From Actinomycetota bacterium (GTDB lineage: Bacteria; Actinomycetota; Actinomycetes; Nanopelagicales; Nanopelagicaceae), in NCBI GenBank assembly GCA_009699205.1, contig WLOP01000002.1, forward strand, positions 124,001 through 188,000: a DNA stretch of 64,000 nucleotides, given 5' to 3'. The notes beneath the pieces were generated by a model. That model was given only the letters and a program-made list of their open reading frames with translations, searched no databases and was not told the origin of the DNA. A program made the translations under genes and the position numbers. Shown one piece after another: positions 1 through 64,000 of the stretch (positions within the stretch are counted from its first letter, which is position 1; every line of letters starts with the position of its first letter).

Positions 1-420
1 AGACTCTGGGTGACGGCAGATCATGGAATGGTAAATGTCACTGAATCCATAATTTTAGGAGAAGGCAATCCTTTGTTAGATGGCGTAGCCGTTATTGCTG
101 GGGAGCCTCGTGCTCGCCACATTTATTTAGAAGAGAAACATCTCGCTGATGCGGCGCAAATTGCCACGAGAATGGGTGAGTTCTTGGGCGCCCGAGCAGT
201 TCTCCTCAATAAGAGCGAGGCGATTTCACAAGGACTCTTCGGAGAACATCCATCAGAAGCTGCGCAAGAGCGCATGGGTGAAATCATCATCATTGCCCGC
301 GGTGGATTAGTTTTAATTGAAAAGGCAAAACAGGATCAAGAGTTGGCGATGGTAGGTCATCATGGCGCTCTTACAGATACAGAAAGATTTGTCCCGCTAC
401 TCAGTTATGAGATTGATTAA
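1..420 (+). CDS. Alkaline phosphatase / type I phosphodiesterase family, C-terminal part (5' truncated by window)
   Basis: The reading frame is open from the first base, so the gene starts outside the window; the GTG at 10 lies inside the conserved motif and is not the start. The visible part begins with VTADHGM, the metal-binding DHG motif of the type I phosphodiesterase/nucleotide pyrophosphatase superfamily. A second metal-ligand histidine is probably in GHHGAL near the C-terminus. These enzymes hydrolyse phosphodiester or phosphomonoester bonds with two metal ions; the substrate cannot be told from this fragment. The stop overlaps the convergent sepH stop by a few bases. Family assignment is fairly secure, function is not. 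Confidence 0.75.
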   Translation, partial: RLWVTADHGMVNVTESIILGEGNPLLDGVAVIAGEPRARHIYLEEKHLADAAQIATRMGEFLGARAVLLNKSEAISQGLFGEHPSEAAQERMGEIIIIARGGLVLIEKAKQDQELAMVGHHGALTDTERFVPLLSYEID

Positions 421-1223
421 TCCTCTAGGTCTTCGTCGTTCTTCTTAGTAGTTCCAAACATAATTTCATCCCATGATGGAACTTTTGCGCGAGAAGTGAC
501 TCCGTCAGCAGCGGCTTCAGGTTCTGGGTCCACACGAATAGAAATTAAACGTGGCGCCTCTCGTGGCGTAATCGTTACCTCTGGTTCAGGTGTGCGGGCA
601 GCAGGGTGAGCGCCATACACGAGTCCGTGATCCACGCTTTTTTGTGGAGGAATTTCTTCGCCCACCATCCAACGCGCTCCATCGTCCAGAGCAACCAACG
701 AGCGACGAGTGGTATCAAAACTCCAGTCCGCTACGCCTAATCCATCACGATTGGGGTAGTGAATACGGATAATCCAACTGCCATCTTCGAGGCGCCATGT
801 ATTCCATTCCACGGCAGTGATATCAACCTGGCGTGGAGCAAGACGAGAGATGACAACATCATAAAAATTGACTGGGTCGCGTCCGCTTTCTTTGCGCATC
901 ACCACAGATTGAGCCATATCGATGATGTAGGTGCGCTCTTGCAAAATTGGCCCAGAGAATCGTTCGATTTTTTCCAGTGAAGTGTTGGAATCTCGAGCGA
1001 TGCTCTCCATCGGTTCGCCAGCACGCAAACGTGCTTGAATTTCGCGCACGGTAACCGTAGGTGATTCATTTTCAGGAACCGAAGACAATCGAGGTTGATT
1101 CACGGTTGCACGCAATGTGTCACTGATGCGAAGCGTATATTCGCTCTCTTCGCCGTCAGTTAAGGTCAAATGCATAGCATCGGGGGTTCTGCCCGTAAGT
1201 CGTAATTCAGTCACGAGGCGCAT
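417..1223 (-). CDS. sepH: Septation protein SepH (DUF3071)
   Basis: 268 aa. The N-terminal two thirds match the DUF3071 family: an N-terminal domain with a helix-turn-helix-like stretch (TVREIQARLRAGEPMESIAR, about residues 56-75), followed by the conserved ERFSGPILQER segment. The C-terminus is charged and low in complexity. SepH in Streptomyces and mycobacteria binds FtsZ and promotes Z-ring assembly, so the likely role is cytosolic support of division together with the ftsZ and sepF genes of this window. The start overlaps the end of the upstream MFS gene by 13 nt, so the two are probably co-transcribed. A phosphodiesterase-family gene beside sepH is a common actinobacterial arrangement. 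Confidence 0.85.
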   Translation of the reverse strand: MRLVTELRLTGRTPDAMHLTLTDGEESEYTLRISDTLRATVNQPRLSSVPENESPTVTVREIQARLRAGEPMESIARDSNTSLEKIERFSGPILQERTYIIDMAQSVVMRKESGRDPVNFYDVVISRLAPRQVDITAVEWNTWRLEDGSWIIRIHYPNRDGLGVADWSFDTTRRSLVALDDGARWMVGEEIPPQKSVDHGLVYGAHPAARTPEPEVTITPREAPRLISIRVDPEPEAAADGVTSRAKVPSWDEIMFGTTKKNDEDLED

Positions 1224-2410
1224 CGTAATCTATTCCAGGTGCGGAAATAGGTAAGTCCCATCAAAATCGCACCGAATAATGCGCCGAATGGAACCCAGAA
1301 TGCAGTTTGCGCCCCATGGTGGTCGATAACCCAACCACTGATGGCGCTAGCAGCAGCTCCACCCAATGGCATACCCGCGACAACCCATGCAAGCGTTTCG
1401 GTAATCTGCCCTGGAGGGACGGCGGTTTCTGCGACGCCATAAGCTGCAACGATGAGCGGTGCAATTGCGAAGCCATTGAAGAAGAGTGCAATTGCTAAGA
1501 AAACCATGCTGTGAACGAAAACTAATGGGAGCGATAGAGCGCAAAGAGAAACGAGGAATATCCAAAAACGTTGCGCGTTATTAATTTTCCACTTGATCAC
1601 ACCGTTGAAGATTGCAGCAATCCCGCTCCCGAAAGCCCAGATTCCAAGAATTACCCCTGTCGAAGATTGTGCGTGATGTTCTTGAGAGAAGGCGACAACA
1701 ACAATTGCAACTGCATTAAAGAATCCTCCGATAAATATTGTGGAGATAACCACCGCTTGAACCGACCGATTGCGCATCACGGGGGGATGAGGTTCGGAGT
1801 TATCGCGAGGGTGAGCGGGAGGTTGTGTAGATTTCTGAATTGCCAGAGATGAGACACCAATCACCATAAAAATCATTCCCGCAATTAATCCTGCAGAGGG
1901 TGCGATGCTGACTGCGCATGCCGTAGCGATAACTGGACCGAGGATGAAAACGAATTCATCCAAAAGCGCTTCATACGAGTAAGCGGTATTGATCAGAACT
2001 CTGTCGTCCCCTAGCGCCCATAACCAGCGCCTTCTTATCAATCCACCGGTGTTATTAACTGCGGATTCTGCGGCGATAATCGAAACAAACCAACTCCAGA
2101 TTGGCGCATGGCTTGTCACGAGGTAAATGAATATCGATAAGAACCCCACACGTAGCGGCATTGCGATCCAGAGCATGCGCCCTTGGCCGTATCTATCTGC
2201 CCATCGAGACCAGATTGGTAGCGCGATCGCAACGACTACTGATGCCACGGCAGCGAGTGAGCCCGCGAGTGCATATGAATCACTGGCTGCTACAACTATG
2301 AAGATAAGGGCAAGTGAGTCCATAGAAATAGGCATGCGCCCGATAAACCCAGCTGTAGAAAATGCCAGTCCGCCAGGAGTCTTAAATAAGCGTTTATATG
2401 GCGAGAACAT
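1211..2410 (-). CDS. Major facilitator superfamily transporter
   Basis: About 399 aa with roughly 12 hydrophobic segments and the loop 2-3 signature region WSRWADRYGQGR typical of MFS carriers. The family moves small molecules across the cytoplasmic membrane by ion coupling; this one resembles drug/proton antiporter-type proteins, but the substrate is unknown. A longer open frame exists upstream, but the start at 2410 (MFSPYKRLFK) is preferred. It is preceded by TAGAGT and 7 nt, the leaderless arrangement seen elsewhere here, and a longer version would run into the divergent suhB gene. It is transcribed ahead of sepH, overlapping its start. Confidence 0.8.
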   Translation of the reverse strand: MFSPYKRLFKTPGGLAFSTAGFIGRMPISMDSLALIFIVVAASDSYALAGSLAAVASVVVAIALPIWSRWADRYGQGRMLWIAMPLRVGFLSIFIYLVTSHAPIWSWFVSIIAAESAVNNTGGLIRRRWLWALGDDRVLINTAYSYEALLDEFVFILGPVIATACAVSIAPSAGLIAGMIFMVIGVSSLAIQKSTQPPAHPRDNSEPHPPVMRNRSVQAVVISTIFIGGFFNAVAIVVVAFSQEHHAQSSTGVILGIWAFGSGIAAIFNGVIKWKINNAQRFWIFLVSLCALSLPLVFVHSMVFLAIALFFNGFAIAPLIVAAYGVAETAVPPGQITETLAWVVAGMPLGGAAASAISGWVIDHHGAQTAFWVPFGALFGAILMGLTYFRTWNRLRCAS

Positions 2411-2417
2411 GGTGCTC

Positions 2418-2423
2418 ACTCTA
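2418..2423 (-). promoter_or_regulatory. -10 hexamer of the MFS-sepH unit
   Basis: TAGAGT lies 7 nt before the ATG at 2410 on the minus strand. The spacing puts transcription start at or next to the A of ATG, so a leaderless mRNA is inferred. It is back to back with the suhB -10. Confidence 0.6.
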
Positions 2424-2439
2424 TTACGCACTTGTTGGC

Positions 2440-2445
2440 TACAGT
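2440..2445 (+). promoter_or_regulatory. -10 hexamer of the suhB-like gene
   Basis: TACAGT is followed by 6 nt and then the ATG at 2452. No Shine-Dalgarno sequence fits in the gap, so the transcript is probably leaderless. Confidence 0.6.
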
Positions 2446-2451
2446 TAGAGC

Positions 2452-3207
2452 ATGACTGGTTATGAAGATCTTCTCGCCTTAGCGATGGAAGTTGCAAAAG
2501 AGGCAGGCGTACTTCTCATGGAGCGACCAACTACTTTTGACGTTTCATCCAAATCCACTGCGATAGATATTGCAACGCAGATGGATCATGCGAGCGAGAA
2601 ACTCATCGTTGAATCTCTGCTTAAATCTCGGCCAGAGGATGGAATCATCGGAGAAGAAGGCGCATCTCGTCCTTCGACTTCAGGTATTACGTGGGTTATC
2701 GACCCCGTTGATGGGACCGTGAATTACCTATATGGAGTTCCCGGGTGGAGTATCAGCATCGCTGCAAAAGATAGCGACGGGACCGTTGTGGGAGTTGTAC
2801 ATGCTCCGAGTATTTCGCGAACGTGGAGTGCGGCTCGAGGAGCAGGTGCGCAGATGAATGGACGCGCAATTGGTTGTAATGAACCGGTTGCACTCAATCG
2901 CGCTCTCATTGGGACGGGCTTTGAATATGACGTTGCTGAACGATATGAGCAAGGCAGAATTGTTGCCGCGCTCTTGCCACAGATTAGAGATCTTCGCCGA
3001 ATTGGCTCAGCTGCCGTGGATATTTGTCATGTGGCCTCAGGGGGATTCGATGGTTACTTTGAGATTGGCCTCAAGGAATGGGATGCCGCCGCCGGCGCAC
3101 TTATTGCCACAGAAGCTGGCGCGCTAGTAACGAGGAGCCCCGATGGGCTGACCATTTGCGCTGGGCCTACGCTCCACCCTGAATTAGCCCGCGCGCTCGC
3201 CATTTAG
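2452..3207 (+). CDS. suhB: Inositol monophosphatase family protein
   Basis: 251 aa, normal for the family. The metal-binding motifs are clear: GEEGAS (about 64-69), DPVDGTVNYL (about 84-93), and the C-terminal EWDAAAGALIATEAGA. The family contains Mg-dependent, Li-sensitive phosphatases that act on myo-inositol 1-phosphate, histidinol phosphate, fructose 1,6-bisphosphate or PAP, and paralogues cannot be separated by eye. In actinobacteria inositol made this way can feed phosphatidylinositol or mycothiol. Start chosen from the TACAGT-N6-ATG arrangement. It is a single-gene unit divergent from the MFS gene. Confidence 0.85.
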   Translation: MTGYEDLLALAMEVAKEAGVLLMERPTTFDVSSKSTAIDIATQMDHASEKLIVESLLKSRPEDGIIGEEGASRPSTSGITWVIDPVDGTVNYLYGVPGWSISIAAKDSDGTVVGVVHAPSISRTWSAARGAGAQMNGRAIGCNEPVALNRALIGTGFEYDVAERYEQGRIVAALLPQIRDLRRIGSAAVDICHVASGGFDGYFEIGLKEWDAAAGALIATEAGALVTRSPDGLTICAGPTLHPELARALAI

Positions 3208-3287
3208 CTCTTTCCGCCGATTTAGCGCTTAGGCGGGTGCTGTGGCAAGATAGGCGCCTTACGCGGGTTACACCTAACTGCGCGTTT

Positions 3288-3293
3288 TACTGT
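3288..3293 (+). promoter_or_regulatory. Candidate -10 of the rplS operon
   Basis: TACTGT sits 18 nt upstream of the rplS ATG. A start about 7 nt downstream would leave a leader of roughly a dozen bases, including GAGGG as a ribosome binding site. No convincing -35 was found. Confidence 0.4.
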
Positions 3294-3311
3294 AGATGAT
3301 GAGGGCCCACA

Positions 3312-3779
3312 ATGAACGTGCTTGATGGCGTAGATGCTGCTTCGCTTCGCTCGGATATCCCAACTTTCCGCGCAGGAGATGAGCTAAAGGTTCACGTTCG
3401 TGTTATCGAAGGTAACAAGAGCCGTATTCAGGTCTTCCAAGGAATTGTTATCCGTCGCCAAGGTGATGGAGTTCGCGAAACTTTCACAATTCGCAAGGTT
3501 TCCTATGGCGTTGGCGTTGAACGTACCTTCCCAGTTCACACTCCTGTCATCGAAAAGATTGAAGTTGTCCGCAAGGGCGATGTACGTCGCGCGAAGTTGT
3601 ATTACCTACGCGACCTACGCGGTAAGGCAGCGAAGATTCGCGAAAAGCGCGGAGCGACTGATGAACTTACTTCAACTCCAGCGCCACAAGCAGTTGTCGC
3701 GCCAGTTGCAGTTGTCGAAGAGGCAGCGGCAGAAGAAGTTGTAGCCGAGAGTGTAGAAGCCCCCGCCGAGCAGGCGTAA
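3312..3779 (+). CDS. rplS: 50S ribosomal protein L19
   Basis: 155 aa. The first 115 residues are a canonical L19 core: [20 protein letters not shown], then [21 protein letters not shown] and [13 protein letters not shown], ending in a basic [18 protein letters not shown] segment. L19 sits at the 30S-50S interface. The last 40 residues are an Ala/Val/Glu-rich acidic tail absent from E. coli L19; such tails are common in actinobacterial homologues and are probably disordered. It is first in a co-directional set with lepB, rnhB, yraN, comM and dprA, the usual actinobacterial order, but rpsP-rimM-trmD are not upstream. Confidence 0.97.
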
Positions 3780-3788
3780 CTCAACCAC

Positions 3789-4442
3789 ATGCGTCGTAAA
3801 GGTGCCGCACTACGCGAACTACCAATACTGATAGTTGTAGCTCTTGTAGTTTCACTTTTAATTAAGACCTTCCTCGTACAGTTTTTCTATATTCCTTCGG
3901 GCTCGATGGAAAATACTTTGCAGGTAAAAGATCGCGTCGCGGTTAATAAAGTTCCATTTCTTTCTACAACTATCAAGCGTGGCGACATCGTTGTATTCCA
4001 TGATCCAGCGAGTTGGTTACCCGAAATTACACCAAGCACCGAACCATTCGTTATCGAAAAGATTCGTGAAGGTTTGATCGCAGTCGGAGTTTTGCCTGAC
4101 CCCGCGAAGCAGCACTTAGTTAAGCGAGTTATTGGCGTTGCCGGAGATCATGTTGTCTGCTGTGACAATAAAAAGTTCATCACGATTAATGGAATCCCAT
4201 CGCACGAGCCATATATTTTCAAAGGCGATAACCCCAGTGACATTAACTTTGACGTTACCGTCCCGCAAGGAATGGTCTGGGTCATGGGCGATCATCGCGG
4301 CGCCAGCGCGGATTCACGATTCCATAGTGAAGATGTCAACAAGGGCATGGTTCCAGTCTCTAAAATTGTTGGACGCGTTGTAGCTGTTATTTGGCCGCTT
4401 AAAGATGGCGCAATTGAACGTCGCATTGACGTCCTAAAATAA
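3789..4442 (+). CDS. lepB: Signal peptidase I
   Basis: 217 aa. One N-terminal membrane segment (about 12-34) is followed by box B, PSGSM, with the catalytic Ser39. The general base Lys112 lies in HLVKRVIGVAGD. Box E is MGDHRGASADSR. The enzyme cleaves signal peptides on the outer face of the cytoplasmic membrane using a Ser/Lys dyad. It starts 9 nt after rplS and is followed by rnhB after 18 nt, so it is an operon member. No anomaly seen. Confidence 0.96.
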   Translation: MRRKGAALRELPILIVVALVVSLLIKTFLVQFFYIPSGSMENTLQVKDRVAVNKVPFLSTTIKRGDIVVFHDPASWLPEITPSTEPFVIEKIREGLIAVGVLPDPAKQHLVKRVIGVAGDHVVCCDNKKFITINGIPSHEPYIFKGDNPSDINFDVTVPQGMVWVMGDHRGASADSRFHSEDVNKGMVPVSKIVGRVVAVIWPLKDGAIERRIDVLK

Positions 4443-4460
4443 CTTTTAGGTAAATAGAGC

Positions 4461-5072
4461 ATGAAAATTATCGAGGCGGTTCTGCTCGATGCAGGGATTT
4501 CTCCAATCGCCGGTGTTGACGAAGCTGGCCGCGGAGCATGTGCAGGTCCACTTGTGGTTGCAGCAGTGATTCTCAAGAACCCATTCGCCCCCGAACTTAG
4601 TGCGATTCGCGATTCGAAAGAGATTTCCGAAAAAGAGAGAGAAGAACTCTTTGACGTTATCCATGATCAAGCAATTGCGGTTTCTGTGATTGAAATTGCT
4701 GCATCTGAAGTTGACGCGCGTGGAGTGCATAGAGCCAACCTTGAAGGCATGCGTAGAGCAGTTCATGGTTTAGATATTTCTCCGAATTATGTTCTGACAG
4801 ATGGATACGTGATTCCTGGGCTGGGGATACCTAACTTAGGTGTGTGGAAAGGCGATCAGGTCGTCCATACTATTAGCGCAGCATCCATCATCGCTAAGGT
4901 GACGAGAGATCGAATTATGCGTAAGGCAGATCTTGAGTTTCCACATTATGGTTTTGCCAATCATAAAGGCTACGGAACCGCCGCCCATACGCAAGCGATG
5001 TTGCAATACGGACCGTGTTCAATCCATCGACGCTCATTTTCGAATGTGGCATCCCTTATCAACATAGGCTGA
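4461..5072 (+). CDS. rnhB: Ribonuclease HII
   Basis: 203 aa. The RNase HII signature GVDEAGRGACAGPLVVAAV carries the first Asp-Glu metal ligands. The third acidic residue is in VLTDG, and the KVTRDRIMR region holds the last active-site residues, followed by YGFANHKGYGT. It removes ribonucleotides misincorporated into DNA and the RNA of RNA-DNA hybrids. It lies in the conserved lepB-rnhB-yraN order. The start context has only weak ribosome-binding-site character. Confidence 0.95.
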   Translation: MKIIEAVLLDAGISPIAGVDEAGRGACAGPLVVAAVILKNPFAPELSAIRDSKEISEKEREELFDVIHDQAIAVSVIEIAASEVDARGVHRANLEGMRRAVHGLDISPNYVLTDGYVIPGLGIPNLGVWKGDQVVHTISAASIIAKVTRDRIMRKADLEFPHYGFANHKGYGTAAHTQAMLQYGPCSIHRRSFSNVASLINIG

Positions 5073-5135
5073 GAGCCCACACCAGCGAGAAGTATCAAGG
5101 AATATGTCCGTCGTGCTATTTATGGTCGCAGACCT

Positions 5136-5516
5136 ATGGAACATATACGAAATAAATCGAGTAACAATAAATCTACTGGCGTATTTGGCGAAGAAGCCGT
5201 TGCGCAATTTCTCCTAGCTCGTGGAGCGAGCATCCTTGATCGTAATTGGCGGGTTAAAGAAGGCGAGATAGATATCGTTGCTCGCCTGACAGATGGCGTC
5301 ATCGCTTTTGTCGAAGTAAAGACTCGCTCATCATCGGCATTCGGTCATCCTCTCGATGCGATTACCCGCGAGAAAGCTTCACGTTTGCAACGACTTGCCT
5401 TAGGTTGGCTAGCTACACATCGTTGCCTCGGCGCTGATTATCGGATTGATTGTGTAGCGGTATTAATTGCAGCCTCCGGAACTCATACGATCGAATACCG
5501 AGCCAACGTTCTATGA
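5136..5516 (+). CDS. yraN: UPF0102 family protein YraN
   Basis: 126 aa. Motifs of the family are GEEAVAQFLLARGASILDRNWR, GEIDIVA and VAFVEVKTR-like FVEVKTRSS. The E-x-D...EVK pattern places it in the restriction-endonuclease-like (Holliday-junction-resolvase-like) fold, so a nuclease role in DNA processing is suspected from the fold; the cellular role is not established. The start is separated from rnhB by 63 nt, and TATGGT lies 9 nt upstream, so a local promoter is possible. The stop overlaps the comM start as ATGA. Confidence 0.85.
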   Translation: MEHIRNKSSNNKSTGVFGEEAVAQFLLARGASILDRNWRVKEGEIDIVARLTDGVIAFVEVKTRSSSAFGHPLDAITREKASRLQRLALGWLATHRCLGADYRIDCVAVLIAASGTHTIEYRANVL

Positions 5517-7033
5517 CTCTTGGCATGAGCCTTGGAGTCGCACTAGTTGGTCTTGAAGGTCGCTTGGTCAACGTTGATGTTGATATTGCTGATGGGCTCC
5601 CTGGTTACACGCTCTTAGGTTTGCCAGATACCGCTCTGACAGAATCTCGAGATCGCGTTCGCTCGGCATTAGTCAATTCGCAGGAAAATTGGCCTAATAG
5701 AAAAGTTACTGTCTCACTTTCGCCTGCATGGTTACCTAAAAGTGGGCCGGGATTCGATCTCCCAATAGCTATTGCTCTCTTATCGGCACAACAAAGTATT
5801 CCGATGGAACACTCCGAAAGCGTTCTCTACCTTGGTGAGTTAGCTCTTGATGGGCAGATTCGTGCAGTGAGGGGAGTTCTGCCATCTCTCATCGCTGGGT
5901 ATAAAGCCGGTATCAAGAGCGCAGTGGTTCCATATGCCAATCGACTAGAAGCTCAATTGATGGTCGAGATGACAATTATCCCTATGCGCAATCTAAGCGA
6001 ACTATTGCGTTGGTTACGCACCAATGAACGCGAAGAAGAACAAGAACTTCCACTCGTTCACGATGAGCCACAGGGAGGTGATGATTTCAGCGATGTTGCT
6101 GGACAAGAACGTGCACGGTTTGCTGCTGAGATCGCAGCTGTGGGTGGCCATCATTTACTGTTGATTGGCCCGCCAGGTGCGGGTAAGACGATGATTGCTC
6201 AACGATTACCTAGCGTGCTCCCACCATTGTCGCGCGATGAAGTTCTGGAAGTGACTGCAATCCATTCGATCGCTGGTGGACTTACCACACGTTCCCCACT
6301 TGCATCTTGCGCACCTTTTGTCGCACCGCATCACACAGCTACTCGCGTTGCGATGGTTGGCGGAGGAGGTCATTACATACGCCCGGGTGCATGTTCGTTG
6401 GCCCATCGCGGCGTTCTTTTTGTCGATGAAGCACCCGAATGCGGTGTCGGCGTTCTTGATTCCCTACGACAACCTTTGGAATCAGGGTCTATCACCATCG
6501 CCCGCAGTATCGGAAGCGTTACTTACCCCGCAAATTTCCTTCTCGTTCTAGCCGCAAACCCCTGTCCATGCGGCAATTTCTCTGGACGTGGCAGAAATTG
6601 CATCTGCACCTCAATTCAAGTCCGTCGCTACCTAGGAAAGCTTTCGGGTCCGCTGATGGACCGGATTGATATGCGCGTGGAAGTAGAACCTCTAAATCGC
6701 GTAGAACTTACGCAATCAAATCTTGGCGAATCTAGCGCCACAATTCGCTCTCGAGTTATCGCCGCTCGCGCCATAGCCGCTGAGCGATTCAAGAAATATC
6801 CATGGAAACTCAATGCAGAGATTTCCAGCCGATCATTGCGCATCGAATTTCGACTCGAAAAGGAAGCCATGAATTTTCTTCACAATGAACTCGACCACGA
6901 ACATATCTCCGCTCGAGGACTTCATAAAGTAATGCGAACTTCGTGGAGTATTGCAGATCTAGCGCTCCATCCACGCCCCACTTTGGCAGACACGGTTAAA
7001 GCTTATGAAATGCGTGAGGGGCTAAATGTATGA
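5513..7033 (+). CDS. comM: YifB/ComM-family AAA+ (Mg-chelatase-like) ATPase
   Basis: About 506 aa. The N-terminal domain (MSLGVALVGLEGRLVNVDVD, then GLPGYTLLGLPDTALTESRDRVRSAL) is typical of YifB/ComM. The AAA+ core has Walker A GPPGAGKT, a Walker B region with LFVDEAPE, and a C-terminal lid domain. ComM in Vibrio is a hexameric helicase that aids branch migration in natural transformation. Pairing with dprA supports a role in handling incoming or recombining DNA. The start is set by ATGA overlap with yraN; an upstream in-frame extension lies inside yraN. Confidence 0.93.
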   Translation: MTLGMSLGVALVGLEGRLVNVDVDIADGLPGYTLLGLPDTALTESRDRVRSALVNSQENWPNRKVTVSLSPAWLPKSGPGFDLPIAIALLSAQQSIPMEHSESVLYLGELALDGQIRAVRGVLPSLIAGYKAGIKSAVVPYANRLEAQLMVEMTIIPMRNLSELLRWLRTNEREEEQELPLVHDEPQGGDDFSDVAGQERARFAAEIAAVGGHHLLLIGPPGAGKTMIAQRLPSVLPPLSRDEVLEVTAIHSIAGGLTTRSPLASCAPFVAPHHTATRVAMVGGGGHYIRPGACSLAHRGVLFVDEAPECGVGVLDSLRQPLESGSITIARSIGSVTYPANFLLVLAANPCPCGNFSGRGRNCICTSIQVRRYLGKLSGPLMDRIDMRVEVEPLNRVELTQSNLGESSATIRSRVIAARAIAAERFKKYPWKLNAEISSRSLRIEFRLEKEAMNFLHNELDHEHISARGLHKVMRTSWSIADLALHPRPTLADTVKAYEMREGLNV

Positions 7034-7890
7034 AGGTTGATGAAGCGCGCCTGCAATTATTTTCTGCAATCGAAGGAGGATCAACTTTTTGGTCTCGAGA
7101 GATAGCTGAGTACGGAGCCCAAGGTGTGGTCGATGCCATTAAAGGTGGCAAATATGATCCAATCAAATATGCGCGGATTATTTCGATCATTCGCGAATTC
7201 AACGCTCAGGCAACGAAGGAAAACTTGGCTCATGTGGGTGCTCGATTCATTACCCCTGAAGAGAATGCTTGGCCCGATCAACTCAATGATTTAGCTGCAC
7301 CACCCATTGGTTTAGTTATTAAAGGCTCGGCAGAATCTTTGAAAGTGGCGATGTTGGCAATTGTTGGTACTCGAAACCCGACTAATTACGGAGTCAGAAT
7401 CGCTTCCGACTTTGCTGCAGGTTTTGTAGACCGCGAATGGGCGATAGTGAGCGGGGGAGCGTACGGAATTGATGCCGCAGCACATCGCGGAGCGCTCATC
7501 GCAGAGGGCGCTACTTTCGCAGTACTAGCAGCGGGGGTTGATATTAATTACCCTGCAGGTCATGCACGCCTCTTTGCAGAAATTGCCGAAAACGGTGCGC
7601 TAATTTCAGAAGTACTCCCAGGTGTGCGGGCGGTACCTTCACGTTTCCTAACTCGCAATAGATTAATTGCTGGTCTGTCGCGGGCAACCCTCGTAGTCGA
7701 AGCAGCTTTCCGCAGCGGATCGCTAAGGACCGCACGAGATTGCGCAGAGTTGATGCGCCCGGTTATGGCAATCCCAGGACCCATAACATCCCCTACAAGT
7801 GAAGGCTGTCATCGCCTCATAGGGGAGCGTGCAGCAGAAATCGTCACATCAATCTCAGATGCAGTGGAGTTTGTATCTACTTATAGATGA
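7030..7890 (+). CDS. dprA: DNA processing protein DprA
   Basis: 286 aa. The Rossmann-like DprA core is present: MLAIVGTRNPTNYG, VSGGAYGIDAAAHRGAL, VLAAGVDINYPAGHARLF and FLTRNRLIAGLSRATLVVEA. DprA binds single-stranded DNA and loads RecA during transformation. The extra C-terminal winged helix of some homologues is not evident. It overlaps comM as ATGA, so it is coupled to it. Uptake pilus genes are not in this window, so competence cannot be judged. Confidence 0.93.
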   Translation: MKVDEARLQLFSAIEGGSTFWSREIAEYGAQGVVDAIKGGKYDPIKYARIISIIREFNAQATKENLAHVGARFITPEENAWPDQLNDLAAPPIGLVIKGSAESLKVAMLAIVGTRNPTNYGVRIASDFAAGFVDREWAIVSGGAYGIDAAAHRGALIAEGATFAVLAAGVDINYPAGHARLFAEIAENGALISEVLPGVRAVPSRFLTRNRLIAGLSRATLVVEAAFRSGSLRTARDCAELMRPVMAIPGPITSPTSEGCHRLIGERAAEIVTSISDAVEFVSTYR

Positions 7891-7902
7891 GAGACTTAGC
7901 GC

Positions 7903-8820
7903 ATGAGTGGATTTCGTTCGGGTTTCGTGGCTATTGTCGGGCGCCCTAACACAGGCAAATCTACCCTCGTCAATGCACTTGTCGGCAGCAAAATCGCAAT
8001 TACCTCTGCGCATCCAAACACTACGCGCCATGCGATTCGAGGAATTGTTAACCACGAAGATTTCCAAGCAATTCTGGTAGATACACCTGGAATCCATAAA
8101 CCAAAAACTTTATTGGGCCATCGCCTCAACGCTGTAGTGGGCGAAAGCCTTGACTCCGTTGATGTCATTGTTATGTGTATACCCGCCGATGAAACTTCAG
8201 GAGCGGGCGATGACTTCATCATCCAAGAAATTGCTAAACATCCACGGAGCAAGAAGATTGCCGTAATAACAAAAACGGATTTAGTGAAGAAGGCTCAATT
8301 AGCAGAACGTTTATTGGGAATTGTTGCCCTTGCCAAGGAATTCACTTGGAATGAAATTATTCCCGTCTCTGCGGTAATTCATGATCAAGTTGATCTGCTC
8401 TCAGGCCTTATAGGCGGCCTCTTGCCCGCCGGCCCTGAGTTTTACCCGAAGGGAATGGTGAGCGATCAATCGCAGGAGAAGTGGATCTGCGAATTAATTC
8501 GCGAAGCAGCCCTGCGCGATGCTCGCGAAGAGCTTCCTCATTCAATTACTGTGACAATAGATGAGATGTCAGAACGCGATAATGACGGATCTCGTCCATT
8601 TTTCGATATTCACGCCACAATTCATATCGAACGAGATTCCCAACGGGGCATCTTGCTTGGTCACCAAGGCGAGCGTTTGAAAGATATAGGAACTCGAGCG
8701 CGCGCTGACATTGAACGGATACTCTCTGCGCGAGTTTTCCTTGGATTACATATAAAGGTTTCAAAAGAGTGGCAGCGAGACCCCAAGTTGCTCGAGCGTT
8801 TGGGTTTTGGGGAAAGTTAA
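7903..8820 (+). CDS. era: GTPase Era
   Basis: 305 aa. G1 is GRPNTGKST, G3 is DTPG (LVDTPGIHK) and G4 is TKTD. The C-terminal KH RNA-binding domain carries ERDSQRGILLGHQGERLKDIGTRARADIE. Era binds the 3' end of 16S rRNA and helps 30S subunit maturation. Era usually neighbours ybeY and a CorC-type gene in actinobacteria; here it follows dprA after 12 nt instead. The stop overlaps the stop of the convergent EamA gene. Confidence 0.95.
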   Translation: MSGFRSGFVAIVGRPNTGKSTLVNALVGSKIAITSAHPNTTRHAIRGIVNHEDFQAILVDTPGIHKPKTLLGHRLNAVVGESLDSVDVIVMCIPADETSGAGDDFIIQEIAKHPRSKKIAVITKTDLVKKAQLAERLLGIVALAKEFTWNEIIPVSAVIHDQVDLLSGLIGGLLPAGPEFYPKGMVSDQSQEKWICELIREAALRDAREELPHSITVTIDEMSERDNDGSRPFFDIHATIHIERDSQRGILLGHQGERLKDIGTRARADIERILSARVFLGLHIKVSKEWQRDPKLLERLGFGES

Positions 8821-9683
8821 GAAACGTTAGGTTTGCGGCTAGCTAAATAAGAACCGATGAGGACGAGCGGCAATCCAACGGCAATTCCTAAAGTAAATGG
8901 TTCTTTCAAGATAAGCACGCCAAGAATGACGGCAAAGGCTGTGTTGAGATAAGTTGCCAAAGATGCGCGGGCCGGCCCAATTTCATCCATAACTAAGAAG
9001 AAGACAATAAAGGCGAATGCAGTGCAGATAACTCCAAGAACTATTACTGCAATGCCAGATGCGAGTGAGACGCCATGGCGTGGCCATTGGATCGCAGCAA
9101 AGGGGGCATAAAGAAGTGCCGTCATACCCATAGCAACTGCATTGATTGCGATACCTGAAACGTTCGGTAATTTCTGGGTGATCATATTAACTGCATAGCC
9201 GTAGCCAATCGCCGCCACCAAGATAAATGCAATCGCCCAGAATGCGCTATTACCCGAAAAACTTTCGATTCCGACTAAGAGAAAAACTCCTATGAATCCA
9301 ACGACGATTCCGACAAGGCGTTTCTTGTGCCAGACCGATTTATCTCCACCGCGCGATGCGAAGATGGTTGACCAGATGGGTACCGTTGCGACTAGGAGTC
9401 CTGCTAGCCCTGAAGAGATTTCTGTTTCAGCTTTAGTAATCAAATACCAAGGGCCAACCATTTCAGTGACTGCATAGAGCAAAACATATTTATAACCTAT
9501 GAGCGCGGGCTTGAGAGTTTTTTGGTAGAGAGAAATTGGGATGAGAATTACAGCACCGATAGCCACACGGGCGAATACGACAGAGGCGGGACTAAAATCC
9601 CGAACTGCAATACGTATAAATAGGTAGGGGATTCCCCAAAGGAGCCCTATAAAGGCAAAAAGTAGCCAGTTGCGGCGGGACAT
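8817..9683 (-). CDS. EamA (DMT superfamily) transporter
   Basis: 288 aa with about ten hydrophobic segments and two EamA repeats (halves around residues 1-140 and 150-285). The N-terminal MSRRNWLLFAFIGLLWGIPYLFIRIAV is typical of the family. EamA carriers export amino acids or other metabolites; the substrate is unknown. It starts 3 nt after the glgA stop, so it is in the same transcript, though a functional link to glycogen is not evident. It is unrelated in detail to the second EamA gene at 16.1 kb. Confidence 0.82.
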   Translation of the reverse strand: MSRRNWLLFAFIGLLWGIPYLFIRIAVRDFSPASVVFARVAIGAVILIPISLYQKTLKPALIGYKYVLLYAVTEMVGPWYLITKAETEISSGLAGLLVATVPIWSTIFASRGGDKSVWHKKRLVGIVVGFIGVFLLVGIESFSGNSAFWAIAFILVAAIGYGYAVNMITQKLPNVSGIAINAVAMGMTALLYAPFAAIQWPRHGVSLASGIAVIVLGVICTAFAFIVFFLVMDEIGPARASLATYLNTAFAVILGVLILKEPFTLGIAVGLPLVLIGSYLASRKPNVS

Positions 9684-9686
9684 CTA

Positions 9687-10844
9687 TTAGCGCAAGACGC
9701 TTGTATAGAGGTCAAATGTTTTCTTTGCAATTGCGGCCCAACCAAATTCATTTACCGCACGTGCTCGTCCAGCCTCACCGTATTGAAGAAGAAGGTCTGG
9801 TTGAGTCATTAAGCGAGAAATAGCTTCTGCTAAATCATTTTCGAATGTAGGTGCATCTGAGGTGTAAGTAACGAGTTCGCCAGTAACGCCATCTTTCACA
9901 ACTTCTGGAATTCCACCAACAGCGGAGGCCAGTACTGCCGTGGCACAAGCCATCGCTTCGAGATTGACAATGCCCAGTGGCTCATAGATCGATGGACAGA
10001 GGAAGAGTTGAGCATCTGTAAGTACCGCTTGTAGCTCATCGTGGGGCATCATCTCTTTAATCCACCAGATGTTCTTTCTTGTTTTTTGTAATTGCGCAAT
10101 GAGTTCAGCAACTTCTTCGCCGATTGCTGGCTCATCCGGATTTCCGGCTGCGAGTACCAAGCCATATTCAGCAGGAACGTTCTGCCAAGCACGAAGCAGG
10201 TGTGCCAAACCTTTCTGGCGAGTAATTCGACCCACAAAGAGCGCATAGGGCCCAGTAATTGCGTATTTTTCCAAGAGATGCGGATTAGACAAAGGAGCGA
10301 AATATTGAGTGTCCACGCCATTAAGAATTGTGTGGACTTTCGTTGGATCAATTGATGGATAAGAAGCCAGGACGTCGTTACGCATTGAGTTACTTACAGC
10401 AATGATTGCTGCTGCGCTTTCAATTGCACTCTTTTCTGCCCAAGATGATAGTTGATATCCGCCGCCTAGTTGTTCGGCTTTCCAAGGTCGTAGCGGTTCT
10501 AATGAGTGTGCGCTCATGATGTGCGGAATTGAATAGAGGTTGGAAGCGACCTGTCCTGCAAGATTGGCATACCAAGTGTGGGTGTGAACGAGGTCTACGT
10601 TCTTTAGGTTTTCTGCAATCTGCAAATCTGTCGCGATTGCTTGTAGTGCAGCATTTGAATTACGAAATGGTTCGGGCGTCGGATACCCAACTGCATCCGC
10701 GCGTGCGTCTCCAAAGCAATGAACCTCAAGGGAGATATCTCTTCGTTCGCGAAGTGCAAATGCAAGTTGAGTGACGTGCACGCCGGCGCCACCATAAACG
10801 AAGGGCGGCCATTCTTTGGTAACCATTCCAACGCGAATCGCCAT
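9687..10844 (-). CDS. glgA: GT4 glycogen synthase / alpha-maltose-1-phosphate synthase
   Basis: About 385 aa, a GT-B fold GT4-type enzyme rather than the longer GT5 GlgA of E. coli. N-terminal [24 protein letters not shown] is the acceptor-side loop. C-terminal [27 protein letters not shown] holds the nucleotide-sugar E-x7-E motif. In mycobacteria the orthologue beside glgC (GlgM) makes maltose-1-phosphate from ADP-glucose for the GlgE pathway. The same divergent arrangement with glgC here supports that role, but classical glycogen synthase activity is equally possible. The start at 10844 is decided by the strong ribosome binding site AAGGAAGGGG; an upstream in-frame ATG lacks one. Confidence 0.88.
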
Positions 10845-10895
10845 TATTGCCCCTTCCTTATAGATATTCATCTTCCCGACCAATGGAGAGAAGGG

Positions 10896-10901
10896 TATCC
10901 T
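10896..10901 (+). promoter_or_regulatory. -10 hexamer of glgC
   Basis: TATCCT plus 6 nt precede the ATG at 10908. No ribosome binding site fits between, so leaderless transcription is inferred, in contrast to the divergent glgA, which has a strong one. Confidence 0.6.
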
Positions 10902-10907
10902 TATCTC

Positions 10908-12131
10908 ATGACCAGACGTGAACTTCCTCTCGGTATCGTTCTGGCCGGCGGAGAAGGTAAGCGCCTGATGCCTCTCACTGCTGATCGCGCTAAACCCGCA
11001 GTACCTTTTGGCGGTTCTTACCGGTTGGTGGATTTTGTTTTATCCAATTTAGTAAATGCTCAAATGCTTAAAATCGCGGTGCTCACTCAATATAAGTCGC
11101 ATTCTCTCGACCGTCACATCACCACGACCTGGAGAATGTCGACACTCTTAGGAAACTACATCACTCCAGTTCCTGCGCAACAACGCTTAGGGCCTCGTTG
11201 GTACACAGGAAGCGCTGACGCAATTTTGCAGAATTTCAATTTGATTCACGACGAAAATCCAAAACATGTTTTAGTTTTTGGCGCTGACCACGTATATCGA
11301 ATGGACCCGGCTCAGATGTTCGAAGAGCACCTGAGCACTGGTGCCGGAGTTACAGTCGCTGCGATACGAGTCCCTAAATCAGAGGCCAGTGAATTTGGCG
11401 TCATTGAATTGGCCGACGATGGAGTCACCATCCGAGCTTTCCATGAGAAACCAGCTGATCCTCCAACGATGCCGGGCAATCCTGATATGTGCCTAGTCTC
11501 GATGGGAAACTACATCTTCCGCCGAGATGTAATGGAAGAGGCGCTCATTCTGGATTCTGAGGATCTAGAGAGTCGTCATGATTTGGGTACAAATATCATT
11601 CCAATGCTCACTCAAAACGGTTCAGCTAAAGTTTATGACTTTGCCCATAACGTAGTACCCGGCGAAACTGAGCGCGATAAAGGTTATTGGCGAGATGTTG
11701 GTTCCATCGATGCTTATTACGACGCACATATGGATTTAGTTTCTATTCACCCAATATTTAATCTTTATAACCGCCAGTGGCCATTACTGACAAATCCGCC
11801 ATCGCTTCCGCCTGCAAAATTTAGCGAAGGCGGAATTGCCCGCGATTCGATCGTTGGTGCAGGGTCAATCGTTTCCGGGGGCTCTCTCAATAGGAGCGTT
11901 GCCTCGTACGATGTTTTGATTGGAGCAGGAGCAGATATTGATGGGTCGGTGTTGATGCCCTCGGTTAAAGTAGGGGAGCGTTCGATAGTTCGCCGGGCCA
12001 TTTTGGATAAGAACGTAATCGTTGAACCGGGAGCGCAAATTGGCGTGGATTTGGATCGCGATAGAGAGAGATTTACCGTGACAGATAGCGGAATCGTTGT
12101 TGTCGGCAAAGGAATTCGAGTAATCGCTTAA
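10908..12131 (+). CDS. glgC: Glucose-1-phosphate adenylyltransferase
   Basis: About 407 aa. The nucleotidyltransferase motif is [37 protein letters not shown] follows, then a FHEKP sugar-phosphate-binding motif. The C-terminal left-handed beta-helix contains hexapeptide-type repeats ([13 protein letters not shown] and after). It makes ADP-glucose for glycogen and GlgM/GlgA-type enzymes. It is divergent from glgA, sharing a 63-bp control region. An in-frame extension over glgA was rejected because the TATCCT-N6-ATG context marks 10908 as the start. Confidence 0.96.
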
Positions 12132-12141
12132 TTTTTGGCGC

Positions 12142-12147
12142 TAGACT
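12142..12147 (+). promoter_or_regulatory. Candidate -10 upstream of the phosphofructokinase gene
   Basis: TAGACT would start transcription near 12154, leaving a leader of about 65 nt. That leader contains a short perfect hairpin (12174-12179 with 12185-12190, six G-C-rich pairs around a 5-nt loop). No convincing -35 was seen. Confidence 0.35.
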
Positions 12148-12218
12148 TACCACGTCAACGAAGACGACTCATGGGGCGCCCATTGCGCCCAATCCTATGA
12201 ATTCTGGAGTGATTTGCG

Positions 12219-13244
12219 ATGCGTATTGGTGTCCTGACAGGTGGCGGAGATTGCCCCGGCCTAAATGCGGTAATTAGAGCTGTTGTTCGTAAAGGTGTGA
12301 AGGAATATGGCCATGAATTTGTTGGCTTCCGCGATGGCTGGCGTGGACCGCTAGAAGGTCTCACCATGCAGTTGGATATTGCTGCAACTCGCGGCATTTT
12401 ACCTCGCGGCGGAACGATCCTTGGATCATCGCGTACCAACCCATTCAAGATTGAAAATGGCGTTGAACGAATCATGGAGAATTTAAAGAGCGCAGGTATT
12501 GACGCCCTTATCGCAATCGGAGGCGAAGACACACTCGGTGTCGCGGCCAAACTAGATGGCCTCGGTGTCAATGTAATCGGCGTACCTAAGACAATTGATA
12601 ACGACCTAAACAATACAGATTTCACATTTGGCTTTGATACCGCAGTCAATATTGCTGTCGAAGCAATTGATCGACTTCACACCACCGCAGAGTCCCATCA
12701 CCGCGCACTTATCGTTGAAGTAATGGGACGTCACGCTGGATGGATCGCTCTTCATTCAGGTATTGCTGGCGGGGCCGCATGTATCTTGATTCCAGAGCAG
12801 AAATTCTCGGTTGAGAAAGTGTGTGAATGGGTTGAGTCACGATTTAAGACTAACTACGCACCGATTATCGTTATTGCTGAAGGTGCGATTCCTCAAGATG
12901 GCGATATCGTTGTCAAAGATTCCACTTTGGATTCATTCGGTCACGCCAAGCTTTCGGGTATCGGCGACTGGCTGGCGCAAGAGATTGAGGCACGCACCGG
13001 TAAAGAAGCACGCACATCCGTACTCGGGCATATTCAACGTGGTGGCACACCAAGTGCTTTTGACCGCGTGCTTGCTACACGATTTGGATTAATGGCGATT
13101 ACCGCAGCCCATGAAGGTGACTGGGGCAAGATGGTTGCTTTGCACGGTACAGATATCGTGCGCGTACCGCTGCTATCAGCTACAGAAAAGTTAAAGGCAG
13201 TAAGTCCTGCGCGTTACAAGGAAGCTGAGATCTTCTTCGGATAA
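12219..13244 (+). CDS. pfp: 6-phosphofructokinase, probably pyrophosphate-dependent
   Basis: 341 aa, group III PFKA fold. The N-terminal GVLTGGGDCPGLNAVIR binds the phosphoryl donor. GGEDT (101-105) and PKTIDND (123-129) put Asp at 104 and Lys at 124, in register with E. coli PfkA numbering. ATP enzymes have Gly at both sites; the Asp/Lys pair marks pyrophosphate-dependent enzymes such as that of Amycolatopsis methanolica. VMGRHAGWIA is the sugar-binding segment. The enzyme would make glycolysis reversible and save ATP. GGAG upstream of the ATG is a plausible ribosome binding site. Donor specificity is inference from residues. Confidence 0.85.
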   Translation: MRIGVLTGGGDCPGLNAVIRAVVRKGVKEYGHEFVGFRDGWRGPLEGLTMQLDIAATRGILPRGGTILGSSRTNPFKIENGVERIMENLKSAGIDALIAIGGEDTLGVAAKLDGLGVNVIGVPKTIDNDLNNTDFTFGFDTAVNIAVEAIDRLHTTAESHHRALIVEVMGRHAGWIALHSGIAGGAACILIPEQKFSVEKVCEWVESRFKTNYAPIIVIAEGAIPQDGDIVVKDSTLDSFGHAKLSGIGDWLAQEIEARTGKEARTSVLGHIQRGGTPSAFDRVLATRFGLMAITAAHEGDWGKMVALHGTDIVRVPLLSATEKLKAVSPARYKEAEIFFG

Positions 13245-13272
13245 TCGCCTGCGCGAATATCCAGAGACTCTC

Positions 13273-13278
13273 TACTCT
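13273..13278 (+). promoter_or_regulatory. -10 hexamer of aroG
   Basis: TACTCT is followed by 7 nt and the ATG at 13286. The spacing predicts a leaderless transcript. Confidence 0.55.
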
Positions 13279-13285
13279 TGTACCC

Positions 13286-14629
13286 ATGGTTACTTTAGAT
13301 TCCCTCTTCACGCCAGGGCTGATTGCAGCGCAGCAACCAGCTTGGCCTGGAGGTAGCGATGGGGCTGCAATCAAGAATGCAGTAGCGGAGTTAAAATCCT
13401 TCCCTCCTTTAGTTTTTGCCGGGGAGTGCGATAACTTAAAAACTCGTATCGCCCAAGCATCTGCTGGCGGCGCTTTCGTGCTTCAAGGCGGAGATTGCGC
13501 TGAAACTTTTGCAGCGGCTACAGCTGATTCCATTCGCAATCGAATTAAAACGATTCTGCAGATGGCAGCGGTTTTGCAGTACCACTCCAGTTTGCCTGTA
13601 GTAAAAGTTGGTCGAATGGCTGGGCAATTCGCGAAACCTCGGTCAAATGATTTCGAAACTCGTGGAGATGTAACTTTCCCTGCTTATCGTGGCGACGCAG
13701 TGAACGGACTTGATTTCACAGAAAGTTCGCGAACCCCTGATCCTGGTCGCCTAGTCAAGGTTTATAACACTTCAGCCGCGACGCTTAATTTAGTTCGTGC
13801 ATTCACCCAAGGTGGTTTCGCTGATTTACGCCAGGTGCACGAATGGAATAAAGGATTCATTCGTGACTCATCTGTCGGTGTGCGGTATGAAGAGATGGCT
13901 AAAGAAATTGGTCGCGCTCTCGAATTCATGAAATCCGCGGGTGTAGACCCTGAAGCATTTAAAACCGTTGATTTCTTTTCAAGTCACGAAGCTCTCATTC
14001 TCGAATATGAAAAGGCGCTCACACGTATCGATTCACGTACACAATTGCCTTATGACGTTTCCGCGCACTTTATTTGGATAGGGGAGCGCACGCGCCAACT
14101 TGATGGAGCGCATGTTGATTTTGCTTCAAAGGTTCGAAACCCAATCGGAGTAAAACTTGGACCTAAATCCACTGTTGATGATGCGCTTGCGCTGATCGAT
14201 AAATTGGATCCAGATCGCGAACCAGGTCGATTAACTTTCATTACAAGAATGGGCGCTAAGACCATACGTGAGGTGCTTCCAAAATTGGTTGATGGCGTCA
14301 CTAAATCTGGCGCTCAAGTCCTTTGGATTTCTGACCCTATGCATGGAAATACATACGAAGCGCCAAGTGGTTACAAAACACGTAGTTTTGATGACGTATT
14401 GGACGAAGTTAAGGGTTTCTTCGAGGTGCATAAATCTTTAGGTACCCACCCAGGCGGAATTCATATTGAATTAACGGGCGATGATGTCACTGAATGTGTG
14501 GGCGGCGGCGAGAAGATCTCGCACGAAGATTTGGCGACCAAGTATGAGAGCGCATGCGATCCTCGGTTGAATCACTCGCAGTCTCTTGAACTTGCTTTTC
14601 TAGTCGCCGAAATGCTTCGCGATCGTTAA
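13286..14629 (+). CDS. aroG: 3-deoxy-7-phosphoheptulonate synthase, class II
   Basis: 447 aa, the plant-like class II DAHP synthase family. Diagnostic stretches are FVLQGGDCAETFA, VGRMAGQFAKPRS, LPAYRGD-like FPAYRGDAVN, LWISDPMHGNT and HPGGIHIELTGDDVTECVGG. It condenses phosphoenolpyruvate and erythrose 4-phosphate, the first step of the shikimate pathway. In mycobacteria aroG lies near pknL, as here. Start chosen from the TACTCT-N7-ATG context. The stop codon TAA is also the first half of the -10 of the next gene. Confidence 0.96.
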   Translation: MVTLDSLFTPGLIAAQQPAWPGGSDGAAIKNAVAELKSFPPLVFAGECDNLKTRIAQASAGGAFVLQGGDCAETFAAATADSIRNRIKTILQMAAVLQYHSSLPVVKVGRMAGQFAKPRSNDFETRGDVTFPAYRGDAVNGLDFTESSRTPDPGRLVKVYNTSAATLNLVRAFTQGGFADLRQVHEWNKGFIRDSSVGVRYEEMAKEIGRALEFMKSAGVDPEAFKTVDFFSSHEALILEYEKALTRIDSRTQLPYDVSAHFIWIGERTRQLDGAHVDFASKVRNPIGVKLGPKSTVDDALALIDKLDPDREPGRLTFITRMGAKTIREVLPKLVDGVTKSGAQVLWISDPMHGNTYEAPSGYKTRSFDDVLDEVKGFFEVHKSLGTHPGGIHIELTGDDVTECVGGGEKISHEDLATKYESACDPRLNHSQSLELAFLVAEMLRDR

Positions 14630-14632
14630 TAT
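14627..14632 (+). promoter_or_regulatory. -10 hexamer of ogt, overlapping the aroG stop codon
   Basis: TAATAT begins with the TAA stop of aroG and is followed by 6 nt and the GTG start at 14639. It would give the downstream gene its own leaderless transcript. Confidence 0.5.
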
Positions 14633-14638
14633 TCTTTC

Positions 14639-15103
14639 GTGGCTTTGTTAACTACCTCGTTCAAAACTCCCATAGGCACCCTGCACTTAGTTGCGGATGA
14701 GCATATTTTAGTGAGTGCTAGTTTTAACGAAAGCGCGATTGCTGATGAAGCGGTGAGAGTTAAAAGAGTGCCTATCATTTCGGAATTGCTCAATGACTAT
14801 TTTGATGGCGATTTGAATGCAATCAACGCTATTGCTGTGCGACAAGCCGGTCCAACTTTCTCGCAAAGCGCCTGGAAAGCTATGCGCAAAATAAAACCAG
14901 GGAAAGTTCTCTCTTACACTGATTTAGCGGTGAGGGCAGGTTCTGCAAGTGCGGTGCGAGCAGCCGGAAGTGCATGTGCCAAGAATGCAATTGTCATTGT
15001 TGTGCCATGCCATCGAATAGTGAAGACAGGCGGCGCGTTAGGAAATTATGCTTATGGTTTGAACGCGAAAGAATGGTTACTTCGACATGAGGGCGCGATT
15101 TAA
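14639..15103 (+). CDS. ogt: Methylated-DNA-protein cysteine methyltransferase
   Basis: 154 aa. The methyl-acceptor motif VVPCHRIVKTGG is intact, and a helix-turn-helix-like segment (GKVLSYTDLAVRAGSASAVRAAGSA) precedes it. The protein repairs O6-alkylguanine by a suicide transfer to the motif cysteine. The N-terminal region is shorter than Ada and typical of Ogt. GTG start supported by TAATAT-N6-GTG. The 3' end overlaps the convergent threonine aldolase gene by 27 nt. Confidence 0.93.
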   Translation: MALLTTSFKTPIGTLHLVADEHILVSASFNESAIADEAVRVKRVPIISELLNDYFDGDLNAINAIAVRQAGPTFSQSAWKAMRKIKPGKVLSYTDLAVRAGSASAVRAAGSACAKNAIVIVVPCHRIVKTGGALGNYAYGLNAKEWLLRHEGAI

Positions 15104-16126
15104 CGCCTGCGAAAGCACGTTCCCTGCAAATTCCATCGCGGCATCATCAATATCTAAGTGGGTAACAAGTCGCGCATATTTTGGCCCGAGTGCGCTTATG
15201 AGCACTCCCTCATCTTTGGCCATTTGAGCAAGTTCTGCAGCCGAAATTGGTAAAGTTGAAAGATCTAGACCGACGATATTCGTTTCTACGTGATCAGGAT
15301 TGATGGTTGCAGGTGCAATTTCTGCAATTTTCTCCGCTAAGTATTTCGCACGGCGATGGTCATGATGCAAAAGCGAAAGGTTTGTATCTAACGCATAGTG
15401 GCCAGCGGCAGCAATTATTCCGATTTGGCGCATGCCTGCCCCGTAGCGTTTTCTCCAGCCACGCGCCTTAGTAACATTTTCGCGCGTAGAAAGCATTATT
15501 GATCCGACGGGAGCACCTAACCCTTTTGAAAGGCAGACACTTATGGTGTCGAAATACTTTCCATAGTCGCGCAAAGCAATTCCTGTTGCTACGTGGGCGT
15601 TCCAGATTCGTGCTCCATCAAGGTGGAGGGAGAGGCCCATTTCTTTGGCGCCCTTGTGCAAGGCAATCATTTCTTCTAAAGGTTGAATGGTTCCGCCACC
15701 GAAATTATGAGTATTTTCCACTGCAATAGCAGTCGTTGAAACTAAGTATGGTCCAGAATTTGGTCGGGCTATCTCTAGAGCATCTGCCGCGCGAAGTAAT
15801 CCACGATCTGCTGGCCAGGTGCGCGTGGTAATTCCACTAAAAACAGCGGCGGCTCCAAGTTCAGCGCGAACGATATGCGAATTAGTTTCGGCTAATAATT
15901 CTTCGCCGGGGGCAACCAACATTCGAATCGCAAGTTGATTGGCAAGTGATCCCGTAGGTGCGAATAGACCTGCTTCTTTCCCAAAGAGTTCGGCGACGCG
16001 TTCTTCGAGTGAATTGACAGTGGGATCTTCACCGTAAACGTCATCCCCAACAGGTGCTTGTGACATTACTTCACGCATAGCTAGTGAAGGTTTAGTGACG
16101 GTGTCAGATCGAAGGTCTACGCGCAT
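15077..16126 (-). CDS. ltaE: Low-specificity L-threonine aldolase
   Basis: 349 aa, PLP fold type I. N-terminal VDLRSDTVTKPSLAMREVM is the family hallmark. PLP ligands include LHLDGARIWNAHVATGI and the Schiff-base lysine in VCLSKGLGAPVGS. It splits L-threonine or allo-threonine to glycine and acetaldehyde. A GATACT hexamer lies 6 nt before the start, so leaderless transcription is possible. It lies 12 nt downstream of the EamA gene on the same strand. Confidence 0.93.
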   Translation of the reverse strand: MRVDLRSDTVTKPSLAMREVMSQAPVGDDVYGEDPTVNSLEERVAELFGKEAGLFAPTGSLANQLAIRMLVAPGEELLAETNSHIVRAELGAAAVFSGITTRTWPADRGLLRAADALEIARPNSGPYLVSTTAIAVENTHNFGGGTIQPLEEMIALHKGAKEMGLSLHLDGARIWNAHVATGIALRDYGKYFDTISVCLSKGLGAPVGSIMLSTRENVTKARGWRKRYGAGMRQIGIIAAAGHYALDTNLSLLHHDHRRAKYLAEKIAEIAPATINPDHVETNIVGLDLSTLPISAAELAQMAKDEGVLISALGPKYARLVTHLDIDDAAMEFAGNVLSQALNRALMSK

Positions 16127-16132
16127 GGCGTT

Positions 16133-16138
16133 AGTATC
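16133..16138 (-). promoter_or_regulatory. Weak -10-like hexamer of ltaE
   Basis: GATACT plus 6 nt precede the ATG at 16126. The first base departs from TANNNT, so this is weaker than the others. Confidence 0.35.
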
Positions 16139-16987
16139 TCACGCTTCTTCTAGAACAATTAGGTACATTGCGGTGATCACCAGTACTCCGCCGACTGCAA
16201 TTTGCGGAGTCAGAACTTCATGTCCGAAAACCACAGCAAAGAGCGCCGCGAAGACAACTTCCATGGTCAAGATGACAGCGACCTTGGTGGGACTCATATG
16301 TGCTTGCGACCATGTTTGAACAATAAATGCGATTGCTGTGGCAAATAGGGCGGTAAAGATGACAACGGCCCAAACTCCAGTATCGGGCGGAGATTGATAT
16401 CCCTTGGCAAAAGTTCCGGCTCCGGCCATAAGCGCACAGGTTGCTAACTGGACGATGGTAAGTGCGTAGGCATCGCGACCTTTACTCCATTGACCTAAAG
16501 CAATGATGTGAGCGGCAAAAGCTATTGCGCTTCCTAAGACGAGGATTTCCCCGCGCCCCACCGACCACCCGTGGAGCGAGAGGAGTCCGAGCCCAATCGT
16601 TGCAAGAGTTACGTAGATCCACGTTTTCTTTTCGATTTTCTGACGCAATATGACTGCTGCAATGAGTGGAGTGGCAACAACATAGAGCCCAGTTACGAAG
16701 CCTGTAACTGCTGCAGTAGTGAGTTCTAGGCCCAAAGTTTGAAGGATATATCCCGAGCCAAGAAAACAACCAGCAGCAAAACCTTTAAAAAGTAAGTCTT
16801 TGGAGAAATGTTTCACGACTTGCGGGCGAAGAAGAATCATCGCTAAGACCGCTAGTGCAAATCGCGTAAAGAGAAAGCTGTTTACGTCCTGTCGTTTAAT
16901 CGCATCTTTCATTAAGAAAAAAGTAGAGCCCCACATAGCAGAAACTGCGAGTAGGGCGAATGGAGCCATTCGAAGTTTGCGACTCAT
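16139..16987 (-). CDS. EamA (DMT superfamily) transporter
   Basis: 282 aa, about ten membrane segments in two EamA repeats; N-terminal APFALLAVSAMWGSTFFLMKDAI is typical. Substrate unknown; the family exports amino acids and metabolites. The start overlaps the nfo stop as ATGA, so nfo and this gene are translated from one transcript. Linkage to a DNA-repair endonuclease is probably positional only. Confidence 0.82.
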   Translation of the reverse strand: MSRKLRMAPFALLAVSAMWGSTFFLMKDAIKRQDVNSFLFTRFALAVLAMILLRPQVVKHFSKDLLFKGFAAGCFLGSGYILQTLGLELTTAAVTGFVTGLYVVATPLIAAVILRQKIEKKTWIYVTLATIGLGLLSLHGWSVGRGEILVLGSAIAFAAHIIALGQWSKGRDAYALTIVQLATCALMAGAGTFAKGYQSPPDTGVWAVVIFTALFATAIAFIVQTWSQAHMSPTKVAVILTMEVVFAALFAVVFGHEVLTPQIAVGGVLVITAMYLIVLEEA

Positions 16988-17841
16988 CCGCGCAATTTCT
17001 TGAGTAGCGCAACTTCTTTGCCGTGTTCAGGTTCTTGCCCCGGTGTTTCCAAAATCAATGGGGCGTTAACTATAGATGGATGGGCAAGAAGTTCTTTGAA
17101 GGGATCCACTCCTATTTTTCCATCACCGATACTTTGATGGCGATCTTTGAGCGCACCACAAACATCCATCGAATCATTGGCGTGGATCAATTGAATTCGT
17201 TCGGCTCCTGCGATTGAAACTAGGAGATCAAGGGTTTGCGTCATTCCGCCCTTAGTGGCAATGTCATGGCCAGCGGCAAAGACATGGCAGGTGTCGAGAC
17301 AGATACCGACCTTTGGATGATATTCGAGGGCTTCGAGATAATTGGTGAGATCTTCCAAGCGCTTGACGAGGGATTGACCTTGGCCAGCGGTTGGTTCAAG
17401 AAGCAAAGTGGGAGAATCATCGCTCAGCGCATTGAGAATGGGCATCATTCCTTCGTGAATTTGTTTCCATGCATTAGCCACATGATTCACATCCACTGCC
17501 GAACCCGTATGTATTACTACGCCTAAGGCGCCTATTTCTTTGCCCCGCTTAAGTGAATATGCCGTGGACGCTAAAGAATTTTCGTAAGTACCAACTGTTG
17601 GCGAACCTAAGTTAATCAAAAATGGCGCATGTACATAAGTTGCGATATCTAGATCTGCCGCTAATGAACGAAATGCTTCATCTGCGTCAACATTGGCTTC
17701 TGGCATCGCCCATCCGCGAGGGTTAGAGGCAAATACTTGGATCGCTTCTGCTTTGATTTCTTTGGCGTAAGCAATTGATCGTTTCGCCATTCCACCAGTG
17801 GTGGGAACGTGTGCCCCAATGCGGGGTCGGGTCGCGGACAT
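16984..17841 (-). CDS. nfo: Deoxyribonuclease IV (endonuclease IV, AP endonuclease)
   Basis: 285 aa, a TIM-barrel AP endonuclease 2 family protein. Metal-binding signatures are present: VIHTGS, LLLEPTAG, GICLDTCHVFAAGHD and QLIHANDSMD. It cuts DNA at abasic sites, probably using three metal ions as in E. coli Nfo, and works in base-excision repair. TAGGGT-N6-ATG supports the start and an independent promoter just after pknL. The downstream EamA gene is coupled by overlap. Confidence 0.94.
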   Translation of the reverse strand: MSATRPRIGAHVPTTGGMAKRSIAYAKEIKAEAIQVFASNPRGWAMPEANVDADEAFRSLAADLDIATYVHAPFLINLGSPTVGTYENSLASTAYSLKRGKEIGALGVVIHTGSAVDVNHVANAWKQIHEGMMPILNALSDDSPTLLLEPTAGQGQSLVKRLEDLTNYLEALEYHPKVGICLDTCHVFAAGHDIATKGGMTQTLDLLVSIAGAERIQLIHANDSMDVCGALKDRHQSIGDGKIGVDPFKELLAHPSIVNAPLILETPGQEPEHGKEVALLKKLRG

Positions 17842-17845
17842 CCGC

Positions 17846-19732
17846 TTACCCTACTGTGATGGTGACCGTACTGCCACGTTTAACTTTAGTTCCATTGGCA
17901 GGGGAAATATTCTTCACTTTCCCGCCTTTGCCTGTGATCTCAACTACGAAATCCAAGTCCACGAGCATATTCTGCGCATCAGTGAGACTGAGCGAGTAAA
18001 CATTTGGCACAGAAACCCATTCGGAACCTTGCGATATCACGATAGTAATCTTTGAACCTTTATCGGCTGTTGGCGTTGTCGGAGTTTGTGAAATCACCGC
18101 AGTCACAGGAACGATGTCGCTAAATGCATATTCCGAAGCCACATCAAAGCCTGCATCGGTTAATTCGTTGAGCGCTTGCTCTCCACTTAAACCGACGTAG
18201 GAAGTAAGCGCCACCTGCTCGGCAGCTTTGCTCACAACAAGGTTGATAAGAGCATCACGTTCTAACTTTGTTCCAGCTTTAGGTGTAGAGCTAATTACGA
18301 GTCCAGCGACCAGCCCTGCTTTATATTCTTCAACAACGGTTCCCATTGTGAGAGGTTGCGATGTGATGAGGGCAGTTGCCGCTTCTAGGGTTAAACCTTT
18401 GAGGACTGGAACTTCATAACGTTCGGCACCCTTAGAGAGAGTGACTCCGACAACTCCTCCTTCGCCGACTCGGCCACCACCACCGGGCTTCGAGGAAATA
18501 ATCTTGCCCTTAGGGATATCTTCGCTAAAGGTTTCTTCGTTAATCTCGAGAGATAAGCCGAGAGGCTTAAGAGTTTTCTTTGCTTGATTGATGGTCATTC
18601 CAGCAATAGATGGAACAACAACTTTTGCGCCAGGTCCGACAACGAGAAACCATATTCCGGCAGTGAGGGCAACTATGAGCGCAAGTGCGATTTTGCGATT
18701 TCTCTTCACGCGCGCACTCGTGACTTGTTTTTTGCTCTTGGAAGCTTTGCTCTCGGTGGCCATAGGAGACACTGTCTCAGGTTCGGCAGGGTTATTCGAC
18801 TGCGCAACTCGGGGAGATTTGCGAGATTTATCTCGCACAGGTGCTGGCGGAAGATCAAGTTCTAAGCTCATCTGTACTCGTTTTGGGTCCAACAAAAGCG
18901 CCACCCGATGGAGAGATTCCAGGAATGCCCCAGCATCGCGCGGGCGCTCATCTGGATTACCGCTAGTAGCGCTCAGGATTAAAGCATCAAATTCGGGGGA
19001 GACTGCCGGATTGAGGGTTGACGGGGCAGGAACTTTTTCGTTGACATGCTTGTAAGCAATTTCTATGGGTGTTTCGCCTTGGAAAGGCTTTTCTCCGGTA
19101 AGAAGTTCAAAGGCAAGTATCCCCACGGCATAGACATCACTGCGCGCATCCGCAATGCCACGTTGGACTTGCTCCGGAGAGAGATAAGAAACGCTCCCGA
19201 GGATGACGCTTGATTCGGCGGTAAGTGTAGAGCCGATCATTTCACCATGAGCTAAACCAAAATCTGCAATCTTCACTCGACCATTGTGAGAAATTAATAT
19301 ATTTTCAGGTTTCATATCTCGGTGAACAATTCCAATTCTGTGGGCAGCAGCAAGTGCGCTAAGAACTGGAGTTAAATACTTGATGGCCTCGAGTGGAGCA
19401 AGCGCTCCCTTTTCGAAAATATAATCTCGCAAGGTATGACCCTCAACATATTCCATGACCAAGAAAACGGCGGGGACTCCACTTTGATTCCATCCTTGAT
19501 CTTGAACAGAAACTATATTGGGATGGGAGAGCGCGGCCGAGGCTTTGGCTTCTCGGATGAAACGAGATACGAAGGCTTCATCATTTGCTAAGTGAGGGTG
19601 CATGATCTTCACGGCAACTTTGCGATCGAGGCGAGTATCAAACCCCTCATAAATCGTGGCCATTCCGCCTGTAGCTATTTGCTTAATTAATTCATAGCGT
19701 CCATCGATGATTTCACCAGAAAGATCGGACAC
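17846..19732 (-). CDS. pknL: Serine/threonine protein kinase with PASTA repeats (PknL type)
   Basis: 628 aa. Kinase domain about 10-270: glycine loop IATGGMATIYEG, lysine in VAVKIM, catalytic HRDMKPEN, DFG as ADFGLA, activation loop and SPEQ. A Ser/Ala-rich linker leads to one membrane segment (KIALALIVALTAGIWFLVVG), then four PASTA repeats outside the cell, which bind muropeptides or lipid II in relatives. Position between a class II DAHP synthase and a GGPP synthase matches mycobacterial pknL. Likely role: sensing wall state and phosphorylating division or metabolic proteins. The GTG start is supported by TATGAT-N6-GTG. Confidence 0.9.
   Translation of the reverse strand: MSDLSGEIIDGRYELIKQIATGGMATIYEGFDTRLDRKVAVKIMHPHLANDEAFVSRFIREAKASAALSHPNIVSVQDQGWNQSGVPAVFLVMEYVEGHTLRDYIFEKGALAPLEAIKYLTPVLSALAAAHRIGIVHRDMKPENILISHNGRVKIADFGLAHGEMIGSTLTAESSVILGSVSYLSPEQVQRGIADARSDVYAVGILAFELLTGEKPFQGETPIEIAYKHVNEKVPAPSTLNPAVSPEFDALILSATSGNPDERPRDAGAFLESLHRVALLLDPKRVQMSLELDLPPAPVRDKSRKSPRVAQSNNPAEPETVSPMATESKASKSKKQVTSARVKRNRKIALALIVALTAGIWFLVVGPGAKVVVPSIAGMTINQAKKTLKPLGLSLEINEETFSEDIPKGKIISSKPGGGGRVGEGGVVGVTLSKGAERYEVPVLKGLTLEAATALITSQPLTMGTVVEEYKAGLVAGLVISSTPKAGTKLERDALINLVVSKAAEQVALTSYVGLSGEQALNELTDAGFDVASEYAFSDIVPVTAVISQTPTTPTADKGSKITIVISQGSEWVSVPNVYSLSLTDAQNMLVDLDFVVEITGKGGKVKNISPANGTKVKRGSTVTITVG
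17848..17853 (-). promoter_or_regulatory. -10 hexamer of nfo
   Basis: TAGGGT is followed by 6 nt and the ATG at 17841. It overlaps the last codons of pknL, so nfo can be transcribed independently without a leader. Confidence 0.5.
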
Positions 19733-19738
19733 ACCAAA

Positions 19739-19744
19739 ATCATA
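19739..19744 (-). promoter_or_regulatory. -10 hexamer of pknL
   Basis: TATGAT plus 6 nt precede the GTG at 19732, in the 48-bp gap after the P-loop kinase gene. It supports an independent leaderless transcript and the choice of GTG. Confidence 0.6.
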
Positions 19745-19780
19745 GGCAATAGCGCTGGTATTAGCCGTGAAGGCGCGCAG

Positions 19781-20335
19781 TTATCCGATTGTGGAAAGGA
19801 CGAACAATGCATTTTCGCGCGTTCGGTCGCGGATGAATAGTTCTTCTTCATCCCTCTGCCAATGCACCATTTTTTCCGAGATTCCAGAACCATCACGTTC
19901 TAGAACACGTTGTAGGCCAAGAGCAGGGTCGATATCAAGCCATATTGTCGCTAGAGCGAATTCGCGAACGACGGCTTGGGAGCTACCCACCCCTTCAAGA
20001 ATAAGAAGGTCGCATGGAGAGATTTCGCGTTCAGAATCAAATGAAGAAGTGGCCCAGTTATAGACGGGCAGCAAAAAACTCTCTTCGCGCGCAAGGCTTT
20101 CGAAGATACGTGACAGGGTCTCGGTGAGGTGAACTCCCAAGGCGTTCGACCACCCATCATAGATTTCATCGAGATGAATTACCGTGATGAGGCGATTGCT
20201 GCTTAAACCCAAGAAAAGTTCGTGTGCCAAAGTAGTCTTCCCTGCGCCAGCTCGCCCATCAATTGCAATGACGCGAGTGGAGCCATGAGGCGGTGATTGG
20301 GTGAGGAGATCTTCTAATGCAGAAACGAGATTCAT
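19781..20335 (-). CDS. P-loop kinase of the uridine-kinase-like group, second gene of a TPP-controlled operon
   Basis: 184 aa. Walker A is AIDGRAGAGKTTLAHEL, followed by an acidic HLDEIYDGW motif, a Walker B-like LLILEGVG and a lid region RDRTRENALF. The fold matches small nucleoside/uridine-kinase-like phosphotransferases, but no specific substrate signature is visible. The start (ATGA overlap with the transporter stop) makes it the second gene under the TPP riboswitch. Since PnuC-type transporters need a kinase to trap their substrate, thiamine or a thiamine precursor is the best guess. That function is inference; a general nucleoside kinase remains possible. Confidence 0.75.
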   Translation of the reverse strand: MNLVSALEDLLTQSPPHGSTRVIAIDGRAGAGKTTLAHELFLGLSSNRLITVIHLDEIYDGWSNALGVHLTETLSRIFESLAREESFLLPVYNWATSSFDSEREISPCDLLILEGVGSSQAVVREFALATIWLDIDPALGLQRVLERDGSGISEKMVHWQRDEEELFIRDRTRENALFVLSTIG

Positions 20336-20907
20336 GCCCGTGAGACTTTCATGAGCCAACGTCGCCAACCGATAATCGCCATAAGAGTGAATGCAATGTA
20401 GAGGGCTCCGGTAAACCAATAACCTAGGTAGAAATACTCAATTGTTGCAACTGCATCGACAACGAACCACATCGGCCAATTCTCATATTTCTCATAAACC
20501 ATGAGGATTTGCGCCAAGAAACTCCCGAGAAAGATAAAGGAGTCAGACCAAGTGGCAGTAGCGCCAATTTTATGCAGAGCCGGTGCCAAGAGAATCCAGG
20601 AAATCAGTAATGCAACAGTGGAGTATGCGATGGCCCTGCGAGAAAGTTTTCCAGGGATCGCGCCTGTCGGAGCCCATCCAAACCACCCCCAGACTGCTGC
20701 TGCGATAAAGATTAATTGAAGTGCGGCGCTGGCAATGAGATCTACTTGATAAAAAAAGATTCCGTACAACGCGCTGCTAATTATCCACCAAGGCCATGTG
20801 ATGCGTTTTGCAGTAATTCCGTAACCAACTCCTATAAATGAAGTGAGAGCGGCACAGAATTCAAGAAATGAAAGTTGGTATCCCCAAATTGTCGCAAGAG
20901 TGAACAT
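20332..20907 (-). CDS. pnuT: PnuC-family vitamin transporter, probably thiamine (PnuT)
   Basis: 191 aa, largely hydrophobic with about seven membrane segments. It has the PnuC features WPWWIISSALYGIFF, FIFLGSFLAQILMVYEKYENWPMW and the following VVDAVATIEYF. PnuC proteins are facilitators whose substrate is trapped by phosphorylation; members are specific for nicotinamide riboside, riboflavin or thiamine. The TPP riboswitch directly upstream points to thiamine. ATG start with GGAAGGA 6 nt upstream. The downstream kinase overlaps by ATGA. Confidence 0.85.
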   Translation of the reverse strand: MFTLATIWGYQLSFLEFCAALTSFIGVGYGITAKRITWPWWIISSALYGIFFYQVDLIASAALQLIFIAAAVWGWFGWAPTGAIPGKLSRRAIAYSTVALLISWILLAPALHKIGATATWSDSFIFLGSFLAQILMVYEKYENWPMWFVVDAVATIEYFYLGYWFTGALYIAFTLMAIIGWRRWLMKVSRA

Positions 20908-20910
20908 TTA

Positions 20911-20993
20911 CAGTCCTTCCAATCCCGCATTACCGGAGATGGTCAAACGGTCGGTCTGAATTTCAGACCCTCTCAGCCGTGTCGGCTCCCGTA
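20911..20993 (-). ncRNA. TPP (thi-box) riboswitch aptamer
   Basis: Read on the minus strand, GGGAGCC...GGCTGAGAG starts the aptamer. It is followed by a perfect variable hairpin (GGTCTGAAATTCAGACC) and the second conserved block GACCGTTTGACC...CCGGTAATGCGGG. These are the TPP-binding thi-box elements in order. The 3' arm leads into GGAAGG, which is the ribosome binding site of the transporter 6 nt before its ATG. Control is therefore probably translational: bound TPP hides the site. No intrinsic terminator lies between aptamer and gene. Confidence 0.9.
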
Positions 20994-20999
20994 TTTGTT

Positions 21000-21005
21000 A
21001 CTCTA
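21000..21005 (-). promoter_or_regulatory. Candidate -10 for the TPP riboswitch transcript
   Basis: TAGAGT on the minus strand would start transcription about 7 nt later, at the 5' edge of the aptamer, as expected for a riboswitch leader. Confidence 0.5.
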
Positions 21006-21018
21006 GCAAGAAATCCGA

Positions 21019-21024
21019 GACAAT
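21019..21024 (+). promoter_or_regulatory. Weak -10-like hexamer of crtYc
   Basis: GACAAT lies 6 nt before the ATG at 21031, with TTGTTA at 20995-21000 (18-nt spacing) as a possible -35. It favours the second of two neighbouring ATG codons as start. Confidence 0.35.
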
Positions 21025-21030
21025 ATGCGC

Positions 21031-21363
21031 ATGAGCAAGTTCGGTTACGTTGCGATGCTGGCATTCACCGTTATCGGATCTTTCTGGCTAGAAATTTTCT
21101 TAAAAGTTAGAGTACTTAGGAGAGCAAAGCGGGCGCTGTTGAGTATTGCTCCGGCGGCGCTAATTTTCTTAGTTTGGGATGCCTATGCGATTAGGCAGGG
21201 GCATTGGCGATTTGATGGTAAACAAATTCTCGGTATCTACGGTCCTGGCAATATTCCACTTGAGGAATATCTCTTCTTTATCATCGTTCCACTTGCGGCG
21301 ATTATGACAATTGAAGCTGTCCGAAAGGTCAAAAAGCATTGGACGATGGGGGATGAAAGATGA
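21031..21363 (+). CDS. crtYc: Lycopene cyclase subunit CrtYc
   Basis: 110 aa with three hydrophobic segments. The motif NIPLEEYLFFIIVPLA matches the lycopene-cyclase domain of the heterodimeric CrtYc/CrtYd (fungal CarRA-like) type. The two subunits together close beta-ionone rings on lycopene in the membrane. The ATG at 21025, two codons upstream, is an alternative start. The gene is divergent from the TPP-controlled operon and overlaps crtYd by ATGA. Confidence 0.87.
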   Translation: MSKFGYVAMLAFTVIGSFWLEIFLKVRVLRRAKRALLSIAPAALIFLVWDAYAIRQGHWRFDGKQILGIYGPGNIPLEEYLFFIIVPLAAIMTIEAVRKVKKHWTMGDER

Positions 21364-21650
21364 TGTATACCTTCATCTCACTCTTTGCAGTGCTTATGGC
21401 GACTATTTGTGATCTATATATTCTCAAAGTTGGCTTACTTAAGCGCCGTGGATTTTGGACTTCCTACGCAATAATCCTTCCCTTTCAACTACTCACTAAT
21501 TGGTGGCTCACTTCGCGAGAAATTGTGATGTATAGCCCAGATGCGATTCTTGGTCTGCGCATTGCATCGGCACCCGTTGAAGATCTTCTCTTTGGGTTTG
21601 CCCTAATTCTTAGCGTGCTATCGATGTGGATTTATCACGGCAGACGTTAA
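21360..21650 (+). CDS. crtYd: Lycopene cyclase subunit CrtYd
   Basis: 96 aa, three hydrophobic segments. The motif SAPVEDLLFGFALILS corresponds to the PxE-DxxF signature of the second half of heterodimeric lycopene cyclases. It is translationally coupled to crtYc. Whether one or both ends of lycopene are cyclised cannot be read from sequence; monocyclic gamma-carotene would leave the free end needed by the CruF-like enzyme at 29 kb. It is convergent with crtB, sharing stop-codon bases. Confidence 0.87.
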   Translation: MMYTFISLFAVLMATICDLYILKVGLLKRRGFWTSYAIILPFQLLTNWWLTSREIVMYSPDAILGLRIASAPVEDLLFGFALILSVLSMWIYHGRR

Positions 21651-22516
21651 CGAGCTGCAACCGCTCGAATATAAGCCGGAAGAGCAACTTTGATTCTTCT
21701 CCACTGAGAGGTCTTGGCCCTGTTATTAAAAATATCGTAACCAATTTTCTCTACTTCTTCGACAATTCCACAATAAAGTTCACTGGCCGCTTCAATACAT
21801 GGACGACTCTCGGGAGCCAATAAAGAAATGCCAGGAGTTGCTTCTTTTTGTAATTCCCGAACTCGAGCAATTTGCTCTTTAAGTGCGCTAATAATTTGTG
21901 GTGTGAGAATTTTACGTTCGAGCATCGCTTTATCTACGCCATGAGCCTGCAACTCTTGCATAGGTAAATAGATGCGCCCGCGGTCCAGGTCTTCTCCGAT
22001 ATCGCGAATAAAGTTTGCAAGTTGAAAAGCGATACCTAATTTCTTGGCACTTTCTAGCGCCCCATCAGATAAAGGACCAAGCACTGGAACCATCTCTAGG
22101 CCAATAACGGCTGCTGACCCATAGACATATTCCATGAGATCTTCGTAGGTTTCATAACTTTGAACGGTCAGATCCATCTCCATGGAACGCAAGAATGCGG
22201 CAAAGTATTCGTGGGGGATTTTGAAGCGGTTAACTGTGTCGATTAACGCTCGACCCACATGGTCTTCGCTTTTGCCGCTACGCAAACTTTCAAGAATTGA
22301 ATTCCCCCAGTTCCGCAGGTAGTCAGCTTTCTCTTGGGTAGTTAGTTGTGAGCTCAGATCGTCAACAATTTCATCGGCATAACGCGCGAATCCATAGAGT
22401 GCGTGCACATAGGGCCGCTTATTCTTTGGCAGTAGAAGCGTTGCAAGGTAATAAGTTTTTCCGTGTTTACGATTGAGTCTCTTGCACTCTTGATAAGAGG
22501 CTGCTAAATCATTCAT
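21647..22516 (-). CDS. crtB: Phytoene synthase
   Basis: 289 aa. The first aspartate-rich motif is ARYADEIVDDL, the second LANFIRDIGEDLDRGRIYLP; YCYGSA-like YVYGSAAVIG is also present. It condenses two geranylgeranyl diphosphates head to head into phytoene. It begins directly after the crtI stop and ends the crtE-crtI-crtB operon. Squalene synthase relatives are less likely given the operon context. Confidence 0.95.
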   Translation of the reverse strand: MNDLAASYQECKRLNRKHGKTYYLATLLLPKNKRPYVHALYGFARYADEIVDDLSSQLTTQEKADYLRNWGNSILESLRSGKSEDHVGRALIDTVNRFKIPHEYFAAFLRSMEMDLTVQSYETYEDLMEYVYGSAAVIGLEMVPVLGPLSDGALESAKKLGIAFQLANFIRDIGEDLDRGRIYLPMQELQAHGVDKAMLERKILTPQIISALKEQIARVRELQKEATPGISLLAPESRPCIEAASELYCGIVEEVEKIGYDIFNNRAKTSQWRRIKVALPAYIRAVAAR

Positions 22517-24001
22517 CTATTTAACCGGGCCAACGATTCGTTCTGCGGCCAAGCGTCCAGAAATTAGGACCATGGGCACACCAACTCCGGGTTGAGTTCC
22601 AGAGCCGGTAAAAACTACATTTTCGAAACCCCTTGCAAGATTGCGCGGTCTGAAAGGCCCGGTTTGAAAGAAGGTATGCGCACTGGCAAATGGAGCGCCA
22701 CGTTCCATGCCTTGTGCTTGCCAATCCAGGGGAGTAGTCATCGATTCCACTTCAATTGAGTCACCGAAGTATGTGTAACCACGCTCTTCAAGAGTCTTAA
22801 TCATCTTGTCGCGATATGGGCCTGCTTGTGTCCGCCAATCGATATCGGCATCAAGGTTTGGAGTGGGGAATAGCACGTAGTAAGAGCTCTTTCCAGGCGG
22901 CGCTAATTCTGGGTCGTCAAGCGATGGAACTGTGACGAGAACGCTCGGATCAGACATGAGGACTTTTTGATTTATTAACTCATCGAAAACGCCATTCCAG
23001 GATTCACCAAAATGAATATTGTGATGGGCTAAATGTGAGTAACTCTTATTTGATCCAATCAACATCGTTACGCATGAGGGTGAATATTTAAGTCGTTTAA
23101 CTGAAAGCGGAGTTTTGCCAAGCAAATCTCTCCAGGCGACAGGCAAATCAGGGTTGAGTACCAAAACGTCGCATTCGATTCGCTCTCCCTGATCGGTGAT
23201 AGCTGCGCGTGCCCGACCATTGTTATATTCAATTTTGGCGACGTTGGTGTTATATCGAATATCCACGCCATGTTTTTGTGCAGCAGCGGCTAGCGCCCTT
23301 GGGACTGCATGCATCCCGCCCTTAGGAAAGAAAACTCCGTTTACTGAATCCATATATGCAATGACTGCATATATTGCCAACGCTTGTTGCGGACTGACCC
23401 CTGCATACATTGCTTGGAATGAGTAGACCTTCTGAAGCCTAGGGTCTTTTAAGTATTGGTTGACTTTAGGCGCAAGCTTTCTGAATCCGCCAAGGGCGGC
23501 AAGTCGAGCGAGGTTTGGAGTTAACAAATTCAATGGCGAGTCAATGTTGCGATCTATAAAATCATTCATTTCGTATTTATAGAGTTTGGTGACGAAATCT
23601 ACGTAGCGGCGGTAACCCGCTGCATCTTGCGCATTAACGTTTCGCGCAATCTCAGCTTCCATCTCATCGGTATTGGCATGAACATCTAACTGAGAACCGT
23701 CAGCATAAAATGCTCGGTATAAAGGTGAAACTGCTTTGAGTTCCAGCCAGTCTTCCAATTTCTCACCGACACAATTAAATGCATCATCGATAAGGCTCGG
23801 CATGGTCAGAACTGTGGGCCCCGTATCAAATGAGTAACCCTCTTTTTGTAACAGTCCGTTTCGCCCACCTGGAACTGCTTCGCGTTCTAGGATCGTAACT
23901 TTGCGACCCGCACCTGCTAAGCGCAGTGCGGTGCTTAATCCTGCTAGCCCTGCGCCAACAATGAGAACATGATCGGTCGGACCTTTTACTCTTGCCGGCA
24001 T
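22517..24001 (-). CDS. crtI: Phytoene desaturase
   Basis: 494 aa. N-terminal FAD-binding motif VLIVGAGLAGLSTALRLAGAGRKVTILE, with EREAVPGGRNG. C-terminal carotenoid-desaturase signature NVVFTGSGTQPGVGVPMVLISGRLAAERI. CrtI introduces four double bonds to give lycopene from phytoene. The start shares a base with the crtE stop and the gene abuts crtB, so the three are coupled. The second desaturase-like gene at 26.5 kb is a paralogue. Confidence 0.94.
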   Translation of the reverse strand: MPARVKGPTDHVLIVGAGLAGLSTALRLAGAGRKVTILEREAVPGGRNGLLQKEGYSFDTGPTVLTMPSLIDDAFNCVGEKLEDWLELKAVSPLYRAFYADGSQLDVHANTDEMEAEIARNVNAQDAAGYRRYVDFVTKLYKYEMNDFIDRNIDSPLNLLTPNLARLAALGGFRKLAPKVNQYLKDPRLQKVYSFQAMYAGVSPQQALAIYAVIAYMDSVNGVFFPKGGMHAVPRALAAAAQKHGVDIRYNTNVAKIEYNNGRARAAITDQGERIECDVLVLNPDLPVAWRDLLGKTPLSVKRLKYSPSCVTMLIGSNKSYSHLAHHNIHFGESWNGVFDELINQKVLMSDPSVLVTVPSLDDPELAPPGKSSYYVLFPTPNLDADIDWRTQAGPYRDKMIKTLEERGYTYFGDSIEVESMTTPLDWQAQGMERGAPFASAHTFFQTGPFRPRNLARGFENVVFTGSGTQPGVGVPMVLISGRLAAERIVGPVK

Positions 24002-25086
24002 TAAACGCTCCTACGTATCGCAATCGCGGCAAGCTCATTGAGAAGAGCATGCGCTGAGGGCTCAATTTCATCACGGTTGAGCGCATCTAGCGCGGTGAGA
24101 GTTAGTTTTTCAATCAGTTCTTCCATATGTTCGCGTGCACCAGTTTCGGTGATGATTGTTTGAAGAATTTCGACGCCCTCATTTGTTAAATCTGGGTCAC
24201 CAAAGTACTTGGCGAGCGCGCTTTCTTGAGCTTGGCTCGCGCGGTCGTGAGTCATGGCCATGAGGACAGTGCGCTTTCCTTCGCGCAGGTCATCACCGGC
24301 TGGCTTTCCAGTTGTCGAGGGATCGCCAAAAACACCGAGTAAGTCATCGCGCAGTTGAAATGCTTCTCCAAGTGGTAATCCAAATTCTGAGTAGATATCC
24401 ATGAAGGCCGTGAGCTTCTGCGGGCTCTCAATTGCAAGGCTTGCTCCAAAGTGAAGCGGACGTTCGATTGTATATTTACCAGATTTATATCGTGCAATTT
24501 TTAATGAGCGAGCAACGCTTGACGAACCAAGTGCTTGTTCATGAATGTCCAAAAATTGACCGGCCATTAATTCAATGCGCATCTCGTCATGTATCGCTAA
24601 CGAACGCAACAATGCTTGAGATGAAATCCCGCTGGTGTGAAACATCTGGTCCGACCACACAAGAGCTAAGTCGCCTAACAAAATTGCGGCTGAAGATCCA
24701 TATGAGGTGGGCGAGCCGGTGAGATCTTCATCGTTGTGCATCGCTTCAAAGTGGCGATGAATAGAAGGTTTGTTCCGTCGCGTATCTGATCCATCCATCA
24801 AATCATCATGAATAAGAGCACAAGCCTGAAGGAGTTCTAAACTAGATACGGCTTTAATTACCGCTTCACTCTCGACTCCGCCAGCGGCGAGGTATCCGCA
24901 ATAGGCAAAGAGAGGTCGCAATCGTTTTCCGCCATCGAGAAGAAAAGAGTTCATCGCTTCAGCTACCGGAACGAGCTCGCTGCCAATTTCGCCTAGGTAG
25001 TGAGTTTGCAGTGCCAGATAATCGGTGAGGTCGCGTTGTACGCGAATTCGGATATCGGCTAAGGCGCGCTGCGGTGGGTGGGTCAC
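24001..25086 (-). CDS. crtE: Geranylgeranyl diphosphate synthase (polyprenyl synthetase)
   Basis: 361 aa. First aspartate-rich motif LIHDDLMDGSDTRR, second LRDDLLGVFGD, plus GKRLRPLFAYCG. It makes the C20 precursor used by CrtB. The neighbouring metF and pknL mirror the M. tuberculosis idsA2 region, so idsA is an equally valid name. GTG start supported by TACCGT-N6-GTG. First gene of the crtE-crtI-crtB operon. Confidence 0.93.
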   Translation of the reverse strand: MTHPPQRALADIRIRVQRDLTDYLALQTHYLGEIGSELVPVAEAMNSFLLDGGKRLRPLFAYCGYLAAGGVESEAVIKAVSSLELLQACALIHDDLMDGSDTRRNKPSIHRHFEAMHNDEDLTGSPTSYGSSAAILLGDLALVWSDQMFHTSGISSQALLRSLAIHDEMRIELMAGQFLDIHEQALGSSSVARSLKIARYKSGKYTIERPLHFGASLAIESPQKLTAFMDIYSEFGLPLGEAFQLRDDLLGVFGDPSTTGKPAGDDLREGKRTVLMAMTHDRASQAQESALAKYFGDPDLTNEGVEILQTIITETGAREHMEELIEKLTLTALDALNRDEIEPSAHALLNELAAIAIRRSV

Positions 25087-25092
25087 GTGATA

Positions 25093-25098
25093 ACGGTA
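25093..25098 (-). promoter_or_regulatory. -10 hexamer of crtE-crtI-crtB
   Basis: TACCGT plus 6 nt precede the GTG at 25086. It implies a leaderless operon transcript divergent from metF. Confidence 0.5.
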
Positions 25099-25134
25099 CC
25101 CTCACTCTCCTAGGTGAGCGAAAGGAAGGGCAAG

Positions 25135-25983
25135 ATGAGATCTACATTCTCCTTTGAGTTCTTCCCTCCCAAGGATGCACAGGGCGAAGCTCGCTTATGG
25201 CAGGCGATGGAGGGCCTAACCTCCACGGCCCCTGACTACATCTCAGTTACCTATGGCGCCGGTGGTTCTTCCAGAGACCGAACCATCGCTATTACCTCTG
25301 AAATAACTTCTCGAACCAAAATTCCGACCGTTGCACACCTCACATGCGTAGGGTCTAGTAAAGGTGAAATCCTCGATGTTCTTAATAGATATCGAGATGC
25401 AGGTATCAAATCAATTCTCGCCCTGCGTGGAGATCCACAAGGCGGGCCAAGTGCGCCATGGGTTTCGACGCCTGATGGCTTCACTCATGCCGACGAACTT
25501 GTGAGCTTGGCAGCTGAGTTTGGAGATTTCACAATTGGTGTTGCGGCATTTCCGGATGGACATCCTGCATCGGGAGGTAATTTCGACAAAGATATTTCGA
25601 CTCTTCTCAGAAAAGAAGATCGAGGTGCGAGCTTTGCGATTACCCAATTCTTCTTTGGAGTTGAAAAATGGAGTTCGATGGTAAATCGACTTGCGGAAGC
25701 GGGTTCATCCCTTCCTATCATTCCTGGAATTCTACCGATTACAAATTTCAAACAACTTGTCCGGATGTCAGATTTGAATGGGACGCCAATACCGGCAGAG
25801 ATTTTGCAAATATTTGCTCCACTTGAAAACGATCCTGATGGCGTACGTAAAGCAGGAATCGAGATTGCGACAAAGTCCTGCCAAGAGCTTTTAGCAGCAG
25901 GAGCGCCGGGATTACATTTTTATACTATGAACTCATCTACTGCGACACGCGAAATTTACACCAACTTAGGTATCACCCGATGA
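25135..25983 (+). CDS. metF: 5,10-methylenetetrahydrofolate reductase
   Basis: About 282 aa, TIM-barrel MTHFR. N-terminal TFSFEFFPPKD is the family hallmark; VTYGAGGSSRDRT, VAHLTC, LALRGDP, GVAAFPDGHP and ITQFFF follow in order. It reduces methylene-THF to methyl-THF for methionine synthesis. The ATG at 25135 has AAGGAAGG at good distance; a GTG at 25114 in frame lacks it and is disfavoured. It overlaps the next gene by ATGA. Confidence 0.95.
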   Translation: MRSTFSFEFFPPKDAQGEARLWQAMEGLTSTAPDYISVTYGAGGSSRDRTIAITSEITSRTKIPTVAHLTCVGSSKGEILDVLNRYRDAGIKSILALRGDPQGGPSAPWVSTPDGFTHADELVSLAAEFGDFTIGVAAFPDGHPASGGNFDKDISTLLRKEDRGASFAITQFFFGVEKWSSMVNRLAEAGSSLPIIPGILPITNFKQLVRMSDLNGTPIPAEILQIFAPLENDPDGVRKAGIEIATKSCQELLAAGAPGLHFYTMNSSTATREIYTNLGITR

Positions 25984-26606
25984 ACTTTCTTGATTTTAAA
26001 TCACAATGGGGCTTATTGCATGGCGGCGCGTCAACTTCAGGGATTGTTGGCGGATGGCTCTCTATCTCCTATCGCGCGGCGCGAACCTGTTCTGCGCTGC
26101 GGATCACGCCGAACCTACTCACCTCCTCAGGAATCGCTTGTGCAATTGCAGCAGCATGGAGTTCGCCGCATTCTTACGCCGCTCTATTTCTTGCTCTCTC
26201 TTTGTTCTTTGATGGAATCGACGGAAGCCTTGCTATTTATCAAGAAATCACCAGCCGAAAAGGGGCAATCTGGGATGGGATCGCCGATCGCATCTCTGAA
26301 TTCTTTTGGGCAGTTGCTCTTTATCGCCTTGGAGTTCCCGTTGCCTGGGTTTTAGCACTTGTGGCTCTGGCTTCTTTTCAAGAATATGCACGTGCCAGAG
26401 TTGTTGGCGCTGGCGTTAAGGAAGTCGGAGTCGTTACTCCTGCAGAACGTCCAGTGCGCGCTAGTTTTCTTTTTTGCGCACTCCTGGCTCCGATAACGTG
26501 GGCTACAACTTTCGCAATTGCTTTAACTGTCTTGCAAGGATTTAGTTTTTTCCTCGTCTTGCGTTTTGCTTACCAGAGACTGCATTCGCAACAATCTCCG
26601 CACTAA
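25980..26606 (+). CDS. CDP-alcohol phosphatidyltransferase family membrane protein
   Basis: 208 aa with about five membrane segments. The CDP-alcohol phosphotransferase motif spans DGIDGSLAI to GAIWDGIAD, with all four aspartates and both glycines correctly spaced, but the usual AR dipeptide is AI. These enzymes transfer a phospho-alcohol from a CDP-alcohol, making phosphatidylglycerol phosphate, phosphatidylinositol phosphate or similar; this substrate is unknown. The arginine change may mark a divergent specificity. It is coupled to metF, and its 3' end overlaps the convergent crtD-like gene by 65 nt. Confidence 0.75.
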   Translation: MNFLDFKSQWGLLHGGASTSGIVGGWLSISYRAARTCSALRITPNLLTSSGIACAIAAAWSSPHSYAALFLALSLFFDGIDGSLAIYQEITSRKGAIWDGIADRISEFFWAVALYRLGVPVAWVLALVALASFQEYARARVVGAGVKEVGVVTPAERPVRASFLFCALLAPITWATTFAIALTVLQGFSFFLVLRFAYQRLHSQQSPH

Positions 26607-28065
26607 TTCCCACGAGCGGTAGACCCCCGCCGGGGTGAGCGGATCCTCCCACGCAGAACAGACCAACAAGTGTCGAAGTATTTTTGGCTCGTAAGAATGC
26701 AGAGCGCGCTCCATTGCTAGATGTTCCGTAGATAGAGCCACCTGGTGCCGAAACAGCGTTTTGCAAATCAAGGGGAGTGCGAATTTCCAATACTTCAAGT
26801 CGATTTCGGATGGGAATTCCTCGAGCTTCAATTTGCGAGATTATCTTTGCCGCGTAATCTTCATTGAATGACCTACCTGACCAATCAAAACCGTCTCCTG
26901 TTGTGCTGTGTCGCGGCGCGTTGACCAGTACTGACCAAGATTCGTGCCCTTCATCCTTAACCATTAACGCATCTTGTGGTGCGCAGATATAGATGGTCGG
27001 TTCGTCCACCGGCAGATTATTTGTGAAAATTGCATCAAACTCGGCTTCATAATTCTCCGGGAATAGAACCGTGTGATGCGAAAGTTTGGTCGAGCCTTCC
27101 TCGGGACGGAGCCCAAGAAATAACGAAAACCCTGCCACCGAACTTTGCGAACGCGATAGGGCTTTTCTCTGCCTCTTTATAGCAGGCAGATCTTTTGAGA
27201 GCATCGAGTTATAAACCGTAGAAGCGTCAGCATTTGCTATGACAATCTCTGAAGCGATGAATTCTCCGGAGGCGAGGTGCACTCCTGTTACCTTCTTGCC
27301 GTCATTGGCAATCGTCTCTACGCGAGTATCGAGATGAAAGACTACTCCCAGTTTGAGGGCACGAGAATGAATTGCTTCTGACAACTTTCCGATTCCACCG
27401 GCAATATGCCATGCACCAAATGCTTCCTCAACAAAAGCGATAGAGAGCAGGACTGCGGGAGCCTTTCTTGGATCCGATCCGCTATAGGTTGCATATCGAT
27501 CGAGAATATATTGAATATGAAAATCTCTAGTGGATTTTTGGATGAGAGACCTGAGCGATCGCCATGGGGCGATTATTTTTAAATCTCGCAGAAGTGTAGG
27601 TCGCTTGAGAAGCGACATAGGTGAGCGGAGTTCTGATTCGATGAAAGGTTCACGCGAAACATCCCACATCTTCTCTGCGCGCAAGAGCAGAGAGTTCCAT
27701 TCTTTAGATTCTTCATCTCCGAGTGATTGGGAAATTGATCGTAATGTTTCATAGCGTGAGAGATTTGCAAATTTAACGCTCTTGCCATCGGTAAACCGAT
27801 AATCAAAAGATGGGTCCACTGGTTCAAGGGTGAGCTCTTTTTCAAGGGGAGCGCCCGTCTTTAAGAAGAGATCGCGGAAAACGGCAGGTAAGGTAAGAAG
27901 CGAAGGTCCGGTATCGAAGGCATATCGACCAATCCATTCGGTTCTGCATTTGCCGCCAACTCGGTCAGAACTTTCGTAAACGATAACTTCGTGACCTGCT
28001 TTGGCTAGACGCGCGGCAGTAGCCATTCCGCCAATTCCCGCACCAATAACTATTACGCGGCTCAT
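26542..28065 (-). CDS. crtD: Carotenoid desaturase, CrtI/CrtD family
   Basis: About 507 aa. FAD-binding VIVIGAGIGGMATAARLAKAGHEVIVYE at the N-terminus and LFCVGGSAHPGGGLPLVGISAEIVANAV at the C-terminus match carotenoid desaturases. Since crtI is elsewhere in the locus and this gene sits behind a CruF-like hydratase and a glycosyltransferase, the best role is C-3',4' desaturation of a 1'-hydroxylated carotenoid end. That specificity is inferred from context. The start at 28065 overlaps the glycosyltransferase stop as ATGA; in-frame upstream ATGs lie within that gene. Confidence 0.8.
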   Translation of the reverse strand: MSRVIVIGAGIGGMATAARLAKAGHEVIVYESSDRVGGKCRTEWIGRYAFDTGPSLLTLPAVFRDLFLKTGAPLEKELTLEPVDPSFDYRFTDGKSVKFANLSRYETLRSISQSLGDEESKEWNSLLLRAEKMWDVSREPFIESELRSPMSLLKRPTLLRDLKIIAPWRSLRSLIQKSTRDFHIQYILDRYATYSGSDPRKAPAVLLSIAFVEEAFGAWHIAGGIGKLSEAIHSRALKLGVVFHLDTRVETIANDGKKVTGVHLASGEFIASEIVIANADASTVYNSMLSKDLPAIKRQRKALSRSQSSVAGFSLFLGLRPEEGSTKLSHHTVLFPENYEAEFDAIFTNNLPVDEPTIYICAPQDALMVKDEGHESWSVLVNAPRHSTTGDGFDWSGRSFNEDYAAKIISQIEARGIPIRNRLEVLEIRTPLDLQNAVSAPGGSIYGTSSNGARSAFLRAKNTSTLVGLFCVGGSAHPGGGLPLVGISAEIVANAVSGKQNARRGKN

Positions 28066-29141
28066 AGAGTTCTGCCCTTCCATTGCACGCGTCCTCGTTG
28101 TGCCCAAGAGCGAACAATGAGATAAATCAAGGCGAGGGCGGAGATCGGATGAAGAAGGCTATCTCGAACGCGCCCTTGCGTTGAAAGTGCAGAGATTACG
28201 CGCGTGAGCACGATCGCTACATAGCCAATCCATGCCCACGTAAATCCGAGAATAATCATAAGGAATGGGAGCACGCTAGAGGAGAAGAGAAATGCGATTG
28301 CAACGAAAGATCCAGCAATCGAACCAAACCCACTCCAGAGAGACTTTGTATATCCATCGCGAACTTGTTTCCAGGAAGAATACATTCGACAACGAGCAAT
28401 TCGTGATCCATCAAAAACACTCCCATGAAATCCTTGTCGCAATAGAGTTCGAGCCAGAAAGATGTCATCAAGGATTGCTCGCTTGTTCTGTTCGAAGCCA
28501 CCAATTTTTTTGAGAGCGTGGGATGTACAGATGAGAAATTGTCCATTCGCGACAGCTAATTTCGGATTTGAAGATCTTTCAGCAATACGTAGTAGGACCG
28601 TCGACATCCAGGACCATTGCAAGAGTGGTTGAATCAAGCGCTCTGCGAAAGTGAGTGCAATCTGACGTGGATAAATTGAAACGAAATCCAGATTGTGTTG
28701 GCCCATTTTCACCGCAGAATTTGCAATGGCGTGGGGAGCTAACCGAACATCGGCATCGATGAGGACGATTGTCTCTGCATCACTTTGCCCAATTAGCTGA
28801 TGAAGGGCGAAAGGTTTACCGAGCCATTGGGAAGGAAGTTCTTTGCCGCGCAGTGCGGTGAATCGAGAGTCTTCATCAATGTGCGCAAGCAAGTTTGAAT
28901 ATGTGTTATCAGTGGAATTGTCATCTAGAAGATAGAAATGAATTCTTTCTATTCCTACTTGTGAACGCAGGGATTCAAGTAGGCCAATGAGATTTTCCTC
29001 TTCATTTCGAAGTGGAATAAGCACATCGACTGAACCGTTGAATTTCTGAGGGATGTCGAGTGGGCGACGTAAAAGCAGCGCATTAAAAACAGTATTGATC
29101 AGAAGTGTCAGAGGTATGAACAGTACGAGCAAGTAGCCCAC
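28062..29141 (-). CDS. Family 2 glycosyltransferase, probably carotenoid-modifying
   Basis: 359 aa. An N-terminal membrane segment precedes a GT-A domain: VDVLIPLRNEEENLIGLLESL, LLDDNSTDNT and the metal-binding VLIDADVRL. Further membrane segments at the C-terminus resemble HpnB and carotenoid glycosyltransferases of the CruG/CruC kind. It lies between cruF-like and crtD-like genes, so transfer of a sugar to a carotenoid hydroxyl is likely. Substrate and sugar are inferred, and an HpnB-like role is the main alternative. Confidence 0.75.
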   Translation of the reverse strand: MGYLLVLFIPLTLLINTVFNALLLRRPLDIPQKFNGSVDVLIPLRNEEENLIGLLESLRSQVGIERIHFYLLDDNSTDNTYSNLLAHIDEDSRFTALRGKELPSQWLGKPFALHQLIGQSDAETIVLIDADVRLAPHAIANSAVKMGQHNLDFVSIYPRQIALTFAERLIQPLLQWSWMSTVLLRIAERSSNPKLAVANGQFLICTSHALKKIGGFEQNKRAILDDIFLARTLLRQGFHGSVFDGSRIARCRMYSSWKQVRDGYTKSLWSGFGSIAGSFVAIAFLFSSSVLPFLMIILGFTWAWIGYVAIVLTRVISALSTQGRVRDSLLHPISALALIYLIVRSWAQRGRVQWKGRTL

Positions 29142-29150
29142 AATCAGACC

Positions 29151-29948
29151 TTAAGGTCGCCCGAGCCAACGGGAGAAAAAGTAGGGCGCCAGAGTAGTTC
29201 CGAGTATTAAGCCTCCAAAGAGGGCGACACCGGGGCGATCGAAAAAGAAAAGATTTCCTATAACTCCAGAAAATAAAGTCCAACCAAGGAAAATATCTAC
29301 GGCAGAAAAGTTCGCACTCTCTTTGCGTCGCTTGCGTGGAAGGGAAATGTGCAGCAGCGCAGTAAGGCCCATTCCGGCGAGAAGCCAACCGAAAGCATTA
29401 GAGACAGGGATTTCTTTTTCGAAAGGGACATGGCTACCAGTGAATACCCAACTCCAACGACCTGCAGCGACCATCTGAGGATCAAGAAAGAGATCCCAAG
29501 CCATCATCGCGATTCCGCCATAAAGAAAGACCCAGTGCTTTGTCACTCTTCGCGCAACAATCAAAACCGGATGAGCCATCATCGCCCATGCAAAAGGAAC
29601 GACGAGTGGTACTCCGTAGATTTGGAATCCGAGAGTTCCGTCGTAGGAATAATTGCCAAAGGGCCAACCGGTTTTAAGTCCAAGTTGTTCTATGAATAAA
29701 CCAAAGAAGAGCGTGATTGCAAGGTACGGGAAGGCATAACGAGCCCCGTAAGCAAAGAGTGCATGCAAGGACATCGCAGCGGCGCCAAAATAGACAGTGG
29801 CGATTGTGGCAAGGCGAAGAGGTTCCCCGCTAATCAATGGGTAAGAAATCTGTAAAGCAATAGCTACTGCTAAGAGAAATGATAAGAAAGTCTTGGCCTT
29901 TGGAGAAATTCCACCTCGTCGATTTCGACGAGGGTTATATTGGCGCAT
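29151..29948 (-). CDS. cruF: Carotenoid 1,2-hydratase-like membrane protein (CruF family)
   Basis: About 265 aa, six to seven hydrophobic segments. Signatures of the carotenoid biosynthesis (CruF, PF04240-type) family include EQLGLKTGWPFGNYSY, YGVPLVVPFAWAMMAHP, MMAWDLFLDPQMV and GRWSW. CruF adds water across the 1',2' double bond of an acyclic psi end, producing a tertiary hydroxyl. A GTG two codons upstream (29954) is an alternative start. The gene precedes the glycosyltransferase by 9 nt. Confidence 0.82.
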   Translation of the reverse strand: MRQYNPRRNRRGGISPKAKTFLSFLLAVAIALQISYPLISGEPLRLATIATVYFGAAAMSLHALFAYGARYAFPYLAITLFFGLFIEQLGLKTGWPFGNYSYDGTLGFQIYGVPLVVPFAWAMMAHPVLIVARRVTKHWVFLYGGIAMMAWDLFLDPQMVAAGRWSWVFTGSHVPFEKEIPVSNAFGWLLAGMGLTALLHISLPRKRRKESANFSAVDIFLGWTLFSGVIGNLFFFDRPGVALFGGLILGTTLAPYFFSRWLGRP

Positions 29949-29974
29949 CGACACGGTGGTAAGTCTGCCCTACT

Positions 29975-30637
29975 TTAGAGTGAACCTCGTACATCACGAA
30001 CTGCAAAGCGGGCAAAAAGTTCTTCCGAATACCAATTGTTGCGTGCAGTTGCCTCGATGGCTTCGCGGTGCGCAGCGCCTTTGTAGGCAAAATCGCGTAG
30101 CGCATCTGCTGATTCCCAGAGTGAGAACGTTCCTTGTAATCCGATAGGAGCTTCCCCAATTCCAATTGCTGCTATGAGGCCCGGCGAATTGTGCAAGCTC
30201 TTAGTGACAGTAGGTACTGCTTTCCAAAATTTAATATTTTGTTTCCAAGCGATTCTCGCCCTTGTGATAGCAACAACTTGGCCATTTTGGCTAGGCCTCA
30301 CAGATGAATTGAAAGGTTCTTGTTTTGACCATTGGCCATGCGATGAAATGGGGTCGAGCAGGATACGAAATTCATGTGTGGATCTTTCACGCCAGCCTCT
30401 AACAATCTTTGAGTTATCGAAATTTTCGAGAGAGGCGCCATCAATGGTGAAGAGAACGCCCCAGCGATGCAGGTCTGCATCTAGGGGAGTAAAAGTTTCT
30501 CCTTTGCCGCACCCCAATACTTTTGCAAAATGTATTCCAGGAAATGCGCGAATAATTCGTGGATCCCGCGCCATTCTCCACAGAGCAAATAGAAATCTTC
30601 TACTAGGAATTCGCCAAAAATAGATAACTGTGACCAT
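29975..30637 (-). CDS. crtA: Spheroidene-monooxygenase-like protein (CrtA family)
   Basis: 220 aa, soluble-looking. The overall pattern (VIYFWRIP near the start, RGWRER, TRARIAWKQNIKFWKAVP, LQGTFSLWES, NNWYSEELFARFAV at the end) resembles the CrtA family, which puts a keto group at C-2 of acyclic carotenoids in Rhodobacter. Position upstream of cruF, on the same strand with a 26-nt gap, supports a carotenoid role. Recognition is by pattern only, and a related heme monooxygenase function is possible. The start shares a base with the hydrolase stop. Confidence 0.7.
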   Translation of the reverse strand: MVTVIYFWRIPSRRFLFALWRMARDPRIIRAFPGIHFAKVLGCGKGETFTPLDADLHRWGVLFTIDGASLENFDNSKIVRGWRERSTHEFRILLDPISSHGQWSKQEPFNSSVRPSQNGQVVAITRARIAWKQNIKFWKAVPTVTKSLHNSPGLIAAIGIGEAPIGLQGTFSLWESADALRDFAYKGAAHREAIEATARNNWYSEELFARFAVRDVRGSL

Positions 30638-31431
30638 TAGGAAAGACCAGCGGTTTTTATAATCTCGTTAACGATAAGTGTGGGGTGATCCCACATCGGT
30701 GCATGCCCGCAATCGTTAAGAATAATCCACTGAGTATGGGGCGGTACAAGAGAGCGCTCTTGGCAAGTTGCCGCAGGAAGAGTTCTATCTTCGACTCCAA
30801 AAATTACTGCTAATGGAACTGAATTTGGTATTTGCCCAGTAAATCGTTTCTTCAACATTGCATCCCACGCTGGATAGTAACCAGCAGAAGTTGCCATGGC
30901 TCGAGTGGCATCCAAACAAGTTTCATAGGAGAGATTGCGCCACAGTGGACTAACGCTTTCAAACCCAATTTTTCGCGCCCACTCAAAGTGCAGCAACATT
31001 GGCGAAATCACTTTCACGCTACTTGCCATCAATCGCGCAACGGCAGTCCCCGGATATCGCGCGTTAAATGGTTTCAGCCATAAACCGGCAGGCGCTAAAC
31101 CAATGACAGAAGCTATCGCTTCAGGTTTGATGGCTGCCATTTCGAGCGCAATCCATCCACCGAGAGAATTGCCCACTACATGAAAGCGTTCGTAACCATG
31201 TGAGGACATAGTTGCGAATACGGCGCGGGCTAAAGATTGGGGATCCATTAGTTGTTCTTTACTCATCGGAGTTTCACCGTGCCCAGGTAAATCAATGGTC
31301 ACAACCGTTGTCAGTTCACTTAACTGGTTGAGGATTGGCTTCCAAGCGGTGGAAGCCGAGCCCATCCCATGAATCAGCAAAAGAACTTGGCCGTGAACTT
31401 TTCCTGGATATACCGTGGATTTAAGAATCAT
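30637..31431 (-). CDS. Alpha/beta hydrolase
   Basis: 264 aa. Oxyanion-hole LLIHGMGSAST, nucleophile elbow VVGNSLGGWIALEMA and a C-terminal His in NDCGHAPMWDHP make a complete Ser/Asp/His triad plausible. The family includes esterases, lipases, haloperoxidase-like enzymes and acyltransferases; the substrate is unknown. It is coupled to the crtA-like gene by a TAATG overlap, so an accessory carotenoid step is possible but unproven. Confidence 0.8.
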   Translation of the reverse strand: MILKSTVYPGKVHGQVLLLIHGMGSASTAWKPILNQLSELTTVVTIDLPGHGETPMSKEQLMDPQSLARAVFATMSSHGYERFHVVGNSLGGWIALEMAAIKPEAIASVIGLAPAGLWLKPFNARYPGTAVARLMASSVKVISPMLLHFEWARKIGFESVSPLWRNLSYETCLDATRAMATSAGYYPAWDAMLKKRFTGQIPNSVPLAVIFGVEDRTLPAATCQERSLVPPHTQWIILNDCGHAPMWDHPTLIVNEIIKTAGLS

Positions 31432-31444
31432 CGATGGTTAATTT

Positions 31445-31927
31445 TCATTCACCAACGACCATCGGCTTAGCGCCAGTGCATCGGATTAACTCAGCAAATG
31501 ATGTCGGGTAGACCGCATGGGGATGTCCAGCAGCAGCCCAAACCACGTCGTAATCGTTTAACGCTTCATCAATGAGGATAATTTCTGGCTTAGAAATCCA
31601 CCCCAGTGGGCTCACGCCCCCGATAGCGAAACCGGAATGTTCGCGAACAAAATCTGCATCAGCGCGATGAAGTTTTTCGACTCCGAGATTCTGCGCAACA
31701 AGGGCTGTATCAACTTTATGGCGGCCGCTTGTGATGACAAGCAGTGGTGCACCGCCTGGGAGTTTGAAAACGATTGAAGAGGCCACTTGACCTACTTCGA
31801 TGCCAAGAGCTTCGGCGGCTTCAGCTGCAGTGCGTGCAGAATCTGAAAGGTGAGTGATCGAAAGGTTTATTCCCGCGCTTGCAAGAGCGGCTGATACTCG
31901 AGCCACGGCTGGATGGTCAACAGACAT
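31445..31927 (-). CDS. ybaK: YbaK/ProX-type aminoacyl-tRNA deacylase
   Basis: 160 aa. YbaK/EbsC-domain stretches are TAAEAAEALGIEVGQVASSIVFK, the conserved Lys in GRHKVDT, FAIGGVSPLGW and a C-terminal YPTSFAELIR. These proteins hydrolyse misacylated tRNAs such as Cys-tRNA(Pro) or Ala-tRNA(Pro). The exact specificity is not visible. Start supported by TAGTTT-N6-ATG, an independent leaderless unit; the alpha/beta hydrolase follows after 13 nt. Confidence 0.88.
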   Translation of the reverse strand: MSVDHPAVARVSAALASAGINLSITHLSDSARTAAEAAEALGIEVGQVASSIVFKLPGGAPLLVITSGRHKVDTALVAQNLGVEKLHRADADFVREHSGFAIGGVSPLGWISKPEIILIDEALNDYDVVWAAAGHPHAVYPTSFAELIRCTGAKPMVVGE

Positions 31928-31933
31928 AAGAGA

Positions 31934-31939
31934 AAACTA
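31934..31939 (-). promoter_or_regulatory. -10 hexamer of ybaK
   Basis: TAGTTT plus 6 nt precede the ATG at 31927. It would start a leaderless transcript that could run through the hydrolase and carotenoid genes. Confidence 0.5.
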
Positions 31940-31941
31940 CC

Positions 31942-32685
31942 TCAGGCTAAGTAGGTTTGAATCAAGGTAAAGGCTGCAACGCAAAAGAGAAGATAAGCAA
32001 AAGCTCTGCGTAGCGCTATTCCAGAAACTTTTGGAGCATGGTGGGATGCGAAGCTGGCAACCGCTACCGCTGATAGAGCCATGATCGCTGGAATTGACCA
32101 ATTAACTTCTTGCCATTGGCGGTAATGGGCTAAGAGGGCGGTCAGCGAATTCATGGAGATGATCAATAGAGAAGTTCCGGCAGCTTTATTTTGTGGAGTT
32201 TTAAAAGCCAGAACTAAAACGGGGATGGCAAGGAATCCGCCGCCAATCCCGAAGAGACCAGTCATCAAGCCAATTGTTAAAGAAACAAGGATCAAGATGA
32301 TGGGCGACATTCGTTTTTCATTTCCGCTCACGGGCTTAATCAGCATGGACGAACCTGCCGCAGTCAGAACAATGGCAAAGCCAGTCATGATTGCGCCATC
32401 AGAGAGGCGGTGAGAAATCCACGAACCACCAACGTTTGTTAATAGACCTAATGACCAGATTGTTGCCGCTTCACGGATGAGAAGATCACCCTTCTTAAAT
32501 TTGGGGATTGTTCCAGCGAGTGCTGCAGCAAAAACAATTGCAAGAGCGGCGGTAGATGCGTGGTGGGGAGTGAAGTTAAAGAGGTAAGTGAGAATCGGAA
32601 CCGAGAGCATTGCTCCACCAGCCCCAATAAATCCAAGGACTGCGCCGATGAAAGAACCGGCGATGAGGGCTCCGAGGATTTCCAT
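31942..32685 (-). CDS. Sulfite exporter TauE/SafE family protein
   Basis: About 247 aa with roughly eight membrane segments. Two repeats, GAVLGFIGAGGAMLSVPIL near the N-terminus and GLMTGLFGIGGGFLAIPVLVL in the middle, are the TauE/SafE signature. Members export organosulfur compounds or sulfite, but most are uncharacterised. The start at 32685 avoids an upstream extension through the hairpin region; CATGAT lies 6 nt before it. The gene follows doxX on the same strand. Confidence 0.87.
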   Translation of the reverse strand: MEILGALIAGSFIGAVLGFIGAGGAMLSVPILTYLFNFTPHHASTAALAIVFAAALAGTIPKFKKGDLLIREAATIWSLGLLTNVGGSWISHRLSDGAIMTGFAIVLTAAGSSMLIKPVSGNEKRMSPIILILVSLTIGLMTGLFGIGGGFLAIPVLVLAFKTPQNKAAGTSLLIISMNSLTALLAHYRQWQEVNWSIPAIMALSAVAVASFASHHAPKVSGIALRRAFAYLLFCVAAFTLIQTYLA

Positions 32686-32691
32686 TAGCCG

Positions 32692-32697
32692 ATCATG
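32692..32697 (-). promoter_or_regulatory. -10-like hexamer of the tauE gene
   Basis: CATGAT plus 6 nt precede the ATG at 32685, a near match to the leaderless pattern. It lies immediately after the long hairpin. Confidence 0.35.
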
Positions 32698-32735
32698 ACA
32701 GATGCCCGCCACGCTTTCGCGTAACGGGCATCTGT
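32698..32735 (-). terminator. Long hairpin between doxX and tauE, possible U-less terminator
   Basis: An 11-bp perfect outer stem (32698-32708 with 32725-32735) encloses an inner ACGC/GCGT stem capped, on the minus strand, by a GAAA tetraloop. No T tract follows, so termination or 3'-end stabilisation of the doxX mRNA is an inference from its position. Confidence 0.5.
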
Positions 32736-32747
32736 GTAGAGTCGGAT

Positions 32748-33161
32748 TTAGAAGTTAAAGAATGCAGAGGTGATTGATGGTCCGATATTTGCGCCCGCTC
32801 CGATAAGAGCGAAGAGCATCAGTGCAGCGCCAGCAAGTGAGAGATCTTTGAAGAATCCGATTGACTCATTCATCTTTGCGGTTGCATCAGTTTCTTTCCA
32901 GAATGCGTGCATCAAGAACGCAGTCGGAATTAAGAAGATTGCGATAAGAAGTGCGCCAAGGTCGGCGTAGATTCCAAGGGCGACATAAATTCCGCCAACG
33001 AGAATCATCAAGCCTGAGAGAAGCACAGAGGCTTTAGCTGCAGGAACTTTCTTGTACGTGGCGTAGCCAGCCATAGCTTCGAGCTTGAGGAAGTGGTTGA
33101 TGCCTGAGTTGATGAAGATTATGGCGAAGAGAACTCGCCCGATTACTAGAACTGCGTTCAT
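32748..33161 (-). CDS. DoxX family membrane protein
   Basis: 137 aa with four membrane segments. N-terminal VIGRVLFAIIFINSGINHF is typical of the DoxX family. Members are linked to quinone-dependent redox reactions or detoxification, and the biochemical role here is unknown. The ATG has AGGAG 5 nt upstream, and a promoter with TTGAAA and TACTCT separated by 17 nt lies further up. It is thus one of the few leadered transcripts in this window. Confidence 0.85.
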   Translation of the reverse strand: MNAVLVIGRVLFAIIFINSGINHFLKLEAMAGYATYKKVPAAKASVLLSGLMILVGGIYVALGIYADLGALLIAIFLIPTAFLMHAFWKETDATAKMNESIGFFKDLSLAGAALMLFALIGAGANIGPSITSAFFNF

Positions 33162-33194
33162 GGGACTCCTTGTTATGCGGGATGGACAGGTGGA

Positions 33195-33223
33195 AGAGTA
33201 GAAGTAAATGGTTGAAGTTTCAA
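33195..33223 (-). promoter_or_regulatory. Promoter of doxX
   Basis: On the minus strand TTGAAA (33218-33223) and TACTCT (33195-33200) are separated by exactly 17 nt. Transcription would start near 33188, giving a 5' leader of about 25 nt that contains the AGGAG ribosome binding site. Confidence 0.6.
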
Positions 33224-33258
33224 CTATATGAGCCTTTGGCGTGTCCAGCCAGGCTCAC

Positions 33259-33287
33259 TTGCCTATGTCGGCGCTAGGGGCTATTTT
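33259..33287 (+). promoter_or_regulatory. Promoter of the SOS mutagenesis operon
   Basis: TTGCCT (33259-33264) and TATTTT (33282-33287) are 17 nt apart. The -10 ends 8 nt before the ATG at 33296, so the mRNA is probably leaderless. The SOS box starts right after the -10. Confidence 0.55.
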
Positions 33288-33303
33288 TCGAACATATGTT
33301 CGA
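33288..33303 (+). promoter_or_regulatory. LexA-binding SOS box overlapping a start codon
   Basis: TCGAACATATGTTCGA is a perfect 16-bp palindrome matching the actinobacterial/mycobacterial SOS box TCGAAC-N4-GTTCGA. It lies directly after the -10, over the expected transcription start, and contains the ATG (33296) of the first operon gene. LexA bound here would block initiation. Confidence 0.9.
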
Positions 33304-33574
33304 AAAGCAGATCCCAGAGCGGCACGAGGTTATTGCCGATGGCGCGACCCCGGTGGAGTTCACCTACCGTGGCAAGCGTTTTCGCATCCATGCCGTTTTA
33401 TCGAGGTGGTGTGAATCTGGGGGATGGTGGAACCGCATGAGCGATGGTCTCTTCCGTCCCGATGACCGAGCTCGGGCTCTATGGCGCGTAGAGGCGGCAC
33501 CTATTGGGTCACTGACCACATTCCAACTGGAGCGAGATGAAACCAGTGGCGAATGGCGGATCACCTCACTCTAA
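33296..33574 (+). CDS. Small DUF6504-like protein, first gene of the SOS operon
   Basis: 92 aa. It resembles the small DUF6504-type proteins found beside DnaE2 or Y-family polymerase genes in actinobacteria: a TYRGKRFRIHAVLSRW segment, a Trp-rich centre and an ARALWRVEA motif. No enzyme motif is visible and the function is unknown; position suggests an accessory factor of translesion synthesis. The start codon lies inside the SOS box. The stop overlaps the dnaE2 start as TAATG, so translation is coupled. Confidence 0.7.
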   Translation: MFEKQIPERHEVIADGATPVEFTYRGKRFRIHAVLSRWCESGGWWNRMSDGLFRPDDRARALWRVEAAPIGSLTTFQLERDETSGEWRITSL

Positions 33575-36500
33575 TGACTCTCACGAACTCCTTCACGCAC
33601 CTGCGCACTTATAGCGCTTACTCATTTAAATACGGAACAACACAACCGCACGATCTGGTTGTACGTGCTCACGAATATGAAATGTCCGCGCTCGCACTCA
33701 CCGACCGCAATGGTTTAGCAGGTGCCACTTTATTTGCTCAAAGTTGCGTTGATTTTGGCATCGCACCAATAATCGGAGTTGATCTTGCAATTGATCTACC
33801 CGAACAATCAGGACGCATCACTCTCTTAGCGCACAGCGATGGAGGATGGCGCAGCCTCTGCCGATTACTAACATCGCTCAATACTTACTCAAAAGATAGC
33901 GCTCGCAAAAACCCAACGCTTACCCTCGAATTTCTTCAACGCTTCGGCGAGTACAGCAGCAATCTCTTGGCGCTGCATGGACCGGAGTCTCTTATAGGTA
34001 ATGCAATTACCGAACGACGCCCAGATTTGGCTCTCGAGCGTTTCGCTCAGATACGTGAGTTTTTCTTAGATAGCGCTATCGAATGCGTCTCGCACCTTGT
34101 GGCTGGTGATGGAGCACGCTCTACTCATCACGCTGCACGTTCCTTGATATTTGCTCGCGATAACGCAATCCCTGCTGTTCTCACTAACGCAGTACGAATG
34201 CGCGATCCCGAAGATGGACCTGTTGCCGATATTTTGGATTGTGCTCGCGCTTTAGTTCCATTGCACCCGCGACATATTGAGCGGAAAAATGCAGAGAGCT
34301 ATTTCAAATCTACTACGACCATGATTGCTTTAGCAGATGAGATTGCTCGCGCAGCAGGAGAGCGCACGGGCCGTGAATTATTAGCAACGACGCAAGAGTG
34401 GGCAGAGCGCGCAATTCTTTCTCCTACACGCGATATCGGTCTTGGCGGGATTCATCTTCCCGAGGCTCATGTAGTCGGAGCCTCCTCGCACCAAGAGATG
34501 AAAGAACTTCTTCGCTCGCGATCTCTTGCAGGGCTTAACTGGAGATATAGCGATAGCGCAACAATAAGCAAAGCCCAGCAACGTTTAGATGATGAACTCG
34601 CTACCGTATCAACTCTTGGTTACGAATCTTATTTTCTCACCGTTGCCGACATTACCGATATGGCGCGAGGTGCAGGTATTCGGGTTGCAGCACGTGGAAG
34701 TGGCGCTGGTTCTTTAATCTGCCATCTTCTTGGGATTTCAGGGGTCGATCCTTTGCAGCATGGCCTACTTATGGAACGTTTCTGTTCGCCACTTCGCCGC
34801 GCTCTTCCTGATATTGATATCGATGTCGAATCTGCCAGACGTCTAGAAATTTATGATTTGGTTTTTAAACGTTATGGCGATTCGCAATGGGATAAACCTG
34901 GCAACACTTCACGCTGCGCAACAGTTTCTATGGTCGATACCTATCGTGCCCGCCATGCAATTCGCGATACTGGTGCCGCCCTTGGTCTGCCGTATGCCGA
35001 GATTGATCTCTTGGCAAAATCTATGCCGCATATCCGTGCACGCAATATCTCAGAAGCTCTTACCAATTTACCCGAGCTAGGCCATATCAATCTTGCAAAT
35101 CCACTTGTAGCGATGACCATCTCTTTGGCGCAACGCCTAGATGGTTTACCTCGTCACCTCTCTATGCATCCTTGTGCTGTTGTCTTATCTGATGGCGGTT
35201 TTCTTGATCGAGCTCCTTTGCAGATTAGTGCAGGGGGGTATCCGATGGTTGAATTTGATAAAGATGGCGTCGAAGCAGTGGGTCTGCTCAAATTAGATAT
35301 TTTAGGTGTGCGTATGCAATCGAGTATTGCTTATGCCATCACCGAAATTGAACGCACCGAAGAAGAACCAGTAGATATTGATGCGGTGCCACTAGATGAC
35401 AGAGCAACCTTTGATTTGATTGCATCTACTCGCACCCTTGGCATCTTTCAGGTCGAGAGCCCTGGACAGCGCGAACTAGTTGGCAAGTTAGCGCCCGAAA
35501 CATTTACAGATCTAATTGTTGATATCTCGCTCTTTCGACCAGGGCCGGTAAAGAGCGACATGATTTCACCATTTCTTTCTGCTCGCCATGGGTGGAGCGA
35601 TGCGCAAATAATCCATCCAGATCTCTACGAAACCCTGCGTGAGACGGAGGGCGTTGTCGTCTTCCACGAGCAGGTTATTTCAATCATCTCAATCATGACG
35701 GGCGTAAGCCTTGCCGAAGGCGATGAAAAGCGGCGCGCACTCGGTGAGCGTGAAAGCCAGCAAGAGGTATGTGATTGGTTCTATCCAGCTGCAATTGCCC
35801 GCGGGTATGAGCTTTCAACAGTTGATGCTATTTGGCAGGTTCTGCGCGCCTTTGCATCTTTTGGATTCTGTAAAGCCCATGCTGCCGCTTTTGCTCTCCC
35901 TACTTATCAATCTGCGTGGCTAAAAGCCCACCACCCTGCGGCATTTATTGCAGGTGTGTTGACGCATGATCCAGGCATGTACCCCAAACGCTTAATTCTC
36001 GATGATGCTCGTCAATTAGGCATCGCTATTGCACCTGTTGATGTCAACCGTTCTGCCGCTACATACCGTGTAGAGCGAGTAGATGCTTCAACTGCACGGA
36101 CTCCTGTTGCCCTTATTGATAATAAATCAACGGGTCGCACACTGGTTCTACCTGATGGACGAGGGTATGCGATTCGTATTTCACTTAGTGATTTATCCGG
36201 TATTAGCGCAAAGGAGATTCAATCAATTCTTGAAGGCCAACCTTATTTGGATTTGTCAGATTTCTATCGCCGCGCAGGAGCCTCTTATCCGATTATCGAG
36301 GCGCTGATTCTTGTCGGTGCTTTTGATGAACTTCATAAAGTAGAAGATGGTGTTATCAACCGTCGGGACCTTCTCTTGCACCTTGGTGATTTAACTCGAT
36401 CTCCTGTGCGCTCATTATCTGGCGGACAATTGAATTTAGGTTTTGACCCACCGCAGCTTCTCTCTAGTGGCCTGCGAGGTCTCGATGCACACGAGCGAGT

Positions 36501-36915
36501 TCGAAACGAGGTGAAGCATTTAGGGATGGAAGTTTCCCATCATCTCCTCGAGTTTTATGCAGAGTTCCTCAACGAGATTGGCGCAGTACGTTCTGCTGAT
36601 CTTCTTGCGCAGCGATCCGGGTCATCAGTTCTGGTAGCAGGGGTCAAAGTTGCTTTGCAATCTCCGCCAGTTCGTTCGGGTAGACGAGTTCTTTTTTTGA
36701 GTATCGATGATGGTTACGGGTGCACCGATGCAACTTTCTTTAGCGATACCCAGAGCGAGTACTCGAATTTGCTCTTTAATACCCGTCTTTTCTTAGTACG
36801 TGGAGACCTTCGTCGTACTGGCTCTCGGGGCGTATCGGTGCGCGCAACTGGGGCATGGGATTTGCGCGCTGCTTACGAAAAATGGTCGCTAAGTAGAAGT
36901 ACTCTCGTAACGTGA
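33574..36915 (+). CDS. dnaE2: Error-prone DNA polymerase III alpha subunit DnaE2
   Basis: About 1113 aa. The polymerase aspartates are in PDIDIDVES and GLLKLDILGV; RGSGAGSLICHLLGI is the preceding conserved block. A helix-hairpin-helix region and an OB-fold (LVAGVKVALQSPPVRSG...) follow. In the N-terminal PHP domain the usual H-x-H starts as HLRTYSAYS (His9, Arg11), so a PHP nuclease is unlikely. DnaE2 performs induced mutagenesis after DNA damage. The start at 33574 (TAATG overlap) is preferred over an ATG at 33553. It is coupled to dinB by GTGA. Confidence 0.93.
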   Translation: MTLTNSFTHLRTYSAYSFKYGTTQPHDLVVRAHEYEMSALALTDRNGLAGATLFAQSCVDFGIAPIIGVDLAIDLPEQSGRITLLAHSDGGWRSLCRLLTSLNTYSKDSARKNPTLTLEFLQRFGEYSSNLLALHGPESLIGNAITERRPDLALERFAQIREFFLDSAIECVSHLVAGDGARSTHHAARSLIFARDNAIPAVLTNAVRMRDPEDGPVADILDCARALVPLHPRHIERKNAESYFKSTTTMIALADEIARAAGERTGRELLATTQEWAERAILSPTRDIGLGGIHLPEAHVVGASSHQEMKELLRSRSLAGLNWRYSDSATISKAQQRLDDELATVSTLGYESYFLTVADITDMARGAGIRVAARGSGAGSLICHLLGISGVDPLQHGLLMERFCSPLRRALPDIDIDVESARRLEIYDLVFKRYGDSQWDKPGNTSRCATVSMVDTYRARHAIRDTGAALGLPYAEIDLLAKSMPHIRARNISEALTNLPELGHINLANPLVAMTISLAQRLDGLPRHLSMHPCAVVLSDGGFLDRAPLQISAGGYPMVEFDKDGVEAVGLLKLDILGVRMQSSIAYAITEIERTEEEPVDIDAVPLDDRATFDLIASTRTLGIFQVESPGQRELVGKLAPETFTDLIVDISLFRPGPVKSDMISPFLSARHGWSDAQIIHPDLYETLRETEGVVVFHEQVISIISIMTGVSLAEGDEKRRALGERESQQEVCDWFYPAAIARGYELSTVDAIWQVLRAFASFGFCKAHAAAFALPTYQSAWLKAHHPAAFIAGVLTHDPGMYPKRLILDDARQLGIAIAPVDVNRSAATYRVERVDASTARTPVALIDNKSTGRTLVLPDGRGYAIRISLSDLSGISAKEIQSILEGQPYLDLSDFYRRAGASYPIIEALILVGAFDELHKVEDGVINRRDLLLHLGDLTRSPVRSLSGGQLNLGFDPPQLLSSGLRGLDAHERVRNEVKHLGMEVSHHLLEFYAEFLNEIGAVRSADLLAQRSGSSVLVAGVKVALQSPPVRSGRRVLFLSIDDGYGCTDATFFSDTQSEYSNLLFNTRLFLVRGDLRRTGSRGVSVRATGAWDLRAAYEKWSLSRSTLVT

Positions 36916-38084
36916 ATAGTGCCACCATCTTGCATGTCGATATGGATGCCTTTTATGCATCTGTTTCCGAACGCGATGATCCTTCTCTTAAAGGCAAAGC
37001 GGTAGTTGTAGGCGTTGGCCCCAGAGGTGTAGTTCTCTCAGCAAATTATCTAGCACGAACATTTGGAATACATGCAGCAATGCCTGTTGGTCGCGCGCAA
37101 AGACTTGCACCCCATGCGCTCTTTATCGCACCCGACCACGCACGATATGCCGAAGTTTCCGAACACATCATGGAGATCTTCCACTCGTATACGCCATACG
37201 TCGAGCCAATATCGTTAGATGAAGCTTTCCTCGACGTCACCGGTTCCCAGCGATTACTGGGTACACCGCGTGAGATTGCACAAGACATCCGCTCAAAAAT
37301 ATTCGCACAAGAAGGCATCACCTGTTCGGTCGGCATAGCTCCTTCAAAATTCATCGCAAAACTTGCTTCAGGAAGATGCAAACCCAACGGAATGTTAGAA
37401 ATACCTGCAGATAGAATTCTCACCTTCCTTCACCCACTTCCAGTCTCTGCTATCTGGGGGGTCGGCCCAAAGACTGCAGAAGTTCTCGAACGTTTAGGTT
37501 TGCGAACAGTTGAAGAAATTGCCAATACTCCACGCGCAACGCTGATCCGTGCGCTAGGTGAAGCTTCAGGTTCTTCTCTCTATGAATTAGCGTGGGGCCG
37601 AGATTACCGAGACGTCGTCGTCAATGAACCAGAGAAAAGCATTAGCGCTGCCGAAACTTTTGTCAGAGATATCGATGACCCTGAATTGATATTGCAAGAA
37701 TTCCTCCGTCTTACAGAGAAAGCCACTGCACGTTTGCGCGAACGATCGCTCTTTGCAAAAACGATTTCTATCAAGGTGCGTTACGCAGATTTCACTACTG
37801 TCAGCCGATCCAAAACTTTGCCGCTGGCAATCGACAACTCTCATCAGACATATGAAGTTGTTAAAACTTTGTATCAGGCGATGGGCATCGAAGGAGCGAG
37901 GCTTCGAATGGTCGGAGTGGGCCTTGAAAACCTGGCTGATGATGCCCCTGAGCAGATGCTTTTAGGAGCCCGCGAGAAGGGATGGCGCGAAGCCGAGAGC
38001 GCAGCCGATCAAGCCCAGGCTCGCTTTGGTCGGGGGAGCGTGCGTCCGGCTCGATTAGTCGTTCCGGAGGATGAAGATAAGTAG
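36912..38084 (+). CDS. dinB: Y-family DNA polymerase IV
   Basis: 390 aa. Catalytic residues are intact: Asp10 in LHVDMDAFYASVE-type HVDMDAFYAS, and Asp103-Glu104 in ISLDEAFLDVTG. The palm-thumb region has CSVGIAPSKFIAKLASGRCKPNG and a VGPKTAEVLERLG hairpin-helix-hairpin motif; a little-finger domain follows. It therefore is an active translesion polymerase rather than the catalytically dead ImuB that partners DnaE2 in mycobacteria. GTG start overlaps the dnaE2 stop. QMLLGA near residue 345 could be a sliding-clamp contact, which is a guess. Confidence 0.93.
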   Translation: MNSATILHVDMDAFYASVSERDDPSLKGKAVVVGVGPRGVVLSANYLARTFGIHAAMPVGRAQRLAPHALFIAPDHARYAEVSEHIMEIFHSYTPYVEPISLDEAFLDVTGSQRLLGTPREIAQDIRSKIFAQEGITCSVGIAPSKFIAKLASGRCKPNGMLEIPADRILTFLHPLPVSAIWGVGPKTAEVLERLGLRTVEEIANTPRATLIRALGEASGSSLYELAWGRDYRDVVVNEPEKSISAAETFVRDIDDPELILQEFLRLTEKATARLRERSLFAKTISIKVRYADFTTVSRSKTLPLAIDNSHQTYEVVKTLYQAMGIEGARLRMVGVGLENLADDAPEQMLLGAREKGWREAESAADQAQARFGRGSVRPARLVVPEDEDK

Positions 38085-38185
38085 TTGCTGCCAGTAGGCA
38101 ATTCACATCTTTATGTTCTATTGTGTATGCGTTGGTCAGTTCTAAGCGAAATTGCCCGAAAAATAGGCAGAGAGGGGAGCCCCAG

Positions 38186-38542
38186 ATGGCGTTATCTGAG
38201 CACGAACGTCAGATGCTTGCGCAGATGGAAGAAGCTCTCAGCGCTGATGATCCTCACCTTCTTTCCACGTTAACGGGTACTCGCCTCTATCCCGGCAGAT
38301 CTCGAATCATCGCTGGAATTTCCCTCGTCTTCCTAGGCATAGCCATACTCTTTGCAGGGTTGATCGCCAAAGCTATTCCCGTCGGAATCGGCGGTTTTCT
38401 CATCTCCCTTGCTGGCGTGACTTTTGCCCTCTCAAGCGCCTCGGGACTTCGCGGGCTCAAAGCTCCACGGAGCAAAAAGCAACGGCGCTCGCTGGGCTCA
38501 CGGATGGAAGAGCGCTGGGATAAACGTAATTTTGAGCGGTAA
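38186..38542 (+). CDS. DUF3040 membrane protein
   Basis: 118 aa. N-terminal MALSEHERQMLAQMEEALSADDP is the DUF3040 hallmark, followed by two membrane segments (IIAGISLVFLGIAILFAGL and AIPVGIGGFLISLAGVTFAL) and a basic tail. The function of the family is unknown; it is a frequent neighbour of the dcw cluster in actinobacteria. The start is decided by GGGGAG 6 nt before the ATG; an in-frame upstream ATG lacks it. A terminator follows 23 nt after the stop. Confidence 0.85.
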   Translation: MALSEHERQMLAQMEEALSADDPHLLSTLTGTRLYPGRSRIIAGISLVFLGIAILFAGLIAKAIPVGIGGFLISLAGVTFALSSASGLRGLKAPRSKKQRRSLGSRMEERWDKRNFER

Positions 38543-38565
38543 GTAGCAACCTCTCTCGAAATCCA

Positions 38566-38588
38566 CGGGCCCTAAGGGGCCCTTTTTT
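38566..38588 (+). terminator. Rho-independent terminator after the DUF3040 gene
   Basis: A GGGCCC/GGGCCC stem (38567-38572 with 38577-38582) with a 4-nt loop is followed by six T. It separates the SOS/DUF3040 region from the dcw cluster. Confidence 0.88.
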
Positions 38589-38626
38589 GCGCCCGAAAAC
38601 TCGGCGCGTCATCACCCAATTGCCCG

Positions 38627-38725
38627 AAGTGGCGATCAGGCGCCAAGTGGGGTGGAAGGGGGAGGCGAAGGGGCCCAAGTGGCGAAAGGTGGTTGAAAAT
38701 GGAGAGAAAGGGAGTAAAGTGGGGA
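38627..38725 (+). promoter_or_regulatory. Cluster of MraZ-type boxes upstream of mraZ
   Basis: AAGTGGCG or AAGTGGGG units occur at 38627, 38645, 38677 and 38717, plus a weaker AAGGTGG near 38686. MraZ in other bacteria binds repeated (A)AGTGG/TGGG units and controls its own operon. The spacing here is irregular, so autoregulation is inferred from motif and location. Confidence 0.6.
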
Positions 38726-38764
38726 ATCGTTACCTAGGGACCTGGGGAAGGGGACCTGAAGAAA

Positions 38765-39196
38765 ATGTTTCTTGGCACCCACGAACCTCGCCTTGATGAG
38801 AAGGGTCGCCTCATTCTTCCTGCGAAATTTCGCGAAGATTTAGCTTCTGGTTTAGTAATTACAAAAGGTCAAGAACGTTGTCTTTATGTTTTTCCATCAA
38901 GTGAATTTGCAACTATTACAGAAGCTCTAAGACAAGCGCCAGTCACTGCAAAATCAGCTCGCGACTATATGCGCGTCATGTTTGCTGGAGCTCACGATGA
39001 AATTCCTGATCGTCAAGGTCGCATAACAATTCCTCAAGGACTTCGCACTTATGCAGGTTTGGAAAAAGAGTGCGTTGTTATCGGCGCAAATACTCGAGTC
39101 GAAATTTGGGATTCAGCATCATGGAATGAATATCTAGCAGATCGCGAAAAGGGATTTGCTGATGTATCCGAGGAGGTATTCCCAGGACTCTTCTAG
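38765..39196 (+). CDS. mraZ: Transcriptional regulator MraZ
   Basis: 143 aa. Two AbrB-like swapped-hairpin repeats are present: [24 protein letters not shown] and [23 protein letters not shown]. MraZ forms ring-shaped oligomers and represses or tunes the dcw operon by binding repeats upstream of its own gene, which are present here. It is the first gene of the division and cell-wall cluster. A 168-nt structured leader separates it from rsmH. Confidence 0.95.
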
Positions 39197-39218
39197 GAAA
39201 TTCGTGGCTCTCATTTGT

Positions 39219-39291
39219 GGCCACCGCCGACCATTAGAAGCGGCGCCCCTTCCCCGGCGCCGCTACACAGTTCCGTCGGGCGGCGGTGACC
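39219..39291 (+). ncRNA. Candidate mraW RNA motif between mraZ and rsmH
   Basis: An outer stem (39219-39231 with 39275-39291; CACCGCCG pairs perfectly with CGGCGGTG) encloses an inner 9-bp perfect stem (39239-39247 with 39256-39264). The inner loop reads CCTTCCCC. The actinobacterial mraW RNA motif lies upstream of rsmH (mraW) and, as I recall, has nested stems with a conserved CUUCCCC terminal loop. Position, nesting and loop all fit. It is about 74 nt upstream of rsmH. Confidence 0.7.
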
Positions 39292-39364
39292 AGAGGTGAG
39301 AGAGACAAAAGTTTACAAGTGAAAAGTTTTATCGGAAGCACTAACTAAAAGGCAGGGGGAGAAG

Positions 39365-40309
39365 ATGGCAAAACATATTTCAGTAATGCTTGATCGCTGC
39401 ATTGACCTTCTAACTCCCTCTATCCAAGCAACACAGAACCCTGTTGTCGTCGATGCAACTTTAGGTTTAGGTGGACATTCCGAAGCGCTGCTTGAGAAAT
39501 TTCCTCAACTCACTCTCATTGGAATAGATAGAGACCCAGAAGCGTTGGCCCTTGCAACTGCCCGCCTCTCTAAATATGCAGGGCGCTTCCTTCCAGTTCA
39601 TGCTGTTTATGATGAAATTCTTGAAGTCATAACCTCTCTTGGATTTAAGAAAGTAAATGGAATTCTCTTTGATCTAGGTATTTCATCTATGCAAGTTGAT
39701 GAATCTGAACGCGGTTTTTCTTATTCAATAGAAGCTCCTTTGGATATGCGGATGGATCGCAGTCAGGGGCAGAGCGCCGCAGATTTAGTAAATAACGCCA
39801 GCCGAGATGAACTAATCCGGATTTTGCGTCAGTATGGTGAAGAACGATTTGCCCCACGCATTGTTGACGCCATCATTCGCGAACGTGAATTGAAGCCATT
39901 GAATTCAACCTCCTTTTTAGCCGAGTTAGTAAAAGAGAATATTCCTGCTGCAACACGTCGTACTGGGGGAAATCCAGCCAAACGAACATTTCAAGCTCTA
40001 CGTATCGCGGTTAACGATGAGTTAGGTGCACTCACTCGAGCGCTCCCAGATTCGATGAGCGCACTTGTTGTTGGTGGACGTTTAGTTGTGATGTCCTTCC
40101 AATCTCTTGAAGACAAGATAGTGAAAGAGCTATTTGTTAAATCTACAACTTCTGGAACTCCTCGCGGCTTGCCAGTAGAGATTCCTGAGCTTGCTGCGAA
40201 GTTTGCCCTCGTCATCAAGAGCAGTGAGAAGGCAACAGATTCTGAAGTAGAAACTAACCCACGCGCACAGTCAGTTCGATTGCGCGCAATCGAAAGGAGG
40301 GCTGCCTAA
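39365..40309 (+). CDS. rsmH: 16S rRNA (cytosine-1402-N4) methyltransferase
   Basis: 314 aa, the RsmH (MraW) family. VVDATLGLGGHSEALL is the SAM-binding motif; ILFDLGISSMQVDESERGFSY and PLDMRMD are diagnostic. GNPAKRTFQALRIAVNDEL and VVMSFQSLEDKIVKE follow. It methylates C1402 of 16S rRNA. A strong GGGGGAG ribosome binding site precedes the ATG. The stop overlaps the ftsL start (TAATG). Confidence 0.97.
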   Translation: MAKHISVMLDRCIDLLTPSIQATQNPVVVDATLGLGGHSEALLEKFPQLTLIGIDRDPEALALATARLSKYAGRFLPVHAVYDEILEVITSLGFKKVNGILFDLGISSMQVDESERGFSYSIEAPLDMRMDRSQGQSAADLVNNASRDELIRILRQYGEERFAPRIVDAIIRERELKPLNSTSFLAELVKENIPAATRRTGGNPAKRTFQALRIAVNDELGALTRALPDSMSALVVGGRLVVMSFQSLEDKIVKELFVKSTTSGTPRGLPVEIPELAAKFALVIKSSEKATDSEVETNPRAQSVRLRAIERRAA

Positions 40310-40713
40310 TGGCGATGACAGCACTTGCTCCATCGATTGTTCGCTCAAGAAAAGCAGCAAGTGGAAGAACTGCTAAAGCCGCCCTTTCACTTGTTCCCGA
40401 TCTCTCATCGGGCAAACGTGTAGACCATAAAGGCTTTGCCATTTTTGTTACCTTCATTGGTGTCTGTGGTTTGTTGGCACTCTTGACGATTAACACTCTC
40501 TTAGCGCAAGACGCATTTGAATTGCGCCGGCTCACTAGCGAAGTTACTTCCCTGAGCGATCAACGTGAAGCAGTCATGCGGGAGATTGCCAAAGTTTCTT
40601 CGCCGGAGGTTTTGGCGATGCGTGCACATTATCTTGGCATGGTTGCCTCGCAGAACCCGCGGTTTATTTCTTTGAAACCGGATGCAGTTCAACCTGTCGG
40701 AAATAAGGGCTAA
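40309..40713 (+). CDS. ftsL: Cell division protein FtsL-like
   Basis: 134 aa. A cytoplasmic N-terminus with basic residues leads to one membrane segment (GFAIFVTFIGVCGLLALLTINTLL) and a short coiled-coil (FELRRLTSEVTSLSDQREAVMREIA). FtsL-like bitopic proteins link FtsQ, FtsB and FtsW/FtsI in the divisome. Sequence conservation is low, as usual for FtsL, so the name rests on topology and position between rsmH and ftsI. Confidence 0.85.
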   Translation: MAMTALAPSIVRSRKAASGRTAKAALSLVPDLSSGKRVDHKGFAIFVTFIGVCGLLALLTINTLLAQDAFELRRLTSEVTSLSDQREAVMREIAKVSSPEVLAMRAHYLGMVASQNPRFISLKPDAVQPVGNKG

Positions 40714-40715
40714 CT

Positions 40716-42521
40716 ATGGGCGATGCTAGGTTAACGCGGGACCGGATTCGCTGGCTTTCAATAATTGTTCTCATTGCGCTGGCGATATTTGCTGCTCGCT
40801 TTGTTGATATCCAGGCTTTAAATTCGAGCGATTACACATTACGTGCGGCCAGTGAAATGACTTCTACGCGAACTATGTTAGCGGCGCGAGGCGCTATTAC
40901 AGATGTCAATGGAATTGAATTTGCCCGAAGTATTGCTTCTGTAAACATCGTAGTGAATCAGAAACTAATTCCCAATCCACTCAAAGCAGCTCAAATCGCT
41001 TCTCCGATTCTGGGAGTACCTGTTTATGATTTGAAGGTAGCCCTTACAGGTAAGAAGTTGTGGACAAAAGTTGTATCAGAGGCAACCCCGGCTCAGTGGA
41101 ATAGCTTGAAGTTGGCTATAAGCAATTACAACGATAGTTTGAGTCGAAGCGAAAGCCAGAAGAAGATTTATGGGTTTTCAGCGGAAAGAACTTACACACG
41201 CGATTATCCTTCTGGCTCTTTGTTGGCATCACTTTTAGGTTTTGTCCATGAAGATGGAACCGGTGCAGCTGGCCTCGAGTCCAGCATGAATTCAGTGTTG
41301 CAAGGCGTTGACGGAAAATATACTTACGAATCGGGATTTGGAGCCGAAATTCCTGGGTCTCAAAGTGAATTGATAGCGGCTCAAGCAGGAACAACAGTTC
41401 GATTGACTATCGATCGCGATATTCAATGGGTAGCGGCTAAGGCAATTTCAGATGCAGTCAAAGCTTCGCATGCTATATCTGGGACTGTAATTGTGATGGA
41501 CCCTAAGACTGGTCAGATATTGGCACATGCGACCGCTCCTACTTTTGATCCTGCCAAAGGTTCAAGTATTTCTTTAGACCTTACTCGCAATCCATCCGTG
41601 CAAGATGCTTATGAACCAGGCTCTACAGGCAAAGTAATGACTATGGCGGCGGCGATTGAAGAAAACGCTATTACCCCCACCTCTATATTTACCGTCCCAT
41701 ATAGCTTGCAAGTATCTAACGGAACATTTAAAGATCATGAACGTCATCCCACGCAACGATTAACAACTTCGGGAATTTTGGCAATTTCTAGCAACACGGG
41801 CACTATTAAAATTGGCGCCAAGTTGGATAACAATATCCTTCACGATTATTTGAAGAAATTTGGCGTCGGTAGTTCAACTAATTCTGGATTGCCCGGGGAG
41901 TCCAACGGTAAGTTGCCAGATGTTTCTATTTGGAGCGGTACTACTGCACCAACTGTTGCATTTGGGCAAGGTTATTCACTCACCGCAATGCAAGCGACAA
42001 GCATCTTCGCCACAATTGCCAACGCTGGTCTTCGGGTATCTCCGACTGTTATAGCTGGAACGAGCGATGCAAGTGGGCATTTCACTCCCGCTGACTCTCA
42101 AAAAAGTACCAGAGTTGTTAGTGCGGAGACTGCGGCAAAACTTCGCCTGATGATGGAAAGTGTTGTCTCTGCAAACGGAACAGCACCTGAAGCCGCAATA
42201 CCTGGCTATCGAGTTGCGGGTAAAACTGGAACCGCAATGCGAGTTGATCCAGCTTGCTCGTGTTACCACGGATATACAGCATCATTTATCGGAATGGCTC
42301 CCACCGATGCGCCTCGCTATGTTGTGAGCGTGACTATTCAGGCACCTCAAGGAATTCACTGGGGTGGAACGTTGGGTGCACCTGTATTTAAGAAAGTCAT
42401 GGCATTTGTCCTTGCGTCAAAACATATCGCTCCAACAAAGACAAAGGCCGTTGCATACCCGCTTAACGAAGCGCAATTAAAGAAAGCAGCGCGACTTGCC
42501 GCAGTAAAGGTAAAAAGCTGA
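40716..42521 (+). CDS. ftsI: Peptidoglycan transpeptidase FtsI (PBP3)
   Basis: 601 aa. One N-terminal membrane segment, a dimerisation domain, then the transpeptidase domain with the three active-site motifs EPGSTGK (SxxK), SSN (SxN) and KTGT. It cross-links septal peptidoglycan in complex with FtsW, outside the membrane. The start is 2 nt after the ftsL stop and the stop overlaps murE (TGATG). No PASTA repeat is visible at the C-terminus, unlike many class B PBPs. Confidence 0.94.
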   Translation: MGDARLTRDRIRWLSIIVLIALAIFAARFVDIQALNSSDYTLRAASEMTSTRTMLAARGAITDVNGIEFARSIASVNIVVNQKLIPNPLKAAQIASPILGVPVYDLKVALTGKKLWTKVVSEATPAQWNSLKLAISNYNDSLSRSESQKKIYGFSAERTYTRDYPSGSLLASLLGFVHEDGTGAAGLESSMNSVLQGVDGKYTYESGFGAEIPGSQSELIAAQAGTTVRLTIDRDIQWVAAKAISDAVKASHAISGTVIVMDPKTGQILAHATAPTFDPAKGSSISLDLTRNPSVQDAYEPGSTGKVMTMAAAIEENAITPTSIFTVPYSLQVSNGTFKDHERHPTQRLTTSGILAISSNTGTIKIGAKLDNNILHDYLKKFGVGSSTNSGLPGESNGKLPDVSIWSGTTAPTVAFGQGYSLTAMQATSIFATIANAGLRVSPTVIAGTSDASGHFTPADSQKSTRVVSAETAAKLRLMMESVVSANGTAPEAAIPGYRVAGKTGTAMRVDPACSCYHGYTASFIGMAPTDAPRYVVSVTIQAPQGIHWGGTLGAPVFKKVMAFVLASKHIAPTKTKAVAYPLNEAQLKKAARLAAVKVKS

Positions 42522-44002
42522 TGGAAAGACCATTTACTGCTGATAGTAAATCCCTGAATCACATTGAGAACTTCCTCGGAGTTCCGATTTCGAATATTGA
42601 TCTGCCTGTCACTGGTTTAACGAATGCGAGTTCCGAAGTTGAAGCGGGAGATATCTTCCTGGCCTTTGCCGGCGCGAAAACTCACGGTGCCAATTTTGCA
42701 CAGGAAGCGCACAAGCGTGGCGCAGTAGCGATGTTGACCGATTCCGAAGGCAGCAGAGTTTTCAATGGATTACCAATAATCGTTGTAGATAACCCTAGAC
42801 GTGTAGCAGGTGGATTGAGCGCTTGGTTCTATGGGGAACCAATGCGAGATTTATTTTCCGTCGGGATAACTGGTACTAACGGAAAAACCACAACAACCAC
42901 ACTCTTACATCAAATTTGGACTTTAGCGGGCCGTGAAGCAGGGCTGATCGGAACTGTCGAAACTCGCATCGGCAAAGATATTTTGGCGAGTAAACACACG
43001 ACTCCAGAGAGCGCAGAACTCCAAGCACTTGTTGCTTCAATGAAGGAACGACACGTCACCAATCTTGCGATGGAAGTATCAAGCCATGCGATTGCTTTAG
43101 ACCGGATTCGCGGTGCTCATTTCTCCATTGTGGGTTTTACGAATCTTTCGCAGGATCACCTCGACTTTCATTCGACTCTTGAAGAGTATTTTTCGGTCAA
43201 ACGTTCCTTATTTGCTTTCGAATATGCAGGTTTAGCTCTTATCAATATTGATGATTCGCATGGCATGAAGCTTGCACAAAATCTTTCAATTCCGTATCAA
43301 TCTTTATCTCGCAAAGACGTAACAGCGGATTGGAATTATGTGCATGCGATTCGCGACAAGCGCGGGTATGAAATTGCTATTCGTGGAACTGGCGGGATAT
43401 TAATCAATTCTTTCTTGCCATTACTGGGGAGTTTCAACCTTGACAACGCATTGATGGCAATTGCTATCGCTTGCGAAAGTGGCGTTGATCCACTGCTGTT
43501 GGAAACGATTATTCCTAAACTCACTGGGGCTCGAGGCCGCTTAGAGGAAGTATTCGCCGGACAGAATTTTGGCGCCTATGTGGATTATGCGCATACGCCC
43601 GATGCAGTCGCGCGCGTTCTCGAAGCATGCGCCGAGAGAAAAACAGGGAGGGTTATTGGGGTTCTTGGTTGTGGTGGAGATCGAGATAGTTCAAAGAGGC
43701 CACTCATGGGACGAGAGCTTTTGAACGGCTGTGATATCGCGGTATTTACCAGTGATAATCCACGTTCTGAAAACCCGAATGCAATCTTAGAAGCGATGAC
43801 GAGCGGTCTTTCTCTTGCACAACCTCACGCGGTCATTGAAGATCGCAGGAAAGCAATCGCTTATGCCATCTCTCAGGCGAGCCCCGGTGACATCGTGATC
43901 GTCATGGGCAAGGGACACGAATCTGGTCAAGAGATCGCAGGCGTAATTCACGAATTTGATGATCGGGCCGTACTGGCTGAAGAGATTGCGAATTTGAAAT
44001 GA
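42521..44002 (+). CDS. murE: UDP-MurNAc-tripeptide synthetase MurE
   Basis: 493 aa. ATP-binding GITGTNGKTTTTTLL; Mur ligase centre domain; C-terminal DNPR motif in FTSDNPRSENP, typical of enzymes adding meso-diaminopimelate. Thus the organism probably has mDAP-type peptidoglycan. It acts in the cytosol on UDP-MurNAc-L-Ala-D-Glu. It overlaps murF by ATGA. Confidence 0.95.
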   Translation: MERPFTADSKSLNHIENFLGVPISNIDLPVTGLTNASSEVEAGDIFLAFAGAKTHGANFAQEAHKRGAVAMLTDSEGSRVFNGLPIIVVDNPRRVAGGLSAWFYGEPMRDLFSVGITGTNGKTTTTTLLHQIWTLAGREAGLIGTVETRIGKDILASKHTTPESAELQALVASMKERHVTNLAMEVSSHAIALDRIRGAHFSIVGFTNLSQDHLDFHSTLEEYFSVKRSLFAFEYAGLALINIDDSHGMKLAQNLSIPYQSLSRKDVTADWNYVHAIRDKRGYEIAIRGTGGILINSFLPLLGSFNLDNALMAIAIACESGVDPLLLETIIPKLTGARGRLEEVFAGQNFGAYVDYAHTPDAVARVLEACAERKTGRVIGVLGCGGDRDSSKRPLMGRELLNGCDIAVFTSDNPRSENPNAILEAMTSGLSLAQPHAVIEDRRKAIAYAISQASPGDIVIVMGKGHESGQEIAGVIHEFDDRAVLAEEIANLK

Positions 44003-45384
44003 TTACTCTATTTGCATCTGAAATTGCCGAAATAGTAGGCGGTGAGTTACATGCTCCGGCGAATTTAACGATTACAGAAAGCTCGACCTTCGATTCGCGA
44101 GACGTGTTACCTGGTGGAATCTTTTTCGCTCTCAAAGGCGAACATGCAGATGGACATGATTTTTTAGCGGATGCTTTCGCTCGTGGATGCGCAATAGCGA
44201 TAGTTTCGCACGCGGTTAATTATCCTTCAATTAATGTTCCGGATGTCGTTGTAGCCCTGACTAAATTGGCTATCCATGTTCGCAAAGAACTAAAGAACCT
44301 CACCGTCATCGGCATAACTGGCTCTCAAGGCAAGACGACCACTAAAGATCTGTTACAAGCGATTCTCTCGATTCACCATGAAACAATTGCGCCATTGGGT
44401 TCTTTGAATAATGAACTAGGTGTTCCGTTAACGCTGCTTCGTTGCACCCGGAGCACCGAGTATTGCATAGTGGAAATGGGCGCGAGACATAAGGGCGATA
44501 TCGCCGCGCTCACAGCGGTGGCTCAACCTAAAATTGGAGTTGTTCTCACTGTTGGTAACGCGCATGTGGGGGAGTTCGGATCTAGAGAAATAATCGCAGC
44601 AAGTAAGTTTGAATTGATTGAAAGTTTGCCATCCGACGGCACGGCGATTCTCGGTAGTTATGACTCTTTCACCGCGGCGATGGGCGCAGGAAAAGTAGGC
44701 CACGTTCTCTCTTTTGGAGAGTTGCCAACAGATCAGGTTCGCGCCGCTGATGTAGAAATACGCGAAGGCCGCGCACATTTTGATTTGGTTACCCCCTTGG
44801 GCAGAGAAGCTGTGGCACTGCGTCTAGTAGGGGCTTCTGCGATACCTAATGCTTTGGGAGCCGCGGCTGTAGCAAGCGTTTTGGAAATTCCACTTGATGT
44901 GATTGCAGGGGCGCTATCGACCGCCGAAGTTGTGAGTAAATGGAGAATGCAAATTCACGAGCTTTCCAATATCTTGCTCATAAACGATGCTTATAACGCA
45001 AACCCAGAATCGATGAGTGCAGCCCTTCGGACTCTGTCGCTCTTTGCGCAAGAACGTGGTGGGCAGTCGTGGGCATTTCTAGGAAAAATGCATGAACTCG
45101 GCGAGTCATCTGCCCAACTTCATGCTGAGATTGGGACCCTTGCTCAAGTAATGGGAATTGATCATTTGGTATGCATTGGAGCTCCGGAGTACGCGGGAGC
45201 CTTGGGTGCCGATAGTTCGATTGTCGTCCACCAATGCCGCGATCAGGTGCAAGCACAAGAACTTGGCGAACATTTCGCTCCAGGGGATGTGCTCCTTGTG
45301 AAAGCTTCTCGTTCCGAAGGTTTAGAAAAATTAGCAGCGCTCTTTGTGGAGAGTTATCAAGGCGAGGGAGAACCTGAACAATGA
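43999..45384 (+). CDS. murF: UDP-MurNAc-pentapeptide synthetase MurF
   Basis: 461 aa. [15 protein letters not shown] is the ATP loop; [14 protein letters not shown] and [17 protein letters not shown] are MurF-typical. It adds D-Ala-D-Ala to the stem peptide. Its D-Ala-D-Ala ligase partner (ddl) is not in the window. Coupled on both sides, with murE and mraY, by ATGA overlaps. Confidence 0.95.
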
Positions 45385-46439
45385 GAGAGATATTGATAGC
45401 CGGAGCTATCGCACTATTAATCAGTTTATTTGGTACTCCGTTTCTCATTCGTGTTATCACTCGTAAAGGATATGGACAGATCATTCGCGAAGATGGTCCT
45501 CAGAGTCATCACACAAAAAGCGGTACCCCAACTATGGGCGGAATCATCATTATTCTTGCAAGTTTTGTTGGTTACCTTATAAGCCACCTTTTGACTGGAG
45601 TCGCAATTAGCGTTTCGGTTTTGCTGGTTATGGCTTTGATGTTTACCCTCGGTTCAGTCGGCTTAATGGATGACTGGCTTAAAGTTTCTAAGCAACGTTC
45701 TTTGGGTTTGCGTCCACGTCAGAAAATCATTGGACAGGCAATTTTTGCTGGTGGATTTGCTGCCTTAGGAATTCATTTTGCGGATGCCGATGGGCTTACG
45801 CCTCTCTCCTTAAATCTTTCGACTGTCCGCGATACCTCACTCAAACTTGGGGCAGTTATCGTTGTTCTGTGGGTTCTGTTTATGGTAATCGGAACTAGTA
45901 ATGCAGTAAATCTCACTGATGGTTTGGATGGATTAGCTACTGGCGCTTCGGTTATGACTTTCCTCGCATTTATATTGATTGGCGTGTGGGAGTTTGGACA
46001 AGGTTGCGCAGTATCACCAGGGCTTAACTGTTATCAAGTGCGAGACCCCTTGGATTTAGCAGTGTTTGCTGCAGCCTGCGCTGGCGCGTGCACTGGTTTC
46101 CTTTGGTGGAATGCATCCCCGGCCAAAATATTTATGGGTGATACGGGATCACTGGCACTCGGTGGCGCGCTTGCAGGAATTGCATCAACGTTGAGAATTG
46201 AGTTGCTTCTCGTTGCTTTAGGTGGACTATTTGTAATAATCACGATGTCTGTAATTATCCAAAGGTATTATTTTAAATTATCAGGTGGAAAGAGAGTCTT
46301 CAAAATGGCTCCCTTACAACACCACTTCGAACTTCTTGGCTGGGGAGAGGTAACAATCGTTCTACGCTTTTGGATTATTCAAGGGTTGGCAGTTGCTCTT
46401 GGGCTAGGTCTTTTCTACGCGCAATGGGTCGCAAGATAA
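45381..46439 (+). CDS. mraY: Phospho-MurNAc-pentapeptide translocase MraY
   Basis: 352 aa, about ten membrane segments. Motifs: [12 protein letters not shown] near the N-terminus, [33 protein letters not shown] and the C-terminal [11 protein letters not shown]. It links the Mur precursor to undecaprenyl phosphate, making lipid I at the inner face of the membrane. Confidence 0.97.
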
Positions 46440-46440
46440 G

Positions 46441-47796
46441 ATGAAAAGTAATGATTTCAAGGGTGCGCATGTACTAGTTCTTGGTGCAGGCGTCACCGGG
46501 CAATCGGTCAAGAAGGTACTAACCAGCTTTGGCGCAATTGTCACACTTGTAGATGATGCCCTCGAAACTCCTTCAGATTTCTCAATCTCACAGACAGATT
46601 GGAAAATTGCTATCGCGTCTCCAGGATGGCCCGTGGATCATCCGTTAGTTAAAGAATTGAATTCCCAAGGGGTATCAGTAATAAGTGAAATTGATTTGGC
46701 GTGGGATCTTCATTTAGACCTCGCGCCTTCACAAAAATGGTTGGCCATTACTGGGACTAATGGAAAGACGACAAGTGTCGAATTAACGACAGCTATGCTC
46801 AATTCGGGCGGACTCAATGCAACTGCGTGTGGCAATATCGGCGATACCGTGATTGAAGCGATCATGCACGAGCCTCCTTACGATCATTTGGTTCTAGAGA
46901 TTTCTTCGTATCAACTTAAATGGAGTAAGAAACCCGAATTTGTGTCTGCGGCTATTTTGAACATCGCAGATGACCACGTTGATTGGCACGGAAGTTTTGA
47001 AGATTATGTGGCCTCCAAAATCAGCATCCTTGATAGAAGTGCTATTGCGGTTCTCAATGCTGGTGACGGTGAAGTAGTTCTTGCCACTCAGAATTGGCAA
47101 GGCCGCAAAGTTTTCTATTCTTTAGATACCCCTGGCGCAGGGGAGATGGGTGTAGTTGAAGATCTCTTGCTCGATAGAGCATTTGTCGCAGATGCAGAAG
47201 AAGCAACCGTGGTCGCCGAACTTGCGGAAGTCCAGCCAATGGCGGCACATAATGTTTCGAATGCATTAGCGGCTGCTGCACTCGCCCTCTCCGTCGGCGT
47301 AAGTCACGAAGATATCCGACGCACGATTAAGGATTTTCGTCCCGGACGTCATCGCATCGAAACAGTTCTTGTATCCGATGGCATTACATGGATTAATGAT
47401 TCAAAAGCTACAAACCCTCATGCAGCTCTGGCCTCGCTCATGTCGCAAGAGTCCATCATTTGGATTGCAGGAGGGTTAGCCAAAGGCGCCAAAATGGGGG
47501 ATTTAGTTTCCCGCGTTCACGGACGAGTGAAGGCTGCGATATTGATTGGTCGAGATCGAGAACTCATAGCAGATGAACTCACACGAGTAGCTCCTCAGGT
47601 ACAAATTTTGCGCATTGATGCCGCGGAAGAAAATTCGCTGATGGAAGAAGTTGTTCGCGCCGCGCTTGACCTAGCCAAAACCGGAGATGTAGTAATGCTT
47701 GCACCAGCCTGTGCTTCTATGGATCAATTCATCTCCTACTCTGACCGCGGAGATCAGTTTGCGGAGGCGGTAAGAAAATTGGTGGGAAAGAAATGA
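46441..47796 (+). CDS. murD: UDP-MurNAc-L-alanine D-glutamate ligase MurD
   Basis: 451 aa. An N-terminal Rossmann-like VLVLGAGVTGQSVKK precedes the ATP loop AITGTNGKTTSVEL. The C-terminal domain contains GITWINDSKATNPHAAL and VMLAPACASMDQF. It adds D-Glu to UDP-MurNAc-L-Ala. It starts one base after the mraY stop and overlaps ftsW by ATGA. Confidence 0.95.
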   Translation: MKSNDFKGAHVLVLGAGVTGQSVKKVLTSFGAIVTLVDDALETPSDFSISQTDWKIAIASPGWPVDHPLVKELNSQGVSVISEIDLAWDLHLDLAPSQKWLAITGTNGKTTSVELTTAMLNSGGLNATACGNIGDTVIEAIMHEPPYDHLVLEISSYQLKWSKKPEFVSAAILNIADDHVDWHGSFEDYVASKISILDRSAIAVLNAGDGEVVLATQNWQGRKVFYSLDTPGAGEMGVVEDLLLDRAFVADAEEATVVAELAEVQPMAAHNVSNALAAAALALSVGVSHEDIRRTIKDFRPGRHRIETVLVSDGITWINDSKATNPHAALASLMSQESIIWIAGGLAKGAKMGDLVSRVHGRVKAAILIGRDRELIADELTRVAPQVQILRIDAAEENSLMEEVVRAALDLAKTGDVVMLAPACASMDQFISYSDRGDQFAEAVRKLVGKK

Positions 47797-48944
47797 AAAA
47801 GCAGAATTTTATAACGCGGCCAATAAGCGCCTATTACCTGCTTTTAGCAAGTACGGCTGGCCTCACTGGTCTCGGAATCATCATGGTCCTATCTGCTTCA
47901 TCAATTCATTCTCTCGAAACCAACGGGTCATCTTTTGCGATCTTCTTTAAGCAACTCTTTTTTCTGAGTATCGCTTTACCTTTAGGCTACGTTGCTTCTC
48001 GTCTTCCTCTAATTAGATGGCGAAATCTTGCTAAATTCGCTCTTATCATTACGGTTGCGATTCTGTTCATCGTGCAGATTCCAAGAGTGGGCCAAAACGT
48101 TGGCGGTAACGTGAACTGGATAGGAGTTGGTCCGTTCACAATTCAACCAAGTGAATTTGGAAAATTTCTGATGTGCCTGTGGGCCGGATACATGATTGCC
48201 AACAGAGAAAATTCGCGTACAAGCCAAAAGAATCTCATGCTCTTAATCTCGCCAGGTTTTGCAGGTGTAGCTCTATTGATACTAAAAGGTCGCGATCTTG
48301 GTACAACGTGTGTTTATGCCGCGATATTTGTTGGCGTGCTATTTATCGCAGGAATTTCAATGCGTTTTATTGCTGCGACGAGTGCTGGTGCAGTTGCCGC
48401 AGTCTTAGGGTTAATTCTCACGGCGCCTGCCCGCGCCGATCGTCTCAAAGCGGTCTTCAAGCCTTTCGCCCCGGAGTATTACAAATTAGCTGGATGGCAG
48501 CCCGCACATAGCATTATGGGGCTGGCAAGCGGGGGGTTCTTTGGAGTTGGCCTTGGTGCGAGCCGTCAAAAATGGGGCAACTTGGCCGAAGCCCATACAG
48601 ATTTCATTATCTCCGTTATCGGAGAAGAACTTGGATTACTAGGAACTCTTACAGTCATTGTTCTCTTAGGAATACTCATAATTTCTATATTCAGAATTGC
48701 CCTGCGAGCTCAAGACACGATGGTGCGTTATACCTGCGCTGGTATTGGCTGCGCGATTGCGGCACAGTCCATTCTTAATATTGGCACTGCGACGAGCGTG
48801 TTACCTGTGGTTGGCGTTACTTTGCCACTTCTTTCCTATGGGGGATCTTCGCTGATCGCAACTTACTTATCTTTGGGTTTCGTACTTGGCGCAGCAAGGA
48901 GAGATCCTGAAATCGCTAGTGTTTTGAAAAAAGATAAACCATGA
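47793..48944 (+). CDS. ftsW: Septal peptidoglycan glycosyltransferase FtsW
   Basis: 383 aa, SEDS family, about ten membrane segments. Diagnostic stretches are GVGPFTIQPSEFGKFLM, KGRDLGTTCVYAAIFVGVLF, the loop AHTDFIISVIGEELG, and the C-terminal GVTLPLLSYGGSSLIATYLSLG. It polymerises lipid II at the septum with FtsI. The overlap with murG is ATGA. Confidence 0.95.
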   Translation: MKKQNFITRPISAYYLLLASTAGLTGLGIIMVLSASSIHSLETNGSSFAIFFKQLFFLSIALPLGYVASRLPLIRWRNLAKFALIITVAILFIVQIPRVGQNVGGNVNWIGVGPFTIQPSEFGKFLMCLWAGYMIANRENSRTSQKNLMLLISPGFAGVALLILKGRDLGTTCVYAAIFVGVLFIAGISMRFIAATSAGAVAAVLGLILTAPARADRLKAVFKPFAPEYYKLAGWQPAHSIMGLASGGFFGVGLGASRQKWGNLAEAHTDFIISVIGEELGLLGTLTVIVLLGILIISIFRIALRAQDTMVRYTCAGIGCAIAAQSILNIGTATSVLPVVGVTLPLLSYGGSSLIATYLSLGFVLGAARRDPEIASVLKKDKP

Positions 48945-50041
48945 CCCATCTCGGTAAGACAATTGTTTTTGCCGGCGGCGGTACTGCCGGACATATCGAA
49001 CCGGCACTTGCCGTAGCCCGAGGCTGGAGGAGCGACCACCCCCAAGATGAGTGCATATTTCTTGGGACCGATAGTGGTCTTGAAAAGTCTTTGATTCCTG
49101 CGGCTGGCTTTGCTTTATCAACTATTCCTAAAGTTCCCATGCCACGAAAATTGGAACTATCAACACTACTTTTCCCCGCGCGATTTATTCGAAGCATCTT
49201 CGCCGCTAAGAGGGTAATCGCGAATAAAGATTTAGTCGTGGGTTTTGGGGGTTATGTTTCCGCGCCTGCCTATCTAGCAGCGGCAATCTCTCGAGTTCCC
49301 ATAGTCATCCACGATGCGAATTCGACAATTGGTTGGGCAAACAAATTAGGCGCTCTTTTTACTTCGCACTTAGCGGTGTCACAACGCGTGGATAGCGGCA
49401 AATTCATGAACGCTACCGTTACGGGATTGCCGTTACGCCAGGATGTTGAATTGTCCGTACAGGCATCGCGTCTAGATTGGGCTCAAGCCCGCAGTGATGC
49501 GCGTCAAAGGATGGGTTGGAATGCACATGAGCCAACGTTATTGATCTTGGGAGGCTCGCAAGGGTCAGTTTTTATGAATCAAGTGATCGCCAAAAGTTTA
49601 GATGCGCTTCAAAAGCGAGGTTTTCAAGTTATTCATTCAGTAGGGCAAAAAAATCTCCTTCCGCAGAATCAAGGCGGCTACAAGGCGACCAATTACATCA
49701 ACGATGTCGCTTCTGCCTACCTCGGAGCAGATGTGGTGATCGCTCGTAGTGGAGCGGTTACCTGCGCTGAATTTGGCGCCCTTGGAAAGATGGCGATATT
49801 TGTACCACTTCCTATTGGAAATGGAGAACAATCCAAAAATGCAGATTTTCTTGTGAAGGAAAGTCGTGCCATCGTGGTGAAGCAAGAAGAATTCACGTCG
49901 CAGTGGCTTGAAACCAATATTGACCGAGCGCTGAAACAATCTAAGGATTTGCCACAGGAGAGTATGTGGAATGATTTAGCGTCCGTTGAAAAGATTTGTC
50001 AGATGATGCGCGAAGCTATGTCGAACGGAGCCGATCGGTGA
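48941..50041 (+). CDS. murG: UDP-GlcNAc:undecaprenyl-PP-MurNAc GlcNAc transferase MurG
   Basis: 366 aa, GT28 GT-B enzyme. N-terminal VFAGGGTAGHIEPALAVA is the lipid I-binding glycine loop; HDANSTIGWANKL and LLILGGSQGSVFMN follow, then RSGAVTCAEFGALGKMAIFVPLPIGNGEQ. It makes lipid II on the cytoplasmic face. The stop overlaps the GTG of murC. Confidence 0.95.
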   Translation: MTHLGKTIVFAGGGTAGHIEPALAVARGWRSDHPQDECIFLGTDSGLEKSLIPAAGFALSTIPKVPMPRKLELSTLLFPARFIRSIFAAKRVIANKDLVVGFGGYVSAPAYLAAAISRVPIVIHDANSTIGWANKLGALFTSHLAVSQRVDSGKFMNATVTGLPLRQDVELSVQASRLDWAQARSDARQRMGWNAHEPTLLILGGSQGSVFMNQVIAKSLDALQKRGFQVIHSVGQKNLLPQNQGGYKATNYINDVASAYLGADVVIARSGAVTCAEFGALGKMAIFVPLPIGNGEQSKNADFLVKESRAIVVKQEEFTSQWLETNIDRALKQSKDLPQESMWNDLASVEKICQMMREAMSNGADR

Positions 50042-51429
50042 ATTACAGTCTTCAAGACCTGAAAGGTAAACGCGTCCATTTTGTAGGAATCGGTGGATAC
50101 GGCATGAGCGGCTTAGCCCGCATCATGCGTACCGATGGAATTGAAGTGAGTGGTTCGGATATGAAAGATTCAAAGATACTCACCGGCCTGCGCGCTCTAG
50201 GCGCAGTGGCGGTTCAAGGCCATCGCGCCGAAAATGTAGAAGGTGCGGATTTCCTTGTGTACACAAGTGCAATCCATGCAGATAACCCTGAAATGCTTAA
50301 AGCGCAGCAGATGGGGATACCAATTCTTTCTCGTGCACAAGCGCTTGCAATCTTAATTTCCGGTTCCGTCAGCGTTGCAGTAGCTGGTGCGCATGGAAAG
50401 ACCACAACCACTTCCATGCTCACAGTTGCCATTCAAAGTTGCGGCGAAGATCCTTCTTTTTCCATCGGCGGTACAGTCAGTGCAGCAGGTTCTAATGCGC
50501 ATAGAGGCACAGGTAAGTATTTTGTCATAGAGGCCGATGAATCAGATGGGTCCTTTGTCGAGTACCGTCCTTTCGGGGCAATCATTACCAACATCGAACA
50601 TGATCACGTTCAACATTTTCCGACAGAAGAATTGTTCTTCGATGCTTTCAGAGATTTCATTGCGACTATCGCACCTGAAGGTTTCTTGGTCTATTGCGCA
50701 GATGATGCCGGGGCAGCCTTGTGTGGCTCTGAAACAAAGCATTGCAGAACAATTTCTTATGGAGTTCACCCCGATGCGGATTTGCGCATTGATCACATTG
50801 AACTTAATCCCACCGGTTCCACCGCCCGCGCACTTTGGCATGGCCGCGCAATCGGCACGCTAGAGATACATGTGCCAGGCCACCACAATCTTCTCGATGC
50901 AGCAGCTGCACTTAGCGCAGGTTTAGCTTTAGGACTTCCAGCTCTTGAGTTAATGAATGGCCTTTCCACTTTCCGAGGTGCTGGGCGGAGATTCGAATTT
51001 AAAGGACAAGTTGACGGTATTCGAGTGATAGATGATTACGGACATCACCCGACAGAGATTTCGGTAACTTTGCAAGCTGCAAAAAGATATGCCACTGATG
51101 GTCGCGTACTCGTACTTTTCCAAGCGCATCACTATTGGAGAACGAAAGCATTCGCGACGGAGTTTGCGGCGGCTTTAGATATTGCTGATCATGCTTGGGT
51201 ATTAGAAGTGTATGGACCAGGTGAAACGCCTCTTGAAGGGGGCATGGGGACTTCAATCACCGATCTCATGAAAAATGGAACGTTCGAACCTAATTTCATT
51301 ACCGTCGTTGATGCGATTGCTGCTGAGGCTAAACCTGGTGATGTAATCATGACAGTCGGAGCAGGTGGCGATGTGGGCTCTCTTGGGCCAGTGATCTTGG
51401 AATCGCTGGCAAAACGAAATGAAAAATAG
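50038..51429 (+). CDS. murC: UDP-MurNAc L-alanine ligase MurC
   Basis: About 463 aa. N-terminal VHFVGIGGYGMSGLARIM is MurC-typical; the ATP loop is AGAHGKTTTTSML; IEADESDGSF follows; the C-terminal VIDDYGHHPTEI is also diagnostic. It adds the first L-alanine to UDP-MurNAc. The GTG at 50038 overlaps the murG stop (GTGA), the same arrangement as its neighbours; an ATG at 49996 inside murG was rejected. murB is absent between murC and ftsQ. Confidence 0.95.
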   Translation: MNYSLQDLKGKRVHFVGIGGYGMSGLARIMRTDGIEVSGSDMKDSKILTGLRALGAVAVQGHRAENVEGADFLVYTSAIHADNPEMLKAQQMGIPILSRAQALAILISGSVSVAVAGAHGKTTTTSMLTVAIQSCGEDPSFSIGGTVSAAGSNAHRGTGKYFVIEADESDGSFVEYRPFGAIITNIEHDHVQHFPTEELFFDAFRDFIATIAPEGFLVYCADDAGAALCGSETKHCRTISYGVHPDADLRIDHIELNPTGSTARALWHGRAIGTLEIHVPGHHNLLDAAAALSAGLALGLPALELMNGLSTFRGAGRRFEFKGQVDGIRVIDDYGHHPTEISVTLQAAKRYATDGRVLVLFQAHHYWRTKAFATEFAAALDIADHAWVLEVYGPGETPLEGGMGTSITDLMKNGTFEPNFITVVDAIAAEAKPGDVIMTVGAGGDVGSLGPVILESLAKRNEK

Positions 51430-51437
51430 ATTCCGCC

Positions 51438-52112
51438 GTGAACGCCAAAGGTAAGAAAACTGCAATCGCAACCCTGCTTCTTGCTACGGTCATTGCTATT
51501 GCGTATCTCCTCGGTTGGTCTTCGGTTTTTGTAGTTAAATCTTTAGCAGTGCGTGGTGCGCCCTCGACTTCTGTTGCCGCAATAATAGAAACCAGATCTG
51601 GTATTCATGTAGGAGATAAGTTAGCTCGAATCGAAACTCGCAAAATTCAGAGCACGCTTTCGGATATTTCTTGGTTAGACCATGTCAATATCGCTCGAAA
51701 CTGGCTCCGAGGTAGCATCGTTATCTCCGTTTCCGAAAAATCTCCTGTGGCTAAATTTCGCGGACATTTACTTGATGAGCAGGGTAGTGAGTTTGATCTT
51801 CCTCAAAGTGCGAAGGTTCCGGTTCCGACCATTACGGCAACAACCCAACAATTGGCGAAATTGGGGCTTCTCCTGATGTACTCGCTCCCCGAAGATATTC
51901 GCTCGAAAGTCTCTGGAATCAGCGTCGCTTCACGTCAGGTTTTTTCCTTCACTATCGCGGCAAGTTCTACTAGAGAGATTGCGGTCGAATGGGGAAATCT
52001 GGAAGATAGTGAGGTAAAGATAAAGGTTTATCGCACCTTGATTGCATTGCCAGAAAATCGGAAGATTATTTTTATGGATTTATCTTCACCATTTTCTCCA
52101 ATTGTGAAATGA
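51438..52112 (+). CDS. ftsQ: Cell division protein FtsQ
   Basis: 224 aa with a GTG start 8 nt after murC. One membrane segment (ATLLLATVIAIAYLLGW) precedes a POTRA domain (VVKSLAVRGAPSTSVAAII...) and the FtsQ beta domain (ISWLDHVNIARNWLRGSIVISVSEKSPVAKF). It scaffolds the divisome with FtsL and FtsB. It ends the tightly coupled part of the cluster. Confidence 0.92.
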   Translation: MNAKGKKTAIATLLLATVIAIAYLLGWSSVFVVKSLAVRGAPSTSVAAIIETRSGIHVGDKLARIETRKIQSTLSDISWLDHVNIARNWLRGSIVISVSEKSPVAKFRGHLLDEQGSEFDLPQSAKVPVPTITATTQQLAKLGLLLMYSLPEDIRSKVSGISVASRQVFSFTIAASSTREIAVEWGNLEDSEVKIKVYRTLIALPENRKIIFMDLSSPFSPIVK

Positions 52113-52171
52113 AAAATATTTAAATTAACTGGCCGTGTCGGTGTTTGCTTCACCATCAACATCGCCCTACC

Positions 52172-52200
52172 TTCACCTCAAGGAAATACGGCACCATAAT
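52172..52200 (+). promoter_or_regulatory. Candidate promoter of ftsZ
   Basis: TTCACC (52172-52177) and CATAAT (52195-52200) are separated by 17 nt in the 127-bp gap after ftsQ. The transcript would carry a leader of about 33 nt with GAGGAGG before the GTG start. The gap also contains a small CTCAACCTGAG inverted repeat. Confidence 0.5.
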
Positions 52201-52239
52201 TCTCAACCTGAGGTTTATGGTTCATGAGGAGGAAATATC

Positions 52240-53373
52240 GTGGCTTCACCACAAAATTATTTAGCGGTCATCAAAGTTGTTGGCATTGGTGGCGGTGGAG
52301 TCAACGCAGTAAATCGCATGATCGATGTGGGACTTAAAGGTGTCGAGTTCATTGCAATCAATACAGATGCACAACATTTATTAATGAGTGATGCAGATGT
52401 AAAATTAGATATTGGTCGTAAATCTACAAAGGGATTAGGTGCAGGCGCGTCACCTACACGCGGACGCGAAGCTGTCTTAGAACATGTAGATGAAATTGAA
52501 GAAGTTCTTCGCGGCGCCGATATGGTTTTTGTAACAGCAGGTGAAGGCGGCGGAACCGGCACAGGCGGAGCGCCAATCGTTGCCAAGATTGCTCGCGAAT
52601 TAGGTGCGTTAACAATTGGTGTGGTGACACGTCCCTTTGCATTCGAAGGAAAAATTCGCACAGCGCAAGCCGAAGCTGGAATCGAAGAGCTACGTGCAGA
52701 AGTCGATACGTTGATTGTTATTCCTAACGATCGCCTTCTTGCCATATCAGATCGCAACATCACTGCAGTGGATGCATTCAAGAGTGCGGATCAGGTATTG
52801 CTCTCTGGCGTACAAGGAATCACAGAGATTATTACTCAACCAGGTTTGATTAACTTAGATTTTGCAGATGTCAAAAGTGTCATGACCGATGCTGGTTCTG
52901 CGCTCATGGGTATCGGTTCTGCGCGAGGCGAAAATAGAGCGTTGCGCGCGGCCGAGTTGGCAATTTCAAGCCCTTTGCTTGAAGCTTCAATTGATGGAGC
53001 AATGGGAGTACTTCTTTCTGTCGCTGGAGGATCTGATCTAGGACTCTTCGAAATCAATGAAGCTTGCGAACTTGTACAAGCGGCAGCCCATCCCAACGCT
53101 AATTTAATTTTTGGAACCACCATTGATGATGCACTTGGTGACGAGGTACGCATTACGGTTATCGCAGCGGGATTCGAAGGCGGGGCACCTAAGAAAGTGG
53201 ATATGCCGATTATCGATGCGGCCACACTTAGTGGACACGCAGATCCGATTCCAGCAAATGATCCTTTGGCGGTTGCGCTAGAACTTCCAGATGAGAACTC
53301 CACCCGTAAGCGAGTGACTTTTGAAGAGCTTGTTGCTGAAGACGAAATTGATGTACCTGATTTCATGAAGTAA
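52240..53373 (+). CDS. ftsZ: Cell division GTPase FtsZ
   Basis: 377 aa. The nucleotide-binding signature [12 protein letters not shown] and the synergy loop [11 protein letters not shown] are intact. The C-terminal peptide [11 protein letters not shown] matches the conserved actinobacterial tail that binds SepF and FtsW. The linker before it is short (about 50 residues). GTG start with a strong GAGGAGG ribosome binding site. There is no ftsA, so SepF and SepH probably tether and assist the ring. Confidence 0.98.
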
Positions 53374-53377
53374 GCGC

Positions 53378-54076
53378 ATGCCTCAAGCAAGTCCCATTAA
53401 TCGCTTGAGTGAGATTTCTGCTGCACTGACCAAGGTGCGCGAGCAGGTTATCAACTCGGCTATTGCCGCCGGCAGAGATCCCGATGAAGTAACTCTTATC
53501 GCAGTGACCAAAAATTATCCATCGAGTGACCTTCAGATTCTAAAATCTTTAGGAGTCAACGATTTCGGTGAAAATCGGGATACCGAGGGCAGTGAGAAGT
53601 CTCTAGCGACGGTAGGTACGTGGCATTTTCAAGGTGGAATCCAGAGCAACAAAATCAATTCGATTGCTCGATGGGCAGATGTTGTGCACTCACTAGATAA
53701 TTCACGGCATATAGATAAGTTTGCAGGTGCAGTTGCACCAGGCAAAGTTCTCAAAGTTTTTCTGCAGGTGGCACTGGATAATTCAGAAGGTCGATCGGGG
53801 GTGCAGCCCGCAGAGTTGGACGCTCTCGCCGAAAATGTTATGAAACACCACCAATTGCAGCTACTTGGGTTGATGGCCGTTGCGCCTTTAGGGGAGGACC
53901 CAGAGAGTGCTTTCCAAAGATTAGAAGTGATTCATAGAGCCTTTAAGGATAAATTCCCTGATAGCCCTTATCTATCGGCTGGAATGAGTGGGGATTTTGA
54001 GGGTGCAATTTCGCATGGTGCGACACATATTCGCGTAGGCAGCTCAATCCTCGGTTCCCGAATGGCGCCCCTGTAA
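53378..54076 (+). CDS. yggS: PLP homeostasis protein YggS/YlmE
   Basis: 232 aa, the PROSC/YggS fold. The PLP lysine is in LIAVTKNYPSSDL; GENRDTEGSEK, WHFQGGIQSNK and LSAGMSGDFEGAISHGATHIRVGSSILG are diagnostic. It binds PLP and buffers its level; no enzymatic reaction is known. It starts 4 nt after ftsZ. The ylmD gene often found between ftsZ and this gene is missing. Confidence 0.93.
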   Translation: MPQASPINRLSEISAALTKVREQVINSAIAAGRDPDEVTLIAVTKNYPSSDLQILKSLGVNDFGENRDTEGSEKSLATVGTWHFQGGIQSNKINSIARWADVVHSLDNSRHIDKFAGAVAPGKVLKVFLQVALDNSEGRSGVQPAELDALAENVMKHHQLQLLGLMAVAPLGEDPESAFQRLEVIHRAFKDKFPDSPYLSAGMSGDFEGAISHGATHIRVGSSILGSRMAPL

Positions 54077-54079
54077 TAT
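54074..54079 (+). promoter_or_regulatory. -10 hexamer of sepF, overlapping the yggS stop codon
   Basis: TAATAT starts with the yggS stop TAA and is followed by 6 nt and the ATG of sepF. It is the same design as at ogt, and suggests a separate leaderless sepF transcript. Confidence 0.5.
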
Positions 54080-54085
54080 TCACGC

Positions 54086-54541
54086 ATGGCTAATGCATTG
54101 AGAAAAGTCGCGAACTACCTTGGGCTGATGGATGACCCTGAGATGGATACGCCACAAGAGATTGAAAGCACTCCAGTTGTCCGAGTCCCTGATGTTCGCA
54201 TCAAGACACGCGAAGCGCGGACACCATCTTTGGTTGTTGCCCCTCAACTGGACATGCCGGTACTTGATCGCATTGTAACTTTGCATCCTCGTTTCTATAA
54301 CGAAGCTCGCACCATCGGAGAGCATTATCGTTTGGGCAATCCTGTGATCATGAATCTCAGCGACATGGAAGAGGGCGAAAGAAAACGTCTCGTTGACTTT
54401 GCCAGCGGATTAGTTTTCGGCCACAACGGAACGATCGAACGAGTAACATCAAAAGTTTTCTTGCTCTCTCCAGCCAATATCCGCGTGAGTAACGAGGATA
54501 AGACAGCAGCTGCTGAAGCAAGTTTCTTTAATCAGAGCTGA
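54086..54541 (+). CDS. sepF: Cell division protein SepF
   Basis: 151 aa. An N-terminal amphipathic helix (MANALRKVANYLGLMDD) can bind the membrane. The C-terminal SepF core is LHPRFYNEARTIGEHYRLGNPVIMNLSDMEEGERKRLVDFASGLVFG. It anchors FtsZ to the membrane, replacing FtsA in actinobacteria. Start supported by TAATAT-N6-ATG. Confidence 0.94.
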   Translation: MANALRKVANYLGLMDDPEMDTPQEIESTPVVRVPDVRIKTREARTPSLVVAPQLDMPVLDRIVTLHPRFYNEARTIGEHYRLGNPVIMNLSDMEEGERKRLVDFASGLVFGHNGTIERVTSKVFLLSPANIRVSNEDKTAAAEASFFNQS

Positions 54542-54546
54542 AAGTA

Positions 54547-54828
54547 GTGCAAATTACCTCTCTAATAATTGCGGTTCTCCGCCTCTTTCTCTATGCACTT
54601 CTTGGGCGATTAATATTTGATTACATCCGGATGTTTTCTCGGACCTGGAGACCACGTGGATTTGTTCTCTATATTGTTGAAGGAATTTACGCGATTACAG
54701 ATAAGCCAACAGCGTTTGTCAGGCGTTTTATTCCACCGCTTCGCTTAGGGGCAGTAAGTCTTGATCTTTCTTTCCTCGTGCTCTTTTTTGCGGTACAAAT
54801 TCTTATAGGAATTGTCGCTACGCTCTAA
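54547..54828 (+). CDS. YggT family membrane protein
   Basis: 93 aa with two membrane segments. IRMFSRTWRPRG and YAITDKPTAFVRRFIPPLRLGAVSLDLSFLVLFFAVQILIG match YggT, a family next to sepF in many bacteria, with a role in ring assembly or osmotic tolerance that is not settled. GTG start 5 nt after sepF. The stop faces the ileS stop 5 nt away. Confidence 0.88.
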   Translation: MQITSLIIAVLRLFLYALLGRLIFDYIRMFSRTWRPRGFVLYIVEGIYAITDKPTAFVRRFIPPLRLGAVSLDLSFLVLFFAVQILIGIVATL

Positions 54829-54833
54829 ATCTT

Positions 54834-57800
54834 TTAACTTTTTGTAATCTGCGCTGCAAAGCCGAGTTCGTTATCGCCGATTGCAACCGAGATGTCATGT
54901 TCGAATGCTAGAGCCAGGACTTCCGCAGAAATCTGTGCAGCAGCTTCTTCGATAGCGCTCTGCGCTGGGGGAAGGCAATTCCATCTGACCTTAATTCTGT
55001 CGCTGATTTCAAAGCCTTCAGATTTGCGTAGCTCTTGCAAGAATCGCACCGTTTCGCGTACATAGCCGGCATCGACGAGTTCAGGGGTAAGCGCAAGGTC
55101 AAGTGCGACGCTCTCGCCATCATGTGAAGCAACTGTCCAACCGCTCTTAGGTTGTTCTGTGATTACTAGATCAGAAAGTTCTATGAGGAAAGTTTTCGCA
55201 CCCGAAGCAACTTCTGTTTCTCCTTCTTTACGAAGTAGCGCCACAAGTTCGCCAGCATGAGCGCTATTGATGGCTTGTGCTGCCTCTTGCACTGCGGCCC
55301 CATATTTGATGCCAAGGGTTCTGAAATTTGCCTTAATGCTGACATCAACCAGGTCTCCATCAGCGCTTGCGATATCTTGAAGTTCTAAGACGTTGAGCTC
55401 ATCTGAGATTTGCTCTTTCATTGCATCTGGAATCTGCGCCCATCCGGGAGCTGCGATGAGAGCTCTGCCTAGAGGTTGACGGATTTTGACGGCGGATTCA
55501 GCTCTAGCTGCACGACCCAACTCCACGATCCGACGAGTTTGTGCCACGTGAGCAGAGAGTTTCGGATCAATTAAATCGCGATTGGCCTGGGGAAAATCAG
55601 CAAGATGTACTGAAGCGGCTAAATGTGGCTCGACAGGGAGGATGAGTTCTTGCCAGACATGCTCTGAGATAAAAGGCACCATCGGTGACATCAATAAAGT
55701 TAAGGTTCGTAGCGCTTCATGAAGTGTGGCAAGTGCGGCAGTATCGCCATCCCAGAATCTGCGACGAGAACGGCGGACGTACCAATTCGATAAATCATCG
55801 ATAAAAGTAGCCAGCGCTTTTCCTGCACGTTGAGAATCAAAGTCCATAAGAGCGTTATCGACTTCCAAAATCAACGCTTGCAAATCAGAGTTAATCCAAT
55901 GATCCATCAATGGTCGCTCACTCATAGGGGGAGCGGTAGTGATATCGAAAGTTGAAACGTTCGCGTAGAGAGCTAGGAATGAAACGGTATTCCAATAGGT
56001 AAGAAGTGTTTTGCGAACTACATCGTTGATTGCATCATGTCCTACTCGCCGAGCGCTCCAAGGAGAACCCGCGGCAAGCATGTACCAACGAACTGCATCG
56101 GCTCCATGTTGGTCCATCAGCGCAATTGGCTCGAGAGTGTTGCCCAGGTGCTTGCTCATCTTGCGACCATCTTTGTCCAGGATATGGCCCAAGCAGAGAA
56201 CGGATTTGTAAGAACTTTGATCAAAGACAAGAGTTCCTATCGTCATCAAGGTATAAAACCATCCACGAGTTTGATCAATTGCTTCGCAGATGAAATCGGC
56301 TGGATAGGATGCTTTGAACTTTTCAACAGAACCCTCTTTATGCGGATAGCCCCATTGTGCAAATGGCATCGCACCGGAGTCATACCAACAGTCGATAACT
56401 TCATTGACGCGAACCATAGGAAGTGCACATTCTTGGCAAGGCCATGTGATGTCATCAACAAATGGTCGATGCGGATCTAAGTTGCTTAATTGTTGATTGG
56501 CGTACTCACCAAGTTCTTTAAGGGATCCGACACAGATGTCGTGCCTATTTTCGCAGCGCCAGATAGGTAGCGGTGTTCCCCAGTAACGATTTCGAGAGAG
56601 AGCCCAGTCGATATTATTTTCAAGCCAATCTCCATAGCGCCCAGTTTTGATTGTTTCTGGGTGCCAATCAGTTTTCTCGTTCTCTCTAATGAGTTCAGAT
56701 TTGATGGAGGTTGTGCGGATATACCAAGAAGGTTGGGCGTAATAGAGCAGGGCAGTGTGGCATCTCCAACAATGTGGATATTGATGCTCGTATGGCTGGT
56801 GCTTATACAAAGCCCCAGATTTCTTCAATTCCTTCACTAAGGATTTATCGGCTTCTTTAAAGAAGATGCCGCCAACGATCTCGACATCGGGCAGGAATGT
56901 TCCGTCAGGCGCAATTGGATTGACGACAGGCAGACCATATCCACGACATACGAGTAAGTCATCTGCACCAAAAGCAGGGGATTGATGTACCAAACCAGTT
57001 CCATCTTCGGTGGTCACATATGTTGCAAGTACAACAAAATGAGAGTCAGGAATCTCAACATAATCAAAGGGCCGCTGGTAGGTCGTTCTTTCGAGATCTT
57101 TACCCAGGATCTTTTGCAAGATTTTGATTTCGCCTTTAAGAACACTTAGAAGAGGTTCGGCAACAACGAGAACTTCAGTGCCTGCTTCTGTAGTTTCCGA
57201 AACCACGACGTAGGTGACTTCAGGGTGGACTGCAATGGCAGTATTAGAAACTAAAGTCCAGGGAGTAGTGGTCCAAACGAGCAACGAAGCTTTGAGCTGC
57301 GCTAGCGGGCCAGAGGTAATAGGGAAACGAACATAAACTGATGGGTCGGTAATAGTTTCATAGCCTTGCGCCAATTCGTGGTCGGATAATCCAGTACCAC
57401 AACGAGGACAGTAAGGTGCAACGCGATGATCTTGAACGAGTAAACCTTTTTTCCATACCTCTTTCAAACTCCACCAGACGCTCTCAACATATTCAGGAGA
57501 CATCGTCCAATAGGCTTCATCAAAATCTACCCAGAAGCCCATACGGTTGGTCATTTCGGTAAATGCATCGACATGACGGAGAACTGATTGGCGGCATTGG
57601 TCATTGAAGGCAGCGATTCCGTATTTTTCGATATCGCCTTTACCGCTGAAACCGAGTTCTTTCTCTATTGCGATTTCGACAGGTAAGCCGTGGCAATCCC
57701 ATCCAGCTTTACGGGAAACAAACTTCCCCTTCATCGTCTGAAAGCGAGGAAAAACATCTTTAAATACTCGCGCTTCAATGTGGTGGGTTCCTGGCGCCCC

Positions 57801-57959
57801 GTTGGCAGTGGGCGGGCCCTCATAAAAAGTCCACGGAGTTCCTGCGCTACGAGCCTGAAGGCTCTTATGGAAAATGGAATTGCTCTCCCAGAATTTAAGG
57901 ATTTCGCGCTCCATAGAGGGAAGATCCACCTGAGGGGGAATCGCTCTGTAGGGGCTCAT
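54834..57959 (-). CDS. ileS: Isoleucyl-tRNA synthetase, eukaryote-like (type 2)
   Basis: About 1041 aa, class I enzyme. The HIGH motif is degenerate, GPPTANGAPGTHHIEA; KMSKS reads KMSKH in GRKMSKHLGN. A CP1 editing domain and a Cys-rich CPRCGTG site follow. Length and the degenerate HIGH motif match the actinobacterial/eukaryote-like IleRS2, which is usually mupirocin-insensitive (inference). Start at 57959 chosen by TAGAGT-N7-ATG rather than a longer frame reaching 58013. It is transcribed against the dcw cluster. Confidence 0.96.
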   Translation of the reverse strand: MSPYRAIPPQVDLPSMEREILKFWESNSIFHKSLQARSAGTPWTFYEGPPTANGAPGTHHIEARVFKDVFPRFQTMKGKFVSRKAGWDCHGLPVEIAIEKELGFSGKGDIEKYGIAAFNDQCRQSVLRHVDAFTEMTNRMGFWVDFDEAYWTMSPEYVESVWWSLKEVWKKGLLVQDHRVAPYCPRCGTGLSDHELAQGYETITDPSVYVRFPITSGPLAQLKASLLVWTTTPWTLVSNTAIAVHPEVTYVVVSETTEAGTEVLVVAEPLLSVLKGEIKILQKILGKDLERTTYQRPFDYVEIPDSHFVVLATYVTTEDGTGLVHQSPAFGADDLLVCRGYGLPVVNPIAPDGTFLPDVEIVGGIFFKEADKSLVKELKKSGALYKHQPYEHQYPHCWRCHTALLYYAQPSWYIRTTSIKSELIRENEKTDWHPETIKTGRYGDWLENNIDWALSRNRYWGTPLPIWRCENRHDICVGSLKELGEYANQQLSNLDPHRPFVDDITWPCQECALPMVRVNEVIDCWYDSGAMPFAQWGYPHKEGSVEKFKASYPADFICEAIDQTRGWFYTLMTIGTLVFDQSSYKSVLCLGHILDKDGRKMSKHLGNTLEPIALMDQHGADAVRWYMLAAGSPWSARRVGHDAINDVVRKTLLTYWNTVSFLALYANVSTFDITTAPPMSERPLMDHWINSDLQALILEVDNALMDFDSQRAGKALATFIDDLSNWYVRRSRRRFWDGDTAALATLHEALRTLTLLMSPMVPFISEHVWQELILPVEPHLAASVHLADFPQANRDLIDPKLSAHVAQTRRIVELGRAARAESAVKIRQPLGRALIAAPGWAQIPDAMKEQISDELNVLELQDIASADGDLVDVSIKANFRTLGIKYGAAVQEAAQAINSAHAGELVALLRKEGETEVASGAKTFLIELSDLVITEQPKSGWTVASHDGESVALDLALTPELVDAGYVRETVRFLQELRKSEGFEISDRIKVRWNCLPPAQSAIEEAAAQISAEVLALAFEHDISVAIGDNELGFAAQITKS

Positions 57960-57966
57960 TTGACGA

Positions 57967-57972
57967 ACTCTA
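57967..57972 (-). promoter_or_regulatory. -10 hexamer of ileS
   Basis: TAGAGT plus 7 nt precede the ATG at 57959. It shares the 66-bp control region with the divergent gene at 58026. Confidence 0.55.
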
Positions 57973-58012
57973 TTCCATCGTGGCGAGAGTGGCATTTCTC
58001 TTGAGAAGAGCA

Positions 58013-58018
58013 TAGGGT
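58013..58018 (+). promoter_or_regulatory. -10 hexamer of the DksA/TraR-type gene
   Basis: TAGGGT is followed by 7 nt and the GTG at 58026. This decides the start between two GTG codons. Confidence 0.5.
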
Positions 58019-58025
58019 GCGCGCC

Positions 58026-58778
58026 GTGGCTGTAAAAGTGAAGAGTAAGAGCGCACCCAAGAAGGTTGCTAAGAAAGCACCTGCCAAAAAGGTCGCCAAA
58101 AAATCCCCCGCCAAGAAGGTTGCCAAGAAAGCTCCAGCAAAAAAGGTTGCAGCGAAAAAGGCCCCTGTCAAGAAAGCTCCAGCGAAGAAAGCTCCAGCAA
58201 AAAAGGTTGCCAAGAAAGCTCCTGCTCGACCTTTTCCCGCTAAAACAGCAGCGCCGGTCGTAGTACCGACCGTCGTCCTGGCTCCGGTTGTTGTTGAGGA
58301 GCGCCGCTTGGTGATGCCTCCACCTCCTCGTCCTTCTAAGAGTGGAAAGAAAGTTGCACCATTAAAGCCAATCAAAGGTGCACCCACCCCTGTCGTTGTT
58401 TCTGAAAATGAAGCACCGTGGACTGTCGCCGAACTTAAAGCAATAAGAATTGAAATTGCGAATGATCTCAAGCGTTTACAGGCCGAACTTATCGCCGTAG
58501 AAGAAGAGATGGATGATTTAATCCGTGAATCCGGTGAAGGTGCCGGTGATGACCAGGCTGATGCTGGAACCAAAACATTTGAACGCGAACACGAAATGTC
58601 TTTGGTAATCAACGCTCGTGACATGGTCTTGCAGACAGAGCGCGCACTAGAGCGTATCGACCAAAAGAGTTATGGAATGTGCGAAGAGTGTGGAAATTCA
58701 ATTGGTAAAGCTCGCCTACAAGTTTTCCCTCGCGCAACACTATGCATGCTGTGTAAACAGAGGGAAGAACGGCGCTAA
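58026..58778 (+). CDS. Lysine-rich protein with DksA/TraR C4 zinc finger
   Basis: About 250 aa. Residues 1-65 are a repetitive KKAPAKK/KKVAKK tail like histone H1 or HupB tails. A Pro/Val-rich linker follows. The C-terminal half has a coiled-coil (ELKAIRIEIANDLKRLQAELIAVEEEMDDLI), the YGMCEECGNSIGKARL block, and a C-x2-C-x17-C-x2-C zinc site. TraR/DksA proteins contact RNA polymerase; the tail suggests DNA binding. Target unknown. It precedes lspA by 2 nt. Confidence 0.85.
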   Translation: MAVKVKSKSAPKKVAKKAPAKKVAKKSPAKKVAKKAPAKKVAAKKAPVKKAPAKKAPAKKVAKKAPARPFPAKTAAPVVVPTVVLAPVVVEERRLVMPPPPRPSKSGKKVAPLKPIKGAPTPVVVSENEAPWTVAELKAIRIEIANDLKRLQAELIAVEEEMDDLIRESGEGAGDDQADAGTKTFEREHEMSLVINARDMVLQTERALERIDQKSYGMCEECGNSIGKARLQVFPRATLCMLCKQREERR

Positions 58779-58780
58779 TT

Positions 58781-59329
58781 TTGCGCCGCCGCAAGCTTCT
58801 CTACAGCACCGCCTTTATTGCTGCCTGGGTAGTGTTGTTGCTAGATCAGACAAGCAAAGCGTGGGCGCTTGCATCGCTTGAAGGAAAATCCGATCGCGAA
58901 ATCCTTGGCTCCTTTTTGCGCTTCACCTTTACTCGAAATTCCGGCGCGGCTTTTAGCTTTGCGCCGAGTGGTTCTCAGTTCTTAAGCGTTTTCGCTTTGG
59001 CGGTTCTCTTTGCAATCATCTTCTGGATCAAGAAAATTACATCTCAAGGGTGGGCATTAGTTTTAGGTTTGGTAGCAGGGGGAATCTTGGGAAATCTCTC
59101 GGATCGAGTTTTTAGAAGCTCATCTGGAGCTTTCCGTGGTGAAGTTATCGATTACATCGCCCTGCCTCATTGGCCCGTATTTAATATCGCTGATTCGGCT
59201 ATTGTGGTGGCAGCAGGTATTGCTTTACTTCTTTCATTTCGCAATATCTCGCCAATTTCGACGATTAAAGAAGATCCAATAAACGAAAATGATTTAGACG
59301 GAAAGAGTGAGACCAAAGATGGCGCGTGA
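58781..59329 (+). CDS. lspA: Lipoprotein signal peptidase
   Basis: 182 aa, four membrane segments. Catalytic aspartates lie in GNLSDRVF and FNIADSAIV, and FTRNSGAAFSFA is also conserved. It cleaves prolipoprotein signal peptides in the membrane. The start is a TTG two bases after the upstream stop; no better in-frame start is available near it, and GGGAAG upstream may serve as ribosome binding site. rluD begins inside its last codons. Confidence 0.93.
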   Translation: MRRRKLLYSTAFIAAWVVLLLDQTSKAWALASLEGKSDREILGSFLRFTFTRNSGAAFSFAPSGSQFLSVFALAVLFAIIFWIKKITSQGWALVLGLVAGGILGNLSDRVFRSSSGAFRGEVIDYIALPHWPVFNIADSAIVVAAGIALLLSFRNISPISTIKEDPINENDLDGKSETKDGA

Positions 59330-60257
59330 ATCTCGAACTCTGGTTGTACCGGAGGGCGTTGCAGGCGAACGAGTAGATAGCGCACTTACGCGCGTCCTCG
59401 GACTTTCACGCACCACCGTGGTGCGCTTGCTTGAAGATGGCGATATTAAAAGTAGCGGTCGTTCCATGCAGAAGTCGGAAAAAGTAGTTGCCGATCAACT
59501 CATCGAAATTCTTATGCCGGATACTGCTTTTCAAGAACCAGTTCCATTGACACCACTTGCGGGACTCACAATTGTGTATGACGATGAACATATTGTCGTT
59601 ATTGATAAGCCCGTAGGTTGCGCTGCCCATCCGAGCCCTGGATGGACTGGCCCGACCGTTATTGGTGCATTAGCGGCTGCCGGATATTCGATTTCAACAA
59701 GTGGAGCACCGGAGCGTGCAGGCATCGTTCATCGTCTAGATGTTGGAACTTCTGGATTAATGATTGTTGCTAAAACCGATAGCGCTTATACGGTGTTGAA
59801 AGATGCCTTTAGAAATCGCGAAGTTGAGAAAATTTATCATGCGCTTGTGCAAGGGCATATGGATCCAACAACAGGAACAATTGATGCTCCCATTGATCGT
59901 CATCCAAAAGAAGATTATCGATTCGCAGTTGTGGCAGATGGCAAGACATCAATCACGCATTACGAAGTTATTGAATTTTATCGTGCGGTGTCATTAGTGA
60001 AGGTGGAACTAGAGACCGGACGTACGCACCAAATTCGTGTTCATTTTTCTGCGCTTCGCCATCCGCTAGTGGGGGATACGACATATGGCGCAGACCCCAC
60101 TTTGGCTACGTGCCTTGAAATGACGCGCCCGTGGCTACACGCTTTGGAATTACGTTTTAACCACCCCATCACCCATGAGCCGCTAGACCTTCGCGCTCCC
60201 TACCCAAGTGACCTCGTGCGAGCGTTGGCGTTGCTTGATACATCCGTCCTTCCATAG
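59319..60257 (+). CDS. rluD: 23S rRNA pseudouridine synthase, RluD family
   Basis: About 312 aa. N-terminal S4 domain (RVDSALTRVLGLSRTTVVRLLEDGDIKS), then the pseudouridylate synthase core with VIDKPVGCAAHPSPG and the catalytic Asp in IVHRLDVGTSGLMIVAKT. RTHQIRVHFSALRHPLVGD follows. The lspA-rluD pairing is widespread. A GTG four codons upstream is an alternative start. It overlaps lspA by 11 nt. Confidence 0.92.
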   Translation: MARESRTLVVPEGVAGERVDSALTRVLGLSRTTVVRLLEDGDIKSSGRSMQKSEKVVADQLIEILMPDTAFQEPVPLTPLAGLTIVYDDEHIVVIDKPVGCAAHPSPGWTGPTVIGALAAAGYSISTSGAPERAGIVHRLDVGTSGLMIVAKTDSAYTVLKDAFRNREVEKIYHALVQGHMDPTTGTIDAPIDRHPKEDYRFAVVADGKTSITHYEVIEFYRAVSLVKVELETGRTHQIRVHFSALRHPLVGDTTYGADPTLATCLEMTRPWLHALELRFNHPITHEPLDLRAPYPSDLVRALALLDTSVLP

Positions 60258-60260
60258 GAC

Positions 60261-60266
60261 TACTCT
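60261..60266 (+). promoter_or_regulatory. -10 hexamer of dnaE1
   Basis: TACTCT plus 8 nt precede the GTG at 60275, directly after the rluD stop. The gap is slightly longer than at other leaderless sites. Confidence 0.4.
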
Positions 60267-60274
60267 CACCAGCC

Positions 60275-63200
60275 GTGGCATCCTTCGTTCATCTTCATAC
60301 CCATACCGAGTACTCCATGCTCGATGGAGCCGCGCGTGTAGGCGATTTAGTGGCCGAAGTTGCTCGCCAAGAGATGCCCGCAATTGCGATGACAGACCAC
60401 GGGAATGTTTTCGGAGCTTTTGATTTTTATAAGCAGGCCAAGAAAGCCGGCGTTAAACCAATTATTGGAATCGAAGCTTATGTCGCCCCAGAATCTCGAT
60501 TTGAAAAGAAGAGAGTCAAATGGGCAGAAGGTGGAGACGACGACGTTTCTGGTGGTGGCGCTTATACGCACATGACCCTTCTCGCTGAAAATAACGAAGG
60601 TCTTGCAAATCTTTTTCGATTATCTTCGCTGGCATCTCTTGAAGGTTATTACTACAAACCCCGTATGGATCGCGAACTATTAGCAAAGTATGCACACGGA
60701 ATTATTGCCACTACCGGCTGCCCTGGTGGCGAGGTACAAACGCGTTTACGTATGGGCGCCTACTCTGAAGCGCTAAGAGCGGCTAGCGAACTGCGAGATA
60801 TTTTCGGCGCTGAGAATTTCTTCCTTGAGATTATGGATCATGGCATTGAGATCGAAAATCGAGTCAAGAGCGATTTGCTCCGTTTAGGTAAAGAACTCAA
60901 CCTGCCACTACTGGCAACAAATGATCTCCACTACACATTTCAAAAGGATGCCGAAGCACACGAGGCGCTGCTTTGCGTGCAATCGGGTTCAACTCTTGCC
61001 GATCCCAAGAGATTTAAATTTGATAATCATGAGTTCTACCTTAAGAGTCCAGAGCAAATGCGCGAACTCTTTAAGGGGATTCCCGAAAGTTGCGATAACA
61101 CTTTACTTATTGCAAGCCGTTGCGAAGTCACAATGCGCGAAGGCGAAAACCTTCTACCGAAATTTACCGTTCCTGCAGGTGAGACGGAAGATTCATGGTT
61201 GCGTAAGGAATCTAATCGTGGCTTGGCAGATAAATTAGGAGGAGTAATCGCCCCCAATTACCTTGAGCGCCTCAATTACGAACTCGATGTCATGATCAAG
61301 ATGGGATTTCCGGGCTACTTCCTAGTTGTGGCTGACCTCGTCAGCCATGCCAAGAATGAAGGAATACGTGTGGGACCCGGACGAGGTTCCGCTGCCGGAT
61401 CTCTAGTTTCCTATGCGCTGGGCATTACAGCACTTGACCCGATTGAGCACGGCCTCTTGTTTGAGAGATTCCTCAACCCTGAACGTATTTCGATGCCCGA
61501 TATCGATCTAGATTTCGATGAACGTCGTCGTAGCGAAATGATTCGGTATGCAACACAAAAATATGGCGAGGATCGCGTTGCCCAAATTATCACTTACGGA
61601 ACTATCAAGACAAAGCAATCGATCAAAGATTCGACTCGCGTTCTTGGTTACCCATATGCAATCGGGGATAAGTTAACAAAAGCTCTTCCTCCAACAATTA
61701 TGGGCAAGGATATTTCTTTAGCGGGTGTTTTTGATACCGAAAATGATCGCTATGACGAAGCAAGTGAGTTCAGATTGCTTTACGACACCGATCCAGATTC
61801 AAAACGCGTTGTTGATACTGCACTTGGCCTTGAAGGTTTGAAACGACAATGGGGTGTTCATGCAGCAGGGGTAATTCTTTCTGCTGAGCCGCTCCTTGAT
61901 GTAATACCGATTCATCGCCGCGAGGCAGATGGGGCGATCATCACTCAGTTTGATATGGGTGCGTGTGAAGCAACTGGGTTGCTGAAAATGGATTTTCTCG
62001 GTCTTCGAAATCTTTCTGTACTTGATGATTGCCTACTCAACATCAAAGCTAATCGAAATGAAGATGTACTCCTTGAAACTTTAACTCTGGACGATAAGAA
62101 GACTTTTGAATTATTGGGTCGCGGAGATACCTTGGGTGTTTTCCAACTCGATGGTGGCCCCATGCGGGCGCTGCTGCGTTCAATGGCGCCAGATTCTTTC
62201 GCCGATATCTCAGCTGTTATCGCACTTTATCGTCCGGGTCCTATGGGTGAAAATGCCCACAATAACTATGCCGATCGCAAGAATGGACGCAAGCCAGTCG
62301 AGCCGATTCATCGCGAGCTTTCAGATCCATTGCAAGAGATCCTTGGCGATACCTATGGGTTAATCGTCTATCAGGAGCAGGTAATGGCAATCGCGCAGAA
62401 AGTTGCGGGATTCTCGTTAGGCCGCGCGGATTTGCTTCGCAAAGCCATGGGAAAGAAAGATCGCGAAATTCTTGATAAAGAATATGTGCATTTTGAAGCG
62501 GGTATGAAGAAGAACTCCTTTGGTGATGCAGCAATTGCTGAACTTTGGAAAACTCTGATTCCTTTCTCCGATTACGCTTTCAACCGAGCGCATAGCGCCG
62601 GTTACGGCATGGTTTCTTATTGGACTGCCTACCTCAAAGCTAATTACCCCACAGAATATATGGCGGCACTTCTTACCAGCGTTCGTGATGACAAGGATAA
62701 GTCGGCACTGTATTTAAGCGAATGTCGCCGCATGGGAATTAAAGTTTTGCCTCCAGATGTTAACGAATCAGATGCTGAATACACCCCACGTGGCGTAGAC
62801 ATCAGGTTTGGATTAGCAGCCATTCGTAACGTTGGCGAAGGTGTTGTGGCATCCATCAAGAATTCGCGCGCCGCTAAAGGACGTTTTACCTCTTTTGGTG
62901 ATTTCCTGGCAAAAGTTGATGTTCAAGTGTGCAACAGGAAAACTATTGAGTCGCTTATTAAAGCTGGAGCCTTTGACTCCTTTAACTCTTCTCGCAAAGG
63001 GCTGATGGCAATTTATCTGGAAGCGATTGATTCGGTTATCGAAACCAAGCGCGCAGAAGCGATCGGTCAATTTGATTTATTCGGGGGAGCATCCGAAACG
63101 CAAGTTGCCGGGGTGGAGTTAGATATACCTGAAGGTGAATGGGACAAGACAGCGTTATTAAGTTACGAACGCGAGATGCTCGGTTTGTATGTTTCTGATC

Positions 63201-63766
63201 ATCCATTGCTCGGAATTGAACATGTTTTGAGATCAGCCACGGATATGTCGATTAGTTCATTGCTAGATGATGGTTCAGTAATGGATCAAATGGTGACGAT
63301 CGGTGGATTGATTACCGGTGTTCAACGGAAAGTTACCCGCCAAGGCGCATCGTGGGCGATTGTCACTATTGAAGATCTCGAAGGTTCGATCGAAGCTCTC
63401 TTCTTCTCAAAGACCTACATTCAATATGCGCTTTCGCTGACGGAGGATCGCGTTGTCGTTCTTCGTGGCAGAGTAGATCGACGTGAGGATCAAGTTCGCT
63501 TTACAGCTCTTGAAATGACAATCCCTGATATCTCTCAAGGACCTGTCGGCCCGCTGGTAATCACCTTGCCAATTAATCAATGCACGCCTCCAGTAGTTGA
63601 TCGCTTGAAAGAGATATTCCGTACCCACCCAGGAAATCGTGAAGTTCACCTTCAACTTGATGATTTAGGAAAGATGACAATTCTCAAACTAGAGTCGCGC
63701 GTCACTTCATCACCTAGTTTGAGCGCTGATTTGAAATCGATTCTGGGACCCTCCTGTTTGGTGTGA
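60275..63766 (+). CDS. dnaE1: DNA polymerase III alpha subunit (replicative DnaE1)
   Basis: 1163 aa. The PHP domain is intact (FVHLHTHTEYSMLDGAAR, with H6, H8 and H10), unlike DnaE2. Polymerase aspartates are in MPDIDLDFDERR and GLLKMDFLGLRNL; GPGRGSAAGSLVSYAL and the helix-hairpin-helix and OB-fold regions are present. It is the chromosomal replicase. GTG start. It is followed by hisD after 57 nt with a hairpin overlapping the stop. Confidence 0.96.
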   Translation: MASFVHLHTHTEYSMLDGAARVGDLVAEVARQEMPAIAMTDHGNVFGAFDFYKQAKKAGVKPIIGIEAYVAPESRFEKKRVKWAEGGDDDVSGGGAYTHMTLLAENNEGLANLFRLSSLASLEGYYYKPRMDRELLAKYAHGIIATTGCPGGEVQTRLRMGAYSEALRAASELRDIFGAENFFLEIMDHGIEIENRVKSDLLRLGKELNLPLLATNDLHYTFQKDAEAHEALLCVQSGSTLADPKRFKFDNHEFYLKSPEQMRELFKGIPESCDNTLLIASRCEVTMREGENLLPKFTVPAGETEDSWLRKESNRGLADKLGGVIAPNYLERLNYELDVMIKMGFPGYFLVVADLVSHAKNEGIRVGPGRGSAAGSLVSYALGITALDPIEHGLLFERFLNPERISMPDIDLDFDERRRSEMIRYATQKYGEDRVAQIITYGTIKTKQSIKDSTRVLGYPYAIGDKLTKALPPTIMGKDISLAGVFDTENDRYDEASEFRLLYDTDPDSKRVVDTALGLEGLKRQWGVHAAGVILSAEPLLDVIPIHRREADGAIITQFDMGACEATGLLKMDFLGLRNLSVLDDCLLNIKANRNEDVLLETLTLDDKKTFELLGRGDTLGVFQLDGGPMRALLRSMAPDSFADISAVIALYRPGPMGENAHNNYADRKNGRKPVEPIHRELSDPLQEILGDTYGLIVYQEQVMAIAQKVAGFSLGRADLLRKAMGKKDREILDKEYVHFEAGMKKNSFGDAAIAELWKTLIPFSDYAFNRAHSAGYGMVSYWTAYLKANYPTEYMAALLTSVRDDKDKSALYLSECRRMGIKVLPPDVNESDAEYTPRGVDIRFGLAAIRNVGEGVVASIKNSRAAKGRFTSFGDFLAKVDVQVCNRKTIESLIKAGAFDSFNSSRKGLMAIYLEAIDSVIETKRAEAIGQFDLFGGASETQVAGVELDIPEGEWDKTALLSYEREMLGLYVSDHPLLGIEHVLRSATDMSISSLLDDGSVMDQMVTIGGLITGVQRKVTRQGASWAIVTIEDLEGSIEALFFSKTYIQYALSLTEDRVVVLRGRVDRREDQVRFTALEMTIPDISQGPVGPLVITLPINQCTPPVVDRLKEIFRTHPGNREVHLQLDDLGKMTILKLESRVTSSPSLSADLKSILGPSCLV

Positions 63767-63778
63767 TTGAGCACCAAA
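63757..63778 (+). terminator. Hairpin overlapping the dnaE1 stop codon
   Basis: TTTGGTG (63757-63763) pairs with CACCAAA (63772-63778), loop 8 nt, stop TGA within the loop. No T tract follows, so termination is uncertain. Confidence 0.35.
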
Positions 63779-63811
63779 TTAATTGAAGTTCGGGAGTTCG
63801 CGCCTAGGCTC

Positions 63812-63817
63812 TAGACT
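63812..63817 (+). promoter_or_regulatory. -10 hexamer of hisD
   Basis: TAGACT is followed by 6 nt and the GTG at 63824, matching the leaderless pattern. Confidence 0.55.
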
Positions 63818-63823
63818 TGAGCA

Positions 63824-64000
63824 GTGATACGTACAGTTGATTTTCGTGGTCGCGTTCTTACCAAAGCTGGCTACCGCAGTGAATTACCACGTGCCGACCT
63901 CGATGTTTCTGAGGCGATGAAGTTGATTGCGCCCATCCTCGAGCGGGTCCGTACGGGAAACGAAGAGACATTGATTGAGCTCGCCAAAGAGTTTGATGTC
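63824..64000 (+). CDS. hisD: Histidinol dehydrogenase, N-terminal part (3' truncated by window)
   Basis: 59 codons are visible. The start is RTVDFRGRVLTKAGYRSELPRAD, and SEAMKLIAPILERVRTGNEETLIELAKEFD matches the HisD N-terminal helix region. The enzyme performs the last two oxidations of histidine synthesis. The GTG start is fixed by TAGACT-N6-GTG. The dnaE1-hisD order is common in actinobacteria. Confidence 0.8.
   Translation, partial: MIRTVDFRGRVLTKAGYRSELPRADLDVSEAMKLIAPILERVRTGNEETLIELAKEFDV

Follow-up and report, generated by a model that had tools for sequence, protein, structure and literature searches.

A variant TPP-type leader and a candidate P-loop thiamine kinase in a predicted thiamine salvage operon of freshwater actinobacteria

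Which enzyme starts the conversion of imported thiamine to TPP in freshwater actinobacteria, and what does the RNA leader upstream of the importer gene sense? Both questions are raised by a locus in the 64,000-nucleotide stretch of DNA analyzed here (the window), which comes from an actinobacterial genome of only 1.42 Mb; among named genomes, those of freshwater acI/Nanopelagicales are its nearest relatives. On the minus strand, a leader is followed by pnuT and then by a P-loop kinase gene (Table 1), and the ATG of the kinase gene shares bases with the TGA of pnuT in an ATGA overlap; the coordinates and the overlap given in an earlier note on this DNA are correct by sequence. One flank of the operon is a carotenoid cluster (window positions 21025-25086) with genes for a prenyl synthase, crtI, crtB and a split lycopene cyclase, and the opposite flank (16984-19732) encodes a PASTA Ser/Thr kinase and deoxyribonuclease IV. 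The transporter is a clear member of the PnuC family by domain profile search (PF04973, 124.4 bits, cut-off 27.3).

Table 1. Features of the predicted salvage operon, in window coordinates.
Feature	Position	Strand	Basis or remark
TPP-type riboswitch leader	20899..21002	(-)	RF00059 match extent
Variant P4/P5 arm ACC-ATCTCCG-GTAATG-CGGGATT-GG	20919..20943	(-)	lacks U59/G60/C77/G78/A80 of canonical J4-5
Ribosome binding site GGAAGGA, merged with aptamer 3′ side	20914..20920	(-)	sequence
pnuT, PnuC-family thiamine transporter (predicted)	20332..20907	(-)	PF04973, riboswitch context, acI prediction (PMC5301498)
P-loop kinase of uridine kinase/phosphoribulokinase fold, predicted thiamine kinase	19781..20335	(-)	PF00485, NF005115, structure model, Foldseek

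Part of this arrangement is familiar. The available passages of an acI study (Kang 2017, PMC5301498) describe four acI genomes in which pnuC-like genes follow a THI element and propose PnuT as the transporter, and they note thiamine auxotrophy with nearly all thiamine biosynthesis and salvage enzymes missing. Lineage, leader and transporter are the same as here; the riboswitch control of PnuT, which the earlier note called known in other bacteria, is thus already published for acI itself. In those same passages, however, the downstream kinase is given no role and the altered pyrophosphate arm of the leader goes unremarked.

The leader matches the Rfam TPP model RF00059 with 34.3 bits (E = 4.7e-5 in a search of 501 bases and 3e-5 over the whole genome). 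A strict pattern finds it ahead of pnuT in 133 of the 151 order genomes, and in one more, G105, it departs from that pattern by a single base. The TPP-type leader that the earlier note had read is confirmed, although the note overlooked that its P4/P5 arm is without the canonical pyrophosphate pocket. The score is below the RF00059 gathering score of 54.3 and a default Rfam scan of the window returns nothing for the leader. The match is nevertheless far from chance at genome scale, and the recurrence of the same leader before pnuT across the order, with covarying helices, also speaks against chance. The J3-2 T-loop, which recognizes the aminopyrimidine in the TPP riboswitch (PMC3764141), is present with its UGAGA as CTGAGA at 20976-20971 (minus strand) and is invariant among 34 aligned leaders. 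The 3′ arm of the leader does merge with the ribosome binding site, as the note had claimed; this site is conserved as GGAANGG across pnuT-linked leaders, and the pnuT start codon in the window is an ATG at 20907. Only one other RF00059 match was found in the window genome (contig C12, 18.1 bits), and it was rejected as it lies inside a pyruvate phosphate dikinase-like coding frame and lacks the flanking blocks. Two further weak riboswitch matches occur in G005 and G032 (loci L302 and L303).

In canonical TPP aptamers, J3-2 binds the pyrimidine and J4-5/J5-4 binds the pyrophosphate, and conservation is high at U59, G60, C77, G78 and A80; G78 makes a direct contact, and G60, C77 and G78 lie at a metal site (PMC3764141). 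The pnuT-linked leaders share with canonical RF00059 members P2, P3, the J3-2 CUGAGA, the UAAU loop L5 and a position before thiamine genes, but they lack G60, C77, G78 and the U59-A80 pair of J4-5/J5-4, and their P4 and P5 form a nearly continuous helix. The canonical pocket UG...CGYAGG, with G60 in J4-5 and C77/G78 in J5-4, is found in none of 136 pnuT-linked leaders (134 genomes), compared with 15 of the 16 other TPP riboswitches of the order, which are linked to thiB, thiC, thiO, cytX or ykoE. The sole degraded pocket among these 16 is that of L059:833-941 in G088 (CTGAGTGGG...CCAATACAGGG).

At the site of the former pocket, P5 is extended into a six-pair helix stacked on CC/GG, with one bulged base in many leaders. 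The two pairs at the pocket site covary: among 60 distinct arms, 53 form the first pair and 59 the second, where shuffled arms give 27.6 and 52.5, and none of 2000 shuffles was as high. The RNAalifold consensus structure of 34 diverse leaders shows 98% pairing and 11 doubly changed pairs (0 of 500 shuffles as high), covariation counts that are optimistic because the alignment rows are related. In the window leader itself, the arm (ATCTCCG/CGGGATT) has one extra base and a less regular form. By comparison with canonical aptamers, we classify the pnuT-linked leader as a predicted variant of the TPP riboswitch that has kept the pyrimidine-sensing half and lost the pyrophosphate pocket. The plain label "TPP riboswitch" used earlier is thus half apt: the pyrimidine half is there, and the pyrophosphate-sensing J4-5 is gone in all scorable pnuT-linked members.

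A reason for placing a kinase next to the importer can be sought in what the order lacks. No genome among the 151 of the order, nor among the 227 of the class, encodes a thiamine pyrophosphokinase (TPK; PF04263, TIGR01378) over the cut-off; weak TPK matches were rejected as partial and below the cut-off, and those in the class mostly span about 50 residues of longer proteins. YcfN/ThiK (TIGR02721) likewise reaches its cut-off in 0 of 151 genomes and has no match in the window genome. Of the 151 genomes, 78 show weak YcfN-like matches below the cut-off, and these may possess a further thiamine kinase. ThiE was found in six genomes and is absent from 145, and ThiL is over the cut-off in 133 (149 at E<1e-5), although the genomes are related and counts over 151 are not independent. 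In the window genome, ThiL is encoded apart from the salvage operon (G000:C10:42203-43030). Since thiamine import combined with ThiL, in genomes without ThiE or TPK, requires an enzyme that makes TMP from thiamine, the step predicted to be missing from the order is thiamine to TMP.

We consider it likely that the locus is the thiamine salvage operon of the order, controlled by the variant leader. PnuT would admit thiamine by facilitated diffusion, the kinase would move one phosphate from ATP to thiamine and so trap it as TMP, and ThiL would convert TMP to TPP. The best reading of the kinase is a non-orthologous thiamine kinase that would feed ThiL. Alternatively, the kinase might act as a thiamine pyrophosphokinase and convert thiamine directly to TPP, a possibility that we judge unlikely. 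It would suit genomes in which TPK is missing while TPP is needed, and there is a parallel in Bacteroides, where pnuT is paired with tnr3, described as a pyrophosphorylating enzyme (PMC5613172). However, nearly all of these streamlined genomes retain ThiL even though 145 of 151 are without ThiE, which is understandable only if TMP arises in some other way or is taken up, and the kinase has the fold of enzymes that transfer a single phosphate.

The window kinase belongs to the PRK/URK superfamily (PF00485, 31.1 bits, cut-off 22), the only family whose cut-off it passes, and its AlphaFold2 model is confident (pLDDT 95.6), with uridine-cytidine kinases, the possible uridine kinase 1rz3 and phosphoribulokinases as the best Foldseek hits in the PDB (E 1e-9). 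Its best NCBIfam match is NF005115 (PRK06547), an unnamed family matched by all 44 aligned kinase relatives at E<=1e-5. Fold and P-loop are common to the window kinase, PRK06547 and the uridine kinase/phosphoribulokinase families, but the window kinase is below both curated NCBIfam cut-offs (90.9 bits against 173 for PRK06547 and 31.2 against 220.3 for the uridine kinase model TIGR00235). Among the invariant residues are those of the Walker A motif as well as D56, Y59, W62, W94, E114, R143, R147 and D148; a guess from conservation would be that W62 or W94 stacks on the thiamine ring.

These relationships lend some weight to the view that the kinase has a substrate unrelated to thiamine, for instance a nucleoside, and that only history accounts for its place beside pnuT. 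Among solved structures, uridine-cytidine kinases and nicotinamide riboside kinase are nearest to it, and members of the family occur widely across the class, apparently with no thiamine neighbors in the flanks that were read. Nevertheless, this view is improbable, as the uridine kinase cut-off is far off (31 against 220 bits) and, inside the order, the kinase matches the presence of a thiamine importer exactly, has been kept through six or more transporter changes, and is absent from genomes with de novo synthesis.

The distribution behind this statement is as follows. A loose cut-off gives kinase matches in 148 of 151 genomes, three of which, those of g8 (G034, G059 and G110), are weak and were set aside; the one that was read, in G059, resembles a ParA ATPase. 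In nearly all genomes of the order the kinase gene adjoins pnuT. The tally is 135 genomes of the pnuT-kinase type (including G132, where the contig ends and no kinase is visible), 10 with the kinase and another importer, 4 with de novo synthesis and no kinase, and 2 that could not be assessed; G085, G132, G135 and G141 are not fully scorable, as the contig ends at the locus or the genome is incomplete and lacks it. In the ten genomes without pnuT at the kinase locus, a TPP riboswitch drives ThiB-type genes (nine) or a YkoE-type ECF component (one), and ThiB is over its cut-off in exactly 9 of 151 genomes, all of them kinase-positive and lacking pnuT at the kinase locus, as had been predicted beforehand. 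The kinase tree implies at least six changes of transporter context. In one of the ThiB genomes (G113), the thiB and permease genes are followed closely by a SAM-IV riboswitch (L055:5021-5126, 103.8 bits).

The four kinase-less genomes (G034, G059, G110 and G134) are all ThiE-positive. In the three that were read here, G034, G110 and G134, the slot upstream of the PASTA kinase gene holds thiO and thiG together with a TPP riboswitch, in divergent orientation to thiE. Where the contigs extend that far, nfo follows; on the other side lies the crt cluster in G034 and G110, as in the window, and a prenyl synthase in G134. In genomes with other importers, the kinase gene stands alone in this slot. 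G007 and G043 carry both de novo genes and the kinase, which counts against a thiamine kinase role. Overall, these contexts suggest that the kinase tracks thiamine import and not PnuT as such. The other PnuC-family gene of G113, which we checked (L071:1788-1915), lies behind an FMN riboswitch (96.9 bits) and away from the kinase, a setting that fits a riboflavin transporter (PnuX).

Thiamine precursors are known nutrients of auxotrophic plankton and the specificity of the PnuT family was assigned by inference, but it is highly improbable that the operon salvages HMP or the thiazole alcohol and that the kinase phosphorylates these, given that ThiE, which joins both halves, is absent from 145 of 151 genomes and that G034, with a CytX-type HMP permease, has no kinase. 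Returning to thiamine itself, we infer that it is the substrate of both PnuT and the kinase, with TMP as the kinase product. The salvage of thiamine by PnuT and a coupled kinase, as the earlier note had proposed, is strongly supported by the pathway gap, the transporter swaps and synteny.

Outside the order the picture is different. The kinase family is present in 147 of 227 class genomes and in 128 of the 208 outside the order, where its presence is not associated with ThiE absence (97/56 versus 31/24, p = 0.42). The association test thus gave no support to a class-wide claim that the kinase compensates for ThiE loss, which we rejected. Among the few flanks of best outside-order matches that were read by eye, no thiamine gene was seen except in G278 (L298, L251; 1.5 Mb), a member of another family of the class that carries a variant-type leader, pnuT and the kinase, so the unit is not limited to the family of the window genome. 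The earlier note had regarded orthologues mostly lacking the riboswitch and pnuT as evidence against its proposal; this is the situation outside the order, where the family is common and apparently without pnuT, whereas within the order the context is nearly universal. It is also possible that the kinase could serve thiamine use across the class, as TPK is over the cut-off in none of the 227 genomes.

What the variant leader senses is a separate matter. For E. coli thiM, pyrophosphate is described as mandatory for switching, with thiamine binding about a thousandfold more weakly (PMC4112796). With their pyrophosphate pocket lost, the pnuT-linked leaders may bind thiamine or TMP in preference to TPP; alternatively, TPP may be bound in another manner. 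That these leaders form a distinct TPP riboswitch class sensing thiamine or TMP and not TPP is a suggestion we advance only tentatively. Control would most likely be by repression. At low ligand levels, the GGAANGG site would be exposed and PnuT and the kinase produced; when the ligand is bound, the 3′ side of the leader would fold into the aptamer, mask the pnuT ribosome binding site and turn translation off, and through the ATGA overlap kinase translation would be lowered as well. The overlap agrees with the note's proposal that kinase and transporter are controlled together, but with J4-5 gone, control by TPP is only an assumption. The canonical leaders before thiB (L052, L055, L056 and L060) are longer, with CCGTGCC...GGGCAC-type complementarity before the start, which suggests an expression platform that differs from the direct masking of the ribosome site predicted for pnuT leaders.

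Two further known systems come close to this one. The Bacteroides pnuT-tnr3 operon likewise unites a TPP riboswitch, PnuT and a phosphorylating enzyme, but tnr3 is described as pyrophosphorylating, in place of the uridine-kinase-fold P-loop enzyme and ThiL found here (PMC5613172). E. coli ThiK/YcfN and ThiL provide the same predicted order of reactions, from thiamine to TMP to TPP, but ThiK is of another family (TIGR02721), whose cut-off no genome of the order reaches. A literature search of incomplete coverage returned no report of a thiamine kinase in this P-loop family or of such a riboswitch variant. The new elements, both of them predictions drawn from comparison, are the variant leader and the role of the coupled gene as a thiamine kinase, which is well supported.

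Bacteria of the acI lineage are among the commonest cells in lakes. The kinase assignment would name the acI enzyme, until now nameless, that starts the path from imported thiamine to TPP, and it might explain thiamine use in many Actinobacteria without a pyrophosphokinase. If the leader does sense thiamine or TMP, it would report the balance between import and kinase rather than the coenzyme level. Moreover, the variant leader bears on a possible change of ligand within a riboswitch class that is among the best studied.
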